From Candidatus Delongbacteria bacterium (GTDB lineage Bacteria; JAGOEH01): 50,599 bases of DNA. Every line of letters starts with the position of its first letter. Position 1 is the first letter of the stretch. Under the pieces are notes generated by a model. That model saw only the letters and a program-made list of their open reading frames with translations. It did not search any database and was not told the DNA's origin. This document shows, in pieces, positions 1 to 50,599 of the stretch. A program made the position numbers and the translations under genes. The stretch is taken from contig JAGOEH010000003.1 of the NCBI GenBank assembly GCA_017997825.1, positions 1 through 50,599 on the forward strand, in the 5' to 3' direction.

Positions 1-1
1 C

Positions 2-352
2 ATCTATCCGGAAGACCAACTCTCTTCACAACCCCAGCGCATGTTCGTTGAGGAATTCATCCGGGAAGCCATCTTTAACAATCTCAGTGAAGAGATTCCC
101 TATTCATCCTATGTCCAACTCAATAGCTTCAGTGAAGCCGATACGGGCAAGGTCGAAATCCAGGCCGATATCTTCATTGAAAAAGAATCCCAAAAAAGAA
201 TCATCATCGGAAAATCGGGGACCATGATTAAAACACTCCGCGAGCAAGCCGCCGAATCAATTCAGAATTTTTTGCAGCGTCCGGTCCAGCTCTCGTTATG
301 GGTTAAAATTGACAAGAACTGGAAAAAAGATGAATCCGATGAAAAGCTGTAA
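2..352 (+). CDS. era: GTPase Era, C-terminal part (5' end outside window)
   Basis: The reading frame is open from base 2 and ends at 352, so only the last 116 residues are present. It begins with the linker motif YPEDQLSSQPQR that precedes the KH domain in Era, followed by FVEEFIREAIF and a KH core with the GxxG loop GKSG in RIIIGKSGTMIK. Era is an essential GTPase that binds the 3' end of 16S rRNA through this KH domain during 30S assembly. The GTPase domain lies upstream of the window. The next gene starts inside its last codons, so the two are probably cotranscribed. Identification is firm. Confidence 0.95.
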   Translation: MYPEDQLSSQPQRMFVEEFIREAIFNNLSEEIPYSSYVQLNSFSEADTGKVEIQADIFIEKESQKRIIIGKSGTMIKTLREQAAESIQNFLQRPVQLSLWVKIDKNWKKDESDEKL

Positions 353-2567
353 TCATCTGCTGTCAATACTGCTGTTGTTATGGAGTTGTAGAATCGGAGC
401 CGGGGAACTTTCCGAATGGATCAGTTACACCGATAAAAGCGGAATCAGCGACCTGATATCGACCCCGGATGCGGTCTATACCGCTACAACCGGCGGACTT
501 TCCATTTACCACCCCGAATCGAGCCGGTTTACTTGGTTCACTAATGCCGACGGTCTTTCCGGGACCTATTTATCCACCTTATCATTTGATGAAGACAACT
601 ATTTATGGATCGGCAGTAATGGAAATTACCTATCACTTCAATCGCCCGACGGCCGATTCCAGACCTTTGATCAATACGACGGGGTCTCGGAAATCATCCA
701 TGCTATCGCCTCCGATTCAGTCTCTCATACCACTTATGTGGCCGGGAACCAAGGCATCGCCATTTTCAGACAACACCAGTTTTATACCCGGATCTCATCC
801 TCGAATGGATTGCAGTTGGATGAGAACCATGATCTTTTGATCACAAGCGATACCTTGTGGGTCTTATCCGACAGCGGGTTATGTTATGCCTCCATCGGTT
901 CAAACCTCAGCAATCCTGCCGTCTGGACCCGTTTAAATCGGATCGGAACCGAACCGATTACTCAGTTCCATCGAATCATCTATTATAACCAAACCTATTA
1001 CCTTCTCCATGATAATCAACTGCTTTCATTCAACTACCAGGAGGGGGAACTGGTTCTAAATTCCATATTCCGTTTTTCTTCCGTCTCCCCCTTTACCGAT
1101 ATTGTGATGATCGGCGATAGCGCCTATCTTACAGCCGGCGACGGATTATATGTTTTTCCGCTTGACGATCCGCTCCGACTCTCACGCCGCGTATCCGAAG
1201 AGCAGTTGACATCTCTGAGTTATGATCCATCTCGCCATTGTCTCTGGCTGGGTTCATTCAAAAATGGACTCTCGGTCTATTATATCCATGAAAACCGCCA
1301 CCAACTCTGTCCAAATCCCAATGGCCCCATTTCGAATATCATCGAGGACATCGATTTTGATTCCGATGGAACGGTAGCCCTGGCATGCGGCTTCGATTAT
1401 TCTGTAACCGGCAAATCCGGCGGCATCTCGTTTCTAAATAACAATCAGTGGCATAACTTTCATCCCCCCGTCAACAATCAGGATTTCCGAAGCGTAGCCT
1501 TTGACAAGCAGAATACATGGTGGTTCGGCTCTTTCGGCAGCGGTTTGGTCAGAGCTCAACGTCTGACCGATTCTATCCATTATTCGGTCTATGACCATAC
1601 CAATTCTCCCCTGAGCGGTCAAACCTCCAGCTATGTTCCTATCCCCCGCATCATCAAGGACCAATACGGTAATATCTGGCTGTCTGATCTCCATATCGGT
1701 CTTTTCATTCCCGTCAATCCGGATCAAAACCAATGGATCTCTTTCGGTGTCGGGGCTCAACTCTATAATATCGAAATCTGGGCGTTAGCGGTTTACTACA
1801 ACGATGTCTGGATGGGAACCCGTAAAGATGGAATCTATCACCTGAATTACGGTCGTTCCATCCTTTCCCCCGATCCTCAATGGAGTGTAATTAATGATGC
1901 CTCTGAGGATGATCTTTACAGTAATCAAATCAATGATATTTCGATCGATCTGCAGGGAAATCCCTGGGTCGGGACTCTCTCCGGCCCCATCTTCCGCTAC
2001 GGCTCAGCCTGGTATTCACCCTGGGAAGATCCCCAGGATATGATCAAGAGCAGAATCAACGCCATTTATGTGGATGAATACAATAATAAATATTATGGGA
2101 CCGATGATAAAGGTCTTCTGGTCGCTATCGGCGACACCCTTCAGTGGTTTTACTTCAACACCACCAATAGCCCGATTCTCAGCAATTCCATCAACCGCAT
2201 CAAAATCCATCCCATCACCAAAGAGATCTATTTGGCCACCGATAAAGGACTCAATGTCATCCGTGATCCTTTTCTGGTTCCCCATGCCACCCAGGACAGT
2301 ATTAAAATCTATCCTAATCCGTTCATGCTGAACTCCTATCGCCACCATCTTGTCAATTTTGAGAATTTGACCCCGTTTAGCACCATCTGTATTTTCACCG
2401 TTGACGGGACCCTGGTCAAAAAACTGACCGCCCTGTCCGGAACCATCGGAAAAATCACCTGGGATGGCCTGGATGATCATCAGAATCCGGTTGCTCCTGG
2501 GCTTTATCTGGTCCAAATCATGGATGCCAATCACCATGTAAAAGGAAAAAAACTGATTATCAAATGA
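330..2567 (+). CDS. secreted beta-propeller protein with FlgD-like/T9SS-type C-terminal domain
   Basis: About 745 residues. I chose ATG 330 because GGAAAAAAG lies just upstream; ATG 339 and TTG 309 are alternatives. A signal peptide follows (hydrophobic stretch LLSILLLLWS). The body contains repeated propeller strands with W/Y-x-G motifs, for example NYLWIGSNG, HCLWLGSFKNGL, TWWFGSFGSGL, DVWMGTRKDGI and NPWVGTLSG, matching the two-component-regulator-propeller (Reg_prop) type. The last ~90 residues start with IYPNPF and continue into an Ig-like fold ending in VAPGLYLVQI and KGKKLIIK, as in FlgD-Ig or type-IX-secretion sorting domains. It is therefore likely exported and either surface-anchored or released. 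No kinase domain is fused. The gene overlaps era by 23 bases and the next gene by 4. Its ligand is unknown. Confidence 0.8.
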   Translation: MNPMKSCNHLLSILLLLWSCRIGAGELSEWISYTDKSGISDLISTPDAVYTATTGGLSIYHPESSRFTWFTNADGLSGTYLSTLSFDEDNYLWIGSNGNYLSLQSPDGRFQTFDQYDGVSEIIHAIASDSVSHTTYVAGNQGIAIFRQHQFYTRISSSNGLQLDENHDLLITSDTLWVLSDSGLCYASIGSNLSNPAVWTRLNRIGTEPITQFHRIIYYNQTYYLLHDNQLLSFNYQEGELVLNSIFRFSSVSPFTDIVMIGDSAYLTAGDGLYVFPLDDPLRLSRRVSEEQLTSLSYDPSRHCLWLGSFKNGLSVYYIHENRHQLCPNPNGPISNIIEDIDFDSDGTVALACGFDYSVTGKSGGISFLNNNQWHNFHPPVNNQDFRSVAFDKQNTWWFGSFGSGLVRAQRLTDSIHYSVYDHTNSPLSGQTSSYVPIPRIIKDQYGNIWLSDLHIGLFIPVNPDQNQWISFGVGAQLYNIEIWALAVYYNDVWMGTRKDGIYHLNYGRSILSPDPQWSVINDASEDDLYSNQINDISIDLQGNPWVGTLSGPIFRYGSAWYSPWEDPQDMIKSRINAIYVDEYNNKYYGTDDKGLLVAIGDTLQWFYFNTTNSPILSNSINRIKIHPITKEIYLATDKGLNVIRDPFLVPHATQDSIKIYPNPFMLNSYRHHLVNFENLTPFSTICIFTVDGTLVKKLTALSGTIGKITWDGLDDHQNPVAPGLYLVQIMDANHHVKGKKLIIK

Positions 2568-4231
2568 TCCGGTTCATTTCCCATGATCCTGTTTCCGACG
2601 ATGATTTCGATATTATCTTCAATCACCCGACGGAAATTCAACATCAGATCCGACTGCTTTGTGAAAATAGTGTTCCGATCGATAGTTATGTTTTGCATGA
2701 ACTCCCGGACAAAAAATTCAGTAAAGAAAATCTGTTTACCTTCTTCTACCAGGCCAACCCGGACTATTTTAGCTGTGAGGTTTTTAATCCCCCTGAAACC
2801 GGCCAGGAGATTGTCAGGGTAATCCGTGACATCGATTTTCGCCGAGCCAATGGCGAAACAGTTGAAATGAAGGCCTTTTTTCAGTTTATTTATGAATACC
2901 TCGAGATTCGTTATATCTTTTTTTCGCCGGTTCTGGGTATCGATACCATACTACACCATAACCAATCTCTGCTATCCATTCGATTCGCTTATCCGTTACG
3001 GATCAAAAAATTCGACAAACGAAATGACTATCGGTTAAAACTCTCTCCCGATCATCCGGTCGTCCTGAATTACCCGGGCTATTTTGAAGTTCCGCTGATC
3101 GATTTCTCAAGCGGCGGATTGGCGATTCCGAATCAACTTTATCAATCGGCTCAAATCGGCGATTTAGTCGATTTTTATCTATCTTTGCCACGAATACAGG
3201 AACGGATCCTGTTACGGGGAGAAATCCGTCACCTCAGTGCAACCCGGGTCGGTCTCCGTTATCTCCCCTTTGCAAGCAGCAAAGGGGAAATTACAGTTTA
3301 TAAACGTAAAATTCTGATCATCCAGCAATTCATCGAGAATGAAGCCGCCCGACAACATCGAAAGCGGCAGATGCAAAAGCCCAGACCTGAAATAGATCAA
3401 ACGGCCAATCTCCCCACCCCAACCGAAGAATCCGCTCCATTATTGGATAAACCTACCCTATTGATCATTGATAATGATCCCGGCACCCTCTACAATTTCC
3501 TCAACCTTAAGTATCAATTGATCAGAACACCCTATTTCAGAGCCGAGACGATTCATAAATTGAACCGCATCCATCTCATCCTGTTTAATCCGGATTACAG
3601 CAACTTCATCACAATCGCTTCCTTCCTGAAAAACAGTCCGATCGCGGCCATGACTCCGGTCATTGTTATGACTCAGCATTATACGCGGGATAACATCCTC
3701 AATATCAAGCGAACTCTCGATTTCAAAAAAATTCTGCGTATCCCGTTTCAGGCCTCTCAATTAATCTCATCGATCGAAACACTCCTGCAGATTTTTCCTC
3801 TGCAGACACCCCTAAGCAACGAATTTTCAAAGCTGAAGCTTTTATCCTGCAAATTTCTGTTTGTATCCAACATTCCCATCATAACCTACGGACTATCCCG
3901 GATCATGCGCCAGGCCGGCTTCCTCAAAACCGCCACCGTCAATGATAGTGGAAAATTGATGAATTCCCTCGCCACCTTTCGGCCGGACATCATGATCATC
4001 GACAGCGCGATGAATGAAATCAATCCATTCCGGCTATCGCCCATTCTCAAGCGGAATCCATCCTACAAACGCATCAAAATTATCATTCTACTTACCCAGC
4101 CGACCCCTGACTATATTGAAAAGGTTAAACTCCACCAGATCGACCGCTTCATTTTTTACCCCTGTCGGGGGGATGATCTGCTCGATTTAATCAAATCGCT
4201 CGAATTTGAGATGGTAAAACCAATTCCATGA
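2564..4231 (+). CDS. PilZ domain protein with two degenerate receiver domains
   Basis: 555 residues. Residues 1-145 resemble the N-terminal domain of YcgR-type proteins. A PilZ domain follows, with the c-di-GMP-binding RxxxR at R153-R157 (RNDYR) and DxSxxG at D180-G185 (DFSSGG). A charged linker (about 255-295) leads to two receiver-like folds. The first (about 297-412) has LLIIDND but reads ILFNPDY where the phospho-acceptor Asp is expected, and has Arg in place of the conserved Lys. The second (about 425-550) keeps an Asp in IMIIDSAM but lacks the acidic pair and the Lys. They look like pseudo-receivers, so c-di-GMP is probably the input. ATGA overlaps on both sides tie it to the propeller gene and cheR. 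A role coupling c-di-GMP to taxis or motility is inference. Confidence 0.75.
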   Translation: MIRFISHDPVSDDDFDIIFNHPTEIQHQIRLLCENSVPIDSYVLHELPDKKFSKENLFTFFYQANPDYFSCEVFNPPETGQEIVRVIRDIDFRRANGETVEMKAFFQFIYEYLEIRYIFFSPVLGIDTILHHNQSLLSIRFAYPLRIKKFDKRNDYRLKLSPDHPVVLNYPGYFEVPLIDFSSGGLAIPNQLYQSAQIGDLVDFYLSLPRIQERILLRGEIRHLSATRVGLRYLPFASSKGEITVYKRKILIIQQFIENEAARQHRKRQMQKPRPEIDQTANLPTPTEESAPLLDKPTLLIIDNDPGTLYNFLNLKYQLIRTPYFRAETIHKLNRIHLILFNPDYSNFITIASFLKNSPIAAMTPVIVMTQHYTRDNILNIKRTLDFKKILRIPFQASQLISSIETLLQIFPLQTPLSNEFSKLKLLSCKFLFVSNIPIITYGLSRIMRQAGFLKTATVNDSGKLMNSLATFRPDIMIIDSAMNEINPFRLSPILKRNPSYKRIKIIILLTQPTPDYIEKVKLHQIDRFIFYPCRGDDLLDLIKSLEFEMVKPIP

Positions 4232-5097
4232 GGTCATCATCGATGGTAACCAAGGGCAAGGATTCCTCATCTGCTCCTTTTGTTGACATTTCGCCTCAGG
4301 AGTTTCATGCGATTGCCGATTTGGTCTATCAAACCTTCGGGATTCATCTGACTGATCAAAAAATCACCTTGGTCAAAGGGCGTCTGCAAACACTACTCAA
4401 AGAAATGAATATGATTTCATTCAAGCAGTACTATGATTATGTTGTTCAGGATCGTACCGATCGAGCTTTGATTGAACTGATCAATTTACTGACTACCAAC
4501 CATACCTATTTTAACCGAGAGAGAGAGCACTTTGATTTTATTACCCGCTCTTTTTTACCCCGCATAGAATCCGAAACCCTCCATGACCGGGATATCAGAA
4601 TCTGGAGCGCCGGCTGTTCTTCCGGCGAAGAACCCTATATGCTGGTTATTCTCATGATGGAATTTTTCGGTGAATCCTATCATAAATGGAAATGCGGGGT
4701 TCTAGCCACTGACATATCGGATCGGGTCATTCGACTGGCGAGAAGCGGAATCTATCCGGAAGAACGCTTGAAGGAATTACCCAATCCGATCCGGCTCAAA
4801 TACTTCCACCCCATGTCAAACCGTCAATGGCAGGTCAACGATCCGGTAAGAAACGAAGTGACTTACCGCCGTTTTAATCTTATGAATTCGGTCTTTCCAT
4901 TCAAGAAGGGATTTCATGCTATTTTTTGCCGGAATGTCATGATCTATTTCGATCTACCGACCCGAACCCGTCTGATTGAACGGTTCTATCATCATCTGGT
5001 TCCCGGCGGGTACTTGTTTATCGGCCATTCGGAAACACTCGGACGTGACCATCACTATTTCAAATACATCCAACCTGCCTTATATCAGCGGCTTTAA
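4228..5097 (+). CDS. cheR: chemotaxis protein methyltransferase CheR
   Basis: 289 residues, the normal CheR length. It methylates glutamates on chemoreceptors using S-adenosylmethionine. The N-terminal all-helical domain carries LVKGRLQTLL; the Rossmann domain shows the motifs LTTNHTYFNRE, IRIWSAGCSSGEEPYM (SAM-binding loop), LATDISDRVIRLAR, FHAIFCRNVMIYFD and GGYLFIGHSETL. There is no C-terminal NWETF-docking TPR extension. ATG 4228 overlaps the preceding stop (ATGA); ATG 4243 is a possible alternative start. cheB follows after 26 bases, so the adaptation enzymes form a pair. No receptor gene is present in the window. Confidence 0.96.
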   Translation: MRSSSMVTKGKDSSSAPFVDISPQEFHAIADLVYQTFGIHLTDQKITLVKGRLQTLLKEMNMISFKQYYDYVVQDRTDRALIELINLLTTNHTYFNREREHFDFITRSFLPRIESETLHDRDIRIWSAGCSSGEEPYMLVILMMEFFGESYHKWKCGVLATDISDRVIRLARSGIYPEERLKELPNPIRLKYFHPMSNRQWQVNDPVRNEVTYRRFNLMNSVFPFKKGFHAIFCRNVMIYFDLPTRTRLIERFYHHLVPGGYLFIGHSETLGRDHHYFKYIQPALYQRL

Positions 5098-5123
5098 CTC
5101 TTTCAACCAAGGCATCGATTATA

Positions 5124-6170
5124 ATGAAAAAAATCAGAGTGCTGGTCGTCGATGATTCGGCTCTTGTCCGTGAGATTTTGACTCACGGCTTGGTCCAGGA
5201 TCCCGGGATTGAAGTGGTCGGCTCGGCTCCCGATGTTTTTGTAGCACGGGATAAAATTGTTGAGCTGGAACCGGATGTGATCACGCTTGATATCGAAATG
5301 CCGAAAATGGACGGAGTGGAATTTTTGCGGCGGCTAATGCCGCAATATCCGTTGCCGGTAGTCATTGTCAGTTCATTGAGTCAACGGGGAAAAAAGATTA
5401 CCGTTGAGGCCTTGGAGGCAGGAGCGGTAGATTTCGTCAGCAAACCCACCAGCAATATTGCCGACGGTCTCACCCGGATGATGCAGGAACTACAGACCAA
5501 AATCAAAATTGCCTCCACCGCTAATGTTTCCCACTGGAAATTCAAGCGTCACCCCCCAACCGAACTCCGGACGACCGGATCGTTAGCCGAGTCTACCGAC
5601 AAAGTAATTGCGATTGGGGCCTCCACTGGCGGAACGGAGGCAATTATCAAGGTTGTCGAACAATTTCCCCGAAATGCCCCGGGTGTGGTCATCGTCCAGC
5701 ATATGCCGCCCGGTTTTACCACCATGTATGCCGACCGGTTGAACCAGCTCTGCAAAATGGAAGTCAAGGAAGCCATCAATGGAGATCGGGTCATGCAAGG
5801 ACAGATTCTGCTGGCTCCCGGCGACTACCACCTGAAAGTGGTCCGTTCCGGAGGTATCTATAAGGTCCGCTGTACCCAGGAAGAAAAATTGAACGGGCAC
5901 CGCCCCTCTGTTGATGCCCTCTTTAATTCGGTGGCGGAACAAGTCGGAAACAACGCCATTGGGATCATCCTCACCGGAATGGGTAACGACGGGGCTCAGG
6001 GACTTCGTTCGATGCGATTGGCCGGATCCTTCAATATCGCCCAGGATGAAGCCACCTCGGTCGTTTTCGGCATGCCTAAAACCGCCGTCGAATTGGGTGC
6101 CGCTCACCGCATTGTCCCAGTGGACCAGATTGCGTTTTGCGTATTGGATTTTCTGACACGAACCCCCTAA
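5124..6170 (+). CDS. cheB: chemotaxis response regulator protein-glutamate methylesterase CheB
   Basis: 348 residues. The N-terminal receiver domain has the acidic pair VDDSA, the phospho-acceptor in VITLDIEMPKMDG and the Lys in FVSKPTS. The C-terminal methylesterase domain has all three catalytic residues in the expected motifs: Ser in IGASTGGTEAI, His in VIVQHMPPGFT and Asp in ILTGMGNDGAQG. It removes methyl groups from, and deamidates, chemoreceptors, opposing CheR. It lies directly downstream of cheR; no strong ribosome binding site is visible before ATG 5124, so translation may depend partly on cheR. Confidence 0.97.
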   Translation: MKKIRVLVVDDSALVREILTHGLVQDPGIEVVGSAPDVFVARDKIVELEPDVITLDIEMPKMDGVEFLRRLMPQYPLPVVIVSSLSQRGKKITVEALEAGAVDFVSKPTSNIADGLTRMMQELQTKIKIASTANVSHWKFKRHPPTELRTTGSLAESTDKVIAIGASTGGTEAIIKVVEQFPRNAPGVVIVQHMPPGFTTMYADRLNQLCKMEVKEAINGDRVMQGQILLAPGDYHLKVVRSGGIYKVRCTQEEKLNGHRPSVDALFNSVAEQVGNNAIGIILTGMGNDGAQGLRSMRLAGSFNIAQDEATSVVFGMPKTAVELGAAHRIVPVDQIAFCVLDFLTRTP

Positions 6171-6190
6171 TCTCAACAGGATATGCTATC

Positions 6191-7180
6191 ATGAAAATTA
6201 TCGTGATTGGAGACGGTGGTTGGGGAACCGCATTCTCTTTGGTGTTGTGTGATTCTTTGCATGAGGTAACCCTCTGGAGCAGCTTTCCGGACTATGCCCA
6301 GCAGATGGCTGACACCCGGACGAATCCCAAATTTCTGCCCAATGTTTCCATTCCGGAATCGATCCGTATTCTTCATCGGAATAGCCCGGTTACCTGGTCC
6401 GATTACGATTTGATCATCAACGCCGTTCCCACTCAATTTGTCAGACCCATATTTTCCGAATTGGCATTCGTCCTGCCCGCGGATATTCCTATCGTCAGTT
6501 TATCCAAAGGCTTGGAAATTTCGACCGGGCAACGGGTATCGGTTATCCTTCAAACTCTCTTTCCGGGTCGCCCCATTCTGGTTCTGTCGGGGCCATCTCA
6601 TGCTGAAGAGGTTGCCCGTAAACTGCCCACCGCTATCACGCTGGCCGGAGAGGATCACGAACTGGTCAAGGAACTACAGTCCCGGCTCAGTACTGAATAC
6701 TTCAGGGTTTACAGCAATCATGATGTCATCGGCGTGGAACTCGGGGGTGCCATAAAAAATGTGATCAGCCTGGCCGCTGGAATGGTCGACGGCCTCGGAT
6801 TCGGAGATAATACCAAATCCGCCCTCATTACCCGCGGATTGGCAGAGATCATCCGGTTGGGGGTAATTTTGGGAGCGGAACGGGATACTTTTTATGGATT
6901 GAGCGGGTTGGGGGATCTGATCACTACCTCGGTCAGCCATCATGGCCGGAACTGGTGGTGCGGGTATCAGATCGGACAGGGCAAAACCCTACCCCAGATC
7001 GAGAAGGAAACCGGGAAGGTCATCGAGGGCGTCTACACGGTGCTGGCCGTTCAAGCCATGCAGCATCAACACCACCTCGAAATGCCGATTACTCAGCAGG
7101 TTTATCAGGTCATCTATCAGGACAAATCACCCCGGACCGCGCTATTGGAATTGATGCGCCGCTCCAGTAAATCAGAGTAA
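6191..7180 (+). CDS. gpsA: glycerol-3-phosphate dehydrogenase [NAD(P)+]
   Basis: 329 residues. It reduces dihydroxyacetone phosphate to sn-glycerol-3-phosphate, the precursor of membrane phospholipids. The Rossmann motif is IGDGGWGTAF (family GxGxWGTA), followed by VLSGPSHAEEV, the catalytic-Lys region KNVISLAAGMVDGLGFGDNTKSALITRGL (quoted in part: KNVISLAAG) and FYGLSGLGDLITT. I chose ATG 6191, because MKIIVIGDGGWG is the family N-terminus and an AGG lies 10 bases upstream; a longer upstream reading would overlap cheB. It is the last gene of the first plus-strand operon and converges with the radical SAM gene, overlapping it by 9 bases. Confidence 0.96.
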   Translation: MKIIVIGDGGWGTAFSLVLCDSLHEVTLWSSFPDYAQQMADTRTNPKFLPNVSIPESIRILHRNSPVTWSDYDLIINAVPTQFVRPIFSELAFVLPADIPIVSLSKGLEISTGQRVSVILQTLFPGRPILVLSGPSHAEEVARKLPTAITLAGEDHELVKELQSRLSTEYFRVYSNHDVIGVELGGAIKNVISLAAGMVDGLGFGDNTKSALITRGLAEIIRLGVILGAERDTFYGLSGLGDLITTSVSHHGRNWWCGYQIGQGKTLPQIEKETGKVIEGVYTVLAVQAMQHQHHLEMPITQQVYQVIYQDKSPRTALLELMRRSSKSE

Positions 7181-8110
7181 GCCTCCCGTTTTCCAGCTGC
7201 CAAATTTCGGAATATAGCATGTATCGGATGAGTCCAATTCCTGTGTAAAACCGTCAAATTTATCCAATTCCTGCAGCCGGTCGACGACCCTTTGGTATTC
7301 CTCCCGGGTTATCTTTCGGTTAAGTTCTGGATAATCCGCCACCCCCGCCATCGGGGTATACTGCGCCATCAGGCTGATCATCACCTCATCCGCCAGGTGG
7401 CCGGATAAAATCCCCATCGCATCAAGCGAATTAGTCACATAATGGGGTAGAACCAGATGACGGATCAGGGTTCCTCTGACCATCAACCCATCGTCATCCA
7501 TCATCGGGGCCCCGGTCTGACGAACCATCTCGCAGATGGCCAGTAGGGCTTTATCCGGATAATTCCTGATTCCAGATAAACGCTGACCCAAATCCGGATC
7601 CGCATATTTATAATCCGGTAAATAGATATCGACCCGCTGATCTAAATGCACCAAAGCCGATACCTCTTCATACGCATTGCTGTTATAGACGATCCTGGCA
7701 CTGTCGCCGAATCGCTCCGGCCGTTTGAGAAGAGCGGCAATCAGGGGAAGATAGGGAGTCGGGGAAACGAAATTAATAAATCGGCATTGCCGCTGAATTA
7801 GTTCACCGATGATCTCAGCCAAGCGATCGATCGAAACAAAATAACCGTCTCCATGCTGACTGATGGCATGATTTTGGCAAAACCGACATCGTAAATTGCA
7901 GTGACTGAAAAAAATATTACCGGAGCCATGCTCTCCGGTGATGATGGGTTCCTCAAAAAAGAAGGGCTGATACAGATTGATTTTGACATAGGGTTTTCGG
8001 TTTTTGTAACGGATCGGAGCTTGACAGAATCCCAACTCCCGAAAACGGTTAACGCCGCATTGATGAGGACAGATCCGGCAATCGCGCCACAAGTCATACA
8101 GATCGGACAT
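7172..8110 (-). CDS. radical SAM protein, PflA-like (COG1313 type)
   Basis: 312 residues. The radical SAM cluster motif CxxxCxxC is present as CNLRCRFC, preceded by a GEHGSGNIFFS segment. An N-terminal cysteine motif (CRICPHQCGVNR, with a further Cys in GFCQAP) precedes the SAM domain. This is the layout of the COG1313 'putative pyruvate-formate-lyase-activating enzyme' family. That family's substrate is generally unknown, and no formate acetyltransferase or other glycyl-radical enzyme is nearby, so I do not call it pflA. It is translationally coupled to the upstream cyclic-nucleotide-binding gene (TGATG junction at 8110). Confidence 0.85.
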   Translation of the reverse strand: MSDLYDLWRDCRICPHQCGVNRFRELGFCQAPIRYKNRKPYVKINLYQPFFFEEPIITGEHGSGNIFFSHCNLRCRFCQNHAISQHGDGYFVSIDRLAEIIGELIQRQCRFINFVSPTPYLPLIAALLKRPERFGDSARIVYNSNAYEEVSALVHLDQRVDIYLPDYKYADPDLGQRLSGIRNYPDKALLAICEMVRQTGAPMMDDDGLMVRGTLIRHLVLPHYVTNSLDAMGILSGHLADEVMISLMAQYTPMAGVADYPELNRKITREEYQRVVDRLQELDKFDGFTQELDSSDTCYIPKFGSWKTGGLL

Positions 8111-8625
8111 CAGGTATTCCCTTCCACTTCACTGACCAGCGCATTGAACAGCGTAATCACATCCTCATCCGTCTTGCGGAGTCGTTCGGCCAGAATTTTT
8201 GCAATCTCACGATAAATCATCATTCCCAAATATGGATCGATGTGGCAGAGCTGTTCAAAATCCCGGCGTCGCAGCTCCAGGAAACTCGAATCCTCTTCAC
8301 ACACGACGCTCGCTGTCCTTCGGGAATTCTGCAGCAGACATATTTCCCCGAAAAAACCATGGTCTTTCTCTTCCAAAATAATGACCGTATAGGCATCCTG
8401 ATCACTGGTATGCTTGACTATCCTGACGCGCCCCGAAAGAACAATAAACAGAGAATCCCCCACAGCCCCTTCTTCGATAACCGTTTCTCCGCTCCGATAG
8501 TGGCGCAGATTTAATAACGGGAGAATACGCTCCAGCCGGGAAAGATCATCGGCCATAAAGCCGAATATTCTCATCCCGATCAGGCATTGCACAATATCCG
8601 CACGATGCTCAACCATGGCCACCAT
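8110..8625 (-). CDS. free-standing cyclic-nucleotide-binding domain protein
   Basis: 171 residues. The core is a Crp-type cNMP-binding beta-roll: YRSGETVIEEGAVGDSLFIVLSGRVRI at the start, then FFGEICLLQNSRRTASVVCEE, which matches the phosphate-binding-cassette region (FGExxLL...RRTAS). A short helical tail follows. There is no DNA-binding helix-turn-helix, so it is not a Crp/Fnr transcription factor. The gene overlaps the end of the K+ channel gene by 17 bases and the start of the radical SAM gene by 1. The tight overlap suggests it may act as a detached regulatory subunit of the channel, which is inference. ATG 8616 is an alternative start. Confidence 0.85.
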   Translation of the reverse strand: MVAMVEHRADIVQCLIGMRIFGFMADDLSRLERILPLLNLRHYRSGETVIEEGAVGDSLFIVLSGRVRIVKHTSDQDAYTVIILEEKDHGFFGEICLLQNSRRTASVVCEEDSSFLELRRRDFEQLCHIDPYLGMMIYREIAKILAERLRKTDEDVITLFNALVSEVEGNT

Positions 8626-9784
8626 CCAGAATAATCATTTTGGATCCTTTCATAATAGTATAATCTTCCATGGGGAGAATCACCGGCTGATTGGCCGTCA
8701 ATTCTTTGACTTTCTTCAGATTGGTGACCAGTTTCGATATATCGGTGGTCTTCTGGGCTTCATTGATGGCCTCTTTTTTCCGCTGGTAAAAATTCCCTGT
8801 ATTCTCGAGCAGTCCCAGTAATACTCCCTTATCGTCCTGTCGCACCCTCTCGGCCAGCTCTCTGAAGGGTTTACCATACCATTCATCTCCGATTTCAACC
8901 ACTCGAATCCGCTGATTCAGCAATTCCTTAAAAATAGTCGATAATCCTTGAATCTCCAGGGTATTGGATAACAGACTCTGGGAAAGCTTTCGGGAAAGAA
9001 TAATCTCATCACATCCGGCGGTGTGAAGATAGGAGGTGAATTTTTCATCCATAATCTCGGCAATCACATAAACCTTTGGATTAATGGTTTTCACGGTAAT
9101 CACCCCCATAACCGTCTTTGAATCGGCCGCCTGATCACTGGCGGATTGAGTCTGATCCGAAAGGATAAGGATTTTTTGTGCCGTTGTAACATTCGCCCGG
9201 GACAGGGTATTCTCCTCGATCCAATCTCCCCGGACAAAGTAAATCCCTTCATCCTTCATCTCAGAAAGAAATGATTCAATCGTTTGGCTTTCCTGGGTAT
9301 TTACCAGCACCAGGGCAGACTTACGACTACCAGTATGCCCGAAATAGCTTTTCAGTATTTCCGGCATATCGCTTTTCCAACCGCAGATAATAATATGACC
9401 CTTTAGTTGATTCAACTTGATCAATCCCCTGCTTTTTAACATGTTACGTTCAATCAGAAACGAGGCAATCCGACCGGTGATCAGACTCAGTAATCCAATC
9501 CCCAAAAACATGATCAGGATTCCGATAGCCCGCCCCCAAACTGTCACCGGATACTTGTCCCCATATCCCACCGTGAAAATCGTGACAAAAAACCACCATA
9601 AACTATCCCCAATCGATTGAAAAAGCTGATTCCCTCCGGTCCGTTCCGCCTGCAAAACCAGCCACGATGATAATAAAGCGAAAAGAATGATTACCAGGGT
9701 AAGCTTAAACGTCTCACTCCGCCAAAGTCTCGTCCATGGACTCAATAATCTCATAGTCTTTAGTCGACTCCCTCTCAAACTCAT
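8609..9784 (-). CDS. two-helix potassium channel with RCK (TrkA-N/TrkA-C) domain
   Basis: About 391 residues. TM1 is TLVIILFALLSSWLVLQAE. The pore helix and selectivity filter are SLWWFFVTIFTVGYGDKYP, with the canonical K+ signature TVGYGD. TM2 is GILIMFLGIGLLSLITG. Downstream is a cytoplasmic RCK module with a degenerate Rossmann start (GHIIICGWKSDMPEIL) and a TrkA-C-like end (IRVVEIGDEWYGKPFREL, ending MIILDGG). It resembles MthK/GsuK-type channels. Start options are TTG 9787, ATG 9784 (chosen; AGG just upstream) and ATG 9754. It is the first gene of a three-gene minus-strand operon with the cNMP-binding and radical SAM genes. Confidence 0.9.
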   Translation of the reverse strand: MSLRGSRLKTMRLLSPWTRLWRSETFKLTLVIILFALLSSWLVLQAERTGGNQLFQSIGDSLWWFFVTIFTVGYGDKYPVTVWGRAIGILIMFLGIGLLSLITGRIASFLIERNMLKSRGLIKLNQLKGHIIICGWKSDMPEILKSYFGHTGSRKSALVLVNTQESQTIESFLSEMKDEGIYFVRGDWIEENTLSRANVTTAQKILILSDQTQSASDQAADSKTVMGVITVKTINPKVYVIAEIMDEKFTSYLHTAGCDEIILSRKLSQSLLSNTLEIQGLSTIFKELLNQRIRVVEIGDEWYGKPFRELAERVRQDDKGVLLGLLENTGNFYQRKKEAINEAQKTTDISKLVTNLKKVKELTANQPVILPMEDYTIMKGSKMIILDGGHG

Positions 9785-9848
9785 CAACCTGATGGTAATC
9801 TAATCAAATCTCGATGAAAAGCAATATTTTTTCTTCGACAGAAACACC

Positions 9849-9876
9849 TTGATTTGCTCACTAAATCCCTTATATT
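9849..9876 (+). promoter_or_regulatory. candidate sigma70 promoter for the transglutaminase-hutH-cdd operon
   Basis: TTGATT at 9849-9854, a 16-base spacer, and TATATT at 9871-9876, about 76 bases before ATG 9953. It lies in the divergent gap between the channel gene (-) and this operon (+). Only one mismatch per hexamer or nearly so, but it is unverified. Confidence 0.45.
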
Positions 9877-9952
9877 GGTACTATTGTCCCCTCCTCGATT
9901 CGAGGAATCGGTAATCCATTGCCATGATCCATCGGATGAAAGGAACCGTATA

Positions 9953-10960
9953 ATGAAAATCCTTGTCAAAACCGTGGTTATCATCATAATCGCTCTGATC
10001 GCTTTGCTCTCTCTGCACCATGACTTTACCTTGATGATGATAGCCCGCCGACTCCAGGCCGAGACGCCGCTTCAGACCACCCTTAATTATTTCCATTACA
10101 CACGGAATCAGATTCTTTTTGCCAAATACGGTATTGGTCCCATTTATGATCATAGCCTGGGTCCCTTGGAGCGGGGTTTCGGATACTGTGATCAACAGTC
10201 CAATTTTTTCGTGCTGTTATGCGAATATGGAGGAATTCCGGCCCGGATGCTGATGCTGGAGTGTGATCACGGGATATCCTGCCACACCCTGGCCGAATCA
10301 AAAATTGGAAAAACCTGGGGAATCTTTGACCTTACCTACGGGATCTATTTTCATCACCCCGGCGATTCAACCCGCTTGATTCCAAAGAATGAGCTTGAGC
10401 AGGTTGTTCTGGATAGTATTTTTAATGGGTTATATCAGACCCGGTTTTATACCGACGGGCATACCGAATCCATCAGCCGCATTCGGCAAATCAGGATTGC
10501 CGTCACGCGATGGTTGTTTCCGGGATGGCTCTTGATTCACCACCCTTTGCAGGATGCTTACCTGAGCCTTCGATCGTTGAAACTGGACACGCCGGCCCGT
10601 CACTATTTGAAAGCCCGTCATTATTCAATAAGTTGCCGCTATACCGACGCATTCCACCACTATCAAACCTTGATCGGTCAGAGTCAATCCGATCATTATC
10701 CGGATCGGACTCTCTATCAAACCGCCTATCTTCATCATCTCCGCCACAGCGATTCTACTGCCGACTCACTCTGCCGACAGTTGATCAAGCATTATCCGCA
10801 CTCTTCATTTAAAAGCGACACCTATTGGCTGATCTATCAGATTTGTCCCACCTCTTCGCATCGCGATTCACTCTTGAAGTGGGCGGATAATTGGGACAGT
10901 CACTGGGAACGCTATCATCATTTTCGCTATAAGGATTCCAATCCGAAGGAGCAGCCATGA
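9953..10960 (+). CDS. membrane-anchored transglutaminase-like protein with helical C-terminal half
   Basis: 335 residues from ATG 9953, chosen for the AAAGGA ribosome binding site and because the protein then opens with MKILVK and one membrane helix (VVIIIIALIALLSL). Residues 75-130 match the transglutaminase/protease-like core: Cys79 in GFGYCDQQSNFFVLLCEYGGIPARML, His111 in CHTLAESKIGKTW and Asp126 in GIFDLTYG, giving a full Cys-His-Asp triad. The C-terminal half is rich in tyrosine and histidine and looks like short helical repeats (for example RHYLKARHYS and DAFHHYQTL), perhaps TPR-like. Activity could be protease, peptidase or cross-linking. It overlaps hutH by 4 bases. Substrate unknown. 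Confidence 0.7.
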   Translation: MKILVKTVVIIIIALIALLSLHHDFTLMMIARRLQAETPLQTTLNYFHYTRNQILFAKYGIGPIYDHSLGPLERGFGYCDQQSNFFVLLCEYGGIPARMLMLECDHGISCHTLAESKIGKTWGIFDLTYGIYFHHPGDSTRLIPKNELEQVVLDSIFNGLYQTRFYTDGHTESISRIRQIRIAVTRWLFPGWLLIHHPLQDAYLSLRSLKLDTPARHYLKARHYSISCRYTDAFHHYQTLIGQSQSDHYPDRTLYQTAYLHHLRHSDSTADSLCRQLIKHYPHSSFKSDTYWLIYQICPTSSHRDSLLKWADNWDSHWERYHHFRYKDSNPKEQP

Positions 10961-12477
10961 TTTATCTCGATGGAAATCAACTTACAATTGATCAGGTCAT
11001 TCAGATCGCCCGCGATCATGAGGAAGTAGCCCTTGACCCGGAGGCTATTGGGCGGGTTCATCAGTCCTCCGGGATTGTCGATCAGTTTATTCATGAAAAC
11101 CGTATCATTTACGGCATCACAACCGGATTCGGCAGTTTTTCACAGGTAAAAATCCCCCCGGAAAATGTCCGACAGCTTCAGGCCAACCTGCTGATGTCCC
11201 ACTCGTCTGGGGTTGGTCCCTCTATTCCGGAGGAGCAGGTTAGAGCGATGATGGTACTCCGGGTCAATGCCCTCTGTAAGGGGTATTCGGGAATCCGGTT
11301 TGAAACCTTGGAGCGATTGCTATTTTTTCTCAACCGTAATATACTCCCTCTTGTCCCCAAAAAGGGGAGCGTCGGAGCCAGCGGAGATCTGGTACCATTG
11401 TCACACATGTCATTACCTCTTATCGGATTAGGTCAGGTTATCCATCAGGGACGTATCATGAATGCTCGGGACATGCTGCAGCAAATCGGCATGGAACCTT
11501 TGGTATTGGAAGCTAAAGAAGGATTGGCTTTGATCAATGGGACCCAGATGATGAGCGCCGTCGGGTGTCTCAATGTGTATGACAGTCTGAAACTCTGCCG
11601 ATTGGCCGATGTGATATCCGCCGCATCGATTGAGGCTCTTCGCGGAACCGACACCCCTTTCCATCCCGTCGTCCATCAGCTTAGACCTCATCCCGGCCAG
11701 CAAATTGTCGCATCCAACCTCCGTCAGCTCCTTCAGAACAGCCAAATCATGCACAGCCATCGCAACTGTTCCAAGATTCAGGATTCCTATTCATTGCGCT
11801 GTATACCCCAGGTCCATGGTGCTTCACGAGATGCCATCTCATTCGTTGCTTCAACCCTGCAAACCGAAATCAATTCCGTGACCGATAATCCGATCATCTT
11901 ACCTGAGGATCACACCAGTATCAGTTGCGGAAACTTTCACGGACAGCCGGTGGCATTAGCCATGGATTTTCTTGGAATTGCCGTAGCAGAATTAGCCAAC
12001 ATCTCAGAACGACGAATCGAACGACTGGTTGATCCTGCTTTATCCAATTTACCGCCGTTTTTAACTCCCGAAGGAGGGTTGAATTCCGGATATATGATCA
12101 CGCAATACACTGCTGCTTCACTGGTTTCAGAGAATAAGGTTTTGGCTCACCCGGCCTCGGTCGATTCCATTCCAACCTCGGCCAACCAAGAAGACCATGT
12201 CAGCATGGGAACCATTGCCGCTCACAAAGCCACCGAAATCATTCAGAATGTTCAGCATGTGTTGGCAATTGAACTTTTATGCGCCTGTCAGGGATTGGAT
12301 TTTATTGCCGAAAAACCAGGCCTCGGTGTCCATCATATCCATCAATTCATCCGAAAATCAATCCCGACTTTAACCCATGACCGAATAATGGCCGATGACA
12401 TCAAACACGTCACTGCCATTTTTAGCTCCTCCACTCTATGGAAGGAAATATCCTATGTCATCCCAGGATTACAGTAA
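10957..12477 (+). CDS. hutH: histidine ammonia-lyase
   Basis: 506 residues, the usual length. It converts L-histidine to urocanate and ammonia. The Ala-Ser-Gly triplet that cyclises into the MIO cofactor is in GSVGASGDLVPLSHMSL. Other family motifs are YGITTGFGSF, SLRCIPQVHGA, TDNPI and SIPTSANQEDHVSMG. The substrate-selecting pair reads Ser-His (LLMSHSSGVG), as in histidine lyases, rather than Phe-Leu (phenylalanine) or His-Leu (tyrosine). No hutU, hutI or hutG is nearby, so histidine breakdown may be encoded elsewhere or urocanate may be the end product. ATGA overlap with the preceding gene; cdd starts inside its 3' end. Confidence 0.95.
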   Translation: MIYLDGNQLTIDQVIQIARDHEEVALDPEAIGRVHQSSGIVDQFIHENRIIYGITTGFGSFSQVKIPPENVRQLQANLLMSHSSGVGPSIPEEQVRAMMVLRVNALCKGYSGIRFETLERLLFFLNRNILPLVPKKGSVGASGDLVPLSHMSLPLIGLGQVIHQGRIMNARDMLQQIGMEPLVLEAKEGLALINGTQMMSAVGCLNVYDSLKLCRLADVISAASIEALRGTDTPFHPVVHQLRPHPGQQIVASNLRQLLQNSQIMHSHRNCSKIQDSYSLRCIPQVHGASRDAISFVASTLQTEINSVTDNPIILPEDHTSISCGNFHGQPVALAMDFLGIAVAELANISERRIERLVDPALSNLPPFLTPEGGLNSGYMITQYTAASLVSENKVLAHPASVDSIPTSANQEDHVSMGTIAAHKATEIIQNVQHVLAIELLCACQGLDFIAEKPGLGVHHIHQFIRKSIPTLTHDRIMADDIKHVTAIFSSSTLWKEISYVIPGLQ

Positions 12478-12859
12478 ACTTATCGATCAATGCTTCACAG
12501 TAGCACCAATGGCCTATTCGCCATATTCAAATATCCAGGTCGGAGCAGCGCTACTGTGTAATGATCAGCAGATTTTTGAAGGGGTCAATGTTGAAAACGC
12601 ATCCTATGGACTTACCATTTGCGCAGAGCGAAATGCCATTGGAAATGCAATTACCCATGGCTTCAGAAAATTTATCGCCCTTTCATTATACTCTCCCCAG
12701 ATTGAATTCATCCTGCCATGTGGTGCCTGCCGCCAAGTTTTGGCGGAATTCAATCCGAAGATTCAAATACTATCAATGAATTCAAAACATGAAATCAAAT
12801 TGTACAGCTTGGATCAGATATTTAAAGAGGCTTTTATCCTCGATCAGTCGATCGATTAA
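12455..12859 (+). CDS. cdd: cytidine deaminase
   Basis: 134 residues, the size of the small tetrameric, all-cysteine zinc class. It deaminates cytidine and deoxycytidine for pyrimidine salvage. Zinc ligands and catalytic Glu are in CAERNAIG and PCGACRQVLAEF; YSPYSNIQVGAALL and GVNVENASYG form the substrate pocket. ATG 12455 was chosen because GAAGGA lies just upstream and MSSQDYSKLI fits the family start; it overlaps hutH by 23 bases. Its end overlaps the opposite-strand mini-protein gene by 4 bases. Confidence 0.95.
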   Translation: MSSQDYSKLIDQCFTVAPMAYSPYSNIQVGAALLCNDQQIFEGVNVENASYGLTICAERNAIGNAITHGFRKFIALSLYSPQIEFILPCGACRQVLAEFNPKIQILSMNSKHEIKLYSLDQIFKEAFILDQSID

Positions 12860-13038
12860 ATTTCTTTTTCGCCTTTATTAATAAGCGTGACAACCGCATA
12901 CAATACAACGGTATAAATCACCGATCCGAAATACAAGCTTCCGGTCAGCTTGGAATCGGCTGACAACGAATAGGCAAGAATTCCAGGAATGAAAGCCAGA
13001 ACGACTAGCAGAATCCAACCGATAATTTTACGAGTCAT
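12856..13038 (-). CDS. 60-residue two-helix membrane protein
   Basis: Not recognised. The sequence has two hydrophobic helices (IIGWILLVVLAFIPGILAY and LYFGSVIYTVVLYAVVTLI) with a short polar turn (SADSKLTG) and a charged tail (NKGEKEI). It is real by its signals: AGGAGG sits 6 bases before ATG, and a perfect-consensus sigma70 promoter lies just upstream with a very short leader. It is a single-gene unit facing cdd. Small two-helix proteins like this often sit in the inner membrane as regulators or stress proteins, but nothing specific can be assigned. Confidence 0.8.
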   Translation of the reverse strand: MTRKIIGWILLVVLAFIPGILAYSLSADSKLTGSLYFGSVIYTVVLYAVVTLINKGEKEI

Positions 13039-13060
13039 GAATTCCTCCTTTTTTTATTCG

Positions 13061-13089
13061 ATTATAATAAAATTCAATCACCCTGTCAA
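13061..13089 (-). promoter_or_regulatory. perfect-consensus sigma70 promoter of the 60-residue membrane protein gene
   Basis: On the minus strand TTGACA (13089-13084), a 17-base spacer, and TATAAT (13066-13061). All twelve hexamer positions match consensus and the spacer is optimal. The ribosome binding site AGGAGG is only ~12 bases below the -10 box, so the leader is tiny. Confidence 0.85.
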
Positions 13090-13147
13090 TACAATTCTGC
13101 CCTAAAATACAGCCCATTCTTGAAATATCATCCTCATTATCATTCAA

Positions 13148-14053
13148 TTAAAGGATTAATTCTTTCTGGAATCGAATCGATCCCCTATGATATGACAAAT
13201 CACATCGAGTAAGATCCAGACGAGGTAACTCCGGTAATTCAAATCCAATCGATACCGCAGCAAATTCTCCATCACGCAACATAGTTTTATCACTGGTTTT
13301 GTCAGACCGAGGCTTTAAGTGTCCGCATCCCGGAATGGTTAAAATCACTTGGTTGGGATCAAACGATTGAATTCTGCCGGATATGTTTTTAACCTGAATT
13401 GAAAGCATGATCTGGGTATCGGAACGATTCAATTCGATCTTAAAAAAAAGCTGGCCTGAGATATCGATGGACGTAATGGCTTGTTCACCCTCAAGACGGC
13501 GAATAATTTTTTCATCTTTAAGCTGACGCTCAGTCATAAAACTATGGTTGATCTGAGAATAATAGAAGGGAATTTGAGTGTCGCGATCCCCATCTTTACC
13601 TGTTTCCCGAATAACCAGATTGAATTTTTTATGAATAAGAATATCCGATGGAAGAATGAGATAAAAGGTATGCTGAAACTCATTTTCAAAACCAAAAGAA
13701 TGAAATTTCTTATTCCCCCCAATGACCATCGGATCAAATCGAATGGCCGAAGAAGCAATCATAAAGCTGAACTGACGAACGAGTTTCCGATGCTCATGAT
13801 CGGAGTAAAATAACAGGCGGTTTCCCTGGTTGGAAAAAAAGGGACTTGGAATGACAAAACTAACGATTAGTAATGGAGATTTTGATAAATGATGAGGATG
13901 CTGCTGAATGTAAGATGAAAATTCTGATTCTTTTAGCGAAAAATCTAGGGTAAATTTTTCCTGGTCGGAGGAAAAAAAAGTCGTTTCGAACCGTTGTGGA
14001 TTGGCCTGAATCATCATTACCATCAGAAACCATACTGACAGAAATCGAATCAT
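13148..14053 (-). CDS. predicted exported protein, family not recognised
   Basis: 301 residues. It starts with a signal peptide (MIRFLSVWFLMVMMIQANP). The rest looks beta-rich, with alternating hydrophobic strands (SPLLIVSFVIPSPFF, LFFKIELNRSDTQIMLSIQV) and conserved-looking late cysteines in VILTIPGCGHL and LTRCDLSYHRG. No enzyme motif is visible. Its start overlaps the stop of the upstream lipoprotein gene by 4 bases, so the two form a two-gene unit and probably act together in the periplasm or outer membrane. The pair is noticeably richer in A/T codons (AAA, ATT, TTT) than the genes left of 12.4 kb. Confidence 0.65.
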   Translation of the reverse strand: MIRFLSVWFLMVMMIQANPQRFETTFFSSDQEKFTLDFSLKESEFSSYIQQHPHHLSKSPLLIVSFVIPSPFFSNQGNRLLFYSDHEHRKLVRQFSFMIASSAIRFDPMVIGGNKKFHSFGFENEFQHTFYLILPSDILIHKKFNLVIRETGKDGDRDTQIPFYYSQINHSFMTERQLKDEKIIRRLEGEQAITSIDISGQLFFKIELNRSDTQIMLSIQVKNISGRIQSFDPNQVILTIPGCGHLKPRSDKTSDKTMLRDGEFAAVSIGFELPELPRLDLTRCDLSYHRGSIRFQKELIL

Positions 14054-14625
14054 GGCACATCTCCTTTTCTCCAGGTATAAACTACAGCATCATCCCAGTT
14101 CGAAACCAATAACTTCAACCACTCCGTTTCATCATCCCGCATCTCGTTTGGGAATACCAAGCCAAAGGTAATTTCCCAACACGGTTCATCATAGATATGA
14201 CCGTCAGCCCCCAACGGTTTATATTTCGGATAGGTTCCCTCTCCGATCACTTCCGGCTTACAACGCTCAAGACGATCATTGATCAGTACAAAATTTTCAC
14301 GGAAATCCAATAACAGATTCTGCATGGAACGAGAACGAGCCGTTATATTAAACCATATATGACGTTGAGAATACTGAACATATCGTTGAATTACCGATTT
14401 GGAAAGCCCTTGTTTCAGTCCCTTGTCCCTGGCATAATTCCGGTAATACTGTTCAATATGCTCGGGTGTATTGAATTCGACAATATAAGAGATTGAACGT
14501 TCCTTATTTTGTCGGTCATACAACTCGGACAGCGTTGTATAGTATTCTCCTCCATAATCATAATACTTGGGCGTACATGATATAAGCAAAACAATCAACC
14601 ATCCCAACACCACTAGTTTATTCAT
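14050..14625 (-). CDS. predicted lipoprotein, family not recognised
   Basis: 191 residues. The N-terminus MNKLVVLGWLIVLLISCTPKYY is a lipoprotein signal with the lipobox LISC, giving Cys17 as the lipidated residue. The mature part contains a Tyr/Arg-rich helical stretch (HIEQYYRNYARDKGLKQGL) and a C-terminal half ending VSNWDDAVVYTWRKGD. A ribosome binding site AAGGTAGG lies upstream. It forms an operon with the exported protein downstream (ATGA overlap). I looked for a GWxTD motif, common in related phyla, and did not find one. Confidence 0.65.
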   Translation of the reverse strand: MNKLVVLGWLIVLLISCTPKYYDYGGEYYTTLSELYDRQNKERSISYIVEFNTPEHIEQYYRNYARDKGLKQGLSKSVIQRYVQYSQRHIWFNITARSRSMQNLLLDFRENFVLINDRLERCKPEVIGEGTYPKYKPLGADGHIYDEPCWEITFGLVFPNEMRDDETEWLKLLVSNWDDAVVYTWRKGDVP

Positions 14626-14689
14626 TCCGGCACCTACCTTTTTTTGAGAGTATTAATGCACAAATTATGCCGGACTAGTGTAAAGAAAT

Positions 14690-15751
14690 TTATGTATCTT
14701 GGTATTCCTTAAAGATATGATAGAAGGCGTCTCGGTGGTCAATAAAAAGATCCAGTAGATCAGGATCAAAATGGCGGCTTCGCTGTTCGGCCATCATACC
14801 AACCGACTCATCAAACGAGATCGCTTCTTTATAAGGACGACGAGAGGTTAGTGCATCCAACACATCCGCAATAGCCACTATTCTTCCCATCACGGGGATA
14901 TCCTTTCCTTGAAGGGCATAAGGATAACCCGTCCCATCAAACTTTTCATGATGGGTTAATGCGATCATCGATCCGGTGACTAAAAAGGGGCTTCTGGTTT
15001 TGGCCAGAATTGAATTTCCAATGATCGTATGGGTTTTCATCAATTCAAACTCATCCGTTGTCAGTCGGCCTGGTTTAAGTAAAATCTGATCCGGAATCCC
15101 GATTTTTCCGACATCATGCAGCGGTGATGCATAAAAGATAAGATTCTGGTTGGTATCATCCAAACCCGCCAGTTTTGCTAAATATCGTGAATAATGCGAC
15201 ACTCTCAAAATATGGCGGCCGGTCTCCGGATCTTTATATTCAGCGGCTTTACCAATCATACAAAGCGATTCATGCTCACGATCCAGAATATCGGCCGTGG
15301 CAACCTGAATTTCATGCTCCAAAAGCAAGGATTTATTCATCAAAATTTTTTGACTTTTTCTCAACTCCAAAAGATTGGTAACACGAGCTTTAAACTCCGC
15401 CGAATGAATCGGCTTAGATAAGAATTCGGTCGCTCCCGCCTGGAGGGCCTGCAATCGAATATCGGAGTCATCCGAAATGGCTGTAATCATGATTATCGGT
15501 ATCCGATCCTCCAATCGCCTGATCCGGGTTATCAACTCTATCCCGTCAAACTGCGGCATCATGTAGTCAACTAAAGCCAGATCGATCGGATTAGACTGGA
15601 TAAACTCCCAGGCTTCTACCGGTGATAAAAAACTAGAGATCCGAAAACCCATTTTTTTGGCCAGCAGTTCAATAACCAACAGATTCTCACGAGAATCGTC
15701 AACCGATACAAGAGTAAAATCACGGGCCATTTCAATTGAATTATGCATCAT
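14690..15751 (-). CDS. response regulator with HD-GYP phosphodiesterase domain
   Basis: 353 residues. The receiver domain (about 11-130) has the acidic pair VDDS, phospho-acceptor Asp62 in LALVDYMMPQFDG and the Lys in FLSKPIHS. The output domain (about 165-345) is HD-GYP: the metal-binding HD in ASPLHDVGKIGIPDQILLKPG, HTIIGNSIL, HHEKFDGTGYP and the trailing RSRHFDPDLLDLF. This family hydrolyses c-di-GMP to GMP. It is probably the phosphorylation-controlled counterpart of the two PilZ proteins in this window. AAAGGCGG precedes the start; 15748 and 15730 are alternative ATGs. Its promoter must lie in the adjacent origin-like gap. Confidence 0.93.
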   Translation of the reverse strand: MMHNSIEMARDFTLVSVDDSRENLLVIELLAKKMGFRISSFLSPVEAWEFIQSNPIDLALVDYMMPQFDGIELITRIRRLEDRIPIIMITAISDDSDIRLQALQAGATEFLSKPIHSAEFKARVTNLLELRKSQKILMNKSLLLEHEIQVATADILDREHESLCMIGKAAEYKDPETGRHILRVSHYSRYLAKLAGLDDTNQNLIFYASPLHDVGKIGIPDQILLKPGRLTTDEFELMKTHTIIGNSILAKTRSPFLVTGSMIALTHHEKFDGTGYPYALQGKDIPVMGRIVAIADVLDALTSRRPYKEAISFDESVGMMAEQRSRHFDPDLLDLFIDHRDAFYHIFKEYQDT

Positions 15752-15775
15752 CCGCCTTTCTAATAGTAATTATAA

Positions 15776-15791
15776 TATTAAATATTTAATA
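15776..15791. repeat. 16-base perfect A/T palindrome in the putative origin
   Basis: TATTAAATATTTAATA reads the same on both strands. It sits in the most A/T-rich part of the gap and 25 bases upstream of the HD-GYP start, so it could also be an operator for that gene. Confidence 0.6.
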
Positions 15792-16023
15792 AATTACAAG
15801 GAAAATAGTATTAATTATAAGAGGAAAAAGAGAGGATAAACTATAGAAATGAATGGGGTGGATAGAGATGACAAACCATCTGCAATAAACCGAAAACCCG
15901 TGATTGGGGATAAATGAAAAAAATAGTGGTTTATCCCAAGTATAAAAAAAAGAATCAAACCATTATACACACTAAAAAATCGAATGAAAAGCAATAAGTG
16001 GTTAAAAATAAAGGCTAAAATAT

Positions 16024-16043
16024 TGTGGATAACTTGTGGATAA
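16024..16043 (-). promoter_or_regulatory. pair of DnaA boxes
   Basis: TGTGGATAA at 16024-16032 and again at 16035-16043, i.e. TTATCCACA twice on the minus strand with a 2-base gap. Both are exact matches to the high-affinity DnaA box. They lie about 100 bases past the end of dnaA. Confidence 0.8.
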
Positions 16044-16138
16044 AAATATTAAAAATAGTTGAAAGAAATCTAACCTTAAGCAATATAACAATATAGGATG
16101 ATTTAATAAAAGAAGGATAAAGAAAAATATTGTGAATA

Positions 16139-17497
16139 TTAACTGATTTCAATCAGATGACGGAGATGGATCACTTTATCAGACAATTCGCTATCTTGAG
16201 CGGAAAGTGATTGGATTCGTTCACAGGCGTTAAATACAGTCGAATGATCACGCCCGCCGAATTTAAGGCCTATGGTGGTGAGAGTTTCTTTGGACAGTTC
16301 GCGGCACAGATACATGGCGATCATTCTTGGTATAGCGATCGCATTGGAACGTCCTTTATCGATTAATTGTTTTTCTGATAATCCAAAATATTTTGAGATG
16401 ATCTTTTGAATTTTCTCAATCGAGTAGACGTCTGATTTTTTGGGGATCATATCTTTTAAAATTTCTTTACAAAGCGGAAGGGAGAGAGGAATACCGGAAA
16501 GAGAATGAAAAGCACTCAAACGGGTAATGATGCCTTCCAGTTCTCGTACATTGGATGTAAAATTATTAGATAAAAAAAGAAATATATCATCGGTTAGATT
16601 AAGTTGATAAAATTCTGATTTCTTTTTTAGAATAGCCATCCGGGTTTCAAGATCGGGCTGCTGGATATCCACAACCAGACCCGATTGAAATCGAGTTATT
16701 AATCGTTCATCTACATCCTTAATTTCCGTGGGGGCCCGATCCGATGTCATCACAATTTGCTTCCCGGAATTATAAAGATCATTGAAGGTATGGAAAAATT
16801 CTTCTTGGGTACGTTCTTTTTTAGTAATGAAATGAATATCGTCGATCAACAGTAAATCAACGTTTCTAAAATATTTATTAAAATCGGTAATCGTCTTATT
16901 CTTTACGGAATCGATAAATTGACTGGTAAATGATTCAGAAGAAATAAAACAAATTTTAAGCATACCACCGTTATGATCAGCAAAATTCCCGATCGCCTGC
17001 AAAAGGTGAGTTTTTCCTAAACCGGAAGAACCATAGATAAACAATGGATTATAATTGGTTTCAGATAAATAGGTTGCTACCTTCAGAGAAGCGGTATAAG
17101 CGAATTCGTTGCAATTACCCACCACAAAATTTGTAAAGGTATACTTTTTATTGAGTGACAGGGTATAATCATCATTGCTGGAATTGGAATCTTCAGAAAA
17201 CAGAGATTCCTCTTGTATGACAGGATCTTGGGATGCTGTAGTTTCATTTTCGCTAAACGTAAAATGAACTTTAATATTTTTTCCGATGACTTGAGCGATA
17301 ACTTGATTCAAGATAGAATGATAGTGTTCCTGTATCCAATCCGCCGTAAACTGATTTTTTACATTTAGCAAGATCTCATTATCATTCAAAATCTGAATTT
17401 TGATCGGAAGAAACCAGGTTTGATAAGTCGCTTTGCTTAATCGTTTCTCAAGTAGACCAAGACAATTCTGCCAAACTTTTTGATGCATGATGACCAT
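16139..17497 (-). CDS. dnaA: chromosomal replication initiator protein DnaA
   Basis: 452 residues, typical length. Domain I (1-80) starts MHQKVWQNCLGLLEKRLS; domain II is a short acidic/serine linker; domain III is the AAA+ core with Walker A GSSGLGKTHLLQAIGN, Walker B LLLIDDIHFI and sensor motif ITRFQSGLVVDIQQPD; domain IV carries the DNA-binding signature GGRDHSTVFNACERI. It binds DnaA boxes and opens oriC. The start could be ATG 17497 or ATG 17488; no clear ribosome binding site precedes either. dnaN and gyrB are not adjacent, unlike the classic order. An inverted repeat surrounds its putative -10 box. Confidence 0.97.
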   Translation of the reverse strand: MVIMHQKVWQNCLGLLEKRLSKATYQTWFLPIKIQILNDNEILLNVKNQFTADWIQEHYHSILNQVIAQVIGKNIKVHFTFSENETTASQDPVIQEESLFSEDSNSSNDDYTLSLNKKYTFTNFVVGNCNEFAYTASLKVATYLSETNYNPLFIYGSSGLGKTHLLQAIGNFADHNGGMLKICFISSESFTSQFIDSVKNKTITDFNKYFRNVDLLLIDDIHFITKKERTQEEFFHTFNDLYNSGKQIVMTSDRAPTEIKDVDERLITRFQSGLVVDIQQPDLETRMAILKKKSEFYQLNLTDDIFLFLSNNFTSNVRELEGIITRLSAFHSLSGIPLSLPLCKEILKDMIPKKSDVYSIEKIQKIISKYFGLSEKQLIDKGRSNAIAIPRMIAMYLCRELSKETLTTIGLKFGGRDHSTVFNACERIQSLSAQDSELSDKVIHLRHLIEIS

Positions 17498-17509
17498 TTC
17501 GTTAAAATG

Positions 17510-17530
17510 TTGTGATAATAATGATCACAA
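17510..17530. promoter_or_regulatory. inverted repeat bracketing the dnaA -10 box (operator candidate)
   Basis: TTGTGAT (17510-17516), 7 bases, ATCACAA (17524-17530): a perfect 7-7-7 inverted repeat. The putative dnaA -10 hexamer lies inside the spacer, so a bound protein would block the promoter. The arms TGTGA/TCACA recall Crp sites, but the spacing (9 bases between TGTGA and TCACA rather than 6) does not fit Crp. Confidence 0.55.
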
Positions 17531-17546
17531 TCACCCTAAAAGTCAA
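17518..17546 (-). promoter_or_regulatory. candidate dnaA promoter
   Basis: On the minus strand TTGACT (17546-17541), a 17-base spacer, CATTAT (17523-17518). The -35 box has one mismatch and the -10 box two. The start codon of dnaA lies about 20 bases downstream of the -10 box. Confidence 0.5.
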
Positions 17547-17584
17547 GCCTATTTTATAAAAAAGTAGGCGGACTCATATTTGTG

Positions 17585-17612
17585 TTGACAAGAGAGAAAA
17601 CCTTTATATATT
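17585..17612 (+). promoter_or_regulatory. sigma70 promoter for ompH
   Basis: TTGACA at 17585-17590, a 16-base spacer, TATATT at 17607-17612. The -35 box is perfect and the -10 has one mismatch. The ompH ATG is 30 bases downstream with AAAGGAGA in between. Confidence 0.75.
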
Positions 17613-17642
17613 ATAAAAAACAGTCAATAAAAGGAGATATTA

Positions 17643-18173
17643 ATGAGAATGGCAACCCGTTTTTTATGTGTAAGTATTTTAATGATAATGACATATGGTA
17701 TTATTAATGCCCAAGGAAAAATTGGCTATGTCGATATAATGAAAATCAGGTCGGAATTCCAGGAATTTAAAGATGCTGAGGGATTATTTCAGAAAGAAAT
17801 GGAGTCTGTCCAGGTTAAAATTAAGAATAAGGAAACGGAAATTGAAAATAAGAGAAAAGAGCTGGATGCACAATCCTTACTTTTGTCGGAAGAAAAGCGT
17901 CGTGAAAAGGAAGCGGCCATACAAAATCTAATGGCATCCTACCAGCAAACCATACAGGAAGAACAGAGTAAAGCGGCTCAGAGAGAATCGGATCTTTTAG
18001 CACCCATCCAGCAGAAGCTAAAAATTGCTATCGAAAATGTTGCCAAGAAAGAAGGATTCGATTACGTTCTGGATGTTGCTAATACCTATTATGCCAAAGA
18101 AGCGTGGGATATTACAACCCAAGTTCTACGAGAACTTACGATGGTAAAGTTACCCAGTCATAAAGTAAAATAA
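17643..18173 (+). CDS. OmpH/Skp family periplasmic chaperone
   Basis: 176 residues. A signal peptide (FLCVSILMIMTYGIINAQG) is followed by KIGYVDIMKIRSEFQEFKDA, the standard Skp/OmpH opening (IGYVD). A long, highly charged coiled coil (about 45-115: repeated E/K-rich heptads such as VQVKIKNKETEIENKRKELD) forms the chaperone tentacles, and a C-terminal beta segment GFDYVLDVANTYY closes the body. It holds unfolded outer-membrane proteins in the periplasm. Its neighbours are usually bamA and lpxD, but here it stands alone beside dnaA with its own promoter, an AGGAG ribosome binding site and a strong terminator. Confidence 0.9.
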   Translation: MRMATRFLCVSILMIMTYGIINAQGKIGYVDIMKIRSEFQEFKDAEGLFQKEMESVQVKIKNKETEIENKRKELDAQSLLLSEEKRREKEAAIQNLMASYQQTIQEEQSKAAQRESDLLAPIQQKLKIAIENVAKKEGFDYVLDVANTYYAKEAWDITTQVLRELTMVKLPSHKVK

Positions 18174-18190
18174 GCAATTATAATTTATTC

Positions 18191-18235
18191 AAAAAAAGGA
18201 TAATGTTCCACGTAGAACATTATCCTTTTTTTTTT
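18191..18235. terminator. bidirectional rho-independent terminator with a parS-like core
   Basis: Seven A residues plus GGATAATGTTC (18191-18208), loop CACGTA (18209-18214), GAACATTATCC (18215-18225), then ten T residues. This is an 18-base-pair stem followed by a T run on both strands. It ends ompH transcription 18 bases after its stop. The core TGTTCCACGTAGAACA (18204-18219) is a 13/16 match to the parS consensus TGTTTCACGTGAAACA and one base from the GTTCCACGTGGAAC form known from Pseudomonas. Confidence 0.85.
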
Positions 18236-18249
18236 CAAACGAGCGAAAA

Positions 18250-18990
18250 TTGATTGTCAGTGCCCATCAGACTCACTACTGGCCCTATCCGGGATTCTTT
18301 AAAAAAATTATGATGTCCGATCTCTATATTCTGATGGGTCGACTTCAGTTTAATAAACAGAGCTGGCAGAACCGAAATCGAGTCATGAATCAGAATACCC
18401 CGGGATGGCTGACAGTTCCGGTTTTAACTCGCCATCTAAACCTTCAGATGATCAATCAGGTTGCAATCAATAATGATAATGACTGGAAACGCAAGCATTT
18501 TAAAAGTGTTGAATTGAATTATCATAACACCCCCTATTACTCACAACTTCGTGAGTTTCTCAGTGAATTATGGTTGGTCCGGGAATGGGATTCATTGTGG
18601 GATCTAAATCGCTATATCATCGATTATTTAATCCTTAAATTGTGTATCTCGACCCCCGTCAAAACCGATGAAGACTATCTGTTTCAAGGATCAAAAACCG
18701 AGTTATTGGTATCTATTGTAAAGCAAACCGGAGCCGGTGCCTATCTCTCCAGTCCGAATGCTGCAGCATATATCAAGCCGGATGTGTTTAAATCGCATGG
18801 AATCCGTCATTTCTATCTTTTATACCAGAGTCCGGTCTATGGGTCGGGGAAAACCCCTTTTTTCCCTGATCTGAGTATATTGGACATGATCTGCTGGTTG
18901 GGATTTGAGGGGACACGACGCTATCTTCGATCCGACCACGCCTATTTTCAAGATATAAGCCGCTGGTGGGTGGTTGAACAAGGAAAATAA
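18250..18990 (+). CDS. WbqC-like family protein
   Basis: 246 residues. The opening IVSAHQTHYWPYPGFFKKIMMSDLYILMGRLQFNKQSWQNRNRV (quoted in part: AHQTHYWPYPGFF) matches the WbqC family, found in O-antigen and other polysaccharide clusters; it includes the conserved QxxYxPxxGxF and QxxKxxWxNRN-type motifs. Biochemical function of the family is not established. The start appears to be TTG 18250, because the conserved motif begins right after it and no ATG or GTG lies upstream. It begins only 15 bases after the terminator T run, so it has little room for its own promoter. It leads a five-gene run with ruvB, queH, queA and holA. Confidence 0.8.
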   Translation: MIVSAHQTHYWPYPGFFKKIMMSDLYILMGRLQFNKQSWQNRNRVMNQNTPGWLTVPVLTRHLNLQMINQVAINNDNDWKRKHFKSVELNYHNTPYYSQLREFLSELWLVREWDSLWDLNRYIIDYLILKLCISTPVKTDEDYLFQGSKTELLVSIVKQTGAGAYLSSPNAAAYIKPDVFKSHGIRHFYLLYQSPVYGSGKTPFFPDLSILDMICWLGFEGTRRYLRSDHAYFQDISRWWVVEQGK

Positions 18991-18993
18991 GGA

Positions 18994-20040
18994 ATGGCAA
19001 CCAACAAAAATCTGAATCTAAGTCCCGAGCCTTTTCAACAGGAATGTGAACTGGAAGAGAGTCTTCGTCCTCGTCACCTGTCTGAATTTGTTGGGCAACC
19101 TAAATGTAAAGAAAAACTTCATATCTACATCAAAGCAGCCAAACAGCGCCAGGAGCACTTAGATCATCTGCTTTTTTATGGTCCTCCCGGTTTAGGAAAA
19201 ACAACCCTCAGTAGCATCATAGCCAGTGAGATGGGCGTCCATATCAAGATTACCTCCGGACCGGTATTGGATAAAGCGGCTGATTTAGCTGGAATTCTGA
19301 CTAATCTTCAGATCGGGGATATCTTATTCATTGATGAAATTCATCGCATGAATCGGGTGGTCGAGGAGTATCTCTATTCTGCCATGGAAGATTACTGCCT
19401 GGATATTGTATTGGATAAAGGCCCGAATGCCCGATCGATTCGTCTGACCATCAATCCGTTTACCCTGATTGGAGCCACGACCCGAATTGGTTTGCTGTCA
19501 TCGCCCTTGAGGAGCCGATTTGGAATCATTGAACGGCTTGAATACTATGATCCTAAAGAATTAAGCCGGATTGTTCTCCGATCTGCCTCCATCCTGGATA
19601 TTGTGATTGATGGATCCGGTGCCGACGAAATTGCCCGGCGGTCACGGGGAACACCCAGAATTGCCAACCGCCTTTTACGAAGGATTCGTGATATCGCCCA
19701 GATCAAAGGGGATGGACGGATCACCACCGCTATATCCAATTATGGATTGGGACTCCTGGAGATTGATCACTATGGCCTGGATGAAATGGATAAACGAATT
19801 CTGGAAACGATCGGCATCAAGTTTAATGGAGGACCGGTTGGATTATCCACCATCGCGGCGGCAGTAGGTGAAGAAAAAGATACACTCGAGGAAGTCTATG
19901 AACCCTATTTGATCCAACTCGGGTTTCTGGAGCGAACGCCCCGAGGGCGGGTGGTGACCGATCGTGCGATTCGACATCTTGGGCTCAAAAACCATGTCGT
20001 CCCGGAATCTTTTGCCGGGACTCTATTTGAAGAACCATGA
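18994..20040 (+). CDS. ruvB: Holliday junction branch migration helicase RuvB
   Basis: 348 residues, normal length. AAA+ motor that, with RuvA, drives branch migration in recombinational repair. Walker A is [10 protein letters not shown] (63-72), Walker [11 protein letters not shown], sensor 1 [20 protein letters not shown]; the C-terminal winged helix includes [25 protein letters not shown] (quoted in part: [19 protein letters not shown]). AAGGA just before ATG sets the start 3 bases after the previous stop. ruvA and ruvC are not adjacent. Its last codons overlap queH (ATGA). Confidence 0.98.
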
Positions 20041-20612
20041 AAAAAAAACTATTACTCCATCTCTGTTGTGCTCCCTGCGTGATTGTACCGGCCGCCTATT
20101 TGAGTGATCAGTACGATATCACCGCATTTTGGTTCAATCCTAATATTCAACCGATGACGGAATATTTCAAACGCGTTGATGCGGTTGGCGATTATACACG
20201 GCAAATCGGAATGCCGGTTGTGTATTGTCATGACTATGATCCTGAGATCTTTTTTCGCCGAACGGCGTTCCATGAGGATACCCGCTGTCAAGGTTGTTAT
20301 GAGCTGCGCCTGCGGAAAACGTATCACTATGCTAAGCAATATCACTTTGATTGCTACTCGACAACCTTGATCCAAAGCCATCATCAAGATCTGACATTCA
20401 TAAAAAACATGGCCCATGATTTGGCTGCGGATGGATTGATTGAGTTTGTCGATTTTGATTTTCGGGATCGATGGAAAGAAGGTGTGGAGATTTCTCGCCG
20501 AATCGGAATGTATCGACAGCAATACTGCGGTTGCATCTATTCAGAATTCGATCGCTATCGTCATCACTATCTGAAAGAGTATGTGAAACCTCATGAAAAC
20601 AGAACTGTTTGA
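20037..20612 (+). CDS. queH: epoxyqueuosine reductase QueH
   Basis: 191 residues. It matches the QueH (DUF208) family, which reduces epoxyqueuosine to queuosine in tRNA and is unrelated to the cobalamin enzyme QueG. Cysteine ligands for the Fe-S cluster are visible: the double Cys and third Cys in LCCAPC (Cys10, Cys11, Cys14), and Cys84/Cys87 in [10 protein letters not shown]. The conserved tail motif [11 protein letters not shown] is also present. queA starts inside its last codons, 20 bases before the stop, which strongly supports a queuosine role: QueA makes the epoxyqueuosine that QueH reduces. Confidence 0.95.
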
Positions 20613-21645
20613 TTATCTGCTGCCCGAAGAGTTGATTGCTCAGCATGGTTTGAACCAGCGCGATCAATCGCGGTTAATGGTGATGAACCGAGCGGACGGA
20701 AAATTAGCTCATACCTATTTTTATCATTTGTCGGAATTTCTTCAGGCCGGTGATCTTCTAATTTTGAATAATACCCGGGTTGTTCCCGCCCGAATTCGCG
20801 CCCTGACCGAACGCAAGCACGATCCGGTTGAATTGGTCGTGCTAAAGAAACTTACAGAAACTCAGTTCGAATGTATGGTCAAACCAGGCAAACGAATGCC
20901 TTTGAATGCCGAAATATTAGTCCCAACCCATGCCAAGGATGGATTGACAGGCGTAGTTCGGTACATTCTACCCTCCGGATACCGGGTGATTGAATTCAGG
21001 GGAGTACCGAATCCGGAAGCGGCCCTGTATGCAGTGGGTGAAATCCCCTTACCTCCCTATATTAAGCGAACAGTGACTCCGGACGATCAAACCCGGTATC
21101 AAACGATCTATGGATCGGTTAATGGCTCGATTGCTGCGCCGACCGCAGGTTTGCACTTTACCCATTCCATGTTGACCGGTTTGAAAGAAAAGGGCATCGG
21201 CATCGCGTACTTAACCCTGCATGTCAGCACCGGTACCTTTAGGCCGGTCAAAACCGAAGAGATTGAGAATCATCCGATGGATGAAGAAAGCTTCTTCATT
21301 TCTAAAGCGGTGATAGCTCAGATTCTGGAAACCAAACAAAACGGTGGGAAAATCATAGCGGTCGGAACAACCAGTGTCCGGGCGCTTGAAACTGTATTTT
21401 CACAAATTAAGCGTCAGGATCAAGTGCTTCAGGACTATTCCGGTCGAACTCGAATTTTTATTTATCCACCCTATCAATTTAAAATTGTGGATGCCCTGAT
21501 TACCAATTTCCATCTGCCTTGTTCGACCTTATTGATGCTGGTCAGTGCGCTGGGTGGACGTGAAAAAGTATTATCGGCTTATCAAGAAGCGGTTCGACTC
21601 GGTTATCGGTTTTATAGCTATGGTGATGCGATGTTGATTATATGA
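20593..21645 (+). CDS. queA: S-adenosylmethionine:tRNA ribosyltransferase-isomerase QueA
   Basis: 350 residues. It transfers and isomerises the ribosyl group of SAM onto preQ1-modified tRNA to form epoxyqueuosine. Family motifs are [67 protein letters not shown] and LITNFHLPCSTLLMLVSALGG (quoted in part: LITNFHLPCSTLLML). It follows queH with an overlap of 20 bases and overlaps holA by 4 bases, so the last two queuosine steps are translationally linked. Confidence 0.98.
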   Translation: MKTELFDYLLPEELIAQHGLNQRDQSRLMVMNRADGKLAHTYFYHLSEFLQAGDLLILNNTRVVPARIRALTERKHDPVELVVLKKLTETQFECMVKPGKRMPLNAEILVPTHAKDGLTGVVRYILPSGYRVIEFRGVPNPEAALYAVGEIPLPPYIKRTVTPDDQTRYQTIYGSVNGSIAAPTAGLHFTHSMLTGLKEKGIGIAYLTLHVSTGTFRPVKTEEIENHPMDEESFFISKAVIAQILETKQNGGKIIAVGTTSVRALETVFSQIKRQDQVLQDYSGRTRIFIYPPYQFKIVDALITNFHLPCSTLLMLVSALGGREKVLSAYQEAVRLGYRFYSYGDAMLII

Positions 21646-22631
21646 ACCCTTTTACTTCAGCGATCCAATCTCAGGTCCGGTTGTTTTGGCTGGTCGGGGA
21701 TGAGCTGTTTCTAAAAAACCAGTTCATCTCTCAGGTCGAAAAGTTTTACCACCCCGACAGCCTTCAAGAGCAGCCTCTGCAACGGTTTTATGGGGATAGC
21801 TTCAGTTTGTCCCAGTTTATGAATGCCCTTTTTGATATGCCCTTGTTCGGTGGGTGTTCAATTATTATAGTCAAGAATCTGGAAAAGCTTAAAAAAAATG
21901 ATGCTACCGGGGTAAGAAAGGCGATTGGATCGATGCCTGGAGAAACGGTTTTGATTTTTGATTCAGAAAAACAGACCCAGGATGAACTGGGTAAGCTGAT
22001 CCATAAAAAGGGAATGGTTGTCGACTGTAAGCCGTTAACGGATCAAAAAGCCATTTCGTGGGTGATCGATTATGCCCGCGAGAACCATCACCGCATCATT
22101 CGTCGTGATGAAGCTCAACTCATGGTCGCCTTGATCGGGACAATGTTGAGTCAATTAGCATCGGAACTGGAGAAACTGGATCTCTACCTTCCACTAAATG
22201 ATTCAATCCGCCGAGAAGCAATCTTGAAAGTATGTAATGGAAACAGGAGTTTTGGTGTATTTGACCTTACTGATGCCGTGTTGGAGCGTGATCTTTACAA
22301 GGCGTTTCGTATTCTTCGCTATCTGATACAGGAAGGAACCCCGGCGCTGCAGATTGCGGCTCTGATTAACCGCTGTGTCACCAACGCGATTATACTCTAT
22401 GAACATGATCACGCCACTCACTCCATGCCAAAAGGGGCTCCAAGTCCTCTTCCTGCCTTTCTTCTACCCCGATATCGGAAGTTTATCGCCCCGTGGCCAT
22501 CGTTACAATCCTTATCCTCGTTGCTGGTCGGGGTGCTTGAGACCGATATAAAACTTAAATCATCCGGTAGTGATGGGCAAACTCGGTGGCTGGAAAAACT
22601 GATCATGCAGATAATCACCGGTCCATTATGA
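21642..22631 (+). CDS. holA: DNA polymerase III subunit delta
   Basis: 329 residues. Delta opens the beta sliding clamp as part of the clamp loader. Recognised by the N-terminal segment LFWLVGDELFLKNQFISQV, the FYGDSFSLSQFMNALFDMPLFGG region (clamp-binding motif LFDMPLFG), and the middle-domain pattern TMLSQLASELEKLDLYL. The clamp loader is poorly conserved in sequence, but length and motif order fit. It is the last gene of the wbqC-ruvB-queHA unit and overlaps the converging glycosyltransferase gene by 6 bases. Confidence 0.9.
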   Translation: MNPFTSAIQSQVRLFWLVGDELFLKNQFISQVEKFYHPDSLQEQPLQRFYGDSFSLSQFMNALFDMPLFGGCSIIIVKNLEKLKKNDATGVRKAIGSMPGETVLIFDSEKQTQDELGKLIHKKGMVVDCKPLTDQKAISWVIDYARENHHRIIRRDEAQLMVALIGTMLSQLASELEKLDLYLPLNDSIRREAILKVCNGNRSFGVFDLTDAVLERDLYKAFRILRYLIQEGTPALQIAALINRCVTNAIILYEHDHATHSMPKGAPSPLPAFLLPRYRKFIAPWPSLQSLSSLLVGVLETDIKLKSSGSDGQTRWLEKLIMQIITGPL

Positions 22632-23720
22632 ATTTGCGGGATGATGGATCTGTTGTAGTATATACTGTCGAACCTCGGTGATGGGGTGAGGAAGATCAGA
22701 CAGGTTGACAAAATAATGATTCTGGAATTGACGAGCCTGGCATTGGTTCATCTGCGAACGGGATCTGGCTATGACTAAACTATGCCGGCGAAATAGCGCG
22801 GATAAACTGAATCGATCATCCACGGTTGTGATAAAGAGTTCACTCAGTATGATAATGGCCAATGACTGCCAAAGTGGTGTCTCAGTCAGTATCTTCCATC
22901 TTGGATATTTACGGCTGATTGTCTCCTGCAAGGATGGATCATTACAGAATACCACGATAAAGGGATCGTGGTCATCAGGAATCAGGTTCAGGACAGGCAG
23001 GATTTGTGAAAAGGCGGGGATCATATCCTCATAATCCGGCTGCAGATTAAGGACGATTAGGGGTTGATGGGTTTGATAGCCAAGACTTATTAGAAATCGA
23101 GCGGCCTCTTTGGCAATCTCCCGTGGAAATGGATAACATAGGGGTTCCAATTGAAGCTGATGGTGATAGATGGTGTTGATTCGTGTTTCCAAGGATTGGA
23201 TAAGGTTTTCAGGCTTTACTTCTTGAGCGTGTAAACTAAGATTGTGATAGGTAGGATTCCGGTACTCAAAGGGATTGATTCTGATTTCAGCTGCGGAGTA
23301 AGAGGCGAGGAGTTCTGACAACTCGACGTCAAATGGATTCAGACTGAAAAAAATCGATGAGGCGATCGGTTGGAATCGTTGAAAAAAATCGGTCCACTCT
23401 TTGATCGAGATCGGGTCAATCGGAGGAAGCGAGATCACCTGATTAAAAAAAGGAAAAATTGAAGTGTACTCCCGTTGCGATTCAAAAGCAATCAGAATCC
23501 ATTGATTGTTGGAATAGAATCGGCGGAGCGATTTCAGTAACGGGGTGAGTGGGACGGACCAAAACGGGATCATAGGCAGAAAGAAGAGGATCTCACGGCG
23601 GGGTTGAAAAAGGGATTGAAGACTATATGCCTGAGAACTAAAATTTGGATTGAAGGAAAGACTACTGTATAAGCTACGGGATGCGCGATTGGATTTAAAG
23701 AGGGCGGAGAATGGGAGCAC
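22626..23720 (-). CDS. divergent heptosyltransferase-like (GT9) protein
   Basis: 364 residues, GTG start with AAGGA upstream. The arrangement fits GT9: an N-terminal Rossmann part (REILFFLPMIPFWSVPLTPLLKSLRR) and a C-terminal part with FLISLGYQTHQPLIVLNLQPDYEDM and IIILSELFITTVDDRFSLSALFRR (quoted in part: LFITTVDDRFSLSALFRR), where the family usually has a D-G/T-x-x-x-H motif for the nucleotide-sugar. The usual Gly-rich N-terminal motif is weak, so it may act on an unusual sugar or be non-catalytic. Downstream of rmlA in the same operon, consistent with envelope polysaccharide synthesis. Confidence 0.55.
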   Translation of the reverse strand: MLPFSALFKSNRASRSLYSSLSFNPNFSSQAYSLQSLFQPRREILFFLPMIPFWSVPLTPLLKSLRRFYSNNQWILIAFESQREYTSIFPFFNQVISLPPIDPISIKEWTDFFQRFQPIASSIFFSLNPFDVELSELLASYSAAEIRINPFEYRNPTYHNLSLHAQEVKPENLIQSLETRINTIYHHQLQLEPLCYPFPREIAKEAARFLISLGYQTHQPLIVLNLQPDYEDMIPAFSQILPVLNLIPDDHDPFIVVFCNDPSLQETISRKYPRWKILTETPLWQSLAIIILSELFITTVDDRFSLSALFRRHSLVIARSRSQMNQCQARQFQNHYFVNLSDLPHPITEVRQYILQQIHHPANS

Positions 23721-23723
23721 GTT

Positions 23724-24608
23724 CTATTCCTTGATGACTTTTTTAAGAAGTTGGGTATACTCGTTGTCGGGATAAGTATTCAAAAGAGCTTCGAGTTGAT
23801 CGTTATCGATAAAGTTCATTCGGTATGCCACCTCCTCCGGTGAGCCGATCAGAACCTCTTGGAGCGATTCCTGGAGGTAAATGAATTGGCGGACATGCTG
23901 GATGGCCTCCTTGGTTCCGGTATCGAACCAGGCAACCCCGCGGCGTAATTTAATGATAACGGCTTGCTGATCATGGAGGTAGCGATTGTTGAGATCGGTT
24001 ATTTCAAGCTCGCCGCGCGGGGATGGTGTTAGCCGAACTGAATGCTCGATGACGCGTGAATCATAGCAGTATAAACCGGTTACCGCGAAATGGGAAGGGG
24101 GGGGGGATGGCTTTTCGAGGATTTGAACCGGTGTGTCGTTGGAATCGAATTGGATTACACCAAAACGTTCGGGATTACTGACATGTTTAGCGAACAGCAA
24201 GGCCCCGCTTTTAAATTCTCGGATCGGCAGCAGGTAATCGATGGGACCAAAAAAGATGTTATCACCCAAGATAAGGGTGACACTATCAGTACCGATAAAA
24301 TCGATTGATGAGGTGAATCCGGGTGAAGAGGGAATAAAAAATGCTTGAGCGATACCGGCCGGACGGGGCTGAACGGCATAAGTAAGGGCGATTCCCCATT
24401 GATGACCGTTACCGAGACATCGCTGGTAAAGGCCAATGTCCCGGGGACTTGAGATTATCATAATATCCCGGATTCCGGCCAGCATCAACTGGGTAAGCGG
24501 ATAATAGATCATCGGTTTACCCCCGATATCCAACAGTTGTTTGGTAATGGGGAGGGTGGCAGGAAAAAGGCGGCTGCCGCTGCCTCCGGCCAGGATTATA
24601 CCTTTCAT
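23724..24608 (-). CDS. rfbA: glucose-1-phosphate thymidylyltransferase
   Basis: 294 residues. It joins dTTP and glucose-1-phosphate to dTDP-glucose, the first step to dTDP-sugars such as rhamnose. Motifs are the nucleotide-binding LAGGSGSRLFPAT, ITKQLLDIGGKPMIYYPL, LILGDNIFFG, and AVTGLYCYD; the C-terminus is typical of the short RmlA class. rfbB, rfbC and rfbD are not in the window. The coding strand carries a run of ten C residues (24106-24097) encoding SerProProPro between EKP and SHFAVTG; the frame is intact, so this allele encodes full-length protein, but the run is slippage-prone. ATGA overlap with the upstream membrane-protein gene. Confidence 0.95.
   Translation of the reverse strand: MKGIILAGGSGSRLFPATLPITKQLLDIGGKPMIYYPLTQLMLAGIRDIMIISSPRDIGLYQRCLGNGHQWGIALTYAVQPRPAGIAQAFFIPSSPGFTSSIDFIGTDSVTLILGDNIFFGPIDYLLPIREFKSGALLFAKHVSNPERFGVIQFDSNDTPVQILEKPSPPPSHFAVTGLYCYDSRVIEHSVRLTPSPRGELEITDLNNRYLHDQQAVIIKLRRGVAWFDTGTKEAIQHVRQFIYLQESLQEVLIGSPEEVAYRMNFIDNDQLEALLNTYPDNEYTQLLKKVIKE
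24097..24106 (-). repeat. C10 mononucleotide tract inside rfbA
   Basis: Ten consecutive G on the plus strand, C on the coding strand, around codons 168-171 of 294. The present length keeps the reading frame: conserved EKP on one side and AVTGLY on the other are in register with the family spacing. It is the longest G/C homopolymer I noticed in the window. Confidence 0.9.
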
Positions 24609-26137
24609 TCGCTGACTCCTTGCTTCGGTGAGGATGGATTGGAAAAGTAGTCAAGAAAACTGAGGATGCCGGGTCTCCATTCCTCAGGAATATAATCAAA
24701 ATTTCCACCGCGGTCAATGATTTCCCAAAAATCAGACTGGGTTTGGAGCAGCTCCTGAATAATGGAACGGATCCGATCAGGCGCTTCATCATGCATATCT
24801 AAGGCTATTTTATGAAACGAGGGGATATTTCCATGATAGTGATAGAATGCCGCTAATCGGATCTGAGCCTTTCTGACTCCGCGCAGAGAGCGGTCTTCTT
24901 CGGTGGGATCGGCCGGGCGATCGACCGTCAAAAAAATTTCCAAAAGGGACGGGGCTCCATTCCACTGTGTCTTTTCGGCTGCTATGCAGACATCCGCCAT
25001 ATCATGTGCGATCGTCTCAAGGATAAAACCAATTTTCTGCTGATAAAAAAGCAATCCATAGTATTTAAGATAATTAGCGATCTCTAAGACCATCTCTGAA
25101 AATGAAGAGTTCAGTAAGGCGATTGCCAGCAATTTGTATTGATAGGCAACATTATAAGCCGTTCTTATATCGTGCGTATTCAGGGTGAAACGAAGATAGG
25201 TATTGAAGTGTTTGATGCAAAGACGCAGTGCCGGTTCATCCTGTTGGCGGAGGGCTTTCTCGGCGATAAGGCGGCTGCACATCGCCAGCATGTTGTTCAA
25301 ATCTCGATTCTCATTTAAACAGTGGGTAAAAATAACTAAATAGTGCTTTAAAACCTTGTTTTCCATGAAAATCCGATGGTGCGAGATCTGGTTGATCTTG
25401 TCTGGGCTTAGCGCAACATAATCAGGATGAATGGTTTCGCTGTCAGGGATCGCGAAGAAGACGGATGGAAAGTTAGGTTTCAAATCAAAGCACGTTGTAA
25501 GTAATTCCTTGAGCGATAGCAAACAACGTAAGCCGACGGTGTTATCTTTTGTTTGAACGGCATTGAGGGCAATATCTGCAATCTGCTCAATGGCAATGAC
25601 AAAGGCAATGCGATGTCGGGTGATTCGATCAGGATCCTTGAGCTGAGGCAACTGATTGAGACGATGAATGAGGGATTCGGTCATTTTAACCACGACATTT
25701 TCCGGCTTTAAAAACCTGAAAATATAGGCAAAATAGGGAATGATGAGAATCAGGCAGATGCTGAGACCAATCAGGTTGAGGAAAGCGGCAAAATGGAGAG
25801 GATAGCCGCGGGCTGTAAGGTAATAAACCCAAAGACTATATAGACCGGTTAAAATGTAGAAACTGATCACCGATAGATTGACCCGATCCTCGATAAACAG
25901 GTCAATGATACGGCTACTGTAGCGGGTTGCGGCCAACTCGACGATAATTGCCACGACCGTAATCAGTATGGCTAGCAGACCGATTACAACCTCGTTAAAG
26001 GATGAGGTCGCTTCTAGAATCTGACTGGAATGAGGAAAAACAAAAATAGATGAAAATACAAATATAAATAATACTACAAGTACAATAAATAAAAATATAG
26101 ACAGTGAAGCAATGGATGCCAATCGATGTCGAGCCAT
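24605..26137 (-). CDS. multi-pass membrane protein with large cytoplasmic helical domain (DUF2254-like)
   Basis: 510 residues from ATG 26137, which follows the upstream stop by one base (TAGAATG); an earlier TTG 26185 would overlap that gene by 47 bases. Four N-terminal membrane helices are visible (IASLSIFLFIVLVVLFIFVF, VVIGLLAILITVVAIIVEL, ISFYILTGLYSLWVYYLTA, AFLNLIGLSICLILIIPYFA). Residues from about 175 on are soluble, with many helices and a C-terminal motif ending DFWEIIDRGGNFDYIPEEW. The layout resembles DUF2254-type membrane proteins, but I am not sure of the family. Function unknown. It sits between a receiver/HisKA protein and rfbA in one operon. Confidence 0.55.
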   Translation of the reverse strand: MARHRLASIASLSIFLFIVLVVLFIFVFSSIFVFPHSSQILEATSSFNEVVIGLLAILITVVAIIVELAATRYSSRIIDLFIEDRVNLSVISFYILTGLYSLWVYYLTARGYPLHFAAFLNLIGLSICLILIIPYFAYIFRFLKPENVVVKMTESLIHRLNQLPQLKDPDRITRHRIAFVIAIEQIADIALNAVQTKDNTVGLRCLLSLKELLTTCFDLKPNFPSVFFAIPDSETIHPDYVALSPDKINQISHHRIFMENKVLKHYLVIFTHCLNENRDLNNMLAMCSRLIAEKALRQQDEPALRLCIKHFNTYLRFTLNTHDIRTAYNVAYQYKLLAIALLNSSFSEMVLEIANYLKYYGLLFYQQKIGFILETIAHDMADVCIAAEKTQWNGAPSLLEIFLTVDRPADPTEEDRSLRGVRKAQIRLAAFYHYHGNIPSFHKIALDMHDEAPDRIRSIIQELLQTQSDFWEIIDRGGNFDYIPEEWRPGILSFLDYFSNPSSPKQGVSE

Positions 26138-26138
26138 T

Positions 26139-27185
26139 CTAATTAACCATTTTTCGGAGAGTATGATAGAGAGTTTCGTTATCAACCGGCATAGCCATGA
26201 TTTGATCCTGGATCCGTTTCAATCCGGGAGGAAATGTCAGAGGGGAAGGGGTGAAAAAAAGGACCTGAGATTGATTGGGGAACTCGTGGATTTGCTGTAA
26301 AAGGGAACTGAGAGAATCGGGAAAAGGGTATTCGAGGATTAGAAGGATAGGGGGCGAATGATCGAGTTGATGGGCTAAATTATGATCTTGGGTCAGGAGG
26401 TTGGTGAAAGGCAATCGTAAAAACTTAAGCTGATTGGAAACCTGATTGAATAAGGATAACGTGTCAATTCCCAATAAGATAGATGATTGATGCGATTGGG
26501 ATTGCATCAGGTGGTCCTTGGTGGCTGACTGCTGAATGTCGACAATAATGGTGGAATCGGTGTAGGATTTGGTGATCAGTTGCTTGATGTTCGAGAATTT
26601 TCCGATGAGATCATTGAGGCGGTTAGTTTGGACGGTGATTCTTTCTATGATCTCATCGTGACCATGCCGTTCATGATAGAGATCGATCAGCATCGTGATG
26701 GCGAAAAGTGGTTGTGCCATCTCATGGGCTACGGTACCCCCGAGTGCTATGGCGGTTTTAAGCTTTTCGTTTTCAATTTGCTGTTTCTGGAAGCAGCGTA
26801 GACTGATCTGATTTTTGACACGGCTGATCAGCTCGATTTTCTCGAAGGGTTTGTTGACAAAATCGATCGCTCCGAGTTCAAATGCCCTCTGCAGGTAGTC
26901 ACTTTCTGTTATTGCTGTCATGACAATAATGGAAATATATCTGATTTGTTGATTGCGGTTTAGATCTTCCAAAACGTCGAATCCATTCAGGATCGGCATG
27001 CGAATATCCAGTAGTATCAGTTCGGGAGGGTTGCTGTTGATCATATCCAATGCCTCTTTTCCATTGGCGGCCTCTTGGATCGTCAGTTCCAGGTTGGACA
27101 AATAATTCCGGGCCAGAATCCGGTTGGTGACCTCATCATCGACAATCAACATATGAATAGGGGTATTAGGCATCTGATCAATCAT
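26139..27185 (-). CDS. receiver domain plus HisKA-like domain, no ATPase domain
   Basis: 348 residues. The receiver (about 10-128) is complete: acidic pair IVDDE, phospho-acceptor Asp60 in LILLDIRMPILNG, Thr in IIVMTAI, Lys in FVNKPFE. A HisKA-like dimerisation segment follows with the H-box GGTVAHEMAQPLFAI (about 150-165) and its second helix (NRLNDLIGKFSNIKQL). A HATPase_c domain should come next, but no N, G1 or G2 box is seen. Instead residues 225-348 form an alternating strand/helix pattern (SSILLGIDTLSLF, PPILLILEYPF, SQVLFFTPSP) like a degenerate receiver. It may be a phosphotransfer or scaffold protein. First gene of the operon leading to rfbA. Confidence 0.7.
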   Translation of the reverse strand: MIDQMPNTPIHMLIVDDEVTNRILARNYLSNLELTIQEAANGKEALDMINSNPPELILLDIRMPILNGFDVLEDLNRNQQIRYISIIVMTAITESDYLQRAFELGAIDFVNKPFEKIELISRVKNQISLRCFQKQQIENEKLKTAIALGGTVAHEMAQPLFAITMLIDLYHERHGHDEIIERITVQTNRLNDLIGKFSNIKQLITKSYTDSTIIVDIQQSATKDHLMQSQSHQSSILLGIDTLSLFNQVSNQLKFLRLPFTNLLTQDHNLAHQLDHSPPILLILEYPFPDSLSSLLQQIHEFPNQSQVLFFTPSPLTFPPGLKRIQDQIMAMPVDNETLYHTLRKMVN

Positions 27186-27192
27186 ATTTTTT

Positions 27193-27220
27193 AAGATAGT
27201 AATATTTCCAAGCCTGTCAA
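27193..27220 (-). promoter_or_regulatory. candidate promoter for the receiver/HisKA-membrane protein-rfbA-GT9 operon
   Basis: On the minus strand TTGACA (27220-27215), 16-base spacer, TATCTT (27198-27193). The -35 is perfect, the -10 has two mismatches. The ATG at 27185 is only ~8 bases below the -10 box, so the leader would be nearly absent; translation might then start at the internal ATG 27173. Confidence 0.5.
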
Positions 27221-27259
27221 CTTTTTTTTCATCGAATCGATCCAGAAAATATTTTTACC

Positions 27260-27287
27260 TTGATAATCCTTTTTTTTTGATTATTAT
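27260..27287 (+). promoter_or_regulatory. candidate promoter for the thioredoxin-like/cheV operon
   Basis: TTGATA (27260-27265), 16-base spacer, TATTAT (27282-27287), one mismatch in each hexamer. It overlaps an in-frame TTG at 27277, which supports the downstream ATG 27316 as the true start. Confidence 0.5.
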
Positions 27288-27315
27288 TAACTGTGTGGGA
27301 CAGATTGATGGATAT

Positions 27316-27675
27316 ATGCTGGATCTTACACCCGAAACCTATTGGAAGTTTATCACGAGTAACGCTGATATGCTTTTGCTTTTGGATTTCTGGTCGGATC
27401 ACTGTCCGGCTTGTGGACTGATGAAATATACGTTACAGCGGACCAAACCGTTTTGGGAAACCCACATCATGCTTGCCGGCATCAATACCCGGTTTTACCC
27501 ACAACTGGCTGAAATTAATGAGGTTACGGCTCTGCCGACCCTTTTGATATTTTACAACCATCGCTGTATTCACCGGATAGTTGGTGCGGTCAAACCAGAC
27601 GCCTTCATGAACGCGATTCGGAACATCCTTAACGATATCAGGGAGGACAAGAATGAAGCATTCTCTCAGTATTAA
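27316..27675 (+). CDS. thioredoxin-like protein
   Basis: 119 residues from ATG 27316, chosen because GATGGA lies just before it and the upstream TTG falls within the promoter. The thioredoxin fold shows the redox pair CPAC in LLLLDFWSDHCPACGLM and the cis-proline in VTALPTLLIFYN; the usual WCGPC is replaced by HCPAC. Cytoplasmic: no signal peptide. Its last 23 bases overlap cheV, whose ribosome binding site is inside this gene, so it is cotranscribed with a chemotaxis coupling protein. Whether it acts on chemotaxis proteins is unknown. Confidence 0.8.
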   Translation: MLDLTPETYWKFITSNADMLLLLDFWSDHCPACGLMKYTLQRTKPFWETHIMLAGINTRFYPQLAEINEVTALPTLLIFYNHRCIHRIVGAVKPDAFMNAIRNILNDIREDKNEAFSQY

Positions 27676-28585
27676 AAATCATGCCAGAACTCAGGATACA
27701 TCCCAAACATCCAATAATGAATTCGAGTTGATCGAGTTTATCCTCAATAATCAATCTTATGGAATCAATGTCGGGAAAATTAGAGAAGTCATCGAACTCC
27801 CTGTGAATATCTACCCCGTCCCCAAGACTCATCCCTGTCTGAAAGGGGTAACCAACATCCGAAATGAGATTATTTCCATCATTGGTCTGAAAGATTTTCT
27901 GTCAATGAGCGGCGAAGAGGATTCAAAAAAATCCAAAGTGATTATCACCGAATTCAATAATCTCAAAATGGGATTTGTGGTCGATATGGTGACTCGAATC
28001 TACCGTTTGTCATGGGAACAGGTTTCACCTCCCGATCGATCATTAGCCGGCGGGAATAATTATATCACCTCGATTATCAAGCTGGAAGACAAGATAATCC
28101 TGATGCTGGATTTCGAGCGGATTGTATTTGAGATCAATGCTTATTCTCTTAAGGAGAATCCGGTTGAAGCTGAAAAAAGCGCAATCAACCGGCGTAATAG
28201 CACGATTATGATTGCGGAGGATTCCGAAATGGTGAAGAGTATGATCGAACGCAATCTGTCTCAAGCCGGATATCAGGTTGTTGTAACATCGAATGGTATC
28301 GAAGCATTTGAATATCTGGAATCGCATCCCGACTCTCTGGATATGATCATCACGGATATTGAGATGCCGAAAATGGATGGTTATAGCCTGTGTAAAAAAA
28401 TAAAAGATCATAAAGATTATAAGCGTATACCCGTGGTAATTTTTTCCTCGCTGATCTCCCCGGAAGTCAAAAAAAAGGGGGATGCGGTCGGTGCCGATGC
28501 TCAGATCGTTAAACCCGATCTGGGAGATCTGATCGCTATTGTCGATGATCTGATGTCGCGTTTTAAAAGAAGAGTTTCAGTATAG
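27653..28585 (+). CDS. cheV: chemotaxis coupling protein CheV (CheW-REC fusion)
   Basis: 310 residues. A CheW domain (about 22-165; ELIEFILNNQSYGINVGKIREV, then HPCLKGVTNIRNEIISIIGL) is followed by a receiver domain (about 183-305) with the acidic pair in IAEDSEM, phospho-acceptor in MIITDIEMPKMDG and conserved Lys in AQIVKPDLG. CheV links receptors to CheA and uses its receiver for adaptation or as a phosphate sink. GGGAGGA precedes ATG 27653. It stands apart from cheR/cheB and cheD in this window. Confidence 0.93.
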   Translation: MKHSLSIKNHARTQDTSQTSNNEFELIEFILNNQSYGINVGKIREVIELPVNIYPVPKTHPCLKGVTNIRNEIISIIGLKDFLSMSGEEDSKKSKVIITEFNNLKMGFVVDMVTRIYRLSWEQVSPPDRSLAGGNNYITSIIKLEDKIILMLDFERIVFEINAYSLKENPVEAEKSAINRRNSTIMIAEDSEMVKSMIERNLSQAGYQVVVTSNGIEAFEYLESHPDSLDMIITDIEMPKMDGYSLCKKIKDHKDYKRIPVVIFSSLISPEVKKKGDAVGADAQIVKPDLGDLIAIVDDLMSRFKRRVSV

Positions 28586-28612
28586 ACTAATCCGGATCCT
28601 GGTTTGGGTTCT

Positions 28613-28626
28613 GTTCTGTACAGAAC
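28613..28626. repeat. 14-base perfect palindrome between cheV and the LpxL-like gene
   Basis: GTTCTGTACAGAAC is self-complementary. An overlapping fold pairs GGTTCTGT (28607-28614) with ACAGAACC (28620-28627). There is no T run after it, so a protein-binding site is at least as likely as a terminator. No regulator gene is adjacent. Confidence 0.6.
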
Positions 28627-28711
28627 CATCCGGTTTGATTGTTGTAATGGATGGATCGTGAAGGAGGCAGAATAAAGGGAAGAGGGGTTTGCTTTAGAAT
28701 GGATAAATTGA

Positions 28712-29602
28712 ATGAAACGGATGCAGCATTATATCGAGTTTTTTTTATATAAAATAGGGATTTTGTTATTGGGTAATTTTTCCTTACCGGTATTGTGGGG
28801 TATTGGGAAATGGGTTGGCTGGATGAATTTCTATGTGTTTCGGATTCGACGCAGGGTGATTGATGCCCAATTGGCTTTAATCTATCCCGAGTGGAGCTCA
28901 TCCCGGCGCCATCAGTTTATACGATGCTATCTTCAACGTCAGTTCTTTTTCTTCCTGGACTTCATTAAGCTGATGCACTTAAATGCTTCCAAACTAAAAC
29001 AACGAGTCAATAATGACGGGCAGTATCAAAAATGGTGCAGCCAGGTTACTCGTGAGCGATTGATCTTTGTTGCCGGACATTTTGCCAACTTTGTAATGGG
29101 AACCCTTTATGTACATACGGCCATCCACCCGGTGGCCGGGATAGTCAAACGACAAAGTAATTACCTGATTCATCGGGACTTTTATCAGTGGATGGCCAAA
29201 AAGGGGATGATTCTTCTCGAGAATCGTCGGGATATTAAAAAAATCAGCAAGCTCGAGATTCCCCCCGACTATTCTCTCGGGATTCTGATCGATCAGGATG
29301 CGGGTCGTAAGGGTGTAATGGTTCCATTTATGGGGTTTCCAGCTTCGACTTCGCGCGGACCGGCATATCTGATTTCGAAATATCGTCTACGACCGATTAT
29401 GGTGGGGATGTATCTCGAAAAAAACCTGAATTACCGGATTATACTTGATGATTTAGGGGCTCCGGATTCCGATGATCCGGAATACCTGATGGGCTGTATC
29501 AACCAACATCTTTCCGGCTTTATCGATCTGCATCCCTTGGATTGGTTCTGGCTCCATCGCCGGTGGAAAACACAAGTAAAGAGGGGTGAGGTTACTGATT
29601 AA
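28712..29602 (+). CDS. LpxL/HtrB-like acyltransferase with altered catalytic motif
   Basis: 296 residues. A membrane-proximal N-terminus is followed by the family blocks: FVAGHFANFVMG, DQDAGRKGVMVPFMGFPASTSRGPAYL (quoted in part: DQDAGRKGVMVPFMGFPAS), and HPLDWFWLHRRWK, the typical C-terminal block of lipid A late acyltransferases. In LpxL the catalytic dyad is HX4(D/E), as in GHFGNWE. Here His123 is present but the residue five positions later is Val128, so the acidic partner is missing. It may acylate a different lipid, use another acidic residue, or be impaired. No clear ribosome binding site before ATG 28712. It overlaps the converging PBP gene by 11 bases. Confidence 0.85.
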   Translation: MKRMQHYIEFFLYKIGILLLGNFSLPVLWGIGKWVGWMNFYVFRIRRRVIDAQLALIYPEWSSSRRHQFIRCYLQRQFFFFLDFIKLMHLNASKLKQRVNNDGQYQKWCSQVTRERLIFVAGHFANFVMGTLYVHTAIHPVAGIVKRQSNYLIHRDFYQWMAKKGMILLENRRDIKKISKLEIPPDYSLGILIDQDAGRKGVMVPFMGFPASTSRGPAYLISKYRLRPIMVGMYLEKNLNYRIILDDLGAPDSDDPEYLMGCINQHLSGFIDLHPLDWFWLHRRWKTQVKRGEVTD

Positions 29603-31664
29603 GATCAAAATCCGATATATTCCGTTCCGACTTCTTATGGTGCGATCCATGGATATTACAAGGATCGGGAAGAAATTCAGGTAAAAAGACCTCCAAATAT
29701 GTTTTAGGGCATTGAGGGGTTGCCAGCATATGGGACTCGGCGCAAACGGATCGATGGACGATATGGTTGGGCTGGGGGAAATCAACGACCGGCAGATGAG
29801 CGTGTAGTTGTTTCATGACGTCAATCCAGATCGGCAAGGCAGCGACCGTTCCGGTTCGGCCGGCTCCAAGGGATTTATTATTGTCCAATCCGACCCATAC
29901 CCCATACACATAATGGGGTGAATAACCGATAAACCATGCATCCGTGTAATCGTTGGTGGTCCCGGTCTTCCCAGCCAGCGCAGGGTAGTTGAATCCCCAC
30001 GAGCGAACGCTATAAGCAGTACCGTGGTTGACTACCGATTTCATCATATCGGTGATGATATAGGCAATTTCGGGCTTGATTACCAGTGTCTTTTTTTCCA
30101 TTCCGCTTTTATCCCAGATTACGTTTCCGTTGGGGGCCACGATTTTTTGGATATAGATCGGTTCAGTTCGATAGCCGATGGTGGCAAATGGAATATAGGC
30201 AGCGGTTAATTCATCCAGCGTAACTACCGAGGTTCCGATCGCTAATGAAGCAACGGATTCAAGAGGACTTCTAATTCCCATCCTCTGCGCGTAATCGATG
30301 ACAATCCTGGGCTTGATTTTACCGATCAGGCGGATAGAGACCAGATTTTTAGAAAGCTTGAGGGCATCTCGGAGGGTTATGAACCCACCGACCTTCTGAT
30401 CATAATTCTGAGGGATCCACATCTCATTCTCTCTGATCTGGACGGCAATAGGCTGGTCAAGGATCAAACTGGCGGGAGTATAGCCGCTATCGATGGCGGC
30501 TGCATATAGAAACGGTTTAAAAGCCGATCCGGGTTGCCGCTTGGCCTGTAAAGCTCGATTAAATTCACTCAGATTAAAATCGCGTCCTCCGACCATGGCT
30601 TTGACATATCCGGTGTGGGGATCGATTAAATAGGAAGCCGATTGGATGATCTTGCTCTGGATTGCCGGATCGAGCGATTGAATCGAATCGGACGATAGGC
30701 TGTCCAAGTTCAATTTAGGGGTGATCAGGTGCTGTAGTTCATTCAAATAATACCGTGTTTTCTCTTCACATAGCTTTTGGATCTGATAATCCATCGACAG
30801 ATATACCTTCAGTCCTCCCCGGTATAGATAATCATATCCGAAGTTATCTAAAATCCATCGTCTGGCGTGTTCAATATAGTAGGAGCCGACCTCCGGTTGG
30901 GTGTTCCGTGAAATGGCCGGAATAGGCGCCTGTTCGGCTGTGGTTCGTTCCGAATGGGTAATGTATCCGTTTTCTTCCATAAAGTACAATACCAGGTTCC
31001 TGCGTGCGTAAGCGCGTTTAGGGTGTCGGTTCGGACTATACAGCCCGGGAGATTGAATCACGCCCGCCAGGAATGCGTATTGAGATAAATCAAGCTGATC
31101 CAGCGGTTTTGAAAAATAATAATCAGAAGCCGCTTTGATTCCATAGACGCCGGGGCCAATGTAAATATTGTTCAAATACATGGTCAGGATTTCATTTTTG
31201 GAATAGATTCGTTCGATTTTTACCGCAGTCAACATTTCCTTGAGTTTGCGAATGATGGTCTTGCGCTGGGTCAAGAATAGATTACGGGCCAACTGCTGGG
31301 TTATTGTGCTGCCACCCTGCCCTTTACTACGGGTTGTAATATAATGGGCTATGACTTTGGTTGTTCGAAAGATATCGATTCCCCAGTGCCGATAAAACCG
31401 GTGGTCCTCAATCGATAAAACCGCTTGGATGAGTGTGGTTGGTATTTCATGATATTCAACCATCTGCCGCCGTTCCTCAAAAAACTCTTTTAGTAGGACA
31501 CTGTCGGCCGAATAGATTTGGGTGGCCTCTCCCTGTTGAATGTTCTCCAGCACAACCAGATCCGGAATATCGGCGGTGATTGAGTAAAGGATACCGAACA
31601 GGGAGCCGATGGCTGCAAATAAAAAGATGATGAGTGAATGTATGATGAAATGCTTTTTAATCAT
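29592..31664 (-). CDS. penicillin-binding protein 1A (bifunctional glycosyltransferase/transpeptidase)
   Basis: 690 residues. An N-terminal membrane helix (FIIHSLIIFLFAAIGSLFGIL; quoted first 20: FIIHSLIIFLFAAIGSLFGI) anchors it. The GT51 glycosyltransferase shows EDHRFYRHWGID (catalytic Glu), GGSTITQQLARNLFLT and KEMLTAVKIERIYSKNEIL (a standard GT51 block). The transpeptidase has the SxxK serine in QPGSAFKPFLYA, SKN in LKLSKNLVS and the KTGT box in LAGKTGTTNDYTDAWFIG. It polymerises and cross-links peptidoglycan. It is the last gene of gcvPA-gcvPB-lgt-tsaC-like-pbp. Confidence 0.96.
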   Translation of the reverse strand: MIKKHFIIHSLIIFLFAAIGSLFGILYSITADIPDLVVLENIQQGEATQIYSADSVLLKEFFEERRQMVEYHEIPTTLIQAVLSIEDHRFYRHWGIDIFRTTKVIAHYITTRSKGQGGSTITQQLARNLFLTQRKTIIRKLKEMLTAVKIERIYSKNEILTMYLNNIYIGPGVYGIKAASDYYFSKPLDQLDLSQYAFLAGVIQSPGLYSPNRHPKRAYARRNLVLYFMEENGYITHSERTTAEQAPIPAISRNTQPEVGSYYIEHARRWILDNFGYDYLYRGGLKVYLSMDYQIQKLCEEKTRYYLNELQHLITPKLNLDSLSSDSIQSLDPAIQSKIIQSASYLIDPHTGYVKAMVGGRDFNLSEFNRALQAKRQPGSAFKPFLYAAAIDSGYTPASLILDQPIAVQIRENEMWIPQNYDQKVGGFITLRDALKLSKNLVSIRLIGKIKPRIVIDYAQRMGIRSPLESVASLAIGTSVVTLDELTAAYIPFATIGYRTEPIYIQKIVAPNGNVIWDKSGMEKKTLVIKPEIAYIITDMMKSVVNHGTAYSVRSWGFNYPALAGKTGTTNDYTDAWFIGYSPHYVYGVWVGLDNNKSLGAGRTGTVAALPIWIDVMKQLHAHLPVVDFPQPNHIVHRSVCAESHMLATPQCPKTYLEVFLPEFLPDPCNIHGSHHKKSERNISDFDLNQ

Positions 31665-31689
31665 AGCCAGGGTCGATCTCCCTTTAAAA

Positions 31690-32334
31690 TCAAAATTCCA
31701 TCGGTGTTGGTGAAAACCGAAGGATAGCCGGGTTAATGGTGTCTGCGGTCACGGGTCCGGATCGGATAATCCGGGGGGGGAAGCACTGCATATCCAATAC
31801 GGTGGAAGGCGCTTGGGCGGGGAGTGGAAGTGAATCGATGATCGTGACATCGGCTAATTGATTGCGGCTAAATTGAGTTGAAAGCAGGTTAAGATCGTAC
31901 AATTCGGGCTTTCCATGCTGGTTGGCGCTGGTGGCCGTAATTGGAAAATCAATTAGATCGAACATCGAGATCCAAAATGGATAAGGGGATTGGCGCATGG
32001 CCACTCCGGAATTTTGAGCGGTCAATATATCCGGCAGGTTGTTCCGTCGGGGGAAAACACAGGATAAGGGGCCGGGCCAAAAATGCCGAATGAACTCGAT
32101 CTGCCAAGGTTCAATAACGGCATATCGAGCCGCCATTTCGATATCCCGGACTAAAATACCGCTGGGAATTCCGGGCCGCTTTTTTATCTGAAAAATCCGC
32201 TGAATTGGAATGGGATTGGTGGCGTCAGCGGCGAAAATAAAACAGGTTTCGCTGGGTGCCAGCAGGATTCCGCCATGCCTTAAAATGGCAGCGGAAGCAG
32301 CGAGATCAGGATTGATGGTTTCCGGTTGAGACAT
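31690..32334 (-). CDS. Sua5/YciO/YrdC family protein (threonylcarbamoyl-AMP synthase-like)
   Basis: 214 residues. The YrdC fold is recognisable by the KR pair in IFQIKKRPGIPSGILV, FWPGPLSCVF, SGVAMRQSPYP and TATSANQHGKPE. TsaC/Sua5 enzymes make threonylcarbamoyl-AMP for the t6A modification of tRNA. The usual YPTDTVYGLG near the N-terminus reads APSETCFIFAADA, so the Thr and the Tyr-Gly-Leu are changed. It may be a paralogue with altered activity, like YciO, rather than the main TsaC. It overlaps lgt by 29 bases. Confidence 0.8.
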   Translation of the reverse strand: MSQPETINPDLAASAAILRHGGILLAPSETCFIFAADATNPIPIQRIFQIKKRPGIPSGILVRDIEMAARYAVIEPWQIEFIRHFWPGPLSCVFPRRNNLPDILTAQNSGVAMRQSPYPFWISMFDLIDFPITATSANQHGKPELYDLNLLSTQFSRNQLADVTIIDSLPLPAQAPSTVLDMQCFPPRIIRSGPVTADTINPAILRFSPTPMEF

Positions 32335-33121
32335 GGCGGTTCCAAATCAAAATAATAACGATCGAACCCAGGGCGGCAGCCAGGGCAATGCCCTGATTCA
32401 TGGTGATCTTCCAAGGGGTTTGGATCAGATACATGGCATCCTCATAATAGCGGATGAACTCGATCAAAAAACGGAAAATAGCATAGCATAGGATCCATAA
32501 CCAAAAGGCGAGACCATTAAATTTTTTAATGCGATTGATATACATTAAAAACAGAAAAAGCAGAAGGCTGAATACAGACTCATAAAGCTGAGTCGGATGG
32601 ATGTGAAGATTCGGATAGATGGAGTCAGGCAGTGAGTTTTCGGGAAAACAGACACCAGTCAAACATTTGGTAGGGACTCCGAAGCAGCAGCCATTTAAAA
32701 AACAGCCGATTCGGGTAATCGCGGTACCCAAAGCCAGATAAGGAATCAACAGATCCGCGATTTTCCAGACCGGTTGGTGGTGGCGATAGAGGTAGGTAAT
32801 CCCTAAAATCATAGCTACGATGACACCGCCATACATATTCATTCCTTCAATGCCGATCAGTTTTCCTTGTTGAAATGGATTAATGATGGCTAGCCAATTA
32901 TCGCTGAAATCGCTCCAATGAAAGATGACATAGAATAAACGGGCTCCAATGATTGCACCCAGCATGAGTTGAATGGATAAATCATAGATAACGGCCGGTT
33001 TGATTCCGATCCGCTCGGCTTGTCGACCGCCCAGTAGAATGCCGACAAGAAAAGCAACCGCCAACATGAATCCGTATGAGCGGACATCAATCGGCCCAAG
33101 TTTGAATAAGATTGGGTGCAT
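32306..33121 (-). CDS. lgt: prolipoprotein diacylglyceryl transferase
   Basis: 271 residues, polytopic. It attaches diacylglyceryl to the lipobox Cys of prolipoproteins, which fits the several lipoproteins here. Motifs are IDVRSYGFMLAVAFLVG (with the essential Tyr), GARLFYVIFHW, EGMNMYGGVI and the Lgt signature ITRIGCFLNGCCFG, plus HPTQLYES. The order of helices is standard. AGGAG lies before its ATG, 11 bases after gcvPB. Presence of lgt between gcvPB and a tsaC-like gene is unusual but appears to be simple operon assembly. Confidence 0.97.
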   Translation of the reverse strand: MHPILFKLGPIDVRSYGFMLAVAFLVGILLGGRQAERIGIKPAVIYDLSIQLMLGAIIGARLFYVIFHWSDFSDNWLAIINPFQQGKLIGIEGMNMYGGVIVAMILGITYLYRHHQPVWKIADLLIPYLALGTAITRIGCFLNGCCFGVPTKCLTGVCFPENSLPDSIYPNLHIHPTQLYESVFSLLLFLFLMYINRIKKFNGLAFWLWILCYAIFRFLIEFIRYYEDAMYLIQTPWKITMNQGIALAAALGSIVIILIWNRHVSTGNHQS

Positions 33122-33132
33122 AGGTTCTCCTG

Positions 33133-34557
33133 TTACCAGTGGATTTTAAGATCTTTGGCCGCCTGGGCCTCATTCAGTTTCCGGATAGGGGTGTTTAGAG
33201 GAGCCTGGAGCAGAGTTTGGCTGTCCTCGCGGGTGATGGCGATCAGAGTTTCAATGAAAGAATCGAGGGTTTGACGGCTTTCGGTCTCGGTCGGTTCAAT
33301 CATCAGTGCTTCCGGGACAATCAGGGGGAAATAGATGGTCGGCGCATGGAATCCGTAATCGAGCAGACGCTTGGCGATATTCAGGGTTTTGATCCCCTGG
33401 GATTTATAGTTGCGCGCGGAAAGCACAAACTCGTGCATGCAGTCGGAAGGATAGATCAGATCGAAGTAAGGCTCAAGTTTCCTCATCATATAATTGGCAT
33501 TGATGATTGCGGTCCGGCCGGCTTTAGCCAATCCTTCGGACCCCAGCATTCGTATATAGGCATAGGCACGCACCATCACGCCAAAATTTCCCCAGAAATT
33601 CATGACTTTACCGATGCTTTTGGGTCGGCTGAAATCGAAGGCCAGGTGGTTTTGGTCATGAACGATTCGGGGAATAGGAAGATAGGGAATCAAGCGCGAT
33701 TTGACTCCGATAGGGCCCGCTCCGGGACCTCCACCGCCATGGGGGGTGGAAAAGGTTTTATGTAGGTTATAATGGACAATATCAAAACCCATATCGCCGG
33801 GACGGGTTAATCCCAGCAGGGCATTCAGATTGGCTCCATCCATATACAAAAGAGCCTGATGGTGATGGACGATTTGGCTGATTTCCTTGATTCGGGTTTC
33901 AAACAGTCCCAGGGTATTGGGATTGGTTATCATAAACATAGCGGTTTGATCGCTGATTTTGGCTTTCAGGGCATCCACATCGACCAATCCGTCCGGACCG
34001 GATTTGATTTCAACGACGTTAAAACCAGCCATCATCACCGATGCGGGATTGGTGCCGTGAGCAGAATCCGGGAGGATGACTTCCGTTTTGTTCAAACCCA
34101 TTTCCTCGAAATAGGCCCGTGCTACCAATAAGGCCGTCAATTCACCCTGGGCACCGGCCGCGGGCTGAAGTGAAACGGCATCCATTCCGGCGATTTCGGA
34201 CAGATAGGTCTCAAGCTCACTCATCAATTGCAGCGGGCCCTGAATTGTTTCGGCGGGCTGGAGAGGATGGAAATCGGCATACATCCCGGCAATCCGATCA
34301 TTAATTTTGGGATTGTATTTCATCGTACATGATCCCAGTGGATAAAAACCTAAGTCAAGGTGGTAATTTTTGTTGGATAGAGCGGTAAAATGACGGACAA
34401 TCTCCGGTTCGCTGATTTGAGGTAACCGGGGCGGCAGAGGGTCCAGCATCGATGTGGGGAGCATCGTATCGAGCCGCTGCTCGGGGACCGATAAGGGAGA
34501 CAGGCTGAGTCCGGATTGACCGGATTGATTCATATCGTTAAGCAATCGGGTATACAT
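33133..34557 (-). CDS. gcvPB: glycine dehydrogenase (decarboxylating) subunit 2
   Basis: 474 residues from ATG 34557, supported by AGGAG six bases upstream; a longer reading would overlap gcvPA. It is the C-terminal half of the P protein of the glycine cleavage system and binds pyridoxal phosphate through the Lys in YNLHKTFSTPHGGGGPG. Other family blocks are NKNYHLDLGFYPLGSCTMKYNPK (quoted: GFYPLGSCTMKYNPK), SLQPAAGAQGE and GVMVRAYAYIRMLG. Works as a heterodimer with GcvPA. gcvT, gcvH and lpd are not in the window. Confidence 0.97.
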   Translation of the reverse strand: MYTRLLNDMNQSGQSGLSLSPLSVPEQRLDTMLPTSMLDPLPPRLPQISEPEIVRHFTALSNKNYHLDLGFYPLGSCTMKYNPKINDRIAGMYADFHPLQPAETIQGPLQLMSELETYLSEIAGMDAVSLQPAAGAQGELTALLVARAYFEEMGLNKTEVILPDSAHGTNPASVMMAGFNVVEIKSGPDGLVDVDALKAKISDQTAMFMITNPNTLGLFETRIKEISQIVHHHQALLYMDGANLNALLGLTRPGDMGFDIVHYNLHKTFSTPHGGGGPGAGPIGVKSRLIPYLPIPRIVHDQNHLAFDFSRPKSIGKVMNFWGNFGVMVRAYAYIRMLGSEGLAKAGRTAIINANYMMRKLEPYFDLIYPSDCMHEFVLSARNYKSQGIKTLNIAKRLLDYGFHAPTIYFPLIVPEALMIEPTETESRQTLDSFIETLIAITREDSQTLLQAPLNTPIRKLNEAQAAKDLKIHW

Positions 34558-34570
34558 GGACCACTCCTGA

Positions 34571-35908
34571 TTAGTGTTGAGGTAGATCACTGAGAAAACG
34601 GATGAATTGATCCATCTCGTGACGGTTTCGCTTTTCGGTGACGGCGATCAAAAGATGGTTCGGATTGGAATCATCCACCGGATGAATTCCAGCCAGCAGG
34701 CCGTGAGGGATCGCCTCGCGGATGATCGATTCAGCCGGAATGGGAGTTTCCACCAGGAATTCTTTAAAGAAAGGACAGGCATAGGCCAGGGTGAAACCGG
34801 GTATGGCGGTTATCTTTTGCATGAGATAGTGACTGTTCTGCAGCGATTGATGGGCCATCTTTTGAAGCCCGTCCTGCCCGAGACTAGCCAGAAAAATAGT
34901 GGTTGCCAGAGCGTTTAAGGCCTGGGCGGTACAAATATTGGAGGTGGCTTTGGAACGCCGAATATGCTGTTCACGGGTTTGCAGCGTGGTCACGAAACCG
35001 ACCCTACCCTCGCTGTCCTGAGTCATGCCTGCGATTCGTCCCGGCATCTGCCGAATATAGTTCATTTTGGTCGCCAAAACCCCGCAACTAGGTCCCCCCA
35101 AATTTAAATTGTTCCCCAGGCTCTGCCCGTCAGAGGTCATGATATCGACTTGATAATCACCCGGCTTCTTCAGGATTCCCAACGAGATCAGATCGGTGTT
35201 CATAATCAGTAAAATAGGGGATGGGGCAATCGCTCGGATCATATCCATCTCCTCTAAAATACCGTAATAGTTCGGTGACTGGACCACAATTGCCGAAACG
35301 TCGGCCAGGGATAGACCGCGGAAGGAGTCGGCATCCAGCCGACCATGAGGTGCCGGCAATTCCCGGATATCGAGCTTCAATCCGCGATTATAGGTATCAA
35401 TGACCTGCTTGATATGGGGATGCAGGCTTCCGGCAATATAGATCCGCTTTCCGGGTTGGAGACGTTCCGCCATCAATACAGCCTCGGCCGTGGCGGATGC
35501 ACCATCATACATGGATGCATTGGCGGCCTCCATATGCGTCAAATCACAGATCAGGGATTGAAACTCAAAATAAACCTGAAGTGTACCCTGACTAACCTCG
35601 GGCTGATAGGGCGTATATGCGGTATAAAATTCGGATCGCGAGGTCAGGAAGGGTATGATGGCTGGGACAAAGTGATCATAGCTTCCCCCGCCGGCAAAAC
35701 AAATCAATTCCTGGGTACTCTGTGATGATTTAAGCTGACGGCGAATAGTCTTTTCAAGCTCATATTCACTCAATGGATCGGGCAGATTTAAGGCCCGATT
35801 CAACCGAAACTCTTCGGGGATAGCCTGGATCAGATCCTCAAACGATGTTCGTCCAATGGCTTTCAGCATCTCGTGCTGAACCGGTTCGGTATTAGGGATA
35901 AATGGCAT
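34571..35908 (-). CDS. gcvPA: glycine dehydrogenase (decarboxylating) subunit 1
   Basis: 445 residues, the N-terminal half of the two-subunit P protein. Family blocks: MPFIPNTEP at the start, ICFAGGGSYDHFVPAII, FYTAYTPYQPEVSQGTLQ, YDGASATAEA, and GNNLNLGGPSCGVLATK. With GcvPB it decarboxylates glycine and passes the aminomethyl group to lipoylated GcvH. AGGAG precedes ATG 35908. It has a strong promoter at 36010-36038 and a leader of roughly 95 bases with a small hairpin (ATGGG/CCCAT) but no glycine-riboswitch core that I can recognise. Confidence 0.97.
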   Translation of the reverse strand: MPFIPNTEPVQHEMLKAIGRTSFEDLIQAIPEEFRLNRALNLPDPLSEYELEKTIRRQLKSSQSTQELICFAGGGSYDHFVPAIIPFLTSRSEFYTAYTPYQPEVSQGTLQVYFEFQSLICDLTHMEAANASMYDGASATAEAVLMAERLQPGKRIYIAGSLHPHIKQVIDTYNRGLKLDIRELPAPHGRLDADSFRGLSLADVSAIVVQSPNYYGILEEMDMIRAIAPSPILLIMNTDLISLGILKKPGDYQVDIMTSDGQSLGNNLNLGGPSCGVLATKMNYIRQMPGRIAGMTQDSEGRVGFVTTLQTREQHIRRSKATSNICTAQALNALATTIFLASLGQDGLQKMAHQSLQNSHYLMQKITAIPGFTLAYACPFFKEFLVETPIPAESIIREAIPHGLLAGIHPVDDSNPNHLLIAVTEKRNRHEMDQFIRFLSDLPQH

Positions 35909-36009
35909 AAAACACTCCTGCTGTTTGGCGGTTTATACCGTGTTCAAATCGGATGGGCTTAATCCCATGATCACTCCGGACAATGGAATCCGTTTGCTTT
36001 TGGCATCAT

Positions 36010-36038
36010 AGTATACGAATAAACCAAAGGATTGTCAA
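36010..36038 (-). promoter_or_regulatory. sigma70 promoter of the gcvPA-gcvPB-lgt-tsaC-like-pbp operon
   Basis: On the minus strand TTGACA (36038-36033), 17-base spacer, TATACT (36015-36010). Perfect -35, one mismatch in the -10. It starts a leader of about 95 bases before gcvPA, containing an ATGGG-loop-CCCAT hairpin. Confidence 0.8.
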
Positions 36039-36067
36039 CGAAATTTTGGATAATCCGGATAAGTGGC

Positions 36068-37684
36068 TTATTCGGGAGGGGTAATCCGGATCCCCTCATT
36101 CTCCCAATAAGCACGAAGCAGAAGCGTATCCGACTGAATGTGATAAGGTTCCCCTCGAATAAGGCTGTCTCGGGTTATGGCTCCATAATCAATCCGCCGA
36201 TTCCGATTATGATCTACAAAGGTCATCAGCAAATATTGTCCGGGAGGAATCCCATGCCAGGTAAATTCGGAATTGATAAAGTCACCCTTATAAAATAAAG
36301 GGGTGTGATCCGGAAGTGATATCAGACACAGTTTTAGATCCGGGGGCGGCGGTGTGATCAAGTGTCCCGAAAGGGTGCTGAGGCTTTGAGGGTCAATGAT
36401 GCTGATTTGATGATGACTGTCGTTCAGCACGGTATCGATCCTGGATAGATGCACAATCAGTTTAATCGATTTGGCATCGGTTCGGATCGGACATTGCAGA
36501 TAATGGGGTTCGATCATTATCAGTTCCGGTTCTAAAGTATCCTGCTCGATGATCATGGTCACTAAGTCTTGACGATGAGCGATTACCGGAAAGTTGAAAA
36601 GAAGGTTCAGAGTATCGCCATTAGCCAGCCGATCCGGAATGGGATGAAGAAGCTGACGGGGGATGCTGACTGTATCACCGGGAGATGGTTGGAACAGCGT
36701 GTCGATTCTGAAAGGCTGATGACGATCGCTTACTCCCTCCAATCGAATTGAAAGGGAGTCAAGCCTGGGATTCAAACTATCAAGAAACCAATAAATTCGA
36801 TTGTCAAGCAAAACCATCCGGGGGATCGGTGGAGTGAGTTGATGAATCGGCTGAGTGAAGGAGAATTGAAGGATTGAATCGGATTTGGGGGTTATCTGCT
36901 GGAGTGAGATAGAATCACGAGGTTGAAAGAGGCTGACGGAAATCGGAATAGGGGAGGGCTGAAGTGAATGATGAAAAACGCTCAGATTTTCATCCGGATC
37001 AGGAAGATTATTGGAATTATTATCTTGAAAAGCAATGAGATCATAGAATTGATCAGGATCCAGAAAACGAAAAAGGAAACGTGGATCGGCCTTGTTCCAG
37101 CGGTGGATCCAGATAACGGAATCCTTGATCTGTTCACCTGATACCACGGATTTCAATAGTGCGAGTTTGATCTGATCGGGATCGGTGATTCTCATGACTG
37201 GGAAGAGTGTTCCCTGGATCGTTCCATCCGGTATGAGGCTTGAATCTCCATAGGCCAGCATGATCGGATTAGGTAGCCGGTTGGAGTGAAGGTCTGAAAT
37301 CTTGTCGGAAAGATTGATATAGAAGGCATAATCGGGTTTTTGGGTAAAATCGATGTGAATCCGGTTGGCTTTGATGCGGGTTTTGAATGGGTTGCCGGGT
37401 GGAAAGATTCGGATGGAGCCTGCCACACTGATCGGATCGAGACGTTCTGAAAATTCGAGTATCAGTTCGGTTTGATGAAGCGGTGTCTGTTCATTCGGAA
37501 TGGAACTCAATAAGGTGGGGGGAGTTTTATCTTCCGGGCCTCCGGGTGGAGGAGCCATTTTGGCACACGTCATCCCCACGATGATGGCCAAGACCATGAA
37601 AATGGATGCTTTAGAGTTGAGAATCGGTTTGATTATGATGCAGCTCCTTGAATAATTGAAAGTAATGATTGGCTTTTTGGTCAT
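36068..37684 (-). CDS. lipoprotein with Ig-like (Big_5/SbsA-type) domain
   Basis: The N-terminal signal and lipobox read IFMVLAIIVGMTCAKMAPPPGG; Cys precedes a flexible Pro/Gly stretch. Next is an Ig-like domain with KTPPTLLSSIPNEQTPLHQT and ILEFSERLDPISVAGSI, as in Big_5/SbsA Ig-like domains of FCB-group lipoproteins; the C-terminal domain includes YLLMTFVDHNRNRRIDYG. Start is uncertain: ATG 37684 (chosen, as the nearest ATG with a basic N-terminus) gives an overly long ~39-residue signal; ATG 37597 gives a signal too short and without positive charge. The best-placed AAGGAG is followed after 7 bases by ATA at 37636. The gene ends its operon; function unknown, probably outer-membrane. Confidence 0.7.
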   Translation of the reverse strand: MTKKPIITFNYSRSCIIIKPILNSKASIFMVLAIIVGMTCAKMAPPPGGPEDKTPPTLLSSIPNEQTPLHQTELILEFSERLDPISVAGSIRIFPPGNPFKTRIKANRIHIDFTQKPDYAFYINLSDKISDLHSNRLPNPIMLAYGDSSLIPDGTIQGTLFPVMRITDPDQIKLALLKSVVSGEQIKDSVIWIHRWNKADPRFLFRFLDPDQFYDLIAFQDNNSNNLPDPDENLSVFHHSLQPSPIPISVSLFQPRDSISLQQITPKSDSILQFSFTQPIHQLTPPIPRMVLLDNRIYWFLDSLNPRLDSLSIRLEGVSDRHQPFRIDTLFQPSPGDTVSIPRQLLHPIPDRLANGDTLNLLFNFPVIAHRQDLVTMIIEQDTLEPELIMIEPHYLQCPIRTDAKSIKLIVHLSRIDTVLNDSHHQISIIDPQSLSTLSGHLITPPPPDLKLCLISLPDHTPLFYKGDFINSEFTWHGIPPGQYLLMTFVDHNRNRRIDYGAITRDSLIRGEPYHIQSDTLLLRAYWENEGIRITPPE

Positions 37685-38366
37685 CCCGGATCTGCTGGTA
37701 AGAATGGGCAAGATACCAGATAACGGAGGATTTTAATTGCGAGTTGGATTGAAGCCCTTCAAAGATTGGGATTGCCCGGGAATAATCATGTAGTTCGAAT
37801 AGCACGGTGGCCAACTGATATTGAATTTTGACACTGTCCTTCTCGTATTGGAGCGCACGCGAGAAGCTCTGCCTGGCCTGTTCAAGCAATCCATGCTTTT
37901 TTTCGACAATGCCCAGCCAGTAAAGATAGATCACCTTGCCTGATTCCATGTTGACTGCCTTTTGAATATAGTCCAGCGCCCGATGGAAATCCCCCTCCTC
38001 ATAGAGGATCCGGCTGAGAACAAAGAAATATTTGGAGTTGGGAGTCTTCGTTTTGATGCGCTGCATGACCAGGGATGAAGCATCCCGGTATTTCTTCAGA
38101 TTGGTCAGCAATTTAATCTTTTTAAAAAACAGGTCGTCTTCCGTATAGATTCCCTGACTCAGGCTCTCAAGCTGGATCAGGGCCTGGTTCCAGTTTTTGT
38201 GCTCTAAATAATACCAGTAGCGCTTTTCAGGATCCTGAGGAATCGACGTAGAATTGGATCCGCCTCCCCCGGAAGGAGAATCATTACCACAGGGTAGATT
38301 GGACTTAGCCGTCCGTGATGTGAAAATCGATTTGATTTCATCGATGGGATTAGGGGTAGATTCCAT
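37611..38366 (-). CDS. tetratricopeptide repeat protein
   Basis: 251 residues. After a low-complexity, Ser/Gly-rich N-terminus (about 1-45: GNDSPSGGGGSNSTS) come repeated TPR helix pairs: NWNQALIQLESLSQ, YFFVLSRILYEEGDFHRALDYIQKAV (quoted: ILYEEGDFHRALDYIQKAV), GIVEKKHGLLEQARQSFSRAL, LATVLFELHDYSRAIPIFEGL and AHSYQQIRDDQKANHYFQLF. No signal peptide, so cytoplasmic. Its ATG directly abuts the stop of the upstream pilZ gene (TAAATG). As part of the motAB-pilZ unit it may be an assembly or regulatory factor for the motility machine; that is inference. Confidence 0.8.
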   Translation of the reverse strand: MESTPNPIDEIKSIFTSRTAKSNLPCGNDSPSGGGGSNSTSIPQDPEKRYWYYLEHKNWNQALIQLESLSQGIYTEDDLFFKKIKLLTNLKKYRDASSLVMQRIKTKTPNSKYFFVLSRILYEEGDFHRALDYIQKAVNMESGKVIYLYWLGIVEKKHGLLEQARQSFSRALQYEKDSVKIQYQLATVLFELHDYSRAIPIFEGLQSNSQLKSSVIWYLAHSYQQIRDDQKANHYFQLFKELHHNQTDSQL

Positions 38367-38744
38367 TTAGGGAGAAATGACCTTTCGATTGATGTATTCA
38401 ACAATTTTGTCCTGATCGGGAATGGATATCTCGATAAAATGGAGCGCGATCAGGCAGCGGTCAGGATCGATGGGATGGGGAAACCGGCGGACCGGCTTGC
38501 CGAGAAACGGAATCGGATCTGAATTTTCAGTAAGCAGTAGTTCACCATAGATATACTCGTTGGGAATGGTGGGTGTATCGTTTGAAACGGAAAAGAGAAG
38601 TCCTCCTCCACTGATATTGTAAATATGGCTTTTGGCTTTTGACTCACTGATCTGAATGGTGTTTGATCCGACCAGGATCGATTGATACCAAAAGCCGGCA
38701 CTCAGGTCAAGTCGGAAAAATTCACGTTGATTTGATGGTGTCAT
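38367..38744 (-). CDS. single-domain PilZ protein (c-di-GMP receptor)
   Basis: 125 residues, essentially one PilZ domain. The c-di-GMP-binding residues are present: RxxxR at R7-R11 (REFFR) and NxSxxG at N43-G48 (NISGGG). It lies 7 bases downstream of motB. PilZ proteins encoded with stators, such as YcgR/MotI-type brakes, commonly slow the motor when c-di-GMP rises, so a brake or clutch role is a reasonable inference here. Confidence 0.85.
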   Translation of the reverse strand: MTPSNQREFFRLDLSAGFWYQSILVGSNTIQISESKAKSHIYNISGGGLLFSVSNDTPTIPNEYIYGELLLTENSDPIPFLGKPVRRFPHPIDPDRCLIALHFIEISIPDQDKIVEYINRKVISP

Positions 38745-38751
38745 AGATCGG

Positions 38752-39480
38752 TCACTTTTTATATTTGGTGCGGAGTATGATGATTTCTACCCGGCGATTT
38801 TTTGACTGGTTCAGGGGCGATGTGTTGGGAAGCAACGGACGGTATTCGGCAAATCCCATGGCGGAAAACCGTTCGGGAGGCAACTGACATCGTTCGATAA
38901 AAAACTTAACGACATTGGTCGCCCGGATGGCGGATAATTCCCAGTTGGAAGGAAAACGAAGGGTTCGGATCGGAATATTATCGGTATGTCCCTCCACCTG
39001 AATATCATAAGGGGTGTTCTGAATTATGGGAAATATTTTGAATAGAAATCGTTGCCCGGCTTGGAGGATCTCGGCCCGGCCGGACTGAAAAAACATGGAT
39101 TCCGAGGCTGTGATGGTTACACCCCGATGGTCGATTTTCATCGATATGTTCTTTTGAAGCTGCTGCTCCTGAACAATATCGGTAATCTGATTGAGAACCT
39201 GGTTGAGATCGTCGAGCTCTTCCAGATTGATTTTGCCTTTCAGTCCCAAAGAATCTCTCATCTGGATCAGTTGCCGCTCTTCACGGCTGACCTCCTTTTG
39301 GCCGAATGTCTGGGCCATTCCCTCGATGAACGAATCGACCGTGGCCTTGCTGAGGGTACTCATCGCGTACATCAGGATAAAAAAGACCAGGAGCAGTGTC
39401 ATGACATCGGCATAGGTTGTGAGCCAGGGCTCATCCTCAGTGGGATGACTTTGAATCAGATTTCGTTTTTTCTTTTCCAT
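38752..39480 (-). CDS. motB: flagellar motor stator protein MotB
   Basis: 242 residues. The single membrane helix contains the proton-binding Asp25 in PWLTTYADVMTLLLVFFILMYAMS (quoted: TYADVMTLLLVFFILMYAMS). A plug/linker region follows and then a C-terminal OmpA-like peptidoglycan-binding domain (VEGHTDNIPIRTLRFPSNWELSAIRA; quoted: VEGHTDNIPI) with NRRVEIIILRT at the end. MotB anchors the stator to peptidoglycan. It starts 2 bases after motA ends, the usual pairing. Confidence 0.95.
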   Translation of the reverse strand: MEKKKRNLIQSHPTEDEPWLTTYADVMTLLLVFFILMYAMSTLSKATVDSFIEGMAQTFGQKEVSREERQLIQMRDSLGLKGKINLEELDDLNQVLNQITDIVQEQQLQKNISMKIDHRGVTITASESMFFQSGRAEILQAGQRFLFKIFPIIQNTPYDIQVEGHTDNIPIRTLRFPSNWELSAIRATNVVKFFIERCQLPPERFSAMGFAEYRPLLPNTSPLNQSKNRRVEIIILRTKYKK

Positions 39481-39482
39481 GA

Positions 39483-40280
39483 TCAGGTGTTTTTGGGTGT
39501 GGTTCTAGGAACATAGTGAGATTTTCGCATTTCGGGCGGGAGAAACGCGTTGAGCTTTTTCTCGACGATTCGGGGATTGACTCCCTGTTGGATCAAAATA
39601 ATACCTTCGATCAGGATGACCGATAAGAGCAGTTCGGTATCGGTCATTGACCTAAGTTTTTCAGCGATTGGGATACAGATCAGGTTGGCGAGTAGGGCGC
39701 CATAGAAGGTTGTGATGATGGCAACTCCCATGGAAGGGCCCAAAGTCTCGGGAGATACACCCACCGTGCCCATGCTCCGTAACATCGCGACCAATCCGAT
39801 CAGGGTTCCTATCATGCCAAATGCCGGAGCCAGCTTGGCCATCGTTCTGAAGATCTGCTCCCCTTCACTATGCCTGACTTTCATGTATTCAGTTTCGGTT
39901 TCAAGCACATCCCGGATCAACTCCGGAGGGCTTCCATCAATCACCATCTGAAGGCCGACTCGTATCATACGGTTCCGTATCCGCTGAAGATCGGTTTCCA
40001 GGCTCAATACCGAATTCTGCCTGGCTTTTACAGCCAGACTGATCATGAGATTGATGTATTTATTGTATTCGCTTTTTTCACTCTTGAAAATGTTGGTCAA
40101 GACTGTAAAGACCTTGATGACGCGAGGCAATGGATAACTGATGAAGGTGGCCGCCAGAGTTCCTCCGAAGGTAATCATCATCGATGGAACATCGATAAAA
40201 ATCCGGTAGCCTCCCTGATTCAGAATGGCGATGAACATCAGTAAGGTACCGGATATGATTCCTATGACTGTACTTGACAT
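39483..40280 (-). CDS. motA: flagellar motor stator protein MotA
   Basis: 265 residues, four membrane helices. Typical blocks are GIISGTLLMFIAILNQGG, FIDVPSMMITFGGTLAATFISYPL (quoted: FIDVPSMMITFGGTLAATF), the cytoplasmic loop with RNRMIRVGLQMVIDGSPPEL, APAFGMIGTLIGLVAML, and GVSPETLGPSMGVAIITTFYGALLANL (quoted: GVSPETLGPSMGVAIITTFYG), which holds the conserved Pro. With MotB it forms the ion-driven stator. Its start touches the stop of fapA. Flagellar structural genes are not in the window. Confidence 0.95.
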   Translation of the reverse strand: MSSTVIGIISGTLLMFIAILNQGGYRIFIDVPSMMITFGGTLAATFISYPLPRVIKVFTVLTNIFKSEKSEYNKYINLMISLAVKARQNSVLSLETDLQRIRNRMIRVGLQMVIDGSPPELIRDVLETETEYMKVRHSEGEQIFRTMAKLAPAFGMIGTLIGLVAMLRSMGTVGVSPETLGPSMGVAIITTFYGALLANLICIPIAEKLRSMTDTELLLSVILIEGIILIQQGVNPRIVEKKLNAFLPPEMRKSHYVPRTTPKNT

Positions 40281-41725
40281 TATACCCCCTGGTTGGGTTG
40301 AAAGACTATCTGATTTTCGACTAGCTGGAATTGACCGGATGATACTTCCTCATTGAGCGTCAAGTAATGGTTTTTCATTTTTATTAGGATACCCGGATGA
40401 GCGGTTTTTTTGACCACAACCCGGACTGAGTCGGAATAGAATCCGAATTGACGAATATGATTGAGTTTGCCAAGATAGAGTTCCTTTTGGTTATCCAATT
40501 GCAGTCTGATAAACTGTAATTGCGCCATTTTCAACAGTGAATCGGAAGGAAAACCCGAACCGGTATCGATCAAATAGTGTAGGTAGCAGCAGCGTTCAAT
40601 CGATTGGCTGACCCAGTCCGGATAGTTCCAGTCGGTATGATCCTCCAGAAACTGGAGACTTTTATCCGTAGATTTAATCTGGAGCATGATTTGCTGGAGA
40701 TGGGTCTTAAGATCTTCAAATTCATGAACCAAAAGGGGATGAAGACCGACAACGATCTCGGATTTGACGATATCCGCCGAACCGAGGAAACCGGTTACAA
40801 GGCCTTGGTAGGCCATGATTTTGCCACCGGTGATACGACAATTCGAATGTATCCCGAAAATTTGCTCGAAGCTCATGATCGTACACCGAACCAACTGGTA
40901 ATGAAATTGGATCGAGGACGCAGCAATCATCCGAGTATCCATGGCTCCGCCGACAGTTATACTTCCACCGGCCTGAAGATAGGCCTTACCGAAGCCGATA
41001 ACCTGTCCATCAACCTGAATATCCCAGTCCGAAATCATGGTGGCACCCTCTACCACCCCTTCAACGTGGATATCTCCCGCGGCTCTTAGGGTTACAGAGA
41101 TCGGAACGTCCCCCTGAATCAGCACGTCGCCGTCAAAGTTAAGCTGTGCGGTTGAATCGGTCGGGCTGATACGATGAATTTGATAGGGTAAAAGGAACAG
41201 ACGATGGCCATCGAAACGAAAAAATCCGTCATGTTCCGCTTTTAAAATGGTTTCATCGGCTTGGGGAATGATCCGGATTCCTTCCCCAATCATCTGGTCA
41301 ATTCTTAAATCCTGTTCCGGAAGGGTTGGATCGGCGGCACCATCAGGGGTGTCCAAGAAAATGGAACGGCTGATACTTGCCAGGATCTGTCCTGCGGTTA
41401 CCTTGATTTTTATCCGTTCTCCCACCTCAATTTTGCGGTTCCGATCAAGCAAGAGCCTGATCTCAACCTGACCGGATACGAGTGGATTATGCATCAATAC
41501 GACGATCCGGTGATGAGGAAAATTGGAAAGAATCCAGAAGTCAAGCTGTACCGGCTTAATGGTCGGCACGAATCCCTGTTGTTGAATGTAGGCGAATAAC
41601 ACTCCTCCGGTAAGCTGATTGCGAATGGAGAGGGGGAGAGGCTCGATCAGCTTAATCATGACTGTACTACGATCCGCCGACGGAATGACGGAAAAGTAGT
41701 TGGATAGGAGGTGAAGAGTTTCCAT
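40280..41725 (-). CDS. FapA (DUF342) family protein
   Basis: 481 residues from ATG 41725 (AAGGA ten bases upstream); a longer reading would overlap the deacetylase gene. The central region is a right-handed beta-helix with repeated short strands and Gly: FDGDVLIQGDVPISVTLRAAGDIHVEGVVEGATM (quoted: GDIHVEGVVEGATM), IQVDGQVIGFGKAYLQAGGSITVGG (quoted: AYLQAGGSITVGG). A C-terminal coiled coil follows (HEFEDLKTHLQQIMLQIKS). This matches the DUF342/FapA family, often called flagellar assembly protein A, whose exact role is unclear. Its position directly before motA supports a motility link. Confidence 0.85.
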   Translation of the reverse strand: METLHLLSNYFSVIPSADRSTVMIKLIEPLPLSIRNQLTGGVLFAYIQQQGFVPTIKPVQLDFWILSNFPHHRIVVLMHNPLVSGQVEIRLLLDRNRKIEVGERIKIKVTAGQILASISRSIFLDTPDGAADPTLPEQDLRIDQMIGEGIRIIPQADETILKAEHDGFFRFDGHRLFLLPYQIHRISPTDSTAQLNFDGDVLIQGDVPISVTLRAAGDIHVEGVVEGATMISDWDIQVDGQVIGFGKAYLQAGGSITVGGAMDTRMIAASSIQFHYQLVRCTIMSFEQIFGIHSNCRITGGKIMAYQGLVTGFLGSADIVKSEIVVGLHPLLVHEFEDLKTHLQQIMLQIKSTDKSLQFLEDHTDWNYPDWVSQSIERCCYLHYLIDTGSGFPSDSLLKMAQLQFIRLQLDNQKELYLGKLNHIRQFGFYSDSVRVVVKKTAHPGILIKMKNHYLTLNEEVSSGQFQLVENQIVFQPNQGV

Positions 41726-41748
41726 GCCGGTTCGTCCTTTTTTCTGTA

Positions 41749-42528
41749 CTATATAGTATTCGACGGATTTGATTTGAAAATTGAGATTTTTCGAAAAAAT
41801 TGGAGTAAGACTGTACCGAAAGTAAACAATGAGCTTATCCAGACCGGGATTTGCAAGAGAAAGCGAATAGCCGGAATGGGCGAGGTCTTGAGTTTGAAAA
41901 TTGGAATCACATCCCATCCGGTAATGGGGATTCGAGACAGAGAATGAGGATTGCTTCCATCCAGACTAATGACCCCCGCTGCATAGGTATAGTAGCGGGA
42001 TGCTTTTTCCCGGATCGAGGTGTTGACATGACCGAACGGATAAGAAAATCCGGATATGGGAGTCGTTAGGATCCGGCGGAGATGCTCATAAGACGTTGAC
42101 ATAGCGTGATCCTGTTCCGAGGCGTTCATGATGAAAAGACTCCGGTGATTGGTGGAGTGAGATGCAATTTCCCATTGACTGTCGCTCAACCGACGAAGTT
42201 GATTTTCATCCAGATGGCGGGATCTCTTGCCATCCAGATTGGCATCCCAGGTATTCCATTTCCCGATAAAGTCGGTCGGAATAAAAACGGTGGCATGATA
42301 ATCCAGTGAAGTCAATAATGGCCATGCGTAATCCATCAGATCGGCATACCCGTCATCAAAAGTGATGGCCACCTTATGGCGGGACGGCGACATCAGATAA
42401 TCGATCAGCGTGACACCCTGAAGACCTCGTTGTTTCAGGTACCGCATCTGACGTTCAAAAAGCCTTGGACTAACCCGTGAGGGATGAATCTCCCATTGAG
42501 GAGTCACCTTATGATAGAGTAATATCAA
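41749..42528 (-). CDS. polysaccharide deacetylase
   Basis: 259 residues. NodB-type fold: the metal and catalytic motifs are AITFDDGYADL (motif 1, catalytic Asp followed by metal-binding Asp) and IASHSTNHRSL (motif 2, HxxxH), with FSYPFGHVN as motif 3. It removes N- or O-acetyl groups from a sugar polymer, such as peptidoglycan or an exopolysaccharide. No signal peptide is visible at MILLYHKVTP. It overlaps coaD by 4 bases upstream and ends 23 bases before fapA. Confidence 0.9.
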   Translation of the reverse strand: MILLYHKVTPQWEIHPSRVSPRLFERQMRYLKQRGLQGVTLIDYLMSPSRHKVAITFDDGYADLMDYAWPLLTSLDYHATVFIPTDFIGKWNTWDANLDGKRSRHLDENQLRRLSDSQWEIASHSTNHRSLFIMNASEQDHAMSTSYEHLRRILTTPISGFSYPFGHVNTSIREKASRYYTYAAGVISLDGSNPHSLSRIPITGWDVIPIFKLKTSPIPAIRFLLQIPVWISSLFTFGTVLLQFFRKISIFKSNPSNTI

Positions 42529-43025
42529 AACGCCTCACTGGGCGGAGTTGGAGTAAATTTCAGTCGGAGTTGGGTTTCAACATACAGTGGAACCAATCCC
42601 TTTAATGGAGCGTTGAAACGTGCCAGTTGTTTAACCAGGGTTGAATTCAGATAGATGTATTCGGCTCTCGGCATCAAGAAAACCGTTTCCACTTCCGGCA
42701 TCATCTGTCGGTTCATCAAGGCCATCTGGAATTCATATTCGAAATCGGACAAGGCCCGTAATCCTCGAATAATGGCTTGAGCCTCAATCTGCTTAACAAA
42801 ATTAACAATCAGACCCGCATTGGTGTGAACCTGAACCCTGGGATTTCCGCTGACGATTTCTCGAATGATGGTGAGACGTTCTTCACAGGTGAACAATGGA
42901 ACTTTAGTAGGATTAATCGAGATGGCAATGTGGACAATGTCGAAGATTTCCAGGGCTCGCTTGACCAGATCCAAATGACCGTTGGTAATCGGATCGAAGG
43001 TCCCTGGGTAGACACAGCTTTTCAT
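42525..43025 (-). CDS. coaD: phosphopantetheine adenylyltransferase
   Basis: 166 residues, the normal length. It transfers AMP from ATP to 4'-phosphopantetheine in coenzyme A synthesis. Motifs: CVYPGTFDPITNGHLDLV (the TxGH-type nucleotidyltransferase signature), AQAIIRGLRALSDFEYEFQM (quoted within 20) and YIYLNSTLVKQLARF, where STLVK replaces the usual SSSxVR. It follows rsmD with a 4-base overlap, a pair seen in many bacteria. Confidence 0.97.
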   Translation of the reverse strand: MKSCVYPGTFDPITNGHLDLVKRALEIFDIVHIAISINPTKVPLFTCEERLTIIREIVSGNPRVQVHTNAGLIVNFVKQIEAQAIIRGLRALSDFEYEFQMALMNRQMMPEVETVFLMPRAEYIYLNSTLVKQLARFNAPLKGLVPLYVETQLRLKFTPTPPSEAF

Positions 43026-43579
43026 TTAATCTCGCTTTGGAGTATCGTTATCATGGATTGTCCGGACTTCCGGCTGGTCACGTTAAATTTCGAGGACAGG
43101 TCATTCCGGGATAAAGAAAGAGCGACGGGGTGCTCAAAGATAATACGCCCCTTGCTCCTCAGATGGCGTTTGCAGTCAAGGATAACCGTAAGGATCGGCA
43201 TCCGGTCATAATCCCGGTAAGGAGGATCGATAAAAATCGTATCAAACTGTAAATCGGTTGACGTGATAAATTGAATAAAGTCGGTGTGAACGATTTGATA
43301 CTGGTGTGCTGGAATTCGGCAGTGATCGAGATTGGTTTGTATCAAGCTGATGGCATAAGGGGATTGATCGACCAAACAACAAAAGTCGGCTCCACGGCTG
43401 ATGGCTTCGATTCCGAACGCGCCGGTGCCGGCATAGCCGTCCAAAACCGTTTCACCTTCCATGGTTTGACCGAGCAAATTAAACAACGATTCACGCAGCC
43501 GATCGGCCGATGGTCTGATTCCCTTTCCATCCAAAGAATTCAGCCGATGCCCTTTCAATTCACCGCCGATAATCCGCAT
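43022..43579 (-). CDS. rsmD: 16S rRNA (guanine966-N2)-methyltransferase RsmD
   Basis: 185 residues. MRIIGGELKGHRL is the standard N-terminus, followed by IRPSADRLRESLFNLL, the SAM-binding LDGYAGTGAFGIEAISRGA and the catalytic IFIDPPYRDYD (NPPY-type motif reading DPPY as in RsmD). It methylates G966 of 16S rRNA. Placed directly before coaD. Confidence 0.95.
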   Translation of the reverse strand: MRIIGGELKGHRLNSLDGKGIRPSADRLRESLFNLLGQTMEGETVLDGYAGTGAFGIEAISRGADFCCLVDQSPYAISLIQTNLDHCRIPAHQYQIVHTDFIQFITSTDLQFDTIFIDPPYRDYDRMPILTVILDCKRHLRSKGRIIFEHPVALSLSRNDLSSKFNVTSRKSGQSMITILQSEIK

Positions 43580-43602
43580 CAGAATTCACACGCCCACTTG
43601 AT

Positions 43603-43821
43603 TCAAATGATAATCCATTGATGGATCCAGGGTATAACGGTATGATCGATCCATGGAATGGATAGGATTCCAAAATAGGTTAGAATCAGTCCTATGCCCG
43701 TCAAAAAAAGCAGTCCAATAATAATAAACAGGATGATGGACAGCCAACCCGATCGGGATTGGGCTTTTTGATTCCGGATCGATCCGTCGGATTCCAAAAA
43801 ATTAATTGCTTTGTGAATCAT
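43603..43821 (-). CDS. 72-residue single-helix membrane protein
   Basis: Not recognised. A polar N-terminal part (MIHKAINFLESDGSIRNQKAQ) is followed by one long hydrophobic helix (WLSIILFIIIGLLFLTGIGL) and an aromatic/Ile-rich tail (YFGILSIPWIDHTVIPWI). It overlaps the PilM-like gene by 4 bases and ends 23 bases before rsmD. By position it corresponds to where pilN would be in a pilMNOPQ cluster, but it is much shorter than PilN (~200 residues); any relation is speculative. Confidence 0.6.
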   Translation of the reverse strand: MIHKAINFLESDGSIRNQKAQSRSGWLSIILFIIIGLLFLTGIGLILTYFGILSIPWIDHTVIPWIHQWIII

Positions 43822-44699
43822 AACAATGAGAATGCTCCGATAAAGCTTTGCAATTTATCATGATTGTCCAGTTGGGACCGGATTCCATCAGACAGTGTCA
43901 GGTAATCCATGATGTCAATGGCTAAAAAATCCTTTGCCATCTGGTTTTTTAGAACGGGGCGGATTATCGTCTGCATCTCGAAATCCCCGCAGAAAACAGC
44001 CAGATCGAAAAGATCAGGTTGCAGATTATAGGTGAATAGCTGATCATTGATTTCCTGTCCCAGTTGATCGCTCGGGCAGGCCGGCAGTGTAAAATAGTGC
44101 TCCGTCTGGTGGTTGTACCAGCAAAGAATACTGAATGATGAGCAATGACCATGAACAAATAGAAGATTCCGATCGAATAGTGGCGGGTTTTTCTCTTGGA
44201 TGGTATGAAACAGCCGCTGAATTGTCAATCCGACAAATGAAAGAGAAAGATCATGACGCAGTGCGATATCGTTCAGGCTATCCAAAATCTTATGGCGGAG
44301 AAAATAACAGTCGTAATGGTGGGGATCGGATTGGATATCAAGCCGGCAAAATTGATGAAAAGCTTTGGGGGGTGAATTGGTGAAGAACTGAGCGGTCCAT
44401 TGATTGAAATGGGCTTGCTCCTGCTCGGGTATTATTTCATTCAGTGTAAAATGACTGTGAAGGATGGTGTTGATGGGAAGGCCGATACTGAGCCGTCCGG
44501 AGGAAAGCGGTAGGTAATGGCTCAATTCCAGAATACACGAATCGAATTTATCGATATCGGGCTCCACCCCATCCTTCAAAATGCCGGCATAGGGCAACGC
44601 CGCTAATCCGGTTATCCGCTTATGATGGTCCATCCCGATCAGAGAGACATCATCGGTAGTGATTTCAAGACCCAGTTGATAACGATTGGTTTTTTTCAT
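43818..44699 (-). CDS. divergent PilM-like actin-fold protein
   Basis: 293 residues. The opening RYQLGLEITTDDVSLIGMDHH resembles the first phosphate loop of PilM/FtsA-type actin-like proteins (xGIDIGxxxIKxV), and FCGDFEMQTIIRPVLKN sits where the second nucleotide motif (xxGG) would be, but the glycine-rich loops are degraded. The middle has HSHFTLNEIIPEQEQAHFNQWTAQFF (quoted: FTLNEIIPEQEQAHFNQW), similar to the PilM segment that follows strand 5. The adjacent pilin-like gene supports the call. It is downstream of a strong hairpin (44710-44738). Alternative: an unrelated orphan protein. Confidence 0.45.
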   Translation of the reverse strand: MKKTNRYQLGLEITTDDVSLIGMDHHKRITGLAALPYAGILKDGVEPDIDKFDSCILELSHYLPLSSGRLSIGLPINTILHSHFTLNEIIPEQEQAHFNQWTAQFFTNSPPKAFHQFCRLDIQSDPHHYDCYFLRHKILDSLNDIALRHDLSLSFVGLTIQRLFHTIQEKNPPLFDRNLLFVHGHCSSFSILCWYNHQTEHYFTLPACPSDQLGQEINDQLFTYNLQPDLFDLAVFCGDFEMQTIIRPVLKNQMAKDFLAIDIMDYLTLSDGIRSQLDNHDKLQSFIGAFSLL

Positions 44700-44709
44700 A
44701 AATAATAAT

Positions 44710-44738
44710 GGGGGAAGAACCTATACATTTCTTCCCCC
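44710..44738 (-). terminator. hairpin between the pilin-like and PilM-like genes (terminator or attenuator)
   Basis: On the minus strand GGGGGAAGAA (44738-44729), a 9-base loop, TTCTTCCCCC (44719-44710), a perfect 10-base-pair stem, followed by ATTATTATTT. The T tract is broken, so termination is probably partial, leaving the pilin transcript abundant and the downstream run less expressed. Confidence 0.65.
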
Positions 44739-44759
44739 TTGATTTGGTTAGGTCTGTAC

Positions 44760-45221
44760 TTACTTAGACTCGGCCCAGTTCGGCTTTCCGTTCGCGACTT
44801 TACCATGCCCGTATAAGCATTGAATGGTATACTCTTTGGGGTTGATTTCGATATACTTGGTCCGCGTGGTGTCGATAAAATCAAGTTCCAATAACGCAGA
44901 ATCCGGAGTGGAAGGATCAACCGTCAGTGTATCTCGTTTAAGTTTGATCACATAGGTGGCTGAATCCAGAGGGCAAAAATTGATTTTGGAAATCTCACTG
45001 ACATAATCCTTTAGATCATCGAAATCATCCGTATAGACGGATTCTTTGGCAAAATAAAGGCTTTCTGCCTGGGCAATGATCATGATGTTTTGATGACATT
45101 TATTTTCCATTCGGCGCTGGAATCCGAGCTTCGGGATAACCAGTGTAATAAAAACGCCAACGACAAGAATCACTGCGATTATCTCGACAATATTGATAGT
45201 GCCTCTAACTTTTTCAGACAT
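44760..45221 (-). CDS. type IV pilin-like protein with atypical prepilin site
   Basis: 153 residues. The N-terminus RGTINIVEIIAVILVVGVFITLVIPKL (quoted: NIVEIIAVILVVGVFITLVI) matches the pilin/pseudopilin helix FTLIEIIAVILVVG..., including the Glu. The usual Gly-Phe cleavage junction is replaced: aligned by the Glu, the -1 residue is Thr and +1 is Ile. The globular domain is short, acidic, with two Cys (KINFCPLD and TIQCLYGHG) and KESVYTDDFDDLKDYV, a pattern common in minor pilins. AGGAGG precedes ATG and a near-perfect promoter lies upstream. Whether it is processed is unclear. Confidence 0.7.
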   Translation of the reverse strand: MSEKVRGTINIVEIIAVILVVGVFITLVIPKLGFQRRMENKCHQNIMIIAQAESLYFAKESVYTDDFDDLKDYVSEISKINFCPLDSATYVIKLKRDTLTVDPSTPDSALLELDFIDTTRTKYIEINPKEYTIQCLYGHGKVANGKPNWAESK

Positions 45222-45259
45222 GTTTTCCTCCTGTTTATGGGTCGTTTCGGTTTTAAGAT

Positions 45260-45288
45260 AGTATAAAATATTTGATTGGATTTGTCAA
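45260..45288 (-). promoter_or_regulatory. sigma70 promoter of the pilin-like gene and the long downstream run
   Basis: On the minus strand TTGACA (45288-45283), 17-base spacer, TATACT (45265-45260). Perfect -35 and one mismatch in the -10. It heads a chain of minus-strand genes with little or no spacing down to 36068. Confidence 0.8.
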
Positions 45289-45463
45289 TATATTTTTAGG
45301 GCGTCGTTGAATTTTCTTGATCGGTGTGCCTAACAGGCATAGACCCGGAATAGACGGGGGAGACGAAGAGTAACGATGCTGTAGCCAACGTTCGCCGTCA
45401 AGGTTGTTTGAAAGCGGTACAGCCTTGAAAAAAGGAAGGGTGTTTCGATTGAAAAAAAATTAT
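45289..45463. other. intergenic stretch between divergent promoters, possible structured element
   Basis: No convincing ORF. The stretch holds small inverted repeats: TGCCT-AAC-AGGCA, CCCG-7-CGGG, and TCAAGGTTGT (45398-45407) with ACAGCCTTGA (45419-45428), a 10-pair stem with one G-U and an 11-base loop. It is followed by As, not Ts, so it is not a plus-strand terminator. I recognise no known riboswitch or sRNA family. Confidence 0.35.
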
Positions 45464-45492
45464 TTGACAATCGCTATGAATTGTCCCATATT
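45464..45492 (+). promoter_or_regulatory. promoter for the small ORF-cheD-HDOD unit
   Basis: TTGACA (45464-45469), 17-base spacer, CATATT (45487-45492). Perfect -35, -10 with two mismatches. The small ORF starts 33 bases downstream. Confidence 0.6.
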
Positions 45493-45524
45493 GAAATGGA
45501 CTCAGAAAGGTAATTAAGGATTCA

Positions 45525-45689
45525 ATGGAGTGTTTAATACCCTCGGGAGCCGCGGTATTCAAGCACCATAGGCCTCCATGTGGGTCTTTCCGAAGGATAG
45601 TGATTGAAGTATTGAGTGTACGGCCGATTGATTATAGCTTGTTGAAAGATTGGATGATCGATGAAGAAGGATATCAGGAAATGGCTTGA
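45525..45689 (+). CDS. 54-residue small protein upstream of cheD
   Basis: Not recognised. AAGGA sits 4 bases before ATG 45525, and the stop is 3 bases before the cheD ATG. The translation is MECLIPSGAAVFKHHRPPCG followed by SFRRIVIEVLSVRPIDYSLL and KDWMIDEEGYQEMA: no membrane segment, a basic central part with two Cys, and an acidic helix-like tail. It fills the leader between the promoter and cheD with no other purpose visible for this space. It could encode a genuine small protein or act as a leader ORF for cheD translation. Confidence 0.6.
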   Translation: MECLIPSGAAVFKHHRPPCGSFRRIVIEVLSVRPIDYSLLKDWMIDEEGYQEMA

Positions 45690-45692
45690 TCT

Positions 45693-46175
45693 ATGGCGCA
45701 ATTGATTGTGGGGATTGGTGATGCCAAGATGTCGAAACTGCCGGTGGATCAGATTATCACCTATTCTTTGGGATCGTGTTTGGGAATAACGATATATGAT
45801 CCCGGATCAAAAATCGGCGGCATGATTCATTTAATGCTGCCTGATTCCGGTATTGAGAGTTTTAATCGAACCATTAATCCTTACAAATACGTAGATACAG
45901 GTATTCCGCTGATATTCAATCAGCTCCAGAAAATGGGCCTGGATCGGAAACGGGCGGTTATTAAGGTGGCGGGAGCCTCCCAGTTACTAGATAGCAAGGG
46001 AATATTCAATATCGGGAAGAAAAATTACGAAGCCCTACAGACCATACTGGCAAAAGATCAATTGCGGATTACAGCATCGGATATCGGAGGAACCATCAAC
46101 CGGACCATGACGCTAAATATCGATACCGGCCGGGTAGTATTAAAATGTAGTAATCAGGAGATCAAGGATTTATGA
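45693..46175 (+). CDS. cheD: chemoreceptor glutamine deamidase CheD
   Basis: 160 residues. It deamidates receptor glutamines and, in many species, interacts with CheC or CheB-type phosphatases. The catalytic Cys29 is in YSLGSCLGITIYDP and His46 in GGMIHLMLP; Thr24 completes the site. Later blocks are KAVIKVAGASQLL-like (AVIKVAGASQLL) and ASDIGGTINRTMTLNIDTG, typical of CheD. It overlaps the HDOD gene by 4 bases (ATGA). No cheC nearby. Confidence 0.96.
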   Translation: MAQLIVGIGDAKMSKLPVDQIITYSLGSCLGITIYDPGSKIGGMIHLMLPDSGIESFNRTINPYKYVDTGIPLIFNQLQKMGLDRKRAVIKVAGASQLLDSKGIFNIGKKNYEALQTILAKDQLRITASDIGGTINRTMTLNIDTGRVVLKCSNQEIKDL

Positions 46176-47047
46176 TATCTAAGCATGAAATCATTCGCCG
46201 AATTGATCGGATTGCCGCCTTATCCCCGGTAATGACGCGGATTCTCGAGAAACTGAATCAGCCTGGGCTAAAAATAGCAGATCTTGAGGTGCTGATTCGG
46301 ATGGAACCTGCCTTGATACTTAATATTTTGAAAGAATGCAATTCTCCGATCTGGGGGCGATCCCGCAAACTAACCAATCTGAAAGAGGCTATTGTCTATC
46401 TGGGATTAAATAAGATTAAGACGGTGATTATGTATAGCTGCTTTTTACCCTATATCAATATGCCCTATCCGGGATATGAAGATCGGAATGGAGAATTATG
46501 GCGTCACTCGATGGGGGTATCAATCCTGGCTGAGGAAATCGCGGGATGCTCTTCCGGCCTTGATCCTCACAGCCTGTTCCTGAGCTCGGTTTTTCATGAC
46601 ATTGGAAAAATGGTTTAAAGCCAATATGTTCTACAGCATAATAATTCAATCCGGGAGAAAGTATTTGGGCAGAAGGTCAGTTTCGTGCTGGCCGAACGAG
46701 AGATTTTCAGCATCGATCATGCTGAAATAGGTGCCATGCTCCTCGAAAAATGGAATATGGACGAAAAGATAGTCCAGGTCGTCCGCCACCATCATCAGGT
46801 TCAAGCGGTTGAGCCTGACGAATTGCTGTATACCGTGAGCTTGGCTAACGAAATCGCCAATTCGATCGGCTATGCTCCTTTTTATGGATCAGAGGGATCA
46901 GGCCAATTGGATTTTCTCATCGAGACGATGAACGTCACTGAATTGGAAATTCAGACCTGGATTGCCCGCTTCACCGACCGGATTCGACAGATTGAAAGCA
47001 GTATTGTCGGTGAAGATGCTTCTTTTCCAGCACCCGGTTACGTTTAG
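46172..47047 (+). pseudogene. HDOD domain gene interrupted by one in-frame TAA
   Basis: The frame starting at ATG 46172 encodes 148 residues of an HDOD protein (MISKHEIIRRIDRIAALSPV, ILNILKECNSP, HDIGKMV) and meets TAA at 46616-46618. The same frame then continues open to 47047 and encodes the rest of the domain without any shift (SQYVLQHNNSIREKVFGQKV, then IDHAEIGAMLLEKWN and VVRHHHQ). Only one codon is abnormal, at the position following HDIGKxV, where family members have a hydrophobic residue; TTA to TAA would be one substitution. It may be a recent mutation, a sequencing error, or read through. A GTG at 46685 could allow restart. HDOD proteins act in signalling; cheD overlaps upstream. 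Confidence 0.85.
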
Positions 47048-49644
47048 GATTGCTCAAGTTTAGATTGAATTAGGCGATAGGCCTCGGACAGGTGAGAAGC
47101 ATCCTTGAGGCCCCCCTGAGCAAACCCGGCTTTTCCGCCGCCGTTTCCCCCGCATACTCCAATCACATCTTTCATGAGATTTCCAGCATGGAAAACCCCG
47201 GAACGAGTCAGATTTTCCGATATGGAAATGATAATGGGTGTCGAGTTTTCCTGTGGAGAGGCCAGAATGACGAGCGAGTCTCCCAGCTTTTGACGGAAAA
47301 AATCGGAAGCTTGACGGAGGTGTTGAATATCCAAACCATCCAAACGCGTCATAAGAACGCTGATGCCCTGAAATGATTTGGCTTCAGGAAGGATCTCTTC
47401 CAGCTTTTGGAGCGCCGAGCGGGATTTAATTTTTTCGAGTTCTTTGGCCAGCTGATGGTTTTCATCCAGCCGCAGCTGTATCTGAGAAATGATCTGATGG
47501 GACGGAGCATTCAGCAAATGAGTCATTTGCTGTATTATGACCGATTGGCTTTGGAACAAGTCCAGGGCGGCAAATCCGGAGCAGGCCTCAATTCTCCGGA
47601 TTCCGGCCGAGACGGCACTCTCACTCAAAATCTTGAATGCCCCGATCTCCCCGGTTTGATTGACATGGATACCCCCGCACAGCTCCCGACTGATCTCCGG
47701 AATGGTGATGACCCGAACCGTGGCATCATACTTTTCGCTGAACAGCGCCATCGCCCCGGACCGTTTAGCCTCTTCCAGATCCATGGTGCTGACACTTACG
47801 GGGGTGGCACTCATGATGTAGGTATTGACTTGATTCTCGATACGGTGCAGTTCATCGTCAGACAGAGCCTGAATATGGGTAAAATCGAATCGCAGGCGCT
47901 GGGGATCAACCTGCGAGCCGGATTGATGAACATGATCTCCCAGAACGATTCGTAATGCGGACTGCAGTAAGTGAGTAGAGGTGTGATGACGCGCAATATG
48001 CTTCAGACGGACCGTATCGATCTGGGCTGAACATTCCGGATCGATGATTTCACCCTCGATCGTCCCACTATGGATGATTCCTTCCATGCTTTTCCTGACA
48101 TCCGTTACATTAATTTCAAAATTCTGACCCCGAATCCAGCCGGTATCCGCCACCTGGCCACCTGATTCGGCGTAAAATGGGGTCTGTTCCAGGATAATTT
48201 CGATCAGATTTTTGTCAACCAGCCGGAAGCGACGGATTTGAGTGTTTAGCGATGGGGTCTGATATCCCTGGTAGTCAGAGTGAGTCCCATTAGAAAGAAC
48301 ATTCCAATTGTCTCCCTCCTGGAATAAAAATTTTCCTGATTTTCGGGAGAGTTCCTTTTGCTGATTCATCAGTTGAGTGAATCCTTCCAAATCGACCTCC
48401 ATCTGGACTTCGGAAGCCATCAATTGGGTCAGGTCGATCGGAAATCCATAGGTATCATAGAGGGTAAAAGCATCGTTTCCGCTGATTCGGGGCTGATGAT
48501 CGCTAAGGACTTTTTGGCTGATACGATTGAAATGATGGATTCCCTGACTTAAGGTATTAAAGAATCGCTGTTCTTCATTCTGAATGATATGCTCGATATG
48601 AGTCTGTTGTTGAACCAGTTCCGGATAAGCCTCTCCCATCATATCGACCAGAGGTTGGACCAATCGATAAATGAAAGGTTCCTTCAAGGAGATAAGATGC
48701 CCAAAGCGGGCCGCTCGGCGTAGCAGACGCCTCAGGACATAACCACGGCCGTCGTTGGATGGCAGGGCCCCATCTGCAATGGCGAATCCCAGGGCCCTTA
48801 TGTGATCGGCAATCACCCGAAAGGGGATCCCGGGGGTTCCAGCTTGGCACGGAAATCCGACCATCTCTTCCAGATGCTGAATGATCGGCCAAAACAGATC
48901 GGTATCGTAATTGGTTTCACGATCCTGTACAATCGAGGTTAAGCGCTCCAGTCCCATGCCGGTATCGACATGGCGGGATGGTAAATCTGCCAGGCTGCCG
49001 TCCGGCAATCGGTTATACTGAATAAAAACCAGGTTCCAGATTTCGCAAAAGCGTTCTCCATCATCATTAACCCTGGGGATTGCACCCGGGGTGGCGAAAC
49101 GCTCCCCCCGGTCAAAATGGATCTCGGAGCATGGGCCACATGGGCCTGTTTCTCCCATCTCCCAGAAGTTTTCCTTCATCCCGAATCGGGAAATATGAGA
49201 TGGATCAATATCGGTCTGGGTGCGCCACAACTGTTCCGCTTCATCATCGTCCTGATATACGGTGGCATATAACCGATCTTTGGGGAGACTCAGAGTCTGC
49301 GTCAAAAACTCCCAGGCATAACCGATCGCTTCACGCTTGTAGTAATCGCCGAATGACCAATTACCCAGCATCTCAAAAAAAGTATGATGCCGTCCATCCC
49401 GTCCAACCTCCTCCAGATCGTTATGCTTTCCACTGACGCGGATGCATTTCTGGTAATCGACAACCCGGGGATGTGCCGGAAGTTCTTTGCCGAGAAATAT
49501 CGGCTTGAATTGATTCATCCCGGCATTAATGAATAAAAGGGTGGGATCATTCTGAGGAATAACTGGAGAACTGGGAATCCAGGTATGCTCTTTATGAAGA
49601 AAATAATCCAAGAAGTCTTGGCGTAACATTTTTCCTGTAATCAT
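47044..49644 (-). CDS. alaS: alanyl-tRNA synthetase
   Basis: 866 residues, typical. It charges tRNA-Ala. The N-terminal catalytic domain opens with LRQDFLDYFLHKEHTWIPSS and contains TLLFINAGMNQFKPIFLG, GRHHTFFEMLGNWSFGDYYK and GMGLERLTSIVQ. The editing domain has the zinc ligands HHTSTHLLQSALR (HxxxH) and ELCGGIHVNQTGEIG (CxxxH). The C-terminal DHHA1 region ends with GVCGGNGGGKAGFAQGG. AAAGGAATT precedes ATG. It converges with the HDOD gene, overlapping by 4 bases. Confidence 0.98.
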   Translation of the reverse strand: MITGKMLRQDFLDYFLHKEHTWIPSSPVIPQNDPTLLFINAGMNQFKPIFLGKELPAHPRVVDYQKCIRVSGKHNDLEEVGRDGRHHTFFEMLGNWSFGDYYKREAIGYAWEFLTQTLSLPKDRLYATVYQDDDEAEQLWRTQTDIDPSHISRFGMKENFWEMGETGPCGPCSEIHFDRGERFATPGAIPRVNDDGERFCEIWNLVFIQYNRLPDGSLADLPSRHVDTGMGLERLTSIVQDRETNYDTDLFWPIIQHLEEMVGFPCQAGTPGIPFRVIADHIRALGFAIADGALPSNDGRGYVLRRLLRRAARFGHLISLKEPFIYRLVQPLVDMMGEAYPELVQQQTHIEHIIQNEEQRFFNTLSQGIHHFNRISQKVLSDHQPRISGNDAFTLYDTYGFPIDLTQLMASEVQMEVDLEGFTQLMNQQKELSRKSGKFLFQEGDNWNVLSNGTHSDYQGYQTPSLNTQIRRFRLVDKNLIEIILEQTPFYAESGGQVADTGWIRGQNFEINVTDVRKSMEGIIHSGTIEGEIIDPECSAQIDTVRLKHIARHHTSTHLLQSALRIVLGDHVHQSGSQVDPQRLRFDFTHIQALSDDELHRIENQVNTYIMSATPVSVSTMDLEEAKRSGAMALFSEKYDATVRVITIPEISRELCGGIHVNQTGEIGAFKILSESAVSAGIRRIEACSGFAALDLFQSQSVIIQQMTHLLNAPSHQIISQIQLRLDENHQLAKELEKIKSRSALQKLEEILPEAKSFQGISVLMTRLDGLDIQHLRQASDFFRQKLGDSLVILASPQENSTPIIISISENLTRSGVFHAGNLMKDVIGVCGGNGGGKAGFAQGGLKDASHLSEAYRLIQSKLEQS

Positions 49645-49692
49645 GGGAATTCCTTTCCGACTGGGTAACTAAACGTTTATCATAGAATGGCT

Positions 49693-49720
49693 AATTTAAA
49701 AAAAATAAAGTCCATGTCAA
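49693..49720 (-). promoter_or_regulatory. candidate promoter for alaS
   Basis: On the minus strand TTGACA (49720-49715), 16-base spacer that includes a run of T, TAAATT (49698-49693). Perfect -35, -10 with two mismatches; the alaS ATG is about 50 bases below. Confidence 0.55.
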
Positions 49721-49771
49721 GTCAATTTTATGCTATCATCCAATGGTAGAGGCTCCGGTTTACCTTCGGTA

Positions 49772-50599
49772 TTATCCGGTTTCTGTTCCGGTTGGCCCAA
49801 AGGATAAACCTTCAGTTCGCAGAATATATCCGATATAAAGAAGGGTATTGAAGCTGTATGATAGCGAGGTGGCCGCAGCTATACCCTCAATCGAAGCCGA
49901 AAAGAAACGGTGGATGATCCAGTATAGAGCAAAACTGGTGATCAGAGTCAGTGAATCGAATCCAACCGCCAAGCTGCGCTTTTTTTTTAGCATGAGATAG
50001 CCGAATAGGATCTCTCGAATACCATAAAGGAGTAATCCCGGGAGTAGATAAAAAAGCGCGGTTATACCCGGTTCATAGTGTGGAAAAAATTGATGGATAA
50101 AACCCGGTGTGATCTGATAGACAATCAGCCCCAAAATGATGGCAGTAATGCTATAGATCAGAATCTGACGGCACATTTCGGCATGGATCGAACGGGAATT
50201 GGTGCGGAGAGAACCCCAATCCGTCAGATTTACGCGCTGCAGCACTCGCGGCAACATCAAAAATAGACTCCCGGATATGAAACATAGATAATAATACCCA
50301 CAGGCTAACGGGGTATAGAAAATCCCAAGAATCAGGCGATCCAGGGTAAGAATCAGCGAAGAAATCCAGCCGGACAGGGTCATGGGAAATCCGGTTTTCA
50401 GCAGATAGATCCATTTGATGTGAGAAAACCGAAGTCGGAATCGCAACCGGGAATAAGCACCGATCAAACCGATACATAAAGAGGTTGAGTAACCCAGACA
50501 AAAGCCGATCCGTCCTCCAAGAGACGTTCCTGTCAGCACGAGAATCAATTGAATCAGGCTGGTCCACCCCAGCCATAGACTGTAGGCACGGTAATGATT
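49772..50599 (-). CDS. polysaccharide flippase-like membrane protein, C-terminal part (5' end outside window)
   Basis: The frame is open to the window edge at 50599, so only the last 275 residues are seen. It is polytopic, with many helices (GRIGFCLGYSTSLCIGLIGAY, WISSLILTLDRLILGIFYT, IYSITAIILGLIVYQ, LFYLLPGLLLYGIREILFG). LDRLILG in the second helix and LPGLLLYG resemble the MATE/Wzx oligosaccharide flippase superfamily. It probably moves lipid-linked sugars across the inner membrane. An A9 run (minus strand) encodes LKKKR near the middle. It is the upstream neighbour of alaS, which has its own promoter. Confidence 0.7.
   Translation of the reverse strand, partial: NHYRAYSLWLGWTSLIQLILVLTGTSLGGRIGFCLGYSTSLCIGLIGAYSRLRFRLRFSHIKWIYLLKTGFPMTLSGWISSLILTLDRLILGIFYTPLACGYYYLCFISGSLFLMLPRVLQRVNLTDWGSLRTNSRSIHAEMCRQILIYSITAIILGLIVYQITPGFIHQFFPHYEPGITALFYLLPGLLLYGIREILFGYLMLKKKRSLAVGFDSLTLITSFALYWIIHRFFSASIEGIAAATSLSYSFNTLLYIGYILRTEGLSFGPTGTETG

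Follow-up and report, generated by a model that had tools for sequence, protein, structure and literature searches.

A homopolymer of ten cytosines inside a gene for a sugar-nucleotide enzyme raises the question of whether it is a slipped-strand switch selected for phase variation of the cell surface or a run arising by chance from base composition and codon use. It lies in the window, i.e., the whole stretch of 50,599 nucleotides of Candidatus Delongbacteria DNA that was analyzed, in which the following features bear on the question:

24097 to 24106, minus strand: homopolymer of ten C (ten G on the plus strand), codons TCC CCC CCC CCT, Ser-Pro-Pro-Pro
23724 to 24608, minus strand: intact rmlA/rfbA-like gene, glucose-1-phosphate thymidylyltransferase family, 294 amino acids, Pfam NTP_transferase match at 2.5e-52
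24605 to 26185, minus strand: upstream gene for a membrane protein with a DUF2254 match, overlapping the rmlA start by 4 bp
22626 to 23720, minus strand: downstream open reading frame (ORF), 364 amino acids, with a GTG start 3 bp past the rmlA stop
31773 to 31780, minus strand: C8 in the coding strand, inside a 214-residue ORF; next after the C10 in length among the window's G/C runs, a background example

The ten-base C homopolymer that an earlier note had reported in the rfbA coding sequence is exactly as described, and it is the longest G/C run within the window, the runner-up being the G8 at 31773–31780. Its first base is nucleotide 503 of the gene (codon 168), with residues 168–171 affected, and the codon context CCA TCC CCC CCC CCT TCC reads Pro-Ser-Pro-Pro-Pro-Ser, immediately preceded by the EK of the EKP motif of RmlA. 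Simulated tract changes of −2, −1, +1, and +2 bases give proteins of 181, 175, 182, and 176 residues, respectively, as against the full-length 294, which places the truncation formerly put near residue 170 of 294 correctly to within about twelve residues. Ten is also the in-frame length for the 294-residue product and the ORF is intact, in keeping with the ON state ascribed to it in that note. A homopolymer of another kind, a run of ten T at 18226–18235 of the window, lies between an OmpH/Skp gene and a WbqC-family gene.

The properties of the C10 tract invite comparison with the poly-G/C translational phase-variation loci known from Campylobacter jejuni and Neisseria meningitidis, which likewise combine an unbroken G/C homopolymer of ten in an ORF with truncation upon a one-base slip, in a gene that could influence a surface glycan. 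An uninterrupted slippage-prone repeat within the ORF and the loss of the full-length product upon a slip of one or two bases are both found at 24097–24106. In Campylobacter, G/C tracts of at least 8 switch genes (PMC6321876), and deep sequencing in Neisseria found tracts of at least 8 to be variable (PMC5084427). As C10 is as long as these mutable tracts, some slippage is plausible; the tract is probably prone to it to some degree, as would be any other G/C run of its length, and frameshifted cells may arise on rare occasions. A low rate of frameshift or length variation at the tract is, by this analogy, a plausible expectation, and the mutability of such tracts elsewhere counts against a reading by chance in that C10 may really switch. 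The corresponding alternative is that slipped-strand mispairing at C10 toggles dTDP-glucose synthesis and the surface glycan heritably and reversibly, with the assembled state being ON. The length and position of the tract fit such a translational switch and provide the positive support for it, and tracts of equal length act as gene switches in other bacteria (PMC6321876, PMC5084427); weighed against the observations below, we regard selection as a switch as unlikely.

The gene itself can be assigned with some precision. A family match and catalytic motifs over the full length mark its product as an RmlA-family nucleotidyltransferase: it shares GGSGxRL, KQLL, LGDNIF, EKP, TGLY, and AWxDTGT with the solved RmlA structures 1h5r/1h5s and 1fxo, which are also its best structural relatives (E about 1e-85, full-length alignment). 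Unlike solved RmlA, it has an 8-residue insertion around residues 97–105, and its score against the best NCBIfam model, TIGR01207 (RmlA), is 342.4 bits, narrowly short of the equivalog cut-off of 360.65 bits; for this reason, the gene is named here as RmlA-family and not as a confirmed equivalog. With this qualification, its earlier identification as a surface-sugar enzyme gene (rfbA/RmlA) is upheld, in that it is a sugar-nucleotide gene of the RmlA family, and the product is probably a functional enzyme. A search of its own genome returned it as the sole strong RmlA match, the next among the matches listed having an E of about 1e-5; hence, the gene is single-copy in the assembly, a point in favor of a phase-variable rmlA.

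The genomic setting speaks against the switch. No polysaccharide cluster is visible among the genes flanking rmlA. The DUF2254 gene and rmlA, given their 4-bp overlap, form an apparent operon, and a response-regulator gene was found upstream in the neighborhood; the 364-residue ORF at 22626–23720, on which an rmlA frameshift could exert polarity, found no match in Pfam or NCBIfam. RmlC and RmlD exceed their cut-offs, both on a contig other than that of rmlA (C99), where rmlD, a CDP-glucose 4,6-dehydratase gene, and rmlC stand grouped together (L133, 168–3452). For RmlB, none of the matches in the 93%-complete assembly passes the cut-off (best 154.7 bits versus 365.1), so that a complete rhamnose pathway cannot be claimed for this assembly. 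The absence of a visible glycan cluster and the incompletely evidenced pathway both weaken the notion of a toggled surface polysaccharide.

An over-representation of such tracts in the genome, or their retention in orthologues, would support a phase-variation locus without strictly defining one. Pattern searches of the assembly (3.58 Mb, 357 contigs) returned 158 G/C runs of at least 7, 48 of at least 8, 18 of at least 9, and 10 of at least 10 bases. Stretches within 213 bp of contig ends account for 4.3% of the genome and contain eight of the ten runs in the last class (seven of nine distinct ones; P below 1e-8), among them every run of 11–15; the contigs with such end-proximal runs of 10–15 are C18, C28, C195, C199, C209, C233, C320, and C339. 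One such place was assembled twice, at the ends of C209 and C339, which have one G11 in common: ahead of the tract 130 of 133 positions are identical, and beyond it divergence grows. Reads would lose quality past a long G/C run, and contigs would break there; to judge from this one comparable pair, the runs at contig ends are likely assembly breaks at G/C homopolymers, although length heterogeneity in the population might be an alternative cause of the breaks. Since runs of 10–15 are in surplus only at contig ends, a tract excess indicative of a phasome was rejected.

The same observations raise the issue of whether the true length of the tract at 24097–24106 is other than ten, through an error of assembly or sequencing in a genome whose long G/C tracts, hard to sequence, gather at contig ends, with degraded sequence past the one comparable tract. 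Against this, 24 kb separate the tract from the nearest contig end, and the reading frame continues unbroken on either side of it with normal RmlA spacing, so that any error in length would need to have preserved the frame; such an error is decidedly improbable.

Off the contig ends, the runs behave as a chance process would have them. Interior runs of length 7, 8, 9, and 10 number 110, 28, 8, and 2 (those of length 7 being included without a filter for contig-end proximity), as against 110.6, 27.9, 7.1, and 1.8 expected from a fitted geometric decay. The two interior runs of at least 10 compare with genome-wide expectations of 0.9–2.5: Markov nulls of orders 2–5 give 0.9–1.7, and a null from synonymous-codon resampling gives 2.5. 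These nulls were built from a 305-kb sample whose regions, picked by contig and mostly from long ones, some with sugar-nucleotide genes, were not strictly random; several avoided known runs of at least 8, which may slightly lower the Markov nulls and leaves the whole-genome counts unaffected. In this genome CCC makes up 33% of Pro codons and TCC 30% of Ser codons, and with the RmlA protein kept fixed, codons chosen at their ordinary frequencies produce a C run of at least 10 with a probability of 0.039. By the run counts, the nulls, and this codon-choice figure together, C10 is unremarkable for its genome.

In Campylobacter, G/C tract lengths peak at 9–10 bases (53% at 9 and 26% at 10), C. jejuni has 18–39 phase-variable genes per strain, and tract lengths differ between isolates (PMC6321876); here, the interior runs decay geometrically from 7, with two reaching 10. 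Neither a genome-wide excess of interior long G/C tracts, such as would mark a set of phase-variable loci, nor a length mode at 9–10 among the interior runs was found, and both absences tell against a phase-variable rmlA. The same Campylobacter study notes that neutral drift among synonymous codons can create such tracts and that a tract of low mutability is maybe inefficient for genuine switching (PMC6321876).

The genes that carry the other interior runs provide a mixed picture. The sole other interior run of ten is a C10 in the Pro-Pro-Pro stretch of a 1447-residue protein (contig C210; L066, 3198–3207) with FG-GAP, Big_5, and FlgD_ig matches, which on its domains is probably secreted or surface-bound; the gene for an FG-GAP protein next after it has a C9 run. 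Each of the two interior C10 runs thus falls in an envelope-related gene, a point against the reading by chance. Runs of 8–9 are found in genes for PKD proteins, FG-GAP proteins, and an outer-membrane transport protein, and likewise in dnaK, grpE, a NuoF-like gene, and genes for an M16 peptidase, a LigT phosphoesterase, and an amino-acid permease, with no clustering in envelope-glycan genes seen in the genome.

Comparison with homologues adds a further consideration. In 31 RmlA and related homologues from other genomes, all of 50% or less identity to the rmlA product, the tract is absent, with at most 4 consecutive C at the site. The usual peptide there is EKPxxPKS, and unlike these relatives, which mostly have xxPKS, the present protein has SPPPS in the loop after EKP, i.e., C10 encodes a variable loop. 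A search for closer relatives in the contigs of other genomes returned two Acidimicrobiales homologues at about 46%, which lack the tract, and weaker ones. A motif search of 386 genomes found a tract of at least eight C at an EKP-like DNA motif in ten genomes, and among the eight of these ten whose loci were inspected, the sole RmlA was the window's own gene. As far as can be seen among homologues no more than 50% identical, the tract appears confined to this genome, a result compatible both with switching within the species and with its absence. The relatives in the whole-genome comparison share the domain only, none being of the same phylum, which makes the source lineage of the window a poorly sampled one. 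The lack of the tract in these homologues and of any other RmlA among the inspected matches argues against a phase-variable rmlA, and a literature search, conducted partly at the level of titles and abstracts, found no paper on such an rmlA tract.

Taken together, the locus is best read as an intact, single-copy RmlA-family gene in which C10 is a chance product of composition and codon use, without selection as a switch, to which we assign a probability of roughly 0.78. The variable loop EKP-SPPP-SHFAV, encoded by TCC CCC CCC CCT, would yield the ten C, and composition and codon use would produce such a run about once or twice per genome. The tract thus appears not to have been selected as a switch, and the phase variation of a surface polysaccharide proposed in the earlier note finds no support in a tract excess, a mode at 9–10, or a homologue with the tract; the missing cluster, the sub-threshold RmlB, and the runs of 8–9 outside envelope genes detract further from it.

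An effect might instead be exerted at the level of translation. The translation of Pro-Pro-Pro depends on EF-P, and runs of CCC are prone to frameshifting; with SPPP encoded by TCC CCC CCC CCT, ribosomes could stall or shift frame here, and the output of RmlA could come to depend on EF-P or on tRNA-Pro methylation. The shifted frames, however, stop within about 15 codons and give no extended product, Pro-Pro-Pro is no rarity, with 8 occurrences in 216 sampled ORFs, and the tract is unconserved in homologues; this possibility strikes us as very remote.

Were the tract a switch after all, its position at the first committed dTDP-sugar step would mean that all dTDP-derived surface sugars are toggled together, in contrast to classical phase-variation systems that switch one glycosyltransferase, and the range of homopolymer phase variation would widen to include an enzyme of precursor supply, in a lineage that is poorly sampled. 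On the reading by chance preferred here, the locus illustrates that a lone long homopolymer in a surface-sugar gene is to be compared with the run-length decay of its own genome before any claim of a switch is made, and that in draft assemblies long G/C runs close to contig ends are best set aside. A related caution for homopolymer counts in draft genomes comes from another genome of the comparison (G041), where a contig starts with at least 71 C (contig C2, 1–71), an evident assembly artefact.
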